DNA of 45,042 nt, from NCBI GenBank assembly GCA_024762975.1, contig JANTGJ010000013.1:1-45042 (forward strand). Direction: 5' to 3'. How positions within the stretch are numbered: the first letter of the stretch is position 1; each line of letters opens with the position of its first letter. Of this stretch, positions 1 to 45,042 are shown one piece after another. Under the pieces are notes generated by a model, which saw only the letters and a program-made list of their open reading frames with translations, made no database searches and had not been told where the DNA came from. This stretch comes from Candidatus Krumholzibacteriia bacterium (GTDB lineage Bacteria > Krumholzibacteriota > Krumholzibacteriia > LZORAL124-64-63). The translations under genes were made by a program, and so were the position numbers.

Positions 1-2075
1 TTCCCGAACGCCTGACCGAGGAGCAGCGGGTTGAGGATGACCTGGCCGGCCTCGGCAAGTTGGCCAAACAGCCCGAAGCGAATATCGTCAAACTGCCGAA
101 TATCTCGGCGTCGATTCTCCAGTTGCAGGCCGCGATTGCCGAACTGCAGAGGAACGGCTACGACATTCCCGACTTTCCCGAAGACCCCCAGACGGACGAG
201 GAACGAGTTCTGCGCGACCGCTTCGCCAAACTGTTGGGCTCGGCCGTCAATCCGGTTCTGCGCGAGGGAAACGCCGATCGCCGGGCGGCGGCCGCGGTGA
301 AACGATTCGCCCAGAAAAACCCGCATCGGATGATGAAACCGTGGCCCGATTCCGGTTCCCTGTGCCGGGTCGCCTACATGGAAGAAGGCGATTTTTTCGG
401 AACCGAGGTCGCCTGCACCCTCGAGTCCGCCACCGACTCGCGAATCGAATTCGTCTCCAGCAGCGGCGAAACCACCGTCCTGAAAAGCAGCCTTCCCCTG
501 CTGGACGGCGAAGTTATCGATGCGTCGGTGATGAATGTCGCGAAATTGCGCGCCTTCTACGCCGCGACGATGGCCGAAGCGAAAGAGAAGAACGTACTGC
601 TTTCGCTGCACCTGAAGGCCACGATGATGAAAATCTCCGATCCGGTGATCTTCGGACACTGCGTCTCGGTGTACTTTGCCGCAGCGCTGGACAAGCACGC
701 CGAAGCTCTGGCTTCGGTCGGCGCCGACGTGAACAACGGCCTGCAGGGCGTACTGGACAAGCTCGACGAGTTGCCGGCCGAAAAGAAAGCCGAAATCGAA
801 GCCGATATCGCCGCCTGCTACGAGACACAGCCGCAACTGGCGATGGTCGACTCGCGGAAGGGCAAGACCAACCTGCACGTGCCGAACGACGTGATCGTCG
901 ATGCCTCGATGCCGAACGTCGTACGCGACGGCGGCAGGATGTGGAACCGGGACGACCAGCTGCAGGACACCATCGCCATGGTGCCGGACCGCTGTTACGC
1001 GACGATGTATCAGACGGTGATCGCCGACTGCCAGCGCAACGGGCAGTTCGACCCGGCCACGATGGGTACCGTCGCCAACATCGGGTTGATGGCCAAGAAG
1101 GCCGAGGAATACGGCTCGCACGACAAGACCTTCTTCGCCCCCGGGGCAGGAACCGTCCGCGTCGTGGGCGCCGACGGCAAGGTGCTGCTCGAGCGTTCCG
1201 TCGAAGCCGGTGACATCTTCCGCGCCTGCCAGACCAAGGACGAAGCGATTCGCGACTGGGTCAAGCTGGCCGTCACGCGGGCGAAAGCCACCGGCTGGCC
1301 GACCGTGTTCTGGCTGAACGAGGAACGCGGCCACGATGCACAGTTGATCAAGCTGGTCGAAAAGTACCTGCCGGATCACGATACGACCGGCCTGGAGATG
1401 CACATCATGAAGCCCGATGACGCGATGAAGTTCACGATCGAGCGAGTGCGCCGCGGCGAGAACACGAATGCGGTGACCGGCAATGTGATGCGTGATTATC
1501 TGACCGATCTGTTCCCCATTCTCGAGCTGGGCACCAGCGCGCGGATGCTTTCGATCGTACCGCTGCTGAACGGCGGTGGCCTGTTCGAAACCGGTGCCGG
1601 TGGTTCGGCGCCGAAGCACGTGCAACAGTTCCAGTCCGAGGGCCACTTGCGCTGGGACTCGCTGGGCGAATACTGCGCATTGGTCCCTTCGCTGGAGCTG
1701 GTCGCCTCTCGAACCGGCAATGCCAAGGCCCAGTTGCTGGCCGAAACGTTGGATGAAGCTATCGGCAACTATCTCGAGCAGGAACGTGCTCCTTCGCGGA
1801 AAGTGAATGAAATCGACAACCGCGGCAGCACTTTCTACCTGGGCCTGTACTGGGCCCAGGCGCTGGCGGCACAGAGCCGCGATGCGGACCTGGCCGCTCG
1901 TTTCTCGCCGGTCGCCGAGCAGTTGGCGGCCGCCGAAGAAAAGATCACCGGGGAACTGCTTGCCGCCCAGGGCAGCGCAGTGGATCTCGGCGGGTACTAC
2001 CTGCCTGACCCGGCCCGCACCGAGGCGGCGATGCGGCCGAGTGCGACGTTGAATTCGATCATCGACGCGCTGTAG
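1..2075 (+). CDS. icd: Monomeric NADP-dependent isocitrate dehydrogenase, 5' truncated
   Basis: Catalyses oxidative decarboxylation of isocitrate to 2-oxoglutarate in the TCA cycle, in the cytoplasm. The frame is open to the window edge (first full codon at position 3, reading [10 protein letters not shown]), so the N-terminus lies outside. The TTG at 60 is an internal Leu codon, not a start. About 690 residues are visible against roughly 740 for the monomeric family. Recognition rests on long conserved blocks: [14 protein letters not shown] near the visible N-terminus, then [19 protein letters not shown] and [19 protein letters not shown] in the C-terminal half, which belong to the monomeric type and not to the smaller dimeric enzyme. 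The gene is followed at once by a strong hairpin terminator, so it is probably the last or only gene of its transcript. Identification is very secure; only the cofactor preference (NADP, as is usual for the family) is inferred. Confidence 0.96.
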
Positions 2076-2090
2076 TTCGATTCGCAAACG

Positions 2091-2122
2091 AGCCCCGGAA
2101 TCGACCGATTCCGGGGCTTTTT
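2091..2122 (+). terminator. Rho-independent terminator after icd
   Basis: A near-perfect inverted repeat (AGCCCCGGAATCG at 2091-2103 against CGATTCCGGGGCT at 2106-2118) is followed by a run of T (2118-2122). It sits 15 nt after the icd stop codon, on the same strand. Confidence 0.9.
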
Positions 2123-2215
2123 CATTCTCTCCCAGCTGCCCGGACTTGCCGCTCCACCGCTTTCGTCATTGTGTTCCTGTAGCGATTCCGTTCCTGTCCC
2201 GGACTGGAGATTTCC

Positions 2216-3481
2216 ATGATTCGCTTCACACTGGCGGCGATCGTCCTGCTTCTGCTCGCGGTAGCCGGCTGCTCCGATTCCCCCGAATCGACGCCGCTGA
2301 CGCCGAAACCCGACTCCGATCCGGTTCCGACGCTCGACGCGCCCGGGCTACAGGCCCTGGCCCCCTATTCCCCCGGAGATCAGATCACGTTGCAATGGAC
2401 CGATCCGGCGAAAGAAGGAACGCATGAATACCTCGCCCAGCGTTCCGCCGATCCCGGATTCACCGACGGGATCACCTCCACGGACTGGACATCGAGCACG
2501 AGCGTTGTGTTTGCGGACCTGCCCGAGGGAATCGAGCAGCACTTCCGCGTGATGGCGCGCGACGCCGACGACGCGATCTCCGACTGGTCGGCGATCGTAC
2601 GGACGACACCGGACGCCTCACCTCCGCAATCCCGTCTGCTGGATCTGGCCGAAGAGCAGTACTCGCTGCGCTTCCAGGTTGCGTTCGAAGCTGAGGATTC
2701 CGGCGCCGGCGTGGTCGAAACCGAGCTCTGGGTGCGGCACGAGGAAGACCGGGAGTTCGAGAGGATCGGTACTTTCGAAAACAGCCCAGCCACCTTCGTG
2801 GCTGTCAAGAGCGGTCGCTACGAATTGCGGACCCTTGCCCGCGATGGCGTCGGCAACGCGGAAATCAAGCCGACGGTGGATGGCTGGACAATCGTGCCCG
2901 AACCGATCATCCTGACCGACCGCAACGGCAAGGAATGGGATATCACCAATGCGGCTCTACGATACGGAATGGCCGCTTTTCGCTGGGGTCACGGCATCGG
3001 ACAACATTCGATTCCGCCGGTGATCGCGCCCCGCCTCCTGGCGCCGAACGAACCCGGCTACCCGGAAGACGACGAGCGCTTCGAGGTTCTCGGAGTCGCC
3101 ATCAACGGCGAGGCACACGCCTACCGCATGGGGGACCTGCCGAACCGGGAGGTGGTGGACGATGTGGTCGGCAACGTGCCGGTTGCCGTCGCCTACTGAC
3201 CGCTTTGCGATTTCGCCGTAGTGTACGGCAGAACCCACGAAAACGGACAGGTACTGACGTTGGCCGCCAGCGGTTGGACCGTAGACGATCTCTTCGTTCT
3301 GTACGATTACGAGACCGAGAGTATGTGGTTCTCTTCCTTCGGCGGGGACGGAGTCAGCAACCTGACCTGCGTCGCCGGCGAGTTGCAGGATACGATGCTG
3401 CTGGGCGTGCCGTGGGATCGCACGGAATGGCGATTCTGGCAACAGGCCAACGGCCCTTCGCTGTTGATGGCCACCAAATAG
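2216..3481 (+). CDS. DUF3179-family exported lipoprotein, candidate selenoprotein (in-frame TGA at codon 328)
   Basis: A 421-residue protein read through one in-frame TGA. Residues 1-19 are a lipoprotein signal with lipobox AVAGC (Cys19). Residues about 50-135 look like a fibronectin III domain, 140-225 like a second beta-sandwich domain, and about 230-421 match the DUF3179 family, whose function is unknown. DUF3179 members normally have a YCPLC motif; here the sequence is AY-TGA-PLC, so the TGA sits exactly at the first Cys and gives U328-x-x-C331 if read as selenocysteine. The frame continues without error for 93 more codons with family-like sequence (GQVLTLAASGWTVDDLFVLYD, ESMWFSS). A hairpin fitting the bacterial SECIS pattern follows the TGA. 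The start is ATG 2216 with GGAG 7-10 nt upstream. A nonsense mutation or sequencing error is the alternative, but the exact Cys position and the hairpin favour Sec. No sel genes are in the window. Confidence 0.8.
3197..3199 (+). other. In-frame TGA, proposed selenocysteine codon
   Basis: TGA at codon 328 of the DUF3179 lipoprotein, between Tyr327 and Pro329. It replaces the first Cys of the family's CPLC motif. The next base is C (UGAC), a weak termination context. Downstream sequence stays in the same frame until TAG at 3479. Confidence 0.78.
3211..3233 (+). promoter_or_regulatory. Candidate bacterial SECIS element
   Basis: The perfect 6-bp stem GCCGTA (3215-3220) / TACGGC (3224-3229) encloses a 3-nt loop GTG (3221-3223). 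After one C-A mismatch the stem continues with three further pairs (TTT 3211-3213 with GAA 3231-3233, one of them G-U). The first loop base is G, 22 nt after the TGA. From memory, the bSECIS consensus asks for a 3-14 nt apical loop with a G in its first two positions, 16-37 nt from the UGA; this hairpin fits. The stem lies within coding sequence, as bacterial SECIS elements do. Confidence 0.68.
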
Positions 3482-3482
3482 A

Positions 3483-3511
3483 TCGCCTCCCCGGTCCGGC
3501 CGGGGAGGCGA
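3483..3511. terminator. Hairpin between convergent genes
   Basis: A 12-bp perfect stem (TCGCCTCCCCGG 3483-3494 with CCGGGGAGGCGA 3500-3511) and 5-nt loop begin one base after the DUF3179 stop codon. They lie between that gene and the convergent exported-protein gene. There is no clear T-run on either strand, so termination is inferred from position and stem strength. Confidence 0.6.
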
Positions 3512-3531
3512 CTAACCGTATCAATCATCAC

Positions 3532-4308
3532 TCAGGGCATCTTCCAGGTCACCGTCAGTGGTTCGATCGTGTCCGCCGGGAAATATCGCTGGGACAGGAG
3601 GATCACGCGGCCCTCGATATCCACCGGACGGCAGCCGCGATAGGCCTCCACCAGTTCCGCTCCCCGGGGCAATTCGATCTTGCGCGTCAGGTAACGGTCC
3701 TCGTTGAATCCCACGTTGAAAGTGTAGGACCAGATCCCGTTCACCTGCTTCGCGTGGCCCGTGCGGATCGTTCGCAGTGTCAGGCCCAGCGATTCCTTCA
3801 TCGCCACCGGCACGACGAAGTCCACCTCCACGCGAAAGGTGCCGTCCCGTTTCGGGACGATCCTGACCGGCAACTCGTTGTTGTAGGCGTCGTAGACTTT
3901 CATCGAGCGGAGTTGCTCTTCTTCCCAGGCCGCCGCGCCCCAGTCCGTACCCGTCAGGGTGATCGCACTGTCGTTGGTGATCTCGTTGTGCGACCAGACC
4001 TCGACATCGCCATCCGGCAGCACCTTCTCGTAGAAGCTGGTAAAAATCAGGCGGCCGCTGCCGTCGACCGATTCGGGAATACCGCGCTGTCCGTCGACGG
4101 TGACGAGCTGACTTTCGGGGAATCCGTAGTAGTAGTTTTCGCCCTGCAGCAGATAGCGTGCCTCACTGATGCGGCGCAGGTAGCCGTCCAGCGGCTCGTC
4201 ATGGCCCTGCAGCAGGACGCTCACCGGTTCTGCGGCTACGATCGGCCCGGTCATCCCGAGCGCGAAGAGAATCACGAGGCTCGCGAGGTGGCTCTTTCGA
4301 TTCTTCAT
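3532..4308 (-). CDS. Exported protein of unknown function, third gene of the first ECF sigma operon
   Basis: A 258-residue protein with an N-terminal signal peptide (KNRKS basic start, hydrophobic LASLVILFALGM, cleavage probably after IVAA near residue 26). The mature part is rich in beta-strand-like sequence with no motif I recognise. It has a GENYYYGFPESQ segment, a WGAAAWEEEQLRSMKVYDA segment, and near its C-terminus a single Cys (GCRPVDIEGRV). The start ATG at 4308 has GAGGAG 8-13 nt upstream. It lies 13 nt after the anti-sigma factor gene on the same strand, so it is probably co-transcribed with the sigma/anti-sigma pair. It may act in the envelope response those genes control; that is inference from position only. 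It ends facing the DUF3179 gene. Confidence 0.85.
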   Translation of the reverse strand: MKNRKSHLASLVILFALGMTGPIVAAEPVSVLLQGHDEPLDGYLRRISEARYLLQGENYYYGFPESQLVTVDGQRGIPESVDGSGRLIFTSFYEKVLPDGDVEVWSHNEITNDSAITLTGTDWGAAAWEEEQLRSMKVYDAYNNELPVRIVPKRDGTFRVEVDFVVPVAMKESLGLTLRTIRTGHAKQVNGIWSYTFNVGFNEDRYLTRKIELPRGAELVEAYRGCRPVDIEGRVILLSQRYFPADTIEPLTVTWKMP

Positions 4309-4321
4309 GACAACATCTCCT

Positions 4322-4834
4322 CTAGATCAGACGCCCGGACAACGTGATCCGGGCGGTGGATACGGTTTCGTCGGGACTCGTTACCGCGCGGGGTCCGAGT
4401 TCGACCACGGGTGCAGAGGTCCGGAATGAATCATCCTCGGGCGTGCGGGCCGGCGCGAACCAGTTCACGAACAGGATCACGGCGATCGCGGCAACCACCG
4501 CCGGCACCAACTTCCAGGGTTGGGCGAAGTCCCGTTTCAGCGACCACCAGACGACCTTCCATTGCTGCTTCCAGCCGAGCCGCGGGTTTCTCGCCATGCC
4601 GCCGGCACGCTCGGGCACCCCTACCAGATCGCCCAGGATCTCCGAGCGCAGGTCCGGCGGCAGTTCGTGATCCAGGTGACGTCGCAGGGCGCGGTCCCAG
4701 AATCGATCCTGTTCGATCAGCGCCGCACACTCCTCGCACTCGGCCAGGTGCAGCCCGACCTCGCGGCGGCGGCGGTCACCGGCCTCTCCGTCCAGGAACT
4801 CCCGCATCTGTTGGCGGCATTCATCACAACGCAT
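4322..4834 (-). CDS. Zinc-finger anti-sigma factor, membrane-anchored
   Basis: A 170-residue protein. The N-terminal cytoplasmic part has the zinc-binding anti-sigma signature H29-x3-C33-x2-C36, with additional cysteines C3 and C6 (CDEC), as in zf-HC2 proteins. One membrane helix follows at about 108-126 (LVPAVVAAIAVILFVNWF). A short C-terminal tail of about 45 residues would lie in the periplasm. Its start overlaps the end of the ECF sigma gene by 11 nt, which indicates translational coupling. By family knowledge it should bind and hold the cognate sigma factor at the membrane until a signal releases it; the signal is not evident from sequence. An exported protein gene follows 13 nt downstream. 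Confidence 0.88.
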   Translation of the reverse strand: MRCDECRQQMREFLDGEAGDRRRREVGLHLAECEECAALIEQDRFWDRALRRHLDHELPPDLRSEILGDLVGVPERAGGMARNPRLGWKQQWKVVWWSLKRDFAQPWKLVPAVVAAIAVILFVNWFAPARTPEDDSFRTSAPVVELGPRAVTSPDETVSTARITLSGRLI

Positions 4835-5369
4835 GGCCCAACCTCTCCAGATCCTCCCGCAGGGCGCGCGCGGCGTGATGCTTGCGCGATGCCACGGTCC
4901 CGGCGGGTATGCCCATCACCTCGGCGATCTGCTCGTACTTCATGCCCTCGATCGCGGAAAGCAGGAAAACCGAACGCTGGTCCTCGGGCAGGCGTTCGAG
5001 CGCCGCCTCGAGATCCGTTCTCAACTCGCTCTGTTCCGTGGATCGCTGCGGGGAAACGGCCACGGCGTCGGCACACCAGGTGCCGGCTGCGTGGCCCGCC
5101 TCGGCTGTGGCGTATTCCCGCTTGCGCTTCTCGTTGCGACGGCGCCGCCATAGCGAGAGGAACGCATTGCGCGCGGTGGTGAACACGTAGGCTTCCGAGG
5201 GCGGCCGGCCCGGCTCCAACTTTCGACGCAACAGCAGGAAGGTCTCGTGGGCCAGCTCCCGAGCCTCATCCTCGTTGCGTGTCAGGTTGCGCAGATAGCG
5301 ATACACCCGATCCAGGTACCGGTCGACCAGCTCGATAAAAGCCCTGTCTGTCGGTGAGGGTGGGGTCAT
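4824..5369 (-). CDS. ECF-family RNA polymerase sigma factor (first cluster)
   Basis: A 181-residue sigma-70 family factor with only regions 2 and 4. Region 2 covers about residues 8-75 (FIELVDRYLDRVYRYLRNLT, then EARELAHETFLLLRRK). Region 4 covers about 122-172, with the helix-turn-helix sequence KYEQIAEVMGIPAGTVASRKH. The linker between them is somewhat long and basic (RRRRNEKRKREYA). It directs RNA polymerase to a small regulon, probably including its own operon. The start ATG 5369 has GGAG 5-8 nt upstream. The operon order is sigma, anti-sigma (11-nt overlap), exported protein. The family call is secure; the ECF subgroup and regulon cannot be told from this window. Confidence 0.93.
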   Translation of the reverse strand: MTPPSPTDRAFIELVDRYLDRVYRYLRNLTRNEDEARELAHETFLLLRRKLEPGRPPSEAYVFTTARNAFLSLWRRRRNEKRKREYATAEAGHAAGTWCADAVAVSPQRSTEQSELRTDLEAALERLPEDQRSVFLLSAIEGMKYEQIAEVMGIPAGTVASRKHHAARALREDLERLGHAL

Positions 5370-5421
5370 CGCTCCGCTTCGCCCTTCATCTGCCGACGCG
5401 GCTCATTCCGCGTTCAGGGGG

Positions 5422-5450
5422 GTAGACGTTTGTCGGCAAAGATTCTTCAA
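5422..5450 (-). promoter_or_regulatory. Possible promoter of the first ECF operon
   Basis: On the reverse strand, TTGAAG (5445-5450) is separated by 17 nt from GTCTAC (5422-5427), 53 nt upstream of the ECF start codon. The -35 is fair and the -10 poor for a housekeeping factor; it might instead be an ECF-type promoter. Weak call. Confidence 0.25.
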
Positions 5451-5490
5451 CACTTTTTGAGATTTGTCTCTCGAAGGGTGAGAAATACGA

Positions 5491-5517
5491 AGAGGCCGCG
5501 CCAACGGCGCGACCTCT
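5491..5517 (-). terminator. Hairpin after the small lipoprotein gene
   Basis: An inverted repeat AGAGGCCGCGCC / GGCGCGACCTCT with a 3-nt loop and one non-Watson-Crick pair lies 21 nt beyond the stop of the reverse-strand lipoprotein gene. On that strand it is followed by the T-rich TCGTATTTCTC. Likely terminator. Confidence 0.6.
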
Positions 5518-5538
5518 GGGAGCACGGGCAAGGGTGTT

Positions 5539-5946
5539 CTACGGGGACTCGACGCGGAAGTTCACGGTCCCGCTGTAGTCGGTCAGAATGATCCGGATCG
5601 TCCAGCCGCTGCCGGTGCCCGAATCGGTTTCGAAGGTTCCGTTGGCCGCCAGATCCCGTTCGTACACGACCGAGTCCCCGGCATCGAGGATGCGCAAGGT
5701 GGCGCGCCCTTGATCAACCGTCGTGGCCTGGTTGACGTTCGCGATCGCGCCCTCGCTGGACCAGGCGTAGTCCCGCGTCAGGGACACGCCCTGTACGCCG
5801 GTTGCCTGCAATTCGAAGGTTCCTGCCTCATTGCTGACTTCGGGTTCATAGGGCGAAAACGGATCATCGCTGCAGCCAGCTACAGCCAGGAGCAGAATGG
5901 TGCTGAGCATCAGGACGGACCCGATTCGTACACTCGATATGGTCAT
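5539..5946 (-). CDS. Small lipoprotein of unknown function
   Basis: A 135-residue protein. It has a clear lipoprotein signal: hydrophobic VLMLSTILLLAVAG followed by Cys25 (lipobox AVAGC), then SDDPFSPYEPE, a typical flexible start. The mature part is about 110 residues, predicted all-beta, with TFELQATGV near its start and GWTIRIILTDYSGTVNFRVE at the C-terminus, which resembles a small beta-sandwich. No family is recognised. The start ATG 5946 has an excellent ribosome-binding site, AAGGAGAT, 6 nt upstream. The gene is monocistronic: a hairpin follows it, and the MFS transporter gene upstream is divergent. Confidence 0.85.
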   Translation of the reverse strand: MTISSVRIGSVLMLSTILLLAVAGCSDDPFSPYEPEVSNEAGTFELQATGVQGVSLTRDYAWSSEGAIANVNQATTVDQGRATLRILDAGDSVVYERDLAANGTFETDSGTGSGWTIRIILTDYSGTVNFRVESP

Positions 5947-6158
5947 CAGGATCTCCTTTTTTTGTTCGCTCTCCCCTTATTTACTGGATAGTTTCGAATA
6001 TCCACAACCGCAACCCCGGCGCACCAACGATCGCTGTCGCCAGCAACCGCCCGGAGGTGGACCCCGCTCGGTGCTCCACGTCGCCGAACGCAGCCGCGAG
6101 TCTACTCACCACCTGCTGCTTCGATCCGTTCCAAGAACTGCATGGATCTACGGCGTCC

Positions 6159-7409
6159 ATGATCCTATCCTACAGTTCCATGAACACGGGCCACGAGAAA
6201 CACGCGTTTCGCACCCTGCTGATCAGCCGTTCGCTGACCAATCTGGGTGACGTACTGTCCAGCCCCAAGACGGTGCTCACCTGGGTGCTGGGCGCGGTCG
6301 GGGCTCCGGCGGCGATGATCGCCCTGCTGGTACCGATTCGCGAATCACTTTCCATGTTGCCGCAATTGGCCCTGGGTGCGTGGGTACGCCGCCGCCCGCT
6401 GCGCAAACCGATCTGGATGCTGGGCAGCCTGCTACAGGCGCTGGCGGTGACCGGATGTGCCGTCTCCGCGCTGGTTCTGCGCGGCAATGCCGCCGGGCTG
6501 GCGGTGCTGACCTGTGTCACGGTCTTCGCCCTGGCACGTTCCCTGAGCTCGATTGCGAACAAGGACATCCTCGGCAAGACCATTCCCAAGGGTCGGCGGG
6601 GACGACTGACCGGCTGGGGTGCGGGGATCTCGGGAGCTCTGTCCCTGGGCGTAGGTCTCTGGTTTACCGTCGGTGCGCGCAACCACGACGATGTATTCTT
6701 CTACGTGGCCTTGTTGGCCGGCGCCGGTTCGCTGTGGCTGGTCGCGATGGCGGTACTGGCCGGCTTGCCCGAAGAGGCCGGCGAGGTCGCTATCGGCAGG
6801 GGATGGTGGCGCGACACCTGGACCCGCCTGGACCTGCTGCGCAGCGATCCTCCTTTCCGCCGCTTCGTTCTGACGCGCGCACTGCTGATGAGCTCAGCGC
6901 TCAGTTCGCCCTACTACGTTCTGCTCGCCCGACAACACGAGGATGCGGATGCTTCCCGCCTCGGAGCATTCCTGCTCGCCGGAGGTCTGGCCTCGAGTGT
7001 CGCCTCGCCGATCTGGGGCACCCTGGCAGACCGATCGAGCCGCCTGGTGATGGCCCGGGCGGGGCTACTGACCGCTTTGCTGGGGATGGGAATCTTCGCG
7101 ATCGAACGCTGGGCAAGCGGCTGGAATGGTTCGTCCTGGCTCTTCCCGCTGTTCTTTTTCGGTCTGGGCATCGCCCACGCCGGCGTGCGGGCCGGAAGGA
7201 AGGTGTACATCGTGGATCTGGCCGGCGGCGTCCGACGCACCGACTACGTTTCGGTCAGCAATTCGTTGATCGGCGTTCTACTGCTACTGATGGGCGGTCT
7301 GGCCAGTGCGCTGTCCTTCCTGCCCCCCGAATGGACCCTGTTGGGATTGTCGATGGCCGGCCTGCTCGGCTCCGGGTTGGCGGCGAAACTCCCCGAAACG
7401 GACGACTGA
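6159..7409 (+). CDS. Major facilitator superfamily transporter
   Basis: About 416 residues with some 11-12 hydrophobic segments in two halves, as in MFS permeases. The first half contains RTLLISRSLTNLGDVLSSPKTV and a basic loop RRRPLRKPIW; the second half has LADRSSRLVMARAGL, an MFS loop-2/3-like D-R-x-x-R pattern. Substrate unknown. The frame is open further upstream to GTG 6057, but residues coded there are not transporter-like and lack a ribosome-binding site. ATG 6159 (MILSYSS) or ATG 6180 (MNTGHEK) is more likely; neither has a strong Shine-Dalgarno sequence, so the start is uncertain by a few residues. It is transcribed divergently from the small lipoprotein. The following AbgT gene is 164 nt away, so a shared transcript is possible but not shown. 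Confidence 0.85.
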   Translation: MILSYSSMNTGHEKHAFRTLLISRSLTNLGDVLSSPKTVLTWVLGAVGAPAAMIALLVPIRESLSMLPQLALGAWVRRRPLRKPIWMLGSLLQALAVTGCAVSALVLRGNAAGLAVLTCVTVFALARSLSSIANKDILGKTIPKGRRGRLTGWGAGISGALSLGVGLWFTVGARNHDDVFFYVALLAGAGSLWLVAMAVLAGLPEEAGEVAIGRGWWRDTWTRLDLLRSDPPFRRFVLTRALLMSSALSSPYYVLLARQHEDADASRLGAFLLAGGLASSVASPIWGTLADRSSRLVMARAGLLTALLGMGIFAIERWASGWNGSSWLFPLFFFGLGIAHAGVRAGRKVYIVDLAGGVRRTDYVSVSNSLIGVLLLLMGGLASALSFLPPEWTLLGLSMAGLLGSGLAAKLPETDD

Positions 7410-7573
7410 CTTCCGCGGATCCCGCTTCGAGTCAGGGAGAGTCGCGGCGAAGGAGGTGCGGGCCTGGCAGGAACATCCCCTTCAAACTGCCGGCAATGGC
7501 AGCCCAGCCGTACTTGATCTAAAATAGAGATCATCGAATATCCCCATGATTTCCCGAAAGGCCGGAACCACCG

Positions 7574-9118
7574 ATGACGCAGCACCATGCGCCCGTCCCA
7601 CGCAAAACCATCTTGTCGCGATTCCTGAGCGTCATCGAGAAAACCGGGAACGCACTTCCGCATCCGGCCACCCTCTTTGCCCTTCTTGCCGGCTCCATTG
7701 TTTTTCTGTCCTGGCTCTTGACCAAACTGGGAGTGACGGCGATCCATCCCAAGGATGGTGAGCTCATCGAACCCATCAGCCTGGTTTCAGTAGAAGGCCT
7801 GCATTGGATCCTCGACAATACGGTCGAAAACTACACGGGCTTTGCCCCTCTGGGCACGGTGTTGGTGGCATTGCTGGGAATCGGTGTGGCCGAAAAAAGT
7901 GGCTTGATTGGAACCGTGCTGAGGTTGCTGGTCCACTCGGCGCCACGACGTCTGCTGACCTTTGTGATCGTGCTCGCCGGCGTGATGTCCAACATGGCAA
8001 GCGATGTTGGATATGTGCTGCTGATCCCCCTGGGCGCCATCATTTTCCTGTCCATTGGTCGACATCCCCTCGCCGGTCTGGCTGCCGCTTTTGCCGGAGT
8101 ATCCGGCGGCTTCAGCGCCAATCTTTTGCTGGGCACCATTGACCCGCTCCTGTCCGGAATCACCCAGGAAGCGGCCCGGATCATCGATCCCGAGTACTCT
8201 GTAACTCCCGCCTGCAATTACTACTTCATGGTGGTTTCGACCTTTGTGATTGCCCTTCTGGGCACCTGGGTGACAGAGAGAGTTGTCGTGCCCAGGCTCG
8301 GCACCTACACCGGTCAGGACGAGGACCAGACTTCCGATTTGCAACCGCTCGACACCTCGGAAAAGAAAGGTCTGATCGCGGCCCTGGTGGTCAACATCTT
8401 GCTGACCTCCGTTATTTTGTGGGGGCTGATCCCCGCGGACGGATTCCTGCGGGAAGCCGGCACCGGCAGCATCCTGCACTCCCCCTTTATGCATGGAATC
8501 GTGACCTTCATTTTCCTGGGAGGATTGTTGAGCGGTATTGCCTATGGCGTGGCCGCAGGCAATTTCAGGAACGATACCGATGTGGTCGACGGCATGAAAG
8601 ACGCCATGAAAACCCTGAGCCTTTTCCTGGTTCTGGTATTCTTTGCTGCTCAATTCGTGGCCTACTTCAAGTACTCGAATCTGGGTATGATCGTGGCCAT
8701 CAACGGCGCGGGCGCCCTGAAATCGTCCGGATTGGGCCCCATTCCCTTGATGATGGCCTTCATTGTCTTGTCAGCGATTCTCAACCTGACCATGGGCAGT
8801 GCCTCGGCCAAGTGGGCCTTCATGGCTCCCGTTTTTGTTCCCATGTTCATGTTACTGGGATACTCGCCAGAGTTGGTGCAGGGCGTCTACCGGATTGGCG
8901 ACAGCACGACCAACATGATCTCACCCATGATGTCATTTTTCGCGTTGATCGTGGCCTTCTTCCAGAAGTACGACGCCAAAGCCGGACTGGGTACGGTCAT
9001 TGCCACCATGTTGCCCTACTCCGTCGCCTTTACCGTGGGCTGGATGATACTTCTGGCGATCTGGCTGATGGTTGGACTGCCGCTGGGGCCTGGGGCGGGT
9101 TTGTATCTTGAGAGGTAA
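7574..9118 (+). CDS. AbgT-family transporter
   Basis: A 514-residue integral membrane protein of the AbgT family, whose members import p-aminobenzoyl-glutamate or export sulfonamide-type antimetabolites, driven by an ion gradient. The N-terminal block [18 protein letters not shown] and the motifs [48 protein letters not shown] and [20 protein letters not shown] are characteristic of the family; [15 protein letters not shown] lies in the second hairpin. Length matches the family (about 510). A GAAAGG lies about 13 nt before the ATG, a weak ribosome-binding site. Base composition is lower in GC than the neighbours: two 60-nt rows counted by hand give 53% and 57% against 65% for a row of the MFS gene. 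This may mark later acquisition. Importer versus exporter cannot be decided here. Confidence 0.93.
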
Positions 9119-9356
9119 GCTCCCTGGTCCAGCCAGTTGAGAACATGATGGTCCCCGGATTTCGGACAGTCGGCCAGCATGGCTCAGTGGCCAGGGTCAG
9201 GCTCTTTCGACTTTGAAAATTCCATGCCGCATGATCCTACGTGATTCAGTGTCCGGCGAGGTGCGTTTGCGGCAACCGCCGGGGCGACCTGCCGTTCGCC
9301 GCAAAGCTGTCATCGCCTGTGCAGAGCCGCCGGTTTCTATGTTTTCAGGCCGGTCC
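9119..9356. other. Non-coding stretch between AbgT gene and the B12 operon promoter
   Basis: First part of a 507-nt gene-free interval. I see only short imperfect inverted repeats (for example GGCCA/TGGCC around 9173-9203) and no convincing terminator or gene. The rest of the interval holds the promoter and riboswitch listed next. Confidence 0.5.
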
Positions 9357-9385
9357 TTGACAGCCGCCGATCCGACGAGTACTGT
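9357..9385 (+). promoter_or_regulatory. Sigma-70-type promoter of the B12 uptake operon
   Basis: A perfect -35 TTGACA (9357-9362), a 17-nt spacer and a -10 TACTGT (9380-9385), about 50 nt ahead of the cobalamin riboswitch and on the same strand. Confidence 0.65.
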
Positions 9386-9435
9386 CGGTCGGTCGGAAGC
9401 AGGGACTGCTTTCGGACTGAATTTTTCAGAATATT

Positions 9436-9606
9436 GCGGCTGATGAACCAGCGGAAGTCCGGTGAGAATCCGGCGCGGCCCCGCCACTGTAAGCGGTGAC
9501 GAAACCTGCAAAATTGCCACTGATCGAGCCAGGGATGGCGAGGGGATCGGGAAGGCGCAGGGAGTAGAACGACCCGTAAGCCAGGAGACCGGTTCCAGGC
9601 CTGCCA
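9436..9606 (+). promoter_or_regulatory. Cobalamin riboswitch
   Basis: The conserved core is directly recognisable: GCGGAAGTCCGGTGAGAATC, then GGCCCCGCCACTGTAAGCGG, then TTGCCACTG, GGGAAGGC, and the B12 box AAGCCAGGAGACC at 9578-9590. GAACC at 9445-9449 can pair with GGTTC at 9591-9595 to close the structure. The aptamer ends about 20 nt before the BtuB-like start codon, so control is probably at translation initiation: adenosylcobalamin binding would hide the ribosome-binding region (GGGCGAGG). The element fits its cargo, a B12-type TonB receptor. Edges are approximate. Confidence 0.95.
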
Positions 9607-9625
9607 CCACCTTCGTGGGCGAGGT

Positions 9626-11707
9626 ATGGCTTTGGCGTTCTGTCCCGGCAGGGAGCGATCCAGAACGAAGATTTCCGGCGCGAGACCGGGGACCAAAGCA
9701 GCCATCGGGCTGCTTCTTTTGTCGTGCCTGCCGGTTTCGATCCCGGTCGTGGCCGCCGAACTCGCCGACGTCTCCCTGCACGCCGCCCGTGTCGAGGCCG
9801 ACACGCTGATCGTCAGCGCCCGCGCACTCGGCGACGCGGTCACGCCGTCGGCCGCGGGCCTGGTCTCGGTCATCGACCTGTCCGATGATCGCGGCTCCGT
9901 GGACCTGGCCGAGGCGTTGGGTCGCACTGCCGGATTCCAGGTCCGGCGCACCGGAGGCCTGGGCTTTGCCGCCGTCCCCTCGCTGCGCGGGTCGGCCGCC
10001 GCGCAGATCCGCATTCTCATCGACGGGCTGCCCCTGAACGAGGCACAGAGCGGAACGGTCGACCTTTCTCAACTGCCGGCCGATCGTTTCGCTCGCGCCG
10101 AGATCCATCGCGGCGTCGTTCCCGGCGGCTTCGGCGGCATGGGCGGCGCGGGCGCCGTGAATCTGATCACGCGCGAGCACGCCGAGGGTCTGGATTCGAC
10201 CGCTTTCGCCGGGGGGCACGGCAGCCGCGGCGGCCGCGTGACCTGGGGCTGGTCCGACGACGCGGATCGCCGCTCACTCCTGCTGATGCTCCACGCCCGC
10301 CGCGCCGACAACGACTTCAAGTACACCGACAATCGGCAGACCTTCGACAACGCGAACGACGATACGACGCGCAGCCGTGAGAATTCCTGGTTCGAGGAGT
10401 TCGGCTTCTGGGGCAAGGGCCGCGCTGCGACCGGGCCCTTGCAGTGGGAGACCAGCGCAGGCTGCTTCCGGAAGGATGGCGGGCGTCCCGGACCGATCAA
10501 CTACCCGTCCCCGCATGCCACGGTGCGCCTCGAGCGCTGCGACGGCCGCCTGGGGCTCGCGCTGCCCGGTGCGGTGACTCTCGAACTGGCCGCAGCGCGT
10601 CAGAGTGAGCACCTCTACGACCCCGAGAACGAGATCGAGGACGGTTTCGGCGGCACGATCCGAACCCTCGGCAGTGATGTGACGCAGCGACTGACCTGGT
10701 CGCCGCGGCTGTGGGATGTACCCGCCGGCGGGCACCTCGCCCTGGCGGAGCTGGTCTGCGGAGTGGACCGGCGCCGTCAATGGTACCGTCAGTGGTATGG
10801 CACCAACGAGGAGCCTCACCGCAGCCGCGCGACCCGTTCTGCTTTTGCCAGCCTGCCCCTGGCCTTCTTCGGACACCGACTGCAGGTCGTGCCGGCCTGG
10901 CGCTGGCAACGCAACAAGGACGATTTCCCGCCGGTCCCCGCGCTGCCTTGGCTGCCCGAGGAAGAAGGCGTCCAGCACGTGCGCGATGACGTCTCGCCCT
11001 CGCTGGGCGTGGTGTGGCACGTCCTTCCCGAGCGCTGGAGCATCGAGGCACACGCCGCCCGCTCGGTGCGCGTGCCGACCTGGGTTGAGCTCTTCGGACA
11101 TCGCGGCGGTATCGATGGCAACCGCGAATTGCTGCCCGAGGAACTCGACGCCGCGGACATCGGCATCGTATGGAGTGCCGCACACCATCTGCGCACCCGC
11201 CTGGCCGCCTTTTGGTCCGAGACCGACGAGACCATCGTCTTCCTGCAAAACAGCGCCGCGACGAGCAAGGCCCGCAACATCGGCGCGACACGCAACCGGG
11301 GCCTCGAGTGGGAGCTGGTTGCCTCGTTGCCGGCACGCCTCAAGCTGCAGGGCAACCTGACGGCGCAACGGCCCGAGGATCGCGGCGACCAGGCCCAGTA
11401 CCACGGCAAGGACCTGCCCTACCTCAGTCGCTGGGAAGCCGATGTGCGATTGAGCCGCCGCTTCGACGAGGGATCGGCCTGGCTGGAGGCCTCCAGCCAG
11501 AGTGGCAGGTATCGCGACCGCGCCAATACCGAATCGATTCGCGCCGAGGCGCGGACGCTGTGGAATCTGGGCTTCAGCCGAACCTGGCGTGACCACTACG
11601 AACTGAGTTTCGAGGGCATCAACCTCGGCGACGACCGGACCTATGACATCGTGCAGTTCCCATTGCCGGGACGAACCTGGCAAGTGGCGCTGCGCGGAAA
11701 ACACTGA
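9626..11707 (+). CDS. btuB: BtuB-like TonB-dependent outer-membrane receptor (cobalamin uptake)
   Basis: A 693-residue receptor that would import cobalamin across the outer membrane using TonB energy. A signal peptide covers about residues 24-44 (KAAIGLLLLSCLPVSIPVVAA) after an unusually long polar start. DTLIVSA (59-65) matches the BtuB-type TonB box. The plug domain follows, with LAEALGRTAGFQVRRTGG, PSLRGSAAAQIRILIDGLPL and the typical GGMGGAGAVNLITRE. The barrel ends in FPLPGRTWQVALRGKH, with aromatic-rich alternating strands as expected. The start ATG 9626 lies just behind the riboswitch; the ribosome-binding region is GGGCGAGG. The riboswitch makes cobalamin, not iron, the likely ligand. 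A secreted beta-propeller gene follows after 10 nt and is probably co-transcribed. Family call is secure; ligand is inferred from the riboswitch and TonB box. Confidence 0.93.
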   Translation: MALAFCPGRERSRTKISGARPGTKAAIGLLLLSCLPVSIPVVAAELADVSLHAARVEADTLIVSARALGDAVTPSAAGLVSVIDLSDDRGSVDLAEALGRTAGFQVRRTGGLGFAAVPSLRGSAAAQIRILIDGLPLNEAQSGTVDLSQLPADRFARAEIHRGVVPGGFGGMGGAGAVNLITREHAEGLDSTAFAGGHGSRGGRVTWGWSDDADRRSLLLMLHARRADNDFKYTDNRQTFDNANDDTTRSRENSWFEEFGFWGKGRAATGPLQWETSAGCFRKDGGRPGPINYPSPHATVRLERCDGRLGLALPGAVTLELAAARQSEHLYDPENEIEDGFGGTIRTLGSDVTQRLTWSPRLWDVPAGGHLALAELVCGVDRRRQWYRQWYGTNEEPHRSRATRSAFASLPLAFFGHRLQVVPAWRWQRNKDDFPPVPALPWLPEEEGVQHVRDDVSPSLGVVWHVLPERWSIEAHAARSVRVPTWVELFGHRGGIDGNRELLPEELDAADIGIVWSAAHHLRTRLAAFWSETDETIVFLQNSAATSKARNIGATRNRGLEWELVASLPARLKLQGNLTAQRPEDRGDQAQYHGKDLPYLSRWEADVRLSRRFDEGSAWLEASSQSGRYRDRANTESIRAEARTLWNLGFSRTWRDHYELSFEGINLGDDRTYDIVQFPLPGRTWQVALRGKH

Positions 11708-11717
11708 GGAGACGACC

Positions 11718-13076
11718 TTGAGAATCCTGATTGCCAGCCTCGTACTCGCCATCGCGGGCCTCGCCCAGGCCCAGGACGGGCCCTGGATCATCAGCACCGA
11801 CTACGAGGTTTTCGGCCAGATCGAGAGCTTTCAAAAGACGGCGCCGTGGAATGCCTCGGGCAGTCTGTCGACCACTCCCAGCGACGCGGTCGGCCGCCAT
11901 CACGACGGCAGGGTCTATATCGTCGGGCGGGGTGGCTCGAACCTGATCCGCGTCCACGATGCCGGGAACGGCTTTTCGCTGTTGAATGAGTTCTCGATCG
12001 GTGCCGGTCGCAACCCGCAGGACATCGTCTTCGATGACCAGGGCCGCGCCTGGGTACCCTGTTACGATGAGGGCGTACTGCTTCAAGTCGATGTGGAAAA
12101 CGGCACCGTGGTGGCCGAATACTCGACCGCAGCCTACGCCGATGCCGACGGCCTGCCCGAGACCGGTTGGGCCGAGATCTTGGACGGCAAGTTGTATGTG
12201 ATCTGCCAGAAACTGGACCGCAACAACTGGTATTCGCCGACCGGGCCGGGCCTGCTGCTGGTGTTCAACCTGACCTCACTGCAATGGGAGACCCCGGTGC
12301 AGCTGACCGGAGCGAATCCCTACTCGCGAATCCGCATTGACGATCAGGATCGCCTGCTGGTGGGATGTACGGGGTACTGGGCGACGAATGACGCCGGCAT
12401 CGAGGCCGTCGATCCGGTCACGGGCACGAGCCTGGGCTACGTGGCAACCGAGGCCCAGTTGGGCGGCGATGTGTTGAACTTCGTGGTCACCGGCACCGAC
12501 GAGTACCTCGTGATGATCAGCGATTCGTCGTTCGCAACAGCGGTGAAGAAGTTTGCCGCCGGCACCGCGGCGACGATCGTTTCGACCCCCGGCTACGATT
12601 TGGCGGACATCGCGTTCGATGGTGATTTTCAGCTCTTCGTCGCCGATCGGCAGCCGAGCGCTTTCGGGATCCGAGTCTTCGACTCGGTATCGGGAATGGA
12701 ACTGACTTCGCAACCGATCACCACGGTCTTGTCGCCCTACAGCTTCATCACTCCGTCGGCGACCGGTCCCACGCCGGTGCCACAGGGTGGGCTGCGGGGT
12801 GCTTTGCGTTTGGGGCTGCCGTATCCGAATCCCTGCAATCCGCGGAGTGAGCTGGATCTGACCGGACGCCCGGATTCCGCGGTGCAGGTTTCGGTCTACG
12901 ATTTGCGGGGCCGGCGGGTGGCGCGCGCGATGGTACCCACCGACGGTGCCGGTCAAGGGGTGTACCGGTTTGATGGTATCGACGCCGCGGGACGACCGCT
13001 CGCCGCCGGCGCGTACCGGATCGTAGCCGAAGGCAGCGGCGGATATGCTGCCCGAACGGTCACTCTGGTGAAGTAG
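11718..13076 (+). CDS. Secreted beta-propeller protein with FlgD-type C-terminal tail, BtuG-like partner of the B12 receptor
   Basis: A 452-residue protein starting at TTG 11718, preceded by GAGGAG at the right distance; the frame is open further upstream into btuB, but the signal peptide RILIASLVLAIAGLAQAQ begins directly after this TTG. Residues about 20-350 show repeated propeller-like units (GRHHDGRVYIVGRGGSNLIRV, NPQDIVFDDQGRAWVPCYDEG, SDSSFATAVKKF), like YncE/DUF5074 proteins. Residues about 370-452 form a FlgD-type Ig tail (LPYPNPCNP, VYDLRGRRVARA, ending TVTLVK). It lies 10 nt after btuB under the riboswitch. In Bacteroides the BtuB partner BtuG is a surface seven-bladed propeller that binds B12 tightly, so a capture role here is a good inference. 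Unlike BtuG it has no lipobox; the tail might hold it at the surface instead. Confidence 0.82.
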   Translation: MRILIASLVLAIAGLAQAQDGPWIISTDYEVFGQIESFQKTAPWNASGSLSTTPSDAVGRHHDGRVYIVGRGGSNLIRVHDAGNGFSLLNEFSIGAGRNPQDIVFDDQGRAWVPCYDEGVLLQVDVENGTVVAEYSTAAYADADGLPETGWAEILDGKLYVICQKLDRNNWYSPTGPGLLLVFNLTSLQWETPVQLTGANPYSRIRIDDQDRLLVGCTGYWATNDAGIEAVDPVTGTSLGYVATEAQLGGDVLNFVVTGTDEYLVMISDSSFATAVKKFAAGTAATIVSTPGYDLADIAFDGDFQLFVADRQPSAFGIRVFDSVSGMELTSQPITTVLSPYSFITPSATGPTPVPQGGLRGALRLGLPYPNPCNPRSELDLTGRPDSAVQVSVYDLRGRRVARAMVPTDGAGQGVYRFDGIDAAGRPLAAGAYRIVAEGSGGYAARTVTLVK

Positions 13077-13095
13077 TCCACCGAAGGGGTGAAGC

Positions 13096-13118
13096 GGCCG
13101 GGTCCCCGGGACCCGGCC
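13096..13118 (+). terminator. Hairpin after the B12 operon
   Basis: A 10-bp perfect stem GGCCGGGTCC (13096-13105) / GGACCCGGCC (13109-13118) with a 3-nt loop lies 19 nt after the propeller gene. No T-run follows, so it is a probable but not classical terminator. Confidence 0.55.
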
Positions 13119-13202
13119 ATTCGCCCCGCCCCGGTGGTTCCCTTCCACTCGGACCGGGAAATTCCGCTCCCCATCAAAGCCCTTCCCTAAATCAGACTAA
13201 TT

Positions 13203-13211
13203 TGGTATAAT
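13203..13211 (+). promoter_or_regulatory. Extended -10 promoter for the Ig-like secreted protein
   Basis: TGGTATAAT: a perfect TATAAT (13206-13211) with the TGn extension, 51 nt before the start codon. The -35 region (TTCCCT at 17 nt spacing) is poor, as is common with extended -10 promoters. Confidence 0.6.
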
Positions 13212-13262
13212 ATTCAGCGCATCTCGAATTTCCACTCCATCAGATTCCAAGGGGATCGCGAA

Positions 13263-14549
13263 ATGGGATTTCAGCGCCGACAGACCTTCGTTGTTCAGGT
13301 GAGTGTTTTCGTCGCCTTGATCCTTCTCGGTGCACCTGCAGGGGCCCAGATCATGATCGCGCAGGACGATTTCCACGGCGTGCGAATCCAGGAGCCGCTG
13401 GTCGTGGACGCGCCGGGCCTGCTGGACAATGACCTTCTCGACGGAGAAGCTGCCGCAGAGTCGGGCGCCATTGCCGAACTCGTTGTTGACGCAGTCCATG
13501 GAACCCTGGTGATGACTCCGGATGGCGCCTTTTCCTACTCCCCGGGGCCCTCTTTTACCGGGCTGGACAGCTTCGTCTATGCGGCCGTGGCGGGGGCTGT
13601 CTCCGACCAGGCCACGGTCCACCTGATCGCCTGCAACGGCGGTCCGGATGTCTTCGTCTGCTGGGAAGAAGAGGCCTTCCTTTCGATGGCGGGCGACCTG
13701 GGCTATTACCGTAGCTTCGAATCCCTGAACGGCCCGGCGTGGGACCCCGCCCTGCGACCCGGCTCGGCGATGAGCGTCACCAGTCAGGGCGTTCGTTGGA
13801 CCTCGAATTACCCCGACGCGCCGGTTTCGAATCCGCTGACCGTGAACGACCTCGGTGGCGGTGGCAACAGCCGCTACCTGTACGATCCGAATCACGGCTA
13901 CGCCGAAGGCACCGCCGCGGCCTGCGACAACGACTTCCCGGCCGAGTCCTGTTTGTACCACGACGGATTCACCGGAGAGGTCGTCGCCGGGAATCCACCC
14001 CTGGTCGGCGTCAGCGCGATCATCGACGGAGACTGGACCTCCCGCGTTTCGATGGTCCTCGACGACGTGAACGTGTATCCCGATGTGGTCGTCTACTACC
14101 AACAGTTCCTGGGCATCATCGATACCCGTCCCCAGGGATTCTCGAAATTCTCATTCCGGGAAACCGCCGGCAAAGTGGGACAGGGAGCCTACATCTGGGG
14201 CCACGATATTTCCTATCTGACCACCGCCCCGGCCGCGACCCCGGCTCCGGAACCGACCTCCCGGGTATTCTTCGCCGGAGCGGGCCCCAATCCCGCCAGC
14301 CGGGGATCAGCGTGGCGTTTCTCCCTGCCCACTGCGTCCCACATCCGTCTGGACGTGTATGACATCCGAGGCCGTCTCGTTCGGAGCCTGGCCCATCGTC
14401 ATTTCGAGGCCGGAGAGCACGGAATCAACTGGGATGCGCGAGACGCCGGTGGGCACCTGGTTGCGGCCGGAACCTACTTTGGCAGACTGAAGGTGGACGG
14501 AGCGGGAACCGTCGACGAGCAGGTCAGGAAGATCGTCATTCTGCGGTAG
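13263..14549 (+). CDS. Secreted protein with cadherin/Big_9-like domain and FlgD-type C-terminal tail
   Basis: A 428-residue exported protein. The signal peptide ends near APAGAQ (about residue 29). Residues about 33-125 resemble the bacterial Ig/cadherin-like repeat with its LLDNDLLDGEA turn and GTLVMTPDGAFSYSPGPSFTG, a pattern seen in large surface adhesins. The middle part (about 130-330) has several Cys (C125, CWEEE, CDNDFPAESC) and is not recognised. Residues about 340-428 form the FlgD-type tail (AGPNPASRGSAWRF, VYDIRGRLVRSL, WDARDAGGHLVAAGTYFGRL, ending VILR). The start ATG 13263 has AAGGGGATCG upstream. It ends by overlapping the last 14 nt of the convergent lipoprotein gene. Function unknown, probably cell-surface or released. 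Confidence 0.85.
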   Translation: MGFQRRQTFVVQVSVFVALILLGAPAGAQIMIAQDDFHGVRIQEPLVVDAPGLLDNDLLDGEAAAESGAIAELVVDAVHGTLVMTPDGAFSYSPGPSFTGLDSFVYAAVAGAVSDQATVHLIACNGGPDVFVCWEEEAFLSMAGDLGYYRSFESLNGPAWDPALRPGSAMSVTSQGVRWTSNYPDAPVSNPLTVNDLGGGGNSRYLYDPNHGYAEGTAAACDNDFPAESCLYHDGFTGEVVAGNPPLVGVSAIIDGDWTSRVSMVLDDVNVYPDVVVYYQQFLGIIDTRPQGFSKFSFRETAGKVGQGAYIWGHDISYLTTAPAATPAPEPTSRVFFAGAGPNPASRGSAWRFSLPTASHIRLDVYDIRGRLVRSLAHRHFEAGEHGINWDARDAGGHLVAAGTYFGRLKVDGAGTVDEQVRKIVILR

Positions 14550-15564
14550 CCCGCTCGCGGCATCGTTGTGAAACGCTCGAGGTCCGGATCGGCTGGGCGC
14601 CGCCGTCCCATCCCGCCAGTCGAGCAAACAGGTTCCACGCCGCCATCCCCTTCAGGACACAGTTCAGATTCGCCTCTTCCGGTGAACTGGAATGAGCACA
14701 ACCACTGCACCCGTCGTAGTTTGCGACACCTTCCCCCGTCGTCAGAAGAACGGGCAGCGCGCCGGGATTCGAAGCGCACCACTCCCGTGCCCAGTTACCT
14801 CCGTCGTAGTCCAAGTTGTCCCGCATGGCGCGATCCCAATAGTAGATGCCGTCGGGATCGTAGGCCTCGATATCCGCGAAGTCGAACAGCCAGCGTTCAT
14901 GCTCGGCACAGTGGGCCCGGATCAGCTGGTTGTTGTAGTGGACCGAATTCTCGGTCAGGTCCTCGCCCTGTCCCTGCGCATGGCCGGTCATGAAGACGAA
15001 GTGCACGCGCGGATACTCGGCGATCAGCAATTCCATGTGGTCGAGATAGCGCTGAGCGTCGTGGCCGTTGATCGAACACCAGGACCACATCACGACGTTG
15101 ATGTGCGCGTTGTCCGGATTGTCCAGCAGGGCGCGCGTCGCCGTCACCCAGGGAGTGACGCCGTGCTCGTCGATCTCGTCACCCTGGCTCAGGTCCGGGC
15201 AGCCGGGAATGCCGTTGTCATCCAGATCCAGCGCGGTCGAATCGTTGCCCGAGTCGCTCCAGGCGAACCGGTCCGCAAAGACGGGGTACCGCTCCAGACA
15301 GTTCATGCCGTTAATCAACTGGCTGCCGTGCGATGTGTGCTGGTAGGCGATGTGCAAACCGGCAACGGCATCCTCGAGGGCCGAGGGTGGGATCGACATC
15401 AGGTCGGTCGCGTAGTGATCGATGACCGAACCCCGCGTGATCGGTAGGCCGTCATCGACGTTGTCCTGCGGGTCCGGATCCACCGACGAGCAACCGGCGA
15501 CCAGGACCAGCAACGCGAGCGCCCAAACGCCGAGGATCCGCAATCTCAGCCCGCTGTCAGTCAT
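14536..15564 (-). CDS. HTSHGSQ-type lipoprotein, tandem paralogue 2
   Basis: A 342-residue lipoprotein with signal ending in lipobox LVAGC (Cys25). It is closely related over its whole length to the gene just upstream (15591-16601). Shared features include VIDH near the start, LHIAYQHTSHGSQLI, DLSQGDxIDEHGVTPWVTATR, INVVMWSWCSINGHDAQRY, FVFMTGHAxGQGEDLTENSV, YYWDRAMRDNLDYD, ANYDGCxxCAHSxxP and FARLAGWDGG. Conserved His, Asp, Ser and Cys residues suggest an enzyme, and the alternation of TGH/GHD motifs is faintly reminiscent of SGNH-type hydrolases, but I cannot assign a family with confidence. The CxxC-A-H sequence is not a heme site. It lies 26 nt after its paralogue in the same operon. Its end overlaps the convergent gene by 14 nt, and the last about 20 residues are unlike the paralogue. 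Confidence 0.85.
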   Translation of the reverse strand: MTDSGLRLRILGVWALALLVLVAGCSSVDPDPQDNVDDGLPITRGSVIDHYATDLMSIPPSALEDAVAGLHIAYQHTSHGSQLINGMNCLERYPVFADRFAWSDSGNDSTALDLDDNGIPGCPDLSQGDEIDEHGVTPWVTATRALLDNPDNAHINVVMWSWCSINGHDAQRYLDHMELLIAEYPRVHFVFMTGHAQGQGEDLTENSVHYNNQLIRAHCAEHERWLFDFADIEAYDPDGIYYWDRAMRDNLDYDGGNWAREWCASNPGALPVLLTTGEGVANYDGCSGCAHSSSPEEANLNCVLKGMAAWNLFARLAGWDGGAQPIRTSSVSQRCRERATAE

Positions 15565-15590
15565 CGATTCACTTCTCTTTCCGGTTTGAT

Positions 15591-16601
15591 CTACTTGACG
15601 GGAATTCCGAGATCACCGTCACCGGGATCCACGTCGCCGCCATCCCAGCCGGCCAATCGTGCGAACAGATGCCAGGTCGCCATGCCCTTCAGCGCGCAGT
15701 TGACGGTGGCCGAGGCAGGTGTCGCCGAATGCGCACAACTCTCGCAACCGTCATAATTCGCAACGCCGTCGCCGGTGGCCAGCAACGACGGCAACGAACC
15801 CGGATTCGCGCGAACCCACTCGCTGCCCCAGTTGCCCTCGTCGTAGTCCAGGTTATCACGCATCGCGCGATCCCAGTAGTAGGTGCCGTCCGGATCATAC
15901 GCCTCGATGTCCGCAAAATCGAACAGCCAGCGGCCATGTTCCATACAGTGCAGGCGAATCAGCTGATTGTTGTAGTGCACGCTGTTTTCGGTCAGGTCCT
16001 CGCCCTGGCCTTCGGCGTGACCGGTCATGAAGACGAAATCGATCCAGGGATACTCGGCGATCAGCAGTTCCATGTTGTCGATGTAACGTTGTGCGTCGTG
16101 GCCGTTGATCGAGCACCACGACCACATCACGACATTGATGTTCCAGTTGGACGGATCGTTCAGCAGATTGCGCGTCGCGGTAACCCATGGGGTGACACCG
16201 TGTTCATCGATCGTATCGCCTTGGCTGAGATCAGCACAGCCGGCGATGCCGTAGTCGTCCAGATCCAGTGCTCCCCACCGTGCACCGGCATCGTCCCAAT
16301 CGTACAGGTCGCCGAATTTCGGGAATGTCTTCAAACTGTTCATGCCGCTGATCAACTGGCTGCCGTGCGAGGTATGCTGGTAGGCGATGTGCAGATTCGC
16401 GGCGGCTCGATCGATCGCGCCTTCAGGGATGCTGTTCACATCGGCATCGGTGTGGTCGATCACCCGATCAGTGGCGAGTTCGGTCTCGAGTTTCGTTCGT
16501 GCTTCGGGCTCGGGCGCCAGTGATTTGCAGCCCGTTCCCAGCGCCACCAGAACCAGCAGCAACACGACGAAGAGCAGAAGGCGATTGCGGAAGCTGTCCA
16601 T
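15591..16601 (-). CDS. HTSHGSQ-type lipoprotein, tandem paralogue 1
   Basis: A 336-residue lipoprotein. The true start is ATG 16601 (MDSFRNRLLLFVV), preceded by AAGGGGATCG; the frame is open 63 codons further upstream but that part is not signal-like. Lipobox ALGTGC puts the lipidated Cys at 25. The body is a close paralogue of the following gene, with the same conserved blocks (YQHTSHGSQLI, WSWCSINGHDAQRY, FMTGHAEGQGEDLTENS, NYDGCESCAHS). The proteins differ mainly in the linker after the lipobox and at the C-terminus, which here ends GDGDLGIPVK. Local duplication explains the pair. Probably anchored in the outer or inner membrane and facing the periplasm or surface. Activity unknown. A hairpin lies between this gene and the gpx gene upstream, so the two lipoproteins form their own unit. 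Confidence 0.86.
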   Translation of the reverse strand: MDSFRNRLLLFVVLLLVLVALGTGCKSLAPEPEARTKLETELATDRVIDHTDADVNSIPEGAIDRAAANLHIAYQHTSHGSQLISGMNSLKTFPKFGDLYDWDDAGARWGALDLDDYGIAGCADLSQGDTIDEHGVTPWVTATRNLLNDPSNWNINVVMWSWCSINGHDAQRYIDNMELLIAEYPWIDFVFMTGHAEGQGEDLTENSVHYNNQLIRLHCMEHGRWLFDFADIEAYDPDGTYYWDRAMRDNLDYDEGNWGSEWVRANPGSLPSLLATGDGVANYDGCESCAHSATPASATVNCALKGMATWHLFARLAGWDGGDVDPGDGDLGIPVK

Positions 16602-16776
16602 GATCCGATCCCCTTGTTGAATCTCCGATGGCAAACCATCCATTCCGGGACGGGAGTCCCAGGCCCGAATCGATTTCGCGTTGCCAGAATCGGGCCAGAC
16701 CGACGGTGGGATGTTCCATGGGACCGGGGAATAGCGCAGCGGGGCGAGCGAGGGTGTACCGTCCACCCTCACGAAA

Positions 16777-16803
16777 CCGGCCGGACCCACAAGGCCCGGC
16801 CGG
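16777..16803 (-). terminator. Hairpin after gpx
   Basis: CCGGCCGG (16777-16784) and CCGGCCGG (16796-16803) form an 8-bp GC stem with an 11-nt loop, 29 nt beyond the gpx stop. On the reverse strand it is followed by TTTCGT. A plausible terminator separating gpx from the lipoprotein pair. Confidence 0.5.
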
Positions 16804-16832
16804 CAACGATCGGATCGGACGGGAATCGACGC

Positions 16833-17432
16833 TCAACAACCGTCCTTTTTCATCGCGAGCAGCTCCTCGATCTTCTTGCGCATTTCGGCATCATCGGGCT
16901 TGGTGCGCGGTCCGAAACGATGCACGACGCGACCCTGCGCATCGACCAGGTACTTCGTGAAATTCCAGGTCGGCTCTTCGAGCGATGCGGTCAACATGCG
17001 GTAGACCTCATCCTGATCGTCCCCCTTGACATGGCGCTTGGCGAACAGCGGGAACGAGACTTCATAGTTCCGCGAACAGAACTCGCGGATCTCCCCGGCC
17101 GTGCCCGGTTCCTGTCCCATGAAGTCGTTGCTCGGGAAGCCGAGGATCACGAAGCCCCGGGGAGCCAACTCGCGATACAGCTTCTCCAGGCCCGCGTACT
17201 GCGGAGTCAGGCCGCACTTGCTGGCTACATTGACGACCAACGTGACCTTCCCCGCATAGTCGGCCAGATCGGCAGGTTCGCCCTCGAGAGTTTCCGTCTG
17301 CAGGGAATAGAAGCTGGTCCACGGAGTCTGTGCATCTGCGGTCTGTACGCCGCCGAGCGAGCGCATGAAAAATGTCAGCGCCACGACCAGGATCACTGCA
17401 ACGGGCAGTGAGATCATCAAAAACGTCTTCAT
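16833..17432 (-). CDS. gpx: Glutathione peroxidase-family thiol peroxidase, exported
   Basis: A 199-residue thioredoxin-fold peroxidase that reduces hydroperoxides. The N-terminus (MISLPVAVILVVALTFFM) is a signal anchor or signal peptide, so the enzyme would act in the periplasm. Catalytic features are present: Cys73 in VNVASKCGLTPQY, Gln107 in NDFMGQEPG, and the Trp-Asn pair in EPTWNFTKYLVD. The peroxidatic residue is Cys, not selenocysteine, so this is the usual bacterial type, most likely thioredoxin-dependent. Start ATG 17432 has AGAGGA 6-11 nt upstream; an upstream open extension of the frame is not conserved in type. It is transcribed away from the 6-bladed propeller gene. Family assignment is secure; the reductant is inferred. 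Confidence 0.94.
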   Translation of the reverse strand: MKTFLMISLPVAVILVVALTFFMRSLGGVQTADAQTPWTSFYSLQTETLEGEPADLADYAGKVTLVVNVASKCGLTPQYAGLEKLYRELAPRGFVILGFPSNDFMGQEPGTAGEIREFCSRNYEVSFPLFAKRHVKGDDQDEVYRMLTASLEEPTWNFTKYLVDAQGRVVHRFGPRTKPDDAEMRKKIEELLAMKKDGC

Positions 17433-17615
17433 CGGTTCCTCTTTCGCGTGAGAATCGTGTTTGCCCATGGTAGACGGGAATCGGCGATCCGGCACCTCTA
17501 GGCGGCGACGAAAGCGGATCTTGACTAGAATATCCTGCATTCGCCCGGGACTTCCGGGCCAACCCCAAGACACGTAGGGCATGAGATCCCACTGTGCGAT
17601 ACGAGGAGAACCGGC

Positions 17616-18869
17616 ATGAATGCATGGAAACGATTCGGGATTGCGGTCCTGATGCTGGCGGTACTGACGCCGGCCGCCCTGGCCGAATGGCAGGGCTCGA
17701 TCGAAACCGTCGACGGCCAGACCGTTGTCCGCAACCCCGAAACGCCGGCCTATGGCGAACTGCGTGAGGAGATTCGCGAGGTCTGGAGACGCGGCGGCGA
17801 TGACGACGACGAGATCTTCTTCGGTACGATCGCCGAGTTCCTCCACGACGACGACGGCAACATCTACCTGCTGGACAGCCAACTCTCGGAGATCCACGTA
17901 TTCGATCCCGAGGGCGAACTGCTGCGCACGATCGGCCGCCAGGGCGAGGGCCCCGGTGAGTTCCAGAACGGCGCCGATATGTACTGGAGCCCCGGAGGCG
18001 AGATCGGTGTGGTCCAGTCCTGGCCGGGCAAGATCGTCACGATCACACCCGAAGGCGATCCCGGCACCACCTTCGCGCTACCCTACCGTGACGGCGGCGG
18101 CTGGCAGTCCGTTTCCCGGGGCGTCGGCCACGACGGACAGATCGTCCTATCCGGTACGGCATGGACCCGCGAAGGCGAAACGAACCTGCAGTTCACCTAC
18201 CTGAAGCGCTACGATGCCGGCGGCAATGAAGTGGCCACCTACCAGGACACGCGCAAGGAAACTCAATTCGGGAATTTCGAGTTCGACGAGAAGACGTGGG
18301 TCGACTTCCAGCGTCGCTGGGCCGTGGCGCCGGATGGCCGCGTGGCCGCCGTCCTGGGATTCGATGACTATCGTATCCACATCTGGAATACCGACGGCAC
18401 GCTGGATCGCATCATCGAGCGTCCTGACTATGCCGCGGTGAAGCGCACCGCGGACGAGATCGAGACCTTCCAGACCGTCTACGACGCCTTCACTCGCTGG
18501 AATCCCAACTCCACCTTCCGGGTCAGCGAGACCTTCGGGGCGATCGAGTCCGTCTTCTATCGCGAGGACGGCATGCTGTGGGTGCAAAGCGGCGCACAGC
18601 GCTGGCGCGCGGGCGAAGGCCTGTTCACCAGTTTCGACCTGTATGACCAGCAGGGCCAGTTCCTGCGCAGGGTCGAATTCGTGGCCGATGCGGACGCCAC
18701 CGAGGACGGGCTGTTCTTCGCTGGCGACAACATCTACGTAGTCACCGATCTGTACAATGCGATGATGGCCCGCATTGGCGGCGGCGACGAGGAGGACGTG
18801 GATCTGGACGCCGAGCCGGTCACCGTCGTTTCCTACGAGTTTCCGTCGGTCGTGGCGCAGAGCAACTGA
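17616..18869 (+). CDS. Exported 6-bladed beta-propeller protein
   Basis: A 417-residue protein with a signal peptide (RFGIAVLMLAVLTPAALA, cleavage near residue 23). The mature protein matches 6-bladed beta-propeller proteins: EFLHDDDGNIYLLDSQLSEIHVFDPEGELLRTIGRQGEGPGEF is the family's typical blade with an NHL-like turn. Later blades include FDDYRIHIWNTDGTLDRIIERPDY and FDLYDQQGQFLRRVEF. These proteins are common in Bacteroidetes and related phyla, and their function is generally unknown; they probably mediate binding in the periplasm or outside. Start ATG 17616 has GAGGAGA 8-14 nt upstream. No FlgD tail, unlike other secreted proteins nearby. It stands alone, divergent from gpx and convergent with the nuclease gene. 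Confidence 0.88.
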   Translation: MNAWKRFGIAVLMLAVLTPAALAEWQGSIETVDGQTVVRNPETPAYGELREEIREVWRRGGDDDDEIFFGTIAEFLHDDDGNIYLLDSQLSEIHVFDPEGELLRTIGRQGEGPGEFQNGADMYWSPGGEIGVVQSWPGKIVTITPEGDPGTTFALPYRDGGGWQSVSRGVGHDGQIVLSGTAWTREGETNLQFTYLKRYDAGGNEVATYQDTRKETQFGNFEFDEKTWVDFQRRWAVAPDGRVAAVLGFDDYRIHIWNTDGTLDRIIERPDYAAVKRTADEIETFQTVYDAFTRWNPNSTFRVSETFGAIESVFYREDGMLWVQSGAQRWRAGEGLFTSFDLYDQQGQFLRRVEFVADADATEDGLFFAGDNIYVVTDLYNAMMARIGGGDEEDVDLDAEPVTVVSYEFPSVVAQSN

Positions 18870-18908
18870 CCGCCGGCCGGCACGAATACCGTAAGGCCGC
18901 GCAGCGGG

Positions 18909-19493
18909 TTATTTCTTGCCGCGCTCCCATTGGTCCATTTCCCGCATTCGGCGACGGAACTGGTACGGTGCCTCGAAAGGAACGGGGCCGGCCACCTCGG
19001 CGGCGGCCAATACGGAGGCTGCTTCATCCGGAAATCCGTTGTCACCGTAGTGACCGACGGTCTCGACGGCGTAGCCGGCTGCAACAACCAGCACGGAATA
19101 GTTGAGTCCGTTGATGAAGAAGTAGCCCAACGTGCGGCCATATCCGTCCGTCTCCGCGGCGCGCAGCAATTCCACGGATTCCGCCGCGGCAAAGGCACCG
19201 GCGGCGAAGGCGGCGGCCTCCCGACCGAAGGGCTGGTCGTAATTCCACCCCATCTGCGGATGCGCGACTTCGGGCGTGTCGATGCCCAGGATGCGAACCC
19301 GTTCGCGATCATCCCCGGTCCACTGGATCGAGACGGTATCGCCGTCGCCCACATCGATCAGGTGCAGCGGCACGGCCACCCGCTGCAGCGAGGGACGTGT
19401 CTGCGTGCGATCGCGCTCTTCGGCCGTCGCTGCCACCGCCAGGCAAAGCAGTGCGCCGATCAGAATCGTACGGGTGGCTCTCGTGTCGAGCAT
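18909..19493 (-). CDS. Exported staphylococcal nuclease-like (SNase) protein
   Basis: A 194-residue thermonuclease-family protein that would cut DNA or RNA outside the cytoplasm. The signal peptide ends at VAATA (about residue 24). The SNase core is clear: DVGDGDTVSIQW (calcium/substrate loop, D50, D52), RVRILGIDTPEVAH (catalytic R66 or R68 and E75 equivalents) and DGYGRTLGYFFING (R120, equivalent to the second catalytic arginine). All expected catalytic residues appear to be present. Start ATG 19493 is preceded by AAAGGA. The gene is convergent with the propeller gene and follows the dockerin-like gene on the same strand by 75 nt, possibly as one transcript. It is the smaller of two secreted nucleases in this window. 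Confidence 0.92.
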   Translation of the reverse strand: MLDTRATRTILIGALLCLAVAATAEERDRTQTRPSLQRVAVPLHLIDVGDGDTVSIQWTGDDRERVRILGIDTPEVAHPQMGWNYDQPFGREAAAFAAGAFAAAESVELLRAAETDGYGRTLGYFFINGLNYSVLVVAAGYAVETVGHYGDNGFPDEAASVLAAAEVAGPVPFEAPYQFRRRMREMDQWERGKK

Positions 19494-19568
19494 TCGGATG
19501 TCCTTTCACGTTATCACTTCGCGGCACGATCATTGGAACGTTCATCGCCGTGCGAGAGAACGGCTCGT

Positions 19569-20201
19569 CTAGGGACAATGGGATCCGTTGGCCGCCGCCA
19601 GATAGGGAATGTCGGCCAAGTTGATCACGCCATCGTTGTTGAAGTCCGAAGCATAGGTATATGCGCCGTGGAAATCGGGGGCGAACGTGCTGATGTCGAC
19701 CAGATTGACGACACCGTCACCGTTGAGATCCGGGCTGTTGATCCAGAGCGGTAGGTCCCGGTCCCCGATCCGGTCTCCATTGACACGGACATTGATCGTC
19801 GACATGCTTGATCCGCCGGCGAGCAGGGGTTGCCGCCAGTAGGTCCGTCCCAGCACATCGGTATCCTGGTCCGCGATGGTACCGCCGACACAGGGGATCA
19901 TTCCTCCGTCGGCAGATTCGAGCCAGATATCCTCGGACGGAAAATTCGCAACCGGCGTATCGAGACCGTCGATGATCGTCAGGGTGATGGTTGCGTCCAC
20001 GGGCATCACGGGTCCGGAAACCGGGTTGCCCGGTGGCCGTGCCTGATCAAAGGCAAACCCGGTACCGTCCGGGACGACCATCAAGGACAGGATCTCCTCC
20101 CCCTCATAGGCCCATTCCACCGTGGAATTTCCCAGGTCGGGAATCGCCGCGCCGAGAGTCGGCAACAGCAACACCAGCGCGCAACAAAGCCAAGTCCGCA
20201 T
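19569..20201 (-). CDS. Secreted protein with C-terminal dockerin-like calcium-binding repeats
   Basis: A 210-residue exported protein. The start ATG 20201 is preceded by GGGGAGG; a longer open frame upstream is not signal-like. The signal peptide is RTWLCCALVLLLPTLGAA. The central part (about 22-150) has beta-rich sequence (ATITLTIIDGLDTPVANFPSEDIWLES, STINVRVNGDRIGD). It ends in two EF-hand-like dockerin loops, DLNGDGVVNLVDISTF and DFNNDGVINLADIPYL, with the Asp/Asn spacing of type I dockerin. Such proteins occur widely outside cellulosomes; no cohesin is visible in the window, so the binding partner is unknown. Two Cys (C131 region CVGG and the terminal C) may form a disulfide. An extended -10 element lies upstream. 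Confidence 0.87.
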   Translation of the reverse strand: MRTWLCCALVLLLPTLGAAIPDLGNSTVEWAYEGEEILSLMVVPDGTGFAFDQARPPGNPVSGPVMPVDATITLTIIDGLDTPVANFPSEDIWLESADGGMIPCVGGTIADQDTDVLGRTYWRQPLLAGGSSMSTINVRVNGDRIGDRDLPLWINSPDLNGDGVVNLVDISTFAPDFHGAYTYASDFNNDGVINLADIPYLAAANGSHCP

Positions 20202-20247
20202 CGCCCTCCCCGTTTCTCCTGCAATTAGCAATGACCGGCAGGGCCTG

Positions 20248-20256
20248 ATTCTAGCA
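20248..20256 (-). promoter_or_regulatory. Extended -10 promoter of the dockerin-like gene
   Basis: On the reverse strand the sequence is TGCTAGAAT: TAGAAT (20248-20253) with the TGn extension, 47 nt before the start codon. No good -35. Confidence 0.5.
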
Positions 20257-20357
20257 TGAGCGCGCGTGGGATTCCACCGGCACCGGAACACCGGCCCCGG
20301 AATCAAAAAGGGAGCCTCCGCCCATGGCAGAGGCCCCCGGTGTCGACCGAAACCCGG

Positions 20358-23300
20358 CTATTGGAAACCGCGGAATTCGATTTCATCGATGTATACATCA
20401 TCCTTGTTGCCGCTGGCATCGCACAGGAAGCGCAACTTCGCGTCCGTCGGATAGTTGTAGCTGCCGGCCGGAATCGGGACCACCACATGGTAGAAAATTC
20501 CGTTTTCGAAATCGATGCCCTGGGCGAAGGCCTGGACCGTCTGCCAACTCGATCCGTCCCAGAACTGCACCCAGAAATCCTCGGACGACCGGTCCATGCT
20601 GATGGCCTGGTACCAGAACTCGACCTCCAGATCGGTATAGCCCGACACATCGTGGCCAACCGAATGGTAGAACGACGAAGAGGCGCCACTGTTGTCCTGG
20701 ATATCGGCCGAGTAGCTACCCTGGTGCGAGTAGGCTCCTCCATAGCGCTTCATATCGCGACCACCGTCACGGTACGAGCCCATGCCGCTCTCGAAATCGT
20801 CATAGGTGATCGTGGACCACCCGCCGGCCGCCGGCTCCGTAACCACGATGTAGGCGGTTCGGGTCTTGACGTTGTTGCCCGCGCCGTTTCCCGCCGTCAG
20901 GGTTACCGTGTAGTTGCCGGCACTCGTGTAGGTGTGGCTCGGGTCCTGCGCGGTCGAAGTGCCGCCGTCTCCGAAGGTCCAGCTCCAGTTGTCCGGCGCC
21001 CCGGAAGACAGATCCGAGAACGTGACCTGCAACGGAGCCTCGCCCGTCAGCGGCGCGCCGCTGAAGTCGGCCGTCGGCGCAACCGTGCCATCGCCCAGAA
21101 TCTGCCCGTTGTTCACGGCGCCCGGGGTGTCGGTCGCCGATCCCTGCCAGTTGAAGTCGGCATACGTCGTGCCCGTGCCGCCCAACTGCAGTGAACTGCC
21201 GACCGCGGCGGTGGAAGCCTCAGCCACGCCGACATCCACCGAACTGACACCGGCGGCCGGTCCATCGGTCGCGACGATGACACCCTCATAGGAAATGAAC
21301 TGTACCACGGCGCCGGCGCCGTCAATCAGCGCCAGTCCGTCCGGACTGCCGTTCTGCATACCGGCCAGGGCGAAGCTGAGAGTTCCGTAGCCGCCCATCA
21401 GGTTGGGCAGGGTACCGCCGAGAGCCACGGTTGCGTAGACCACTCCGCCGTTGCCATTGTAGCCCACGACCGACCAGCCGGTCAGAGAGGTGCCGGAGGG
21501 GCCGGCGATTTCGAAAAACTCTCCCGTGTCGGTTCCATCGTTGTCATAGTGGAACTCGTTGATCCAGACCGACGAGTCACCACCGCCACTGGCGAACGGC
21601 ATGGCGCTGACTTCCGCACTCGAGGCCGATTCATTGTCCGCACCGTCGCTTGCCGAGACCACGTAGTAGTAGGTCGTTCCGTTGCTGACGGCGTTGTCCG
21701 TGTAGGCGCTCACGCTCAGCAGCATACCGTTCAATGCGACGTAGGGACCGCCGGTCGCAGTCGCGCGATATACGGTATAGCCGGCCAGATCGCCCTCGCC
21801 ATTGTTCGCCCAATCCAGATCCACCGAACCGTCCGCCGCCGTAGCCGCCAAAGCGGTCGGCGCTGCGGGCGGCGTGGTGTCGAGGATCGCGACCGGAGCC
21901 GTATCCTGCCCCGTGGCGCCCTGATCATCGGTCACCGTCAGCGTGGCCGTATAATTGCCCGCTACGGCATAGGCATGGCTGGGAGCGGCAGCAGTACTCG
22001 TTGTACCGTCACCGAAGTTCCACAGCCACGAAACAATGGAGCCGTCCGGATCATTCGAGCCGGTCGAACTGAACACGACGAGCGCCCCCTCATCGGCCGA
22101 GTAGGGGCCGTTGGCCTCGGCGACCGGAGCCTGATTCGCGGGCGCCCCCACGAAAGTCTGACCGGTGTTGATCGCCGCCGGCGTGTCCACTTGCGGGGCC
22201 TGCCAACTGAAATCGGCATAGACCGATCCCGTACCGCCCAACTGCAGAGATTCGCCCACCGGAGTCGAGCTCGTCTCGCTGACACCGATGTCCTCGGAGG
22301 TCATGCCCTGCGCTACACCGCCGGTCGCGGTGATCTGTCCCTCGTAGCTGATGAACATCACGACCGCTCCGGTATCGTCGGCCAGACACAATCCGTCCGG
22401 GGCGCCGTTCTGCATGCCCGCCATGGCGAAGCTGAGTGTACCGAATCCACCGGTCTGATCCGGCAAGGTACCGGACAGCGGTTTGGTATCGTAGACCACG
22501 CCGCCGTTGCCGTTGTACCCGTACACCGTCCATCCACTGAGGCTCAGACCCGCCGTACCGGCGATCTCGAAAAATTCGCCGGTGTCGGTGCTGGCATTGT
22601 CGTAATGGAATTCGTTGATCCAGGCCACCGGGTCACCGCTTCCGCCGCCGCCGGCCGCCGGCGTTGCCGAAGCCTCACCACTCTGGGGCGACTCGTTGCT
22701 ACTGCCGTCGAGTGCGGTCACGATGTAGTAATAGGTCGTACCGTTGGTCAGCCCCGAGTCCGTGTACTGACTGACGGAGACCGACGCGGTCAAGCTGTAC
22801 GGGCCACCACTGGCCGTTGCGCGATAGACGCTGTAGCTGGCCAGGTCGCTCTCGCCATTGTCGTTCCAGTTCAGGTTGATCAAAGCATCGCCCGGGGTTG
22901 CGGTCAGTCCGGTCGGCGCCGCCGGTGGTGTCGTGTCGCCACCGCCGCAGGTGCCGCCAAAGAGGCAGTCCACCCACTCGGGATGATCGACGAACGGGTT
23001 CCGGTTGCCCTGGAAGCCATAGACCGCATCGTTGTGTGCAATTTCCTTGGCATCGACCGGGTCTTCGGCGTGCCATTGCAACAGCACCGAGAGCAGTCCC
23101 ATGTAGGCGGTCGAAAGATTCGATCCGGTGTTCGAGTTTTCGATGAGCGTCAGGTTGTCGGTCAGGATCAGGTCCGGCTCGCTATAGCCGGTCACGCCGT
23201 GCACGCCGCCTTCATAGCGGACATCCATATACATCAACGCACGGGCGACATCGCCGCGGCGATCCATCCAGGTCTCCCAATAGGTCGCATCGTACCAGTT

Positions 23301-23876
23301 CGACCAGCCGGGATAGGTGCCGCTGCCGCCGCCGACACCATTGTTGGCCACCGTCGTCTTCTCGGTTCCCGATCCGCCGACCGTTCCGTAGGGCTTGTTC
23401 GAGCGCGACGAGTTGTAGCTGTCGTTACACAGGAAAAGATGATGGCAGTCGGTATAGGGATAGTTGCCGGAGCCATCATTCGGGAAGCCATAGCTCTTGG
23501 GCCAGGAGTGCTCTCGATTGTAGTCGGTATTCCCTCCGCCGTACTTGATGTAGCTCTCGTTCAGATACAAATCCAGGATCCGGCCGCTGTTGTTCGGATC
23601 CTCATCCGCACTCTCGAGCACATTCCAGGTGTCGGTCGAAGTCGCTGTGTAGGGAATCTTGGTATGGTCGTCGATGGCGGCGTGCAGCGTGACGCGCAGG
23701 GCCGCCTGGGTCGAAGTATCCACGGTGTCGTAGTAGCCGGCGGGAATCGATTTTTCGAGACTCTGAGAGGGGGTGTTGTCGGGGCGGGTCAGTTCCGGAT
23801 TTTGACTACATCCGGTGTAGAGAAAGAGAATCGAGACGAGAAGCAAGAGAGCAATCCTGCGAGGGGTCGAGATCAT
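20358..23876 (-). CDS. Large modular extracellular endonuclease I lipoprotein
   Basis: A 1172-residue protein. Start ATG 23876 is preceded by AAGGAGG; a further 47 open codons upstream lack a signal. Lipobox FLYTGC gives lipidated Cys23. Modules in order: endonuclease I (about 45-305; NREHSWPKS with His123 and DCHH at 144-146 are the His-Me finger signature), fibronectin III (316-406), lamin-tail-like domain (416-578, starting WINEFHYDN), PKD (583-663, FGDGTTS), fibronectin III (668-755), a second lamin-tail-like domain (about 763-905), PKD (about 920-1000), and a C-terminal beta-sandwich of the MAM/carbohydrate-binding sort (about 1010-1172). The Fn3-LTD-PKD block is present twice. Nuclease probably acts outside the cell on environmental DNA. 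Domain edges are approximate. Confidence 0.92.
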   Translation of the reverse strand: MISTPRRIALLLLVSILFLYTGCSQNPELTRPDNTPSQSLEKSIPAGYYDTVDTSTQAALRVTLHAAIDDHTKIPYTATSTDTWNVLESADEDPNNSGRILDLYLNESYIKYGGGNTDYNREHSWPKSYGFPNDGSGNYPYTDCHHLFLCNDSYNSSRSNKPYGTVGGSGTEKTTVANNGVGGGSGTYPGWSNWYDATYWETWMDRRGDVARALMYMDVRYEGGVHGVTGYSEPDLILTDNLTLIENSNTGSNLSTAYMGLLSVLLQWHAEDPVDAKEIAHNDAVYGFQGNRNPFVDHPEWVDCLFGGTCGGGDTTPPAAPTGLTATPGDALINLNWNDNGESDLASYSVYRATASGGPYSLTASVSVSQYTDSGLTNGTTYYYIVTALDGSSNESPQSGEASATPAAGGGGSGDPVAWINEFHYDNASTDTGEFFEIAGTAGLSLSGWTVYGYNGNGGVVYDTKPLSGTLPDQTGGFGTLSFAMAGMQNGAPDGLCLADDTGAVVMFISYEGQITATGGVAQGMTSEDIGVSETSSTPVGESLQLGGTGSVYADFSWQAPQVDTPAAINTGQTFVGAPANQAPVAEANGPYSADEGALVVFSSTGSNDPDGSIVSWLWNFGDGTTSTAAAPSHAYAVAGNYTATLTVTDDQGATGQDTAPVAILDTTPPAAPTALAATAADGSVDLDWANNGEGDLAGYTVYRATATGGPYVALNGMLLSVSAYTDNAVSNGTTYYYVVSASDGADNESASSAEVSAMPFASGGGDSSVWINEFHYDNDGTDTGEFFEIAGPSGTSLTGWSVVGYNGNGGVVYATVALGGTLPNLMGGYGTLSFALAGMQNGSPDGLALIDGAGAVVQFISYEGVIVATDGPAAGVSSVDVGVAEASTAAVGSSLQLGGTGTTYADFNWQGSATDTPGAVNNGQILGDGTVAPTADFSGAPLTGEAPLQVTFSDLSSGAPDNWSWTFGDGGTSTAQDPSHTYTSAGNYTVTLTAGNGAGNNVKTRTAYIVVTEPAAGGWSTITYDDFESGMGSYRDGGRDMKRYGGAYSHQGSYSADIQDNSGASSSFYHSVGHDVSGYTDLEVEFWYQAISMDRSSEDFWVQFWDGSSWQTVQAFAQGIDFENGIFYHVVVPIPAGSYNYPTDAKLRFLCDASGNKDDVYIDEIEFRGFQ

Positions 23877-23947
23877 CCGCAGCCTCCTTGTGGCACAACA
23901 TCCAGTGTTGAGGTTGCGGCGGATCATACCGTCTATAGTGTCTCTGC

Positions 23948-23961
23948 AAAAGTGAACTTTT
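23948..23961. repeat. Short palindrome upstream of the endonuclease gene
   Basis: AAAAGT-GA-ACTTTT, a perfect 6+2+6 inverted repeat, lies 72 nt upstream of the endonuclease lipoprotein start, close to a TATAG-like sequence. It could be an operator; nothing else supports this. Confidence 0.25.
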
Positions 23962-24051
23962 CGCAAATTCCGGATGATCGCGATTTCGAATCCCATCACA
24001 TTCGTCGGCAACTCCACGACCGACGGGGATCACTCCGGTATCGATATCGAT

Positions 24052-24492
24052 TCAGCGCCGGCTATCGACCTCGTCCGGCCCATCGGGCGCCTCACGCGAC
24101 GAGGAAACATCCTGGATGCCGCCGGGACCGGAGCCGAGCCATGCCACCGCTCTTTCCCGGTCGTAAAAGGTCTTGAGATCCAGACCCCGGTTGCCGGCGA
24201 CGACATCGGCAAAGCCTTTTGCTTCGTGGATCTCTTCCTCCACGCCGAGTACCGCCGCCAGTTTGATACCGCGCGGCAGATGCGTGGCCAGGTAGGAGAT
24301 GTGGTTGTGGATCTGAAACGCGTTCGCACCAAAGCCGGGGCCCTCGAGAATGATCAAAGCACGACGGTATCCCGTGCTGCGCATTTGCTCGATCAATTCG
24401 TCCCGGCTGTCGAGATAACTGTCACCGATCGGGTCCTCATGGCGAAGGACCACCATTTGTAATTCCGCGTCCACATCAAGGGTATAAGCCAA
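24052..24492 (-). CDS. STAS/SpoIIAA-like small protein
   Basis: A 146-residue cytoplasmic protein. The N-terminal part (YTLDVDAELQMVVLRHEDPIGDSYLDSRDELIEQM) and the alternation RALIILEGPGFG ... IKLAAVLGVEEEIHEAKGFADVVAGNRG resemble SpoIIAA-like/STAS proteins that carry stress or environmental signals, with FYDRERAVAWLGSGPGG close to the usual C-terminal end of that family. I favour the TTG at 24492 because AAGGGG lies 7-12 nt upstream and the family-like sequence begins directly after it; the ATG at 24534 would add 14 residues of no evident character. It sits between two reverse-strand genes but is separated by 75 nt from the hydrolase gene upstream. Function not known. Confidence 0.78.
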   Translation of the reverse strand: MAYTLDVDAELQMVVLRHEDPIGDSYLDSRDELIEQMRSTGYRRALIILEGPGFGANAFQIHNHISYLATHLPRGIKLAAVLGVEEEIHEAKGFADVVAGNRGLDLKTFYDRERAVAWLGSGPGGIQDVSSSREAPDGPDEVDSRR

Positions 24493-24567
24493 GACAGAAC
24501 CCCTTCTGGGCGAGGCATTCCATTGTCCTGACAAAGACCGGATACTAGCGTCTGCGAGTCGGGTTCA

Positions 24568-26061
24568 TCAACCCCTTTTCAGCCGGAACACATCGTCCGT
24601 CGCGATGCGCGGCAAAATCAATTCCACGAAGTGGGTGCTATGGCGTTTCAACCAACGATTGGATTTCGATTCCCGTTCGTGCAGCGGGATCAACCCCTGC
24701 TTCGCTTTCTTGTTGCGTGAGAAGTAGGCGACACGGTCGCCCGGGTCCTCCGCGGTGACGGCAAAGGCCAGCGCCTTCAGTTTGTCGCCGGCAACGCGGT
24801 CGTAAAAACCACCCTTTCGCATCAGGTTGTAGCGATCCATGAAGAGACACAGATTCGCCTTCTCGCGCCGGTGGCGATGCGTGTGCGCCAGGACCTCGTC
24901 GTGAAAGTAGGCACTCTCCTTGTTCATCCGGGATCCGAGGCCGAACCAGTTCTTCTTCTTCCACTGCGGCATGAAATTCAGGAAGTAGTCCTCGACCGGT
25001 TCGCCGAATTCGTCGCGCGCACGCACATTCACCTGATAGTGCTCGTGGAAATACTGCCTCTCGGCGCCGTTTCCCTTGAAATAGTCGCGGCGATGCTTCT
25101 CGGCAGCATCCGAAGAACCGGCGTACGTACGCGTGTTCATCGAAATCGCGTCCCACTCGTCGCGCACCTTCCGGTAACCGGCCGCATCCCGCACGCGCAG
25201 TGCCCGGACGATGTACTCGCCCAGTTTGATCTGATCGACGTCGTGCTGGGCATAGCCCGGTTCGCCGGGTTCCTTGACCGTGCCGTGATTGCGATCCGGC
25301 ACGACCGCCAGCGGGAATCGCAAGTCCGCTCCCCCGCGTTTTCGCCAGGGCGTCAGCACGGGTTGCAGCAGATGCTTCGGATCGCCGGTGAAGTCCACCG
25401 TCACGCCATAGGCGTTCATGTTGGCCGCCGCCACGCGCACCGTGCCGTCCGAGCCGTTTTCGTTGATGATCTTGCGCACTCGACTGTCGTACGGATAGGT
25501 CCCGACGATGACGAAGGGACGTACCCTGTCCGGCCCATACAGCACCGGATCTTTCGAGCGCATCGAGAACAGATCCGATTGCGCCAACTCCCACTGGAAC
25601 GGCGAGCCCAGTTCCAGGGCGTAGAGCATTTCGTCGCCGGTTTCGAAGCCCGTACGCCAGCCTTTGGCCACGCGCGCGAGCAGGCTGCGACCCTTGTGGG
25701 CCAGTACCGACCCGAAATTCGCAGGCGCCAGCATCAGCAGGTTCTTCACCGGGCAAGGGCGGTCGGTGTAGTACTTCGCGATCCAACGCCGAGCGACCAG
25801 GCCGCCGGTCGAATGGACCACCAGGTGAAACGAGGGACCGAGTCGCTTCCTCGACGTGGCCGGCAGGGCCATCCGTTCACGGATGAGCTGTTCCATGCGC
25901 TTGACCACATCGTCGATTTTCACGTCGTTGCGCATCGAGATATAGTCGCCGAGAAAGACCGGAACGGTTTCGAAACCGGACTTCTTCAGATATTCCGAAA
26001 GCTGGCGGAACGAATCGGAGGTGTCGCTCCAGCCATGGAGAATAACTACCTGCTGTGCCAT
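24568..26061 (-). CDS. PGAP1-like alpha/beta-hydrolase with extended C-terminal region
   Basis: A 497-residue protein without a signal peptide, so probably cytoplasmic. Start ATG 26061 has AAGGGG at about 9 nt. The alpha/beta-hydrolase part covers about residues 1-290: VVILHGWSDTSDSF (oxyanion-hole HG), nucleophile Ser84 in VVHSTGGLVARRW (the HSTGG elbow of lipases and PGAP1-like proteins), and a likely catalytic His in PDRNHGTVKEPG. The approximately 200 C-terminal residues are unusual for the family; they contain VNVRARDEFGEPVEDYFLNF, HDEVLAHTHRHRREKANLCLF and a basic end, and resemble a phospholipid- or carbohydrate-binding sandwich domain, which I cannot name. Substrate is unknown; an ester or acyl bond is likely. 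Confidence 0.85.
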   Translation of the reverse strand: MAQQVVILHGWSDTSDSFRQLSEYLKKSGFETVPVFLGDYISMRNDVKIDDVVKRMEQLIRERMALPATSRKRLGPSFHLVVHSTGGLVARRWIAKYYTDRPCPVKNLLMLAPANFGSVLAHKGRSLLARVAKGWRTGFETGDEMLYALELGSPFQWELAQSDLFSMRSKDPVLYGPDRVRPFVIVGTYPYDSRVRKIINENGSDGTVRVAAANMNAYGVTVDFTGDPKHLLQPVLTPWRKRGGADLRFPLAVVPDRNHGTVKEPGEPGYAQHDVDQIKLGEYIVRALRVRDAAGYRKVRDEWDAISMNTRTYAGSSDAAEKHRRDYFKGNGAERQYFHEHYQVNVRARDEFGEPVEDYFLNFMPQWKKKNWFGLGSRMNKESAYFHDEVLAHTHRHRREKANLCLFMDRYNLMRKGGFYDRVAGDKLKALAFAVTAEDPGDRVAYFSRNKKAKQGLIPLHERESKSNRWLKRHSTHFVELILPRIATDDVFRLKRG

Positions 26062-26191
26062 ATCGTATTCCCCTTCGACAGGAAACCACCGCGACGACCG
26101 GGCAGGACGTGGCACCGGACGGAGCGCGGAAAGTGGTGCGTACAGGGAAGGAACGATCGCACGGATGCGGCCGCCTCCAGTCCCCCGAAGC

Positions 26192-26221
26192 AGCGTAACA
26201 TCGGAGGCCGGGAGGCGTCAA
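26192..26221 (-). promoter_or_regulatory. Possible promoter of the hydrolase gene
   Basis: On the reverse strand, TTGACG (26216-26221), an 18-nt spacer and TACGCT (26192-26197), about 130 nt before the start codon. The -35 is good, the -10 weak. Confidence 0.3.
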
Positions 26222-26257
26222 ATCTAGACTTTTCATGTCCGATTTATCTGCTTCGGA

Positions 26258-29059
26258 TCATTTGACCAAAACGACTCTCGCTACGGGGGACGCCCCCGCG
26301 GAACCTACGGCTCGGGCAAAATAGACGCCGCTGGGTGCGGTGCGGCCGGTGTCGTCGCGGCCGTCCCAGGTGACCCGGGACGCACCGCCGGACGTGGCCA
26401 GTGTACGCACGCGGCGACCTCGAGAGTCGAAGACTCGAATTTCGGTGGCGCCCACAGCGCCGGTCAGTTCGAGATTCAGTCGGGCATTGAACGGAGTCGG
26501 CCAGGCGCGCAGCGCGATCGAGGCGGCAGGCAGCGGCACCGCCGATCCGGACAGCGGGAAGGACGCCATCTCGGTCCACTCGATATCGCCATCACCGTTG
26601 CCGCCGGGAATCTGTCCCTGCAGCGCGCCCCCGTTCGTGGTGCCGTAACTTGCAGCGGCCAGAAAGACCTCCTGCGGGCGTCCATCCGGGTACGCTATAT
26701 CCAGCGGGATCATGCCTTCGAGTACCGCGCCTGATGCCATCCCCTGCGCAGGATCATTCAACACGGTCTCGGCGCCGTCGAACCAACCGGTCCAGCCGTT
26801 GTCGGATTCGCGCGCCAGGAAGCGCACCCAGGTCGCCGTCTGTCCGGATTTGGCCCAGGGCGCGGCATCGAGTCCGGCCTCGGCATCGCTGATCAGCAGA
26901 AATACGTCATCCCCGCCAAAAATGCCGGGCGCGTCGGTCGCCACATAGAGTTGATCGTTTTTCACGCGGGCCCACAACGAAGCGTCGCCGGATCCACCCA
27001 CCCTCAGGGCATCCGCATCCAGTTGACCATCCATGACGAATCCGGATTCACCTCCGCCCCCGGATTCGCCGGTACCGACATAGACATGCTGGATCGGCGT
27101 GCGCTTGATATTGCCGTTCGCGTCCTCGGCCTCGACGTAGTAGTCCAGCAACAGATCGCGGTAGCCGGTCAGCTCCAGCCAGTACTGGTCGGCAATGTGG
27201 GTCGGCAGGACCGTGAAATCGATTTCCCCGATCGGCCAGGGCTCGCCCACGGGCATCGTGCGCTGGTTCATATCCAGAGGCTGCCAAGCGGCCACGCCCG
27301 CACCCCCGGCGTACGTCTCGTTCACGACGGTAGCCGGATCGTTCACGCCGTCATCGTCCTGACGCACCATCAACTGTACGCGCGTCAGACCGGACACGTC
27401 GTGCGCAAAGGTCCAGACATGGAAGTCGGACGACATCTGCGCACCCTCACCACCGGGCCATCCCCACAGGGCGCCCCCACCGAATCCGCCGGGGTTCCAG
27501 GGCAGGCGCTGCGGCAACCAGATCGTCGGAGCGACGGTGTCGGATCCACCGGCGATGACCGGGTCGGCCACCGCAACGGCCTGGTTGCAGGCCAGAGTCG
27601 CCTTGATCTCCATATCGACTGACGCGCCGTAATACATGTAACCGCTCTCGTAGCCGGCCAGCAGGTAGTGCCAGGCACGCTCGGCGGCATTGGCGCCCGA
27701 CAGCGGATCGACCACGCGTGCAGGATCTGCATTGCCGAGGATCGCTTCGGCCGTCTCGACCCGGTTCTGTGCCGCGGTCAACACCGCCCAGTTGCGCTCG
27801 TCCTCGGCCCAGCCGCCCGGAATGTCGAACACGCCCGCGGCGTTCACCAGCGGCCAGTTCCAGTTGATGTACTGCGGCGATCCGAAATCCCCGTCGGCGT
27901 TCACCCAACCGCCGTCTTCGACATGCACGACGTCGCCGGCCGGCACGGGATGTTGCGCCAGGTAGGTCGCCACCGTGGTCGGCGTGTATCCCTGACCGGC
28001 GGCAGCGTGCGCAAACTGGGTGACGTTTTCGTGGTAGTACGAGTAGCCCCCGCTCCAGGCATTGTCCCCGTCGTGGGCAAAGAGTACGAGCATCGGCCGC
28101 GCCGGATTATTGGACGCGGCGATCGCGTCGATGCCTCCGGTGCCGAACAGGCCGTACCCCTCCTCCCAGCCCATGGCGTTGGCGGCAGGAACGACGACCA
28201 GACCGGCTGCCATTCCCGTGTTCGGATCGATGTACTGCGCGCGATGAGGCGTGAAACCGTACGGGTACGGAACCTTCAGCGACACCCCGCGCGAGATGGT
28301 GTGGTTCGTCCAGTTCGCCTGTGCCGGATTCCATTGATCCGCACGGTTGGGAGGATCGCAGTTGTCCTGCCCCGCATCATAGGGATAGTTCTCGCAGGCG
28401 CGGCCGAGGTGCAGGTCGGGTACGATGGACCAGGTCACCCCCGCGTCGACCAGAGCAGGAATCAGCCGCTCGGAGAAGCACATTTCCGCCGGGAAAAACC
28501 CGGTGGAAACCGCACCGCCTCCCCATGCCTCACCCCAGATTTCCTGCGCACAGGCCAGTTCCATGCGGAAAGCGTTGTCATCCATCAAGGGGTAAACCGC
28601 GTGATGAAATCCGGCCAGGACCGGTTCGAGACGGCGGTGTCCGGTCGATGTCGACCAGCTCATCGCCGTTCGGTAGTGCGAGTACCAGTTGGAGGCATAG
28701 CGTCCGCCATTCCACCCGGCCGCGCCCAAACCGTTCAGATTTTCGATCAACGCACCGGCGAACGAGACCTGCGCCCCCGCGTCGGGCAGATCCAGCACCG
28801 ACTGGAGGGCATCTTTCGGATACCACTGATAGTCCGCCACCCGGTCATCTTTGTTGAAGATGTCGAACACATTGTTCAGGCTGTGGCCCAGAGTGATCGT
28901 TTCGTAGGCCGTTTCGTATCGTCCCGGATTCCAGACGCTCTGATCCGGCCAGTAGATCGGCTGGTGCATGTGCCAGAGGTAGGTCGTGTGAACGCCGGTG
29001 GCGGCGTATCCGCTGGTCGCGGCCACGAGCAGGAGCAGCAGGCAGGCGAGACGAAACAT
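26258..29059 (-). CDS. Secreted glycoside hydrolase family 57 protein with FlgD-type C-terminal tail
   Basis: A 933-residue enzyme, probably acting on alpha-glucans outside the cell. Start ATG 29059 (AGAGGA upstream); the frame is open further but only this start gives the signal peptide FRLACLLLLLVAATSGYA. The GH57 barrel covers about 22-480: HMHQP (H30-H32) is conserved motif 1, FFPAEMCFSERL carries the probable nucleophile Glu192, and LFAHDGDNAWSGGYSYY contains the candidate acid/base Asp330 or Asp332. A middle region (about 560-690) with YWLELTGYRDLLLDYYVEAED is a beta-sandwich, followed by a GGGGESG linker and a domain with FGGDDVFLLISDAEAG. The last about 90 residues are a FlgD-type tail (WPTPFNARLNLEL, VFDSRGRRVRTL, ending VVLVK). 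Exact sugar specificity cannot be told. Confidence 0.92.
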   Translation of the reverse strand: MFRLACLLLLLVAATSGYAATGVHTTYLWHMHQPIYWPDQSVWNPGRYETAYETITLGHSLNNVFDIFNKDDRVADYQWYPKDALQSVLDLPDAGAQVSFAGALIENLNGLGAAGWNGGRYASNWYSHYRTAMSWSTSTGHRRLEPVLAGFHHAVYPLMDDNAFRMELACAQEIWGEAWGGGAVSTGFFPAEMCFSERLIPALVDAGVTWSIVPDLHLGRACENYPYDAGQDNCDPPNRADQWNPAQANWTNHTISRGVSLKVPYPYGFTPHRAQYIDPNTGMAAGLVVVPAANAMGWEEGYGLFGTGGIDAIAASNNPARPMLVLFAHDGDNAWSGGYSYYHENVTQFAHAAAGQGYTPTTVATYLAQHPVPAGDVVHVEDGGWVNADGDFGSPQYINWNWPLVNAAGVFDIPGGWAEDERNWAVLTAAQNRVETAEAILGNADPARVVDPLSGANAAERAWHYLLAGYESGYMYYGASVDMEIKATLACNQAVAVADPVIAGGSDTVAPTIWLPQRLPWNPGGFGGGALWGWPGGEGAQMSSDFHVWTFAHDVSGLTRVQLMVRQDDDGVNDPATVVNETYAGGAGVAAWQPLDMNQRTMPVGEPWPIGEIDFTVLPTHIADQYWLELTGYRDLLLDYYVEAEDANGNIKRTPIQHVYVGTGESGGGGESGFVMDGQLDADALRVGGSGDASLWARVKNDQLYVATDAPGIFGGDDVFLLISDAEAGLDAAPWAKSGQTATWVRFLARESDNGWTGWFDGAETVLNDPAQGMASGAVLEGMIPLDIAYPDGRPQEVFLAAASYGTTNGGALQGQIPGGNGDGDIEWTEMASFPLSGSAVPLPAASIALRAWPTPFNARLNLELTGAVGATEIRVFDSRGRRVRTLATSGGASRVTWDGRDDTGRTAPSGVYFARAVGSAGASPVARVVLVK

Positions 29060-29110
29060 GGTCACGGTCCTCTGGGATGCAGGGTTGCGAGTTGCTTGTC
29101 CGTGGCGCGG

Positions 29111-29119
29111 ATTATAGCA
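29111..29119 (-). promoter_or_regulatory. Extended -10 promoter of the GH57 gene
   Basis: On the reverse strand TGCTATAAT: a perfect TATAAT (29111-29116) plus the TGn extension, 51 nt before the GH57 start. On the forward strand the same site holds a weak TTGCTT-17-TAGCAT pair (29092-29120) that could serve the divergent yaiI-like gene. Confidence 0.6.
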
Positions 29120-29165
29120 TATCTGTTCGTTCACCGCGAAACCTGCCAGCCAAACGGAAAGAACC

Positions 29166-29615
29166 ATGCTTCACATCTACATCGACGCCGATGCCTGCCC
29201 CGTCAAGAACGAGACCTACAAAGTCGCCGAACGCTATGGACTGGAAGTCACGCTCGTAGCCAACTCGTACATGAAATATCCGACCGGCGGGCGCATCAAA
29301 CTGGTGGTCGTGGACCAGGGTCTGAACGAGGCGGACGACTGGATCACCGAACACGCGGGAAAGGACGACATCGTGATCACCGGGGACATTCCGTTGGCTG
29401 CCCACTGTCTGGACAAGGGCGCGCGGGTGCTGGGCCACTCGGGCAAGCCGTTCACCGACGACAATGTGGCCGGTGCTTTGGCTACGCGCCACCTGCTGGC
29501 CGAACTGCGGGATCAGGGAGTCATGATGGGCGGCCCTCCTCCGTTCTCGAAAAAGGACCGCTCGCAGTTTCTGCAGAAGCTCGATCAGATCGTCAACGCG
29601 ATCAAGCGGGGGTGA
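29166..29615 (+). CDS. yaiI: YaiI/YqxD family protein (DUF188)
   Basis: A 149-residue cytoplasmic protein, full length for the YaiI/YqxD family. Conserved motifs are present: IDADACPVK at the N-terminus, VANSYMKYP, VVVDQGLNEADDWI, DIVITGDIPLAAHCLDKGARVL (PIN-like acidic residues) and the C-terminal GPPPFSKKDRSQF. The fold is PIN-like, so a role on RNA is often proposed, but the biochemical function is not established. Start ATG 29166 has GGAAAG 6-11 nt upstream. It is divergent from the GH57 gene with only 106 nt between them. Confidence 0.95.
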   Translation: MLHIYIDADACPVKNETYKVAERYGLEVTLVANSYMKYPTGGRIKLVVVDQGLNEADDWITEHAGKDDIVITGDIPLAAHCLDKGARVLGHSGKPFTDDNVAGALATRHLLAELRDQGVMMGGPPPFSKKDRSQFLQKLDQIVNAIKRG

Positions 29616-29901
29616 CCAAGCCACCCGGGATCGTGGGGGGCGGCCCGGTGGACAGGTGAGACGAGACCTGACGCTCCCTGAACCGCGAATCTATAAGATT
29701 TTTGTACTCGGTTGTACGATCTGCACCTTCCTGGCAGGCGATGACCACGGATCGAACCAAACATCAAAGCTGTCAGAGCGTTTTCAATGTGCTCCGCTAC
29801 ATTGTTTCCGTTGGGATCGCCGCTCATCTCCCGATGCAAGCAACTCGCCGTCGAACCTGATTCCGTATGACTCCCATACCTTGTATCGGAAAGGAATCAA
29901 T
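29616..29901. other. Non-coding region before the BTRD1 hydrolase gene
   Basis: No gene seen. The hydrolase frame stays open through most of it, but without signal-like sequence or a ribosome-binding site. TATAAG at about 29692 is a possible -10 without a -35. Nothing else recognised. Confidence 0.4.
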
Positions 29902-31968
29902 ATGAAACCCCTGAACCGATTCCCGCTGTGGCTCTTCGTACTGCTCGCCGCGGTCCCGGCGTTGGCCGATGTCGATCCCGAACGCATCGAGGACGAAGAG
30001 ACCGGCTGGTACTACTACTCGAACGTGACCGAAGCCCAGATCAACGATCTGGCCACGAACCAGAACGCACGCCTGATCGACATCGAAATCCACAGCTCCT
30101 CGCCACTGCGCTTCACCGCAGCCTACGTCAAGAACTCGGGCGACTATGCCTCGGGTTGGTGGTGGTATTACGCAGCGACGATTGCGGACGTGAACAACCT
30201 CCTGACGGCCCACAATGCGCGCCTGATCGACATCGAGCGTTACATCGACGGTGCCGGCAACGAGCGCTTTGCCGTGATCATGGTTCCGAATACGGGGGCG
30301 CAGTCCAAATCGTGGTGGTACTACGCGGGAATCACGACGGCCCAGATCTCCTCCTTCCTGTCGACCAACGACGCTCGCTTGACCGATATCGAATCGTATG
30401 ACACCAGTAGCGGCCGACGCTATGCCGTGATCATGATCCGCAACGCCGGCGAGGACGCCGCAGGTTGGGGCTGGTTCCACAACACGGATCTCGCGACGAT
30501 TACCAACTACATGAACAACAACAACATGCGGATCCTCGAATTCGAGGTTCGGGACCCGACGACGCCGCGTTTCGATGCGATACTGATCTCCCGCAACTTC
30601 CACACGCCCCAGACCTGGTGGTGGTACTACAACGTTCCCTTCAGCGATATCGGTGGATTGGCCGCGCAGGCCGGTGCGCGCATCGTGGACATCGACCGGT
30701 ATGAGGTCGGAGGCAACAGCCGTTTCAACCTGGTACTGCTGAACAACTCGTCCGCACTGACGGTGCAGATGGGAGAGATCCTGGACTGGGGTCGCGACGG
30801 AGATACAGGCGTCTATCTGCGCGAGATCAACGGTTCAACTCTTGCTTCGTTGCAACCGGACTTCCAGTTCGAGCCCGCCAGCACCATCAAGGCCACTCAC
30901 CACTTGCATGCCATGCGAGACGTGATGGCCGGCAATATCAGTCTGGCCACTCCGGTCACCTATTCGATCAACTACAACGGCAGCTGTCCGATCGGCGGCG
31001 CCCCGACCACGACCCAAACGCTCCAGGAAACACTGCGGCGAATGATGGTCAACTCGGATAACGCCGCAACGCAGGGAATCCGGAACCTGTACGGGCTGGC
31101 TGCGATCACGAATACGGCGCAGAATATCGCCGGCATGACCTCGACCTCGATCAACCACACTCTGGGGTGCGGATCCGATGCCTTCGCGAACCCGAACCAA
31201 CTGACGTTGCGCAACGCGGGCGAACTGTACGAGCGTATCGAGACCCTGCAAATCCTGGATGAACCGACGCGCGACACCTACTACAGCCTGATGCAGAACC
31301 AGGACACACCCAGCCCGTGGTGGTTCACGACCAACCTCGAGGATCTCGTCGACGAAGTGGCCATCGATCTGGGCATCCCCGACGCAGCCGGCAGTTACTG
31401 GACGAATGTGCGCACCGCATGGAAGCCGGGGGGCTACACGTTGCCACAGTACGGATCGCAGGACGAGTTCATCTCGGTGGCAGGCATCGTCAGCTTGCCG
31501 ACCTGCGCGCGGACGGGAACGAGCATCCGCTACCGTGACTACGTGTTTGGCGTGTTCGTCCATGGCGGGCTCGACAATTCGACCACGATCAACCGGGTCA
31601 CGGAAGCGGCAAAAGAGTTGTTCCGCGGCGCGGTAGCGCAGGGTCTGGCTTCGTGCCCGTCGTCGGTCATCGATCTGCCTGCCGTGGCCACCGATGGCCT
31701 GCTCGAACCGGCGTTCCCCAACCCGTTCAATCCAAGTACGCAACTGTCCTTCTCCCTGGATCGGGGCGAAGAGATCCGTCTGTCGGTGTATGATTCGGCT
31801 GGTCGGCTGACCGCGATCGTGACCGAGGGATTCTACGGACCCGGCCGGCATGAGATGACTTGGCATGGTAGGGACGATTCCGGGCGCAGGGTCTCGAGCG
31901 GTATCTACTTTGCGCAGTTGAAAATGGGAAATCGAGTGGAGACCCAAAAAATGGCCCTGATCAAATAG
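29902..31968 (+). CDS. Secreted BTRD1-repeat serine hydrolase (polyglycine-hydrolase-like) with FlgD-type tail
   Basis: A 688-residue exported protein. Start ATG 29902 with AAGGAA upstream; signal peptide FPLWLFVLLAAVPALA. Residues about 35-287 are five tandem units of about 50 residues, each opening with W/Y-rich sequence (GWYYYSNVTEAQINDL, GWWWYYAATIADVNNL, SWWYYAGITTAQISSF, GWGWFHNTDLATITNY, TWWWYYNVPFSDIGGL) and containing ARLIDIExY. This matches the bacterial tandem repeat domain (BTRD1), which in fungal polyglycine hydrolases forms a propeller. Residues about 288-600 form a class A beta-lactamase-like domain with S327-T-I-K330 and S385-D-N387, so the catalytic Ser-Lys pair and SDN motif are intact. 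The last about 90 residues are the FlgD tail (PNPFNPSTQLSFSL, ending MALIK). Probably a peptidase or amidase on a surface or environmental polymer, not necessarily a beta-lactamase. Confidence 0.88.
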   Translation: MKPLNRFPLWLFVLLAAVPALADVDPERIEDEETGWYYYSNVTEAQINDLATNQNARLIDIEIHSSSPLRFTAAYVKNSGDYASGWWWYYAATIADVNNLLTAHNARLIDIERYIDGAGNERFAVIMVPNTGAQSKSWWYYAGITTAQISSFLSTNDARLTDIESYDTSSGRRYAVIMIRNAGEDAAGWGWFHNTDLATITNYMNNNNMRILEFEVRDPTTPRFDAILISRNFHTPQTWWWYYNVPFSDIGGLAAQAGARIVDIDRYEVGGNSRFNLVLLNNSSALTVQMGEILDWGRDGDTGVYLREINGSTLASLQPDFQFEPASTIKATHHLHAMRDVMAGNISLATPVTYSINYNGSCPIGGAPTTTQTLQETLRRMMVNSDNAATQGIRNLYGLAAITNTAQNIAGMTSTSINHTLGCGSDAFANPNQLTLRNAGELYERIETLQILDEPTRDTYYSLMQNQDTPSPWWFTTNLEDLVDEVAIDLGIPDAAGSYWTNVRTAWKPGGYTLPQYGSQDEFISVAGIVSLPTCARTGTSIRYRDYVFGVFVHGGLDNSTTINRVTEAAKELFRGAVAQGLASCPSSVIDLPAVATDGLLEPAFPNPFNPSTQLSFSLDRGEEIRLSVYDSAGRLTAIVTEGFYGPGRHEMTWHGRDDSGRRVSSGIYFAQLKMGNRVETQKMALIK
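30004..30762 (+). repeat. Five tandem BTRD1-type coding repeats
   Basis: Coding repeats of about 150 nt each within the serine hydrolase gene (residues about 35-287). At protein level each has an aromatic opening, an ARLxDIE turn, and an (R/F)xAVIM strand. The DNA copies are diverged. Confidence 0.8.
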
Positions 31969-31987
31969 TGTCGCAGTCCTGCAATAC

Positions 31988-32015
31988 GAGGCCCCGGATA
32001 CGGAACCGGGGCCTC
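31988..32015. terminator. Hairpin between convergent genes
   Basis: GAGGCCCCGG (31988-31997) / CCGGGGCCTC (32006-32015), a perfect 10-bp stem with 8-nt loop, 19 nt after the serine hydrolase gene and before the end of the convergent rhodanese gene. No T-run; likely serves both. Confidence 0.65.
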
Positions 32016-32043
32016 ATCATGCCCGCGCAAACGAATCGGCAAC

Positions 32044-32748
32044 TCAGCGCTCGACGGGCCGGCCCTCGCGCTGCCACTCCACGATCCCCCGGCGCAGATT
32101 CACGACATTGGTGAAGCCGTGGTCGACGAGAATCTTCGCCGCGACGGTGCTGCGATTCCCGGAACGGCAATAGACGAAAATCGGATCGTCCTTCTTCGCC
32201 TCGATATCGGACAGCTTGTTCTGCAAGACCTGGATGGGTATCAGCTGCGCACCGGACAGGTGGCCACTGGCGTATTCCCGAGGAGTCCGGACATCCAGAA
32301 CCAGCGGCTCGAGATTAGCGATCAACTCGACGGCCTGTTGGGATGAAACTTCCCGGTAAGCAGCTGCCTGGAACTCGACGGCTTCGATCACGCCGGCGGC
32401 GGCACCCGCTGTAAACGGGTACTTGCCGGGTTTCGACACCTTGAAGTAGGGCTTCTGTCCTTCCGCGACGGGGAACTGTTTTTCCACCCCCAGCGCAGGC
32501 ACCTGGATCGTGAACACTCCGCCACCGGCCCTTTCGGCCCGGACGTAGTCACCCCGGAAAATCGCGAAATGCTGGTTTTTTGCCGACGGGTCCAGGGTCA
32601 ATACCCGTAGCCCACCTTCAATTTTTCCCGAAATCCCGGCCTCGGCTGTCTGTCGGGAAGACGACTCCGAGTCCGAGGGGGAACAAGCTGCCACCCCGAT
32701 CAGCGCCGGAATGCACAAGAGTAGAAGGGATCGACCGAATCGGTTCAT
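32044..32748 (-). CDS. Lipoprotein with cupredoxin-like and rhodanese domains
   Basis: A 234-residue lipoprotein (lipobox GVAAC, Cys22). Residues about 40-125 look like a cupredoxin-type beta-sandwich (GLRVLTLDPSAKNQHFAIFRGDYVRAE, GKYPF), but the copper ligands are not all apparent, so metal binding is uncertain. Residues about 132-234 form a single rhodanese domain with LVLDVRTPREYASGHLSGAQLIP and the active-site loop C194-R-S-G-N-R-S, so the sulfur-carrying Cys is intact. It would transfer sulfur or act on thiols in the periplasm. The start ATG 32748 is preceded by AGGATGG. It stands between convergent and same-strand genes without tight coupling. Domain fusion is clear for rhodanese, tentative for the N-terminal domain. 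Confidence 0.88.
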   Translation of the reverse strand: MNRFGRSLLLLCIPALIGVAACSPSDSESSSRQTAEAGISGKIEGGLRVLTLDPSAKNQHFAIFRGDYVRAERAGGGVFTIQVPALGVEKQFPVAEGQKPYFKVSKPGKYPFTAGAAAGVIEAVEFQAAAYREVSSQQAVELIANLEPLVLDVRTPREYASGHLSGAQLIPIQVLQNKLSDIEAKKDDPIFVYCRSGNRSTVAAKILVDHGFTNVVNLRRGIVEWQREGRPVER

Positions 32749-32838
32749 CGATTACCATCCTGATGTGAACTAGGGAATGGGGCAACGGCCACGACATCAA
32801 CGGTCCAATCAATAACCGAACCGGAATGATGCAGCCAC

Positions 32839-32863
32839 AAAAAAAGGGCGACCGCAGCCGCCC
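32839..32863 (-). terminator. Terminator after the FlgD-tailed secreted protein gene
   Basis: On the reverse strand, a GC hairpin (GGGCG ... CGCCC, 32846-32863) is followed by seven T. It lies 20 nt beyond the stop of the 32884-33810 gene. Confidence 0.65.
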
Positions 32864-32883
32864 CCCGCTCGATGAGCGATCAG

Positions 32884-33810
32884 CTATCGGACGACAGCGA
32901 CTTTCTGCTGATGCACCTCGCCACCGCTGTGCATGCGTAGGAAATAGGTGCCCTGCGGAACGCGGCGGCCATTCGCGTCGCGGCCGTCCCAGGCGACGCG
33001 GCCACTGCTCGAACCGCCCTCGATCAGGCGCTTGACCAGCCGGCCGCGGACGTCGAAAACATCCAGTTGCACCGTTCGTTGCGGAGCACCGGCAAATGCG
33101 ATCATGGTGCGCTCGGACATCGGATTGGGGCCGGCCGTCAGATAGCTTCCCACCCCCGAGTCCCCCACGGGCGACGAGGCCGGTGTCACGTCGAACGATG
33201 CATCGAGAGAGACTTCACCACCGTCGCCGCCCTCGCCGGTGATGAACATTTCGTGGGCGGTATCCGCCATCAACCAGTAGGTTCCGGCAGGCAGCGTCCC
33301 CACCTCATCGACGCTGGTATTGTCCCACGACACCGAGAAATCGAAAATCTGTTCACCCAACTCATTGTAGAGACTGACATAGCCATTACCCGGTCCTTCG
33401 GCGAATCCGGAAACGCTCAGATAGAAATCGTGAGCGGAAGTGAGTTGAAATTCCACTTCGAACGACGAGTAGGTATAGGACTGCAGTTCGATGTCCGGAT
33501 CCAGGTTTTCACCCCAGCCCCCCGAATTCAGGATCGCCGTCAGATTCGTGGGTGAAATCGACGAGATCTGATCGGAATAGATGTCGCAGTAGGTATCGCT
33601 AAAATTGATGGACGGAGCGACCTGAGCGTCGAACGGCGTGTACTGGAAGGATTCCTGGTAGTCGCCATCGGAGTACGAGTCGCTGGTGCCTTGGTTATAG
33701 AATTCCGCACTGCCCTCGACATAGCGAATCTGGCTGATGGGTATGATCTGCGCGGTCGCCAGGGACGGGACCAGCGCGAAGGCGATGACAATGAGAATGC
33801 GAGCGATCAT
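32884..33810 (-). CDS. Secreted beta-rich protein with FlgD-type C-terminal tail
   Basis: A 308-residue exported protein. Start ATG 33810 with GGAGGA upstream; signal peptide IARILIVIAFALVPSLATA. Residues about 25-210 are beta-rich and full of Ser, Tyr and Asp (SDSYSDGDYQESFQYTP), with SAHDFYLSVSGFAEGPGNGYVSLYNE resembling a pre-peptidase C-terminal-type sandwich. Residues about 225-308 are a FlgD-type tail (AGPNPMSERTMIAF, VFDVRGRLVKRL, WDGRDANGRRVPQGTYFLRM, ending VAVVR). It follows the second anti-sigma gene by 126 nt on the same strand and may belong to its regulon or transcript. Function unknown. Confidence 0.86.
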   Translation of the reverse strand: MIARILIVIAFALVPSLATAQIIPISQIRYVEGSAEFYNQGTSDSYSDGDYQESFQYTPFDAQVAPSINFSDTYCDIYSDQISSISPTNLTAILNSGGWGENLDPDIELQSYTYSSFEVEFQLTSAHDFYLSVSGFAEGPGNGYVSLYNELGEQIFDFSVSWDNTSVDEVGTLPAGTYWLMADTAHEMFITGEGGDGGEVSLDASFDVTPASSPVGDSGVGSYLTAGPNPMSERTMIAFAGAPQRTVQLDVFDVRGRLVKRLIEGGSSSGRVAWDGRDANGRRVPQGTYFLRMHSGGEVHQQKVAVVR

Positions 33811-33936
33811 GACATTCCTCCGGTACATGCGTTCAGGGGCGTCGGGCGCGCCGAATCCCTCGGCGGCGCGTACCCGATGGCCGAAATCGATTCCGGCCTC
33901 GGAGGACTCGTCGAATCTGGAGGAAAATGGTTCCCT

Positions 33937-34626
33937 CTATTTTTCGGAATCTCGATATTCGAAGAAGAAGCGGCGTTCACCCAGCCGATCGACCGCGACG
34001 AGTTCATGGCCTCCCGGCGTCAATCCCGAAGCGTCCAGGGTCAAAACGAAGGTGCCATACTCGTCGAAGGCCCCGGCTCGATCGATGCGAGCCACTTCAT
34101 GGCCGCCGGAGTCCAGGATTCGTACATCACACATCGCCACCGGCCCCTGGTCGTCATCCGGCAGGAAGAACGATAGTGTGATGCGGCCAGAAGCATCAGC
34201 AACGACCTCCGTGGCGCCGCCCCGCTCGACCTCGCTCCGCAAGGTCACCGGGTGTCCGATCGGAAGCATCGATTCGGGAGCGGAATCGGGGCCGAAGACC
34301 GCGATGGCCGCAATGGCCAGTGAGACTGCGGGAATCAGGAATCGGGGCGCCAGAAACCGAAGCACGCGGTCGCGCAGGCTCGGACCGGTCCCGGCGACCT
34401 CGAGTCCATTCAATTCGATGCTCGCGGACCGCAACCTCGCCAGGTCATCGGCACACTCGTCACACACGCGCAGGTGATCCGTGAGCGCACGCAGGTCCGT
34501 ATCGGCCAATTCATGGGGTGCCTCCGAATACAACACCAGGTGCCGACTCGGCGGATGGTCCGAAAAGATCACTGCTCCCTCGCTGCGGACGGCCTCTTCC
34601 AGCCAGTCATTCCCGGGCTCGTTCAT
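33937..34626 (-). CDS. Anti-sigma factor with long periplasmic domain (second cluster)
   Basis: A 229-residue membrane protein. The cytoplasmic part has the zinc anti-sigma motif H51-x3-C55-x2-C58 (HLRVCDEC). One membrane helix lies at about 96-112 (FLIPAVSLAIAAIAVFG). About 115 C-terminal residues face the periplasm and form a beta-rich domain (SGRITLSFFLPDDDQGPVAMCDVRI, GTFVLTLDASGLTPGGHELVAV). Its ATG overlaps the end of the ECF sigma gene (4 nt, ATGA), which means coupled translation. It should hold the ECF factor inactive. Because the preceding TPR-CHAT protease is also predicted to be exported, the periplasmic domain is a candidate substrate; this is inference. Clearly distinct in sequence from the first anti-sigma factor. 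Confidence 0.86.
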   Translation of the reverse strand: MNEPGNDWLEEAVRSEGAVIFSDHPPSRHLVLYSEAPHELADTDLRALTDHLRVCDECADDLARLRSASIELNGLEVAGTGPSLRDRVLRFLAPRFLIPAVSLAIAAIAVFGPDSAPESMLPIGHPVTLRSEVERGGATEVVADASGRITLSFFLPDDDQGPVAMCDVRILDSGGHEVARIDRAGAFDEYGTFVLTLDASGLTPGGHELVAVDRLGERRFFFEYRDSEK

Positions 34627-35189
34627 TGGGATCCTCCCCTTTGTCGGCGCAATTCATGGGCCCGCTTCCGGCAACGGGCGACGCGCGACTTGATCGTTCC
34701 GATCGCGACCCCATACTCGACGGCGAGTTCCTCGTAGGGAGTCTCGTCCGCCAGGAGTCGCTTCAACAACTTCCGGCAGGGCTCGGGCAGCAACGCCAGC
34801 ACTGCATATGCCCGGCGGATCTCCTCGTTCGCCGCCGCCCTCCGTTCCGGATGGTCGTTGTGCGCAGGCTCAGGTTCCCCGCTTTCTTCCAGGGATCGAT
34901 GCATGCGAAGGCGTGCGCGGCGAATCGCATCGATACAACGGTATTTCGCCACGCGCTCGACGTAGGTTTTCAGCGCCGAACGCCCCTCGAAACGCCCCGC
35001 GCCCAGGTTCCGCAGCAACTCGTAGAGAACATCCTGCACCAGATCCTCATTGCTGCGCAATCGCCAGGCATGCAGGCGCACGATTCGCTCGACCCAACCA
35101 CGGATCTCGCGATGGGCCTGCGCATCCCCGTGCAGGAACCCCTCGATACGTTCGGGGTCGGAAACTTCATGGAGAGAATCAGCGCTCAT
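34623..35189 (-). CDS. ECF-family RNA polymerase sigma factor (second cluster)
   Basis: A 188-residue sigma-70 family factor with regions 2 (about 10-90; NEDLVQDVLYELLRNLGAG, SALKTYVERVAKYRCIDAIRRARLR) and 4 (about 125-178; LLPEPCRKLLKRLLADETPYEELAVEYGVAIGTIKSRVARCRKRA). I chose ATG 35189 because it overlaps the stop of the TPR-CHAT gene by 11 nt, indicating coupling; the frame is open 22 codons further upstream but inside that gene. It ends overlapping the anti-sigma start. Thus protease, sigma and anti-sigma genes form a closely coupled unit. The regulon is unknown. Confidence 0.92.
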   Translation of the reverse strand: MSADSLHEVSDPERIEGFLHGDAQAHREIRGWVERIVRLHAWRLRSNEDLVQDVLYELLRNLGAGRFEGRSALKTYVERVAKYRCIDAIRRARLRMHRSLEESGEPEPAHNDHPERRAAANEEIRRAYAVLALLPEPCRKLLKRLLADETPYEELAVEYGVAIGTIKSRVARCRKRAHELRRQRGGSQ

Positions 35190-37644
35190 CGCCGACCAGC
35201 ACGAAAGGAGCCCAATAGTAGGGATGGCGATAGGGACGCCGGCCGTCGGGGTCACGAAAGTCGCGCAACCGGTGACGAGCCTGGGCCAGGGATTCGGCCC
35301 GGGAGAGACCCTCGCCGCGCCAGGCGCCGTAGAAGACCGTCATGAATTCGAGCGTCGCGCGATCCGGAACGCTCCACTGGCTGACCAATACCGAGCGTGC
35401 GCCCGTGCGCAAGAAGGCATGGGCGAAGCCGACCAGCCCCTCGCCTACCACCTCTCGACCCAGCGCCGAATTGCAGGCACTGAGCACCACCAGGTCGGCA
35501 TCCAGCCGCCAGTCCCTGGCGATCTCGCCCGAAGTGACCAGTCCGTCGCGAATCGTCTCCCCGCTCGCCAGAAGGACCGTGGGGGCCGGTGATTTCACCC
35601 GGCTGAGCACCAACGCCGAGGCATCGGCATCTTCGGCATCCACCAGGGCGTGGGTCGCGAAGTGTAATACGCGGTAGTGGTCGAGGTCATCGGATTCCGC
35701 CAGTCGGGCCACGGCGTCTTCGGATGCCTCAGCACCCAGTAGGACCGTACTGCCCTCCCAGTCGGCAGCCAGTGCAAGCACTTCGGCCCTTGTACCGGGC
35801 AGGGGCGGCAGGCGGTCCAGGTCTTCCCGCAAACCGTGCGTTGCCCCGCGAATCACATCGTCGGTCGGCCGGCGCGACGCAACCGCCAGGTGGTCGCCGC
35901 CCGGGAGAATCGGATCGCCGACAAAGAGCGCGCCACCTTCATTGCGCGCCTCGAATCCATGCAGCCATGAGCACACCTGCGGAGACGGCGCGTAGGAAAG
36001 GGTCCAGCGATCCGCCAGCCAGCGATCGTTGTCGTCCACCAGCGCGCCCACTGGAATACCCAGCATTCCGCTGCCCGGGATCACGACCAGATGCTTGACG
36101 TCGCGCAGGTCGTCCTCGAGCGGCGCGATGCGTTGGCGCCATACCTGATTCGCGGCCCTGCGCAATTCGGCCTGCGCACCCGGCTCGGCCAGCTCCTTGC
36201 GCAAGGACCCGATCGCCGCCTCGAAACGCGCAGCCCGGAACAGTTCGTGCCAACGCACCTGATCCCCACGCAACGACCAGGCCCACGCCCGAGGGCCATC
36301 CCCGGCATCGATATCCAGCCAGCCGATCAGCGCGGTCGCCTCATCGACAGGATTCGGCAGCGTCTTGCCCGGAAAAAGCACATCGGCCAACACGCGCCCC
36401 ATGCTCTTTTCCAGGGCCGTCCAGGCACCCTCGTCGTCGCCCTGCAGCAAGCGGGCGGCAGCCAACGCGCGCCAGGGACTGTCCAGGTAGGTGGCACGGC
36501 TGAGGCCCTCGCCGGTTCGGTTCCGCCCCGTCTCGAAGGATTGCGCCGCTGCCTCGAAACGCTGCAGCGCATCGGAAATCCTTCCATCGGCCAGATCCAG
36601 TTCGCCCAGTTCGCGTTCCAACTGGACCAGGGAAGAATGACCCTCGTCATAGTTCCGGGCAAAGAGTTCGAGTGCGGCCTTGAATTCCACACGCGCTTCC
36701 TCCCGGCGGCCCTCCGAAGCCAGGACCCGGCCCAGTCCGTGGCGAGTCATCGCGACATCCGGGTGTTCCTTTCCCACGGCGGCTTCGAAGTCCACGCGCG
36801 CCCGGCGAAACTGCTCCTCGGCTTCGGCAAAGCGACCCTGACGCCAATACAGCCGGCCCAGGTCGCGGTGCCCGATCGCCGTCTGGCTGTGCCCCGGACC
36901 CAGCGTGGAATCCCTCACCGCCAGGGACTCGACCAGCAGCGGTTCAGCTTCCTCGAACTGGCGCAGGGATACCAGCAGACGTCCGAGATTGTTCACGGCG
37001 GCCGCAGTGTACGGATGTTCACTGCCCAGACTGGTCCGCAGGCGCGCAACGGCGTCGCGCAGGGTGCGCTCGGCAGCAACCGGATTGCCCTGATTCTGCT
37101 GATTGATGCCCAGGTTGTTCAAGGTGATGGCCACGTACATGTGGCCTTCGCCCAGGTTCAGCCGTAGCAACCTGATGGATTCGCGCAGGGCGATTTCGGC
37201 ACGGCCGAAGTCGGCGGTAAAACCCAGGTGGGATCCGTAGTTGTTCAACGCCGAGGCCAGCTCCTCGCTGTCCGGCCCGAAGGTTGCGCTCAGGCATTCG
37301 ATGGCTTCGCGATGTGCGATCTCCGCGGCCTCGTATTCACCCGCCGAGGTCAGCAGGGGCCCCAGGTTGGCTGCCATCGAACAGGCCTCGGGAGAATCCG
37401 CGCCGAGTCGCTCGACCCATTCGGCGTGGTACCGGCGGGCCAGTTCGACGCCCTCCGCATAGCGACCCTCGCCGTACAAGCCGGCGACCTCCTCGTTCTG
37501 GGCCTCGAGATCCGGATGCAATTGCGGAGCAGCGGACGAAGACGCGCCGGCCAGGAGCGAGACGGCGACAAGAACGGCGAGGCAGAGTGCGCCTCCCCGC
37601 CAGGTTACGGCTTGCCGCGCGCTGGGCAGTTTCCAATCCCCCAT
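35179..37644 (-). CDS. Exported TPR-CHAT caspase-like protease
   Basis: An 821-residue protein. It starts with a signal peptide or anchor (WRGGALCLAVLVAVSLLAGASSS, no lipobox). Residues about 45-375 are TPR repeats of the Kinesin-light-chain type (LNNYGSHLGFTADFGRAEIALRE, VNNLGRLLVSLRQFEEAEPLL, IGHRDLGRLYWRQGRFAEAE). Residues about 515-820 are a CHAT domain with the catalytic dyad His665 (HFATH) and Cys724 (VVLSACNSALG), plus GLVGFAHAFLRTGARSVLVSQW and the C-terminal PYYWAPFVLVG. Both catalytic residues are present, so it should be an active cysteine protease. Start ATG 37644 has AGAGGGA upstream and lies 9 nt after acsA. Its 3' end overlaps the ECF sigma gene by 11 nt. TPR-CHAT architecture recalls Csx29, the protease of type III-E CRISPR that controls a sigma factor, though here no CRISPR parts are present. 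Confidence 0.92.
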   Translation of the reverse strand: MGDWKLPSARQAVTWRGGALCLAVLVAVSLLAGASSSAAPQLHPDLEAQNEEVAGLYGEGRYAEGVELARRYHAEWVERLGADSPEACSMAANLGPLLTSAGEYEAAEIAHREAIECLSATFGPDSEELASALNNYGSHLGFTADFGRAEIALRESIRLLRLNLGEGHMYVAITLNNLGINQQNQGNPVAAERTLRDAVARLRTSLGSEHPYTAAAVNNLGRLLVSLRQFEEAEPLLVESLAVRDSTLGPGHSQTAIGHRDLGRLYWRQGRFAEAEEQFRRARVDFEAAVGKEHPDVAMTRHGLGRVLASEGRREEARVEFKAALELFARNYDEGHSSLVQLERELGELDLADGRISDALQRFEAAAQSFETGRNRTGEGLSRATYLDSPWRALAAARLLQGDDEGAWTALEKSMGRVLADVLFPGKTLPNPVDEATALIGWLDIDAGDGPRAWAWSLRGDQVRWHELFRAARFEAAIGSLRKELAEPGAQAELRRAANQVWRQRIAPLEDDLRDVKHLVVIPGSGMLGIPVGALVDDNDRWLADRWTLSYAPSPQVCSWLHGFEARNEGGALFVGDPILPGGDHLAVASRRPTDDVIRGATHGLREDLDRLPPLPGTRAEVLALAADWEGSTVLLGAEASEDAVARLAESDDLDHYRVLHFATHALVDAEDADASALVLSRVKSPAPTVLLASGETIRDGLVTSGEIARDWRLDADLVVLSACNSALGREVVGEGLVGFAHAFLRTGARSVLVSQWSVPDRATLEFMTVFYGAWRGEGLSRAESLAQARHRLRDFRDPDGRRPYRHPYYWAPFVLVGDER

Positions 37645-37653
37645 CGGTTCCCT

Positions 37654-39615
<1,962 letters not shown>

Positions 39616-39691
39616 GGGTCGAGGCTCCTCGTCGGACGGTGGGTATTGCGGAAATCCGGAGCTGGAATCGCAAGCAATGATACTGGAGTAT

Positions 39692-39720
39692 GTTATACCA
39701 CTATTCTAGGTTTTCGACAA
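39692..39720 (-). promoter_or_regulatory. Promoter of acsA
   Basis: On the reverse strand, TTGTCG (39715-39720), a 17-nt spacer and TATAAC (39692-39697), about 75 nt upstream of acsA. The matches are four of six and five of six. The surrounding 293-nt gap is AT-richer than the rest of the window and holds no convincing gene. Confidence 0.65.
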
Positions 39721-39908
39721 GTGATATTCGAATCATTTTAACTGTGCAATTGGCTTGGCCGTGCCGGAGGAACCCTTGTTCGGGCGGGCCTGTCCCTGGG
39801 CTGAAGGGGTCTTGACCGACAGCTCAGATTTCGCCGGCGCCTTGGCGGCGAACTCCGTTTGCTCGTATCCTGGCGGACGAATCACGAAACACTCTCCGGA
39901 GGAATAGA

Positions 39909-40499
39909 ATGAAAACAACGAAGACTTTCGCGCTCACGATCGTGATGCTGCTGCTCAGCACGTTCGCGTTCGCGCAGGAGCATCCGGCCCACGACCAGCT
40001 CCAGGACTCTCAACACGAACAGGCCGGCGAATCCACCCATCCGGCCAAGAACGTGCTCGAGGCGGCGAAACAGGCCGGCGGGTTCGCGACCTTCCTGAAG
40101 ATCGTCGACGCTGCGGGTGTAACGGAGCGATTCGAGGGCAAGGGCCCCTACACCGTGTTCGCCCCTACGGACGAGGCCTTCGCCCGCCTGCCCGAAGGGA
40201 TGCTGGACGACCTGCTCCAACCGGCGAACCAGGCGCAACTGGCCGGGCTGCTGGCCAACCATGTCGTACCCGGCAGGTTGACCTCCGACCGCATCGAGTC
40301 GATGAAGGTCGCGAACGTCAACGGCCAGGACCTACACATCCGCGCCATCGGCGGTGTCATCACCGTAAATGGCTCGCGCGTCCTGCGCCCCGACCTGATG
40401 GCCGACAATGGTGTCCTGCACGGTATCAAGCTGGTGATCCGAACCACCGAACCGGTGAAACGCCCCGATCGCAAACCACTGGACCACCCCGCCCACTAG
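39909..40499 (+). CDS. Secreted fasciclin-domain protein
   Basis: A 196-residue exported protein with signal peptide (KTTKTFALTIVMLLLSTFAFA, cleavage near residue 22) and a His/Gln-rich stretch EHPAHDQLQDSQHEQAGEST. Residues about 46-180 are one fasciclin (FAS1) domain with the H1 motif YTVFAPTDEAFARLP and the H2-type end NGSRVLRPDLMADNGVLHGI. FAS1 domains mediate adhesion or binding in the envelope. Start ATG 39909 has GGAGGAAT upstream, an excellent ribosome-binding site. The transglutaminase-like gene follows 32 nt downstream on the same strand, so both may be one transcript. The ligand is unknown. Confidence 0.93.
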   Translation: MKTTKTFALTIVMLLLSTFAFAQEHPAHDQLQDSQHEQAGESTHPAKNVLEAAKQAGGFATFLKIVDAAGVTERFEGKGPYTVFAPTDEAFARLPEGMLDDLLQPANQAQLAGLLANHVVPGRLTSDRIESMKVANVNGQDLHIRAIGGVITVNGSRVLRPDLMADNGVLHGIKLVIRTTEPVKRPDRKPLDHPAH

Positions 40500-40531
40500 T
40501 TGCGGGATTTACCCTGACCAAGGGATCGATC

Positions 40532-41854
40532 ATGATGAAAAACCTCTCCCGATACGGATTGACCTTCGCGGCGGCCCTGCTGTGCCTGGGCTTCGCGTTG
40601 CCCGCCGTTGCCGCCGATGAGCCGATTGTCACGACCGACATCAAGGCGGGTATCGAAAAACACATCGCCCAGGAGGTGGAGAAGGGCGATGGCTATTTCA
40701 CCGTCCCCTTCGAGGGCAAGGAACTGAGACTGAAGCTGGTGCGAGTGCACGTGGAGTACCTCGCCACGCTCGGACCGCGCGAGCACTTCGCTTGTGTGGA
40801 CATGGCCAGCTCCGATGGCGAATTCTACGACATCGATTTTTTCCTGTCCGGCACGAAAGGGGATATGACCGTCACCGAAACCACGGTGCACAAGCTGAAC
40901 GGCGTCCCCTACTACCTATGGCAGCAGGCCGAGGACAAGACCTGGGTGCGCACCCAGGTCGACGATGCCGATGAGGCTCTGCTGGGTGTGATGAACGGCA
41001 CCGACACTTTCGAATTCCGCTACACGGCCACGCTGCCCGAGATCGACGCCGACGCGCGTTGCTGGTTGCCGTTGGTGAAGTCGGACCCCTACCAGAAAGT
41101 GACCGTCCGTTCCGTGAACGTGCCGGGCAAGCCCCAGACCGTGACCGACAGCAAGTACGGCAACCAGGTGATGGTGCTGGACCTGACGCCGAAGGATTCC
41201 GGCCAGAAAATCGAGATCGTCTACGACGTCGAACGCCACGAGAAGAGCGCCTACGCCGGCGATCCCGAAGAAGCGAAACAGTATCTTCTCCCGGAAAAAA
41301 TGGTGCCGTCGGATGCTACCCTGACGGCGGAGGCCGAGCGTGCCGTCCAGGGCTTCGACAGTGATCTGATGAAGGCCCGGGCCCTGTACGATCACGTCAT
41401 GGATACCATGCAGTACAAGAAATTCGGCGAAGGTTGGGGCCAAGGCGATGCCGTGTTCGCCTGCAACTCCCTGTATGGCAACTGCACCGACTATCACGCC
41501 TACTTCATCGGAATGGCCCGCGCCGTGGACATCCCGGCCCGATTCGCGATCGGCGCCTCGATTCCTTCGGACCGCAACGAGGGCGGCACCGACGGCTACC
41601 ACTGCTGGGCCGAGTTCTACGCCGAGGGCAAGTGGTGGCCCGTGGACATCAGCGAAGCCGACAAGTTCAGTGCGCTGTCGATGTACTTCTTTGGCCATCA
41701 CCCCGCCAATCGAATCGAGTTTTCCGTGGGCCGCGACCTGGAAGTGGATCCGATGCCGAAATCGGGGCCCATCAACTTCCTGGCGTATCCACTGATCGAG
41801 ATCGATGGCAATCCGCAGATGGTCCGGAGTCTGTTCCTGTTCAAGCGGGGATAG
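40532..41854 (+). CDS. Exported transglutaminase-like protein
   Basis: A 440-residue protein with signal peptide (LTFAAALLCLGFALPAVAA). The N-terminal about 230 residues are not recognised and look beta-rich. Residues about 270-385 are a transglutaminase-core domain with the Cys-His-Asp triad: Cys318 (YGNCTDYHAYFIGMAR), His357 (GYHCWAEFY) and Asp372 (KWWPVDISEAD). In bacteria such proteins are often proteases or amidases rather than cross-linking enzymes. Start ATG 40532 is preceded by AAGGGATCG. It follows the fasciclin gene by 32 nt, and a strong hairpin ends the unit. Periplasmic or secreted; substrate unknown. Confidence 0.9.
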   Translation: MMKNLSRYGLTFAAALLCLGFALPAVAADEPIVTTDIKAGIEKHIAQEVEKGDGYFTVPFEGKELRLKLVRVHVEYLATLGPREHFACVDMASSDGEFYDIDFFLSGTKGDMTVTETTVHKLNGVPYYLWQQAEDKTWVRTQVDDADEALLGVMNGTDTFEFRYTATLPEIDADARCWLPLVKSDPYQKVTVRSVNVPGKPQTVTDSKYGNQVMVLDLTPKDSGQKIEIVYDVERHEKSAYAGDPEEAKQYLLPEKMVPSDATLTAEAERAVQGFDSDLMKARALYDHVMDTMQYKKFGEGWGQGDAVFACNSLYGNCTDYHAYFIGMARAVDIPARFAIGASIPSDRNEGGTDGYHCWAEFYAEGKWWPVDISEADKFSALSMYFFGHHPANRIEFSVGRDLEVDPMPKSGPINFLAYPLIEIDGNPQMVRSLFLFKRG

Positions 41855-41902
41855 GCGCGAGCGCGAAGCTCTACCGCGGGGACCCCTTGCCCCGGCATGA
41901 AT

Positions 41903-41938
41903 CCGCCCCGGGACGATCACCACGTCGTCCCGGGGCGG
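41903..41938 (+). terminator. Strong hairpin after the transglutaminase-like gene
   Basis: A perfect 14-bp stem (CCGCCCCGGGACGA 41903-41916 with TCGTCCCGGGGCGG 41925-41938) and 8-nt loop, 48 nt after the stop. There is no T-run, but it is the strongest hairpin in the region. Confidence 0.7.
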
Positions 41939-42018
41939 TATCGGATCCGGGATCCCATCCATCGGCCAACAGATCGCCCGCCTTTACACTCGGAGTTTTT
42001 TCCCCTATCCTCCGATCT

Positions 42019-44733
42019 ATGGTTTACCCGATGAAATTCCGTTTCGGATGGGTGTGCGTCACTGTCGGTTGCCTCCTCGTGCTGGCCCTTGCCTCGTCGC
42101 CTCTGGCCGCTGCTTCCACGTCACACATTCCCCGAGTCCTGGTTCTGCACTCCTACGCACCTCCCATGAACTGGGTGCAAACGATTACCCGTGAAATCGA
42201 GACCGTACTGGACGTCGATTCCGGAGCCGTGGATCTGCGCCTGGAATACATGGACACCAAACGCTACTACGACGCGGAATACCTGCGGGCTATCTATCAG
42301 ATGCTCGATCGCAAGTATCGCGATACCGAAATCGACCTGATCCTCTGCAGCGACAACAACGCCTACGACTTCCTGCGACAGCACCGGGACCCGCTCTTTC
42401 CCGGCACCCCGGTCATCTTCTGCGGAGTGAACGGGTTCCAGCCTTCCGAAATCGAAGGTTTGGACCAGTTCACCGGGGTCGCCGAGGTCTACGCGCCGCG
42501 CGAGACGATCGAATTGATGTTGCGGTTGCATCCCGATACGCAGGAAATCCTGGTCGTGAACGATTTCCTGACGACCGGCAGCGAAGTGCGCGCCTCCATC
42601 GAGCGCGATTTGACCGATCTGGGCGAACGAGTTCGCCTGGACTACAATGACAACGTACCGCTGGACCAACTGAAGCAGCGCCTTTCCCGGCTGGGACCCG
42701 GCCAACTCTGCCTGCTGGGTGTGTATTTCGGGGACAGCGAGGGTACCTATTCCACCTTTGAACAAATGGGCGACGAGTTGGCCGACGCCTGTCCGGTGCC
42801 GATCTACTGCCTGCTCGATTTCAACGTCACCGGCGGTCCAATCGGTGGACGAGTCACCGGTGCGCAAGTGCAGGGACGGCTTGGAGCCGAAATGGCCGCC
42901 GCCTTCCTGGGCGGCACACCGATCGACGACTTGCCACCGTATCCGAGCGGGGCCTTCGAGTGGCGCTTCCATCACGCAGCACTGGAACGATATGGAATCG
43001 ATGTCGCTGCGCTCCCCGCAGGCAGCATCGTACTGGGAAAACCGGTTTCCTTCCTGGCCGGTCACCGCAATCTCGTGATCGGTACCGCCGCCGTGATGGT
43101 CGTCCTGTTGGCCGTGATTCTCGTCCTGTCGGTGAACATCCGCCGCCGCCACTTTGCCGAAGAACGGCTGCGCATCGGTCGAGAGGATCTGGCCACCACG
43201 CTGCAGAGCATTGGCGACGGCGTGCTGGCCACCGACCACCGGGGCAACGTTACGCGACTGAATCCCGTGGCCCAGGAACTGCTGGGTTGGAGTCTGGAAG
43301 AGGCCCGAGGACGGCACCTGAGTGAAGTGTTCCGGCTACGGCCCTCGGAAACAGCGCCGCCGGGAACCGAGACCGACCTCGGTTTCGAGACGGTGCTGAA
43401 ATCCGGCGAGCCGGTGACGATCGCGCCGGGCACGATCCTCGTCAAACGCGATGGGCAGGAATGCCTGATAGCCGACAGCGGTGCACCCATCCTTTCGAGC
43501 GACGGTTCGACCCGTGGCGTGGTCATCGTATTTCGCGACGTGACACAGCAGCTGGATCTCGAGCGGCGCCTGCGCCAGGCCGAGAAAATGGAATCGGTCG
43601 GCCAGCTCGCCGGTGGTATCGCCCACGACTTCAACAACATGTTGGCCGGCATCATGGGATACGCGGAACTGCTGCAGATGGAGCTCCAGGAAGACCCCGA
43701 GGCGCTGGAGAGTTGCGTCGCGATTCTTCGCGCCAGCGAACGCGCCGCCGACCTGACACGCAAACTGCTGGACTTTTCGCGCCAGGGCAAGTTGCTGTCC
43801 ACGCCACTGGACCTGCACGATGTCATCCAGGACGCTCTGAGTCTGTTGAAGCGCACTGTCGGACAGTCGGTGACCCTGGAATCGGACCTGGTCGCATCGC
43901 AATCGACACTGGTCGGTGACCCGACGCAGTTGCAACAGATGATCATGAATCTGTGCATCAACGCTCGCGATGCCATGCCCGACGGAGGTGTGATCCGGAT
44001 CCGCACCGAGGTCGTCCACTTCGACGACGAGCAATGCGCACGGAGTGCGTTCGATCTCCAGCCCGGTTCCTACGTGCGGCTGTCGGTGCGCGACAACGGA
44101 ACCGGGATTCCCGATTCCGTGCGCGGCCGAATCTTCGAACCCTTCTTCACGACCAAGGAACGCGGCCGCGGGACCGGTCTGGGATTGGCCGCGGTGTACG
44201 GCTGTGTCGAGGTGCACGAGGGTGCCATCGAAGTGGAGACCGGCCCGGGGAGCGGCACGACATTCAATATCGACCTGCCGCTGCACGACATCGAATTGCC
44301 GCGTTCGATCATTCACGACGAAATGGTGCCGACCCTGGTCCAGGGAACGGTGTTGGTCGTCGATGACGACGATACCGTACGCGGGATGGCGGTGGAGATG
44401 CTCCAGGGAATGGGCTACGAGGTATACACGGCCAGCGACGGGATCGAAGGACTGGAGATCTACCGTGAGCATCGCGACCAGATCGATGTCGTACTGCTGG
44501 ATCTGGTGATGCCGCGACTGGGGGGACGGTCGGCTTTCGCCTCGATTCGCAGCGCCGATCCCGAGGCCTGCGTCATCCTCTCTTCCGGTTTCGCCGACCC
44601 CGAAGCGGTCAACCATCTGCTGGAACAGGGCCTGTGCGCGTTTATCGCCAAACCCTATAGCCGCGTCGACCTGGCCGAGACGATACGGGCCGCGTTGCGC
44701 AAGCGACGCTCGGCGCTCGGCGGCCAGAGCTGA
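42019..44733 (+). CDS. Hybrid sensor histidine kinase with ABC-type substrate-binding sensor domain
   Basis: A 904-residue membrane kinase. Order: signal peptide (VGCLLVLALASSPLAAA), a periplasmic ABC-transporter substrate-binding domain (about 37-345; PRVLVLHSYAPPMNWVQTI, ILCSDNNAYDFL, VIFCGVNGF), a membrane helix (about 350-372), PAS domain (about 385-505; LQSIGDGVLATDHRGNVTRLNP), HisKA with phospho-acceptor His536 (GGIAHDFNNML), HATPase (NLCINARDAMPDGG, DNGTGIP, FFTTKERGRGTGLGL), and a receiver domain with Asp828 (VLLDLVMP) and Lys in IAKPYS. All expected catalytic residues are present. The signal is probably a small soluble ligand; none can be named. The start may be ATG 42019 or 42031; neither has a clear ribosome-binding site. 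No separate response regulator lies next to it, so the built-in receiver may pass phosphate on or act alone. Confidence 0.92.
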   Translation: MVYPMKFRFGWVCVTVGCLLVLALASSPLAAASTSHIPRVLVLHSYAPPMNWVQTITREIETVLDVDSGAVDLRLEYMDTKRYYDAEYLRAIYQMLDRKYRDTEIDLILCSDNNAYDFLRQHRDPLFPGTPVIFCGVNGFQPSEIEGLDQFTGVAEVYAPRETIELMLRLHPDTQEILVVNDFLTTGSEVRASIERDLTDLGERVRLDYNDNVPLDQLKQRLSRLGPGQLCLLGVYFGDSEGTYSTFEQMGDELADACPVPIYCLLDFNVTGGPIGGRVTGAQVQGRLGAEMAAAFLGGTPIDDLPPYPSGAFEWRFHHAALERYGIDVAALPAGSIVLGKPVSFLAGHRNLVIGTAAVMVVLLAVILVLSVNIRRRHFAEERLRIGREDLATTLQSIGDGVLATDHRGNVTRLNPVAQELLGWSLEEARGRHLSEVFRLRPSETAPPGTETDLGFETVLKSGEPVTIAPGTILVKRDGQECLIADSGAPILSSDGSTRGVVIVFRDVTQQLDLERRLRQAEKMESVGQLAGGIAHDFNNMLAGIMGYAELLQMELQEDPEALESCVAILRASERAADLTRKLLDFSRQGKLLSTPLDLHDVIQDALSLLKRTVGQSVTLESDLVASQSTLVGDPTQLQQMIMNLCINARDAMPDGGVIRIRTEVVHFDDEQCARSAFDLQPGSYVRLSVRDNGTGIPDSVRGRIFEPFFTTKERGRGTGLGLAAVYGCVEVHEGAIEVETGPGSGTTFNIDLPLHDIELPRSIIHDEMVPTLVQGTVLVVDDDDTVRGMAVEMLQGMGYEVYTASDGIEGLEIYREHRDQIDVVLLDLVMPRLGGRSAFASIRSADPEACVILSSGFADPEAVNHLLEQGLCAFIAKPYSRVDLAETIRAALRKRRSALGGQS

Positions 44734-44740
44734 CGGCGAT

Positions 44741-44761
44741 TGCCGGTTGCCATTGCCGGCA
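44741..44761 (+). terminator. Weak hairpin after the hybrid kinase gene
   Basis: TGCCGG (44741-44746) / CCGGCA (44756-44761), a 6-bp stem with a 9-nt loop, 7 nt after the stop codon. No T-run. Confidence 0.35.
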
Positions 44762-44951
44762 GGCATCGAAAACGGCCGGAAAATTCCCTCTCGGCGCGTG
44801 ATAATTCTGCAACAATTCTTTGTTATTCTAATTTGGCGATTGTGGGCCTTTCACCGGGTCCTGTGTACCTTGTCGAATTCGCCGGGCGTCGGCCTCGATC
44901 GTTGCCGCCCGTATTCGCCCTCGATCCAGTACATCCAGAAGGGACCTGGAG

Positions 44952-45042
44952 ATGAAGAAGTCGTTGCTATTGTTTGTGTTGATCCTGGTCGCGGCCGCCT
45001 CCAGCTGGGCAGCCACCCCCGCTTCCGAATTTCTGCAGCAGG
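44952..45042 (+). CDS. Start of an exported protein, truncated by the window end
   Basis: Thirty codons are visible: KKSLLLFVLILVAAASSWAA is a clean signal peptide with likely cleavage after WAA, followed by TPASEFLQQ. AAGGGACCTGGAG stands before ATG 44952 as the ribosome-binding region. The product cannot be named from this much sequence. It is preceded by a 218-nt gap that contains AT-rich sequence around 44805-44835 (possible promoter, no clear hexamers). Confidence 0.75.
   Translation, partial: MKKSLLLFVLILVAAASSWAATPASEFLQQ

Follow-up and report, generated by a model that had tools for sequence, protein, structure and literature searches.

The family of domain of unknown function DUF3179 (PF11376) is listed among selenoprotein families, with the motif UxxC/T, in two reviews (PMC9312934, 2022; PMC13188914, 2026), the second of which credits DUF3179 selenoproteins to Zhang and Gladyshev (2007) in an Olavius algarvensis symbiont; the accessible text of this literature gives no function for them. 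The gene analyzed here lies in a window of 45,042 nt, the whole stretch of DNA that was analyzed, which constitutes contig 13 of a draft genome (3.81 Mb, 265 contigs, 96% complete). It belongs to the same family as the listed proteins and would carry selenocysteine (Sec) at the same first motif position, in the form UxxC, whereas it differs from them, as judged by the reviews' listing, in being a short form of the domain borne on a lipoprotein with two fibronectin-III-like (FN3-like) domains. Since DUF3179 is already listed in both reviews, the gene represents a further DUF3179 selenoprotein and not a new family, as the initial annotation had proposed.

The gene starts at ATG 2216, immediately preceded by a ribosome-binding-site-like GGAG, and its frame contains exactly one stop codon before the terminal TAG, namely TGA 3197-3199 at codon 328, within the sequence VAVAY-U-PLCDFAVVYGR. 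Direct reading thus bore out the initial annotation as to the single in-frame TGA and the frame that stays open beyond it to a normal stop, and as to its placement at the first Cys of a YCPLC-like motif. The features of the locus are as follows.

2216..3481, plus strand: selenoprotein gene encoding a DUF3179 lipoprotein of 421 residues (ATG 2216, TAG 3479-3481; direct reading and Pfam match)
2216..2272, plus strand: predicted lipoprotein signal peptide with the lipobox VAGC at residues 16-19 (Cys19), from sequence pattern only
2342..2905, plus strand: two FN3-like beta-sandwich domains, about residues 43-230 (structural model, Foldseek)
2906..3478, plus strand: DUF3179 domain, short form, residues 231-421 (Pfam match at 265-418, domain model)
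3197..3199, plus strand: in-frame TGA decoded as selenocysteine, Sec328 (64 homologues share the codon at this alignment position)
3206..3208, plus strand: codon for Cys331, the second Cys of UPLC, variable across the family (homologue alignment)
3213..3231, plus strand: bacterial SECIS-like hairpin with a six-pair stem (3215-3220/3224-3229) and a GUG loop (3221-3223), 21 nt after the UGA
3368..3370, plus strand: codon for Cys385 (homologue alignment)
3482..3512, no strand assigned: strong inverted repeat directly 3' of the TAG, with a T-rich tail on the minus strand only, so that it may terminate transcription of the converging gene

The TGA is almost certainly translated as Sec, a reading already put forward in the initial annotation and now backed by the selenocysteine machinery of the host, the TGA of a DUF3179 paralogue in its genome, 64 homologues that share the codon and a covarying SECIS element. 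DUF3179 is present in 36 of 80 genomes of the phylum, and further homologues were drawn from a Calditrichia set. Among 87 aligned homologues, the TGA column holds U in 64, C in 11, S in six, H in five and N in one, and never Trp or Gly; the Sec homologues are spread over several families of the phylum and their Calditrichia relatives. On a tree of 83 DUF3179 homologues three changes suffice to account for the Sec state, and the window gene groups with nine other short-form Sec proteins, all from its own family, in a clade with full support. The second gene of the host genome (L001, contig C46, 1408-2325, minus strand) resembles the window gene in having TGA in the same column, UPLC and a SECIS-like stem at the same place, and differs from it in encoding a long form of 305 residues that lacks FN3-like domains and belongs to a separate clade.

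Several loci stood out in their own right. Two divergent DUF3179 relatives on minus strands (L064 and L111), which share a long separate branch, read UGVC and UVVC at the Sec position and are possibly another Sec subfamily. A Calditrichia MAG (L055, 4863-7805) harbors three tandem short DUF3179 genes, two with TGA and the first with Ser (SGFF replacing UPLV), apparently a copy from which Sec has been lost. In a further clade (L042-L046, L050, L052, L077, L078 and L080) the Sec/Cys column is occupied by Ser or His (SPLS, HPLS), so neither selenol nor thiol chemistry is possible at that place.

As the genes are free of insertions from the TGA up to the conserved VVY, stem positions downstream of the TGA can be compared directly. 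When positions 13-20 after the TGA were paired with positions 31-24, 43 Sec genes gave 294 stem pairs, whereas none of 1000 synonymous-codon shuffles exceeded 236 (z 12); the count is biased in favor of the stem, which had been outlined on a few of these sequences beforehand; the 16 non-Sec homologues, which served as the control, gave 52 pairs at the same stem where about 55 were expected (z -0.8). In 41 sequences, seven of the eight pairs showed double changes that keep the pairing (covariation 0.401, versus 0.188 in shuffled sequences), and sliding the stem partners by one to three columns abolished the signal, with all values far lower. RNAalifold recovered the same hairpin after the TGA unaided. 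In the larger set, six or all of the seven outer pairs were formed in 61 of 64 Sec genes versus none of 23 non-Sec genes, and the loop G corresponding to position 3221 was found in 63 of the 64. The hairpin of the window gene, with a 3-nt loop that opens with G then U, a spacing of 21 nt and an energy of -10.7 kcal/mol, lies within the limits for bacterial SECIS elements set out in PMC13188914 (loop of 3-9 nt, upper stem of 4-16 bp, G in the first two loop positions, 16-37 nt after the UGA, energy of -7.5 kcal/mol or lower). Taken alone its stability does not exceed that of shuffled sequence (z -0.76), and hence the case for a SECIS element rests on the comparison. Thermodynamic folding of the 45 nt 3' of the TGA failed to distinguish Sec genes from non-Sec genes (mean z -0.88 versus -0.61), which the count of the specific stem did tell apart.

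Read across the TGA, the protein matches PF11376 at residues 265-418 (E = 9.7e-25, 88 bits against a curated cut-off of 27 bits), a match that spans only profile positions 3-147 of 292 (3-149 for the short form). The whole-protein model (pLDDT 88.7) gave Foldseek matches to FN3 tandems (E 1e-8) and to nothing beyond these domains, and the FN3-like region also has a weak OmpL47-like match. The DUF3179 domain model (pLDDT 95.5, pTM 0.89) consists mostly of beta strands and would place Sec328 at the end of the first strand, in the turn between strands 321-328 and 333-338; a fold search with this model found no solved structure at E 0.001, and a PDB sequence search gave no match. Thioredoxin-fold UxxC selenoproteins share the U-x-x-C spacing with the window gene, whereas the window protein is predicted to be mostly beta, has its Sec at a strand end and is without a PDB match. 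The mostly-beta model does not fit a thioredoxin-like UxxC oxidoreductase, as it shows neither the thioredoxin fold nor a UxxC at the start of a helix. The initial view of the site as a redox motif of the U-x-x-C type was therefore upheld in part: the motif is there in the window gene, but its second Cys is found in only 29 of 64 Sec homologues and the predicted fold is not thioredoxin-like.

We favor a redox role for Sec328, which we regard as somewhat probable: Sec328 would most likely be the residue that reacts in chemistry of the oxidoreductase or peroxidase type, and either Cys331 or Cys385 may be its resolving partner. Invariant or nearly so are Sec328, the Pro and Leu that follow it, Glu312, Arg339, Ser352, Gly353, Asp364, Thr367 and Trp371. 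Cys385 occurs in 34 of 61 Sec homologues versus two of 21 non-Sec homologues (Fisher p 0.0002), although this excess comprises only three independent pairs and kinship may account for it, and 19 of the 61 lack both candidate resolving Cys. The main rival to this reading is that Sec is inserted but serves as a metal ligand, the CPxC turn resembling a rubredoxin or zinc knuckle through which the domain would bind or sense a metal. The modeled position of the motif, in a turn between two strands of a mostly-beta domain, would suit such a role, as do CPLCG and CTLCG among the Cys homologues; nevertheless, 35 of the 64 Sec homologues have A, V, E, I, Q, T or R at the fourth position, so a two-ligand knuckle is not kept, and the window protein is devoid of a second CPxC. 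We consider a metal-binding turn unlikely, though still worth weighing against the reactive-residue reading.

Far less probable is a pseudogene or an assembly error, in which the TGA would be a genuine stop, or a misread TGC, and the downstream frame a relic. The genome is, to be sure, a draft in 265 pieces, and a search for a closely related genome with the exact same locus found none. However, the same TGA recurs in homologues from separate assemblies, the host's own paralogue included, which in practice excludes gene decay or an error in sequencing; codon use and conservation are alike on both sides of the codon, with GC at third positions of 0.77 upstream and 0.76 downstream and an identity to full-length orthologues of the same family of 46-53% N-terminal and 40-49% C-terminal to it; and the SECIS element covaries.

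The host genome encodes the entire Sec pathway: selA (454.7 bits), selB (318 bits), selD (358.7 bits) and a tRNA-Sec (selC) that scored 68.4 bits, over the Rfam threshold, with the anticodon TCA by ARAGORN. All four genes being there, a lack of selB, selC or selD cannot be held against Sec. As selB is above the cut-off in 73 of 80 genomes of the phylum, a correlation between Sec-containing DUF3179 proteins and selB has no power. The selD gene (L082, 3927-5000, host contig C59) has an in-frame TGA of its own, in KSAGUAAK, at the position where SelD proteins have Cys or Sec, so that the selenophosphate synthetase itself looks like a Sec protein. Genome-wide recoding of TGA to Trp or Gly, in favor of which stands only that the codon is read through here, can hardly be correct, given the complete Sec machinery with its TCA tRNA, the confinement of sense TGA to one column of the DUF3179 family, the presence of Cys, Ser, His or Asn but never Trp or Gly in that column elsewhere, and the use of TGG for conserved Trp residues and of TGA as the stop of the adjoining gene (3532-4308, minus strand), which together indicate that TGA is not a general sense codon.

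In the Sec reading, SelB would deliver Sec-tRNA(Sec) to UGA 3197 with the aid of the mRNA hairpin at 3213-3231, after which translation would run on to TAG 3479. The product is predicted to undergo export and to receive a lipid on Cys19 that keeps it in the periplasm or at the surface, and the two FN3-like domains may act as a spacer that presents the C-terminal DUF3179 domain. Whereas the insertion steps are strongly supported, export is proposed from the signal pattern, and the chemistry and its substrate are our inference; the lipoprotein assignment of the initial annotation agrees with the signal peptide and lipobox, and such a signal is common to the orthologues L062, L065, L067 and L071. 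Gene neighbors, in the window and in two other genomes, did not indicate a pathway: surface-type proteins surround the window gene, and a beta-propeller and an outer-membrane-like protein are found in the two other genomes. Elsewhere in the window, a cobalamin riboswitch (93 bits, 9404-9610, plus strand) lies directly upstream of a TonB-dependent receptor gene (9626-11707), which is likely a vitamin B12 transporter.

Relative to the motif UxxC/T listed in the reviews, the wider set assembled here adds UxxA, UxxV, UxxE, UxxI, UxxQ and UxxR. Within the accessible text of the literature on DUF3179 selenoproteins, the 2007 study aside, we found no description of the FN3-bearing short lipoprotein form, of the variety of residues other than Cys at the fourth position or of the lack of a solved structural relative. 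No NCBIfam model names the window protein or its relatives, and annotation pipelines will therefore probably truncate such genes at the TGA.

Tentatively, the short DUF3179 clade may constitute a class of its own among surface selenoenzymes, its fold resembling no solved structure. One Sec, placed at a beta turn, would then carry out the chemistry, while the thiol partner would have moved in evolution and could be the residue at +3, a Cys that follows 57 residues later or an external thiol. To summarize, members of a family of 'unknown function' from at least two phyla use Sec at a single fixed position, and the exact residue on which its role can be tested is now provided.
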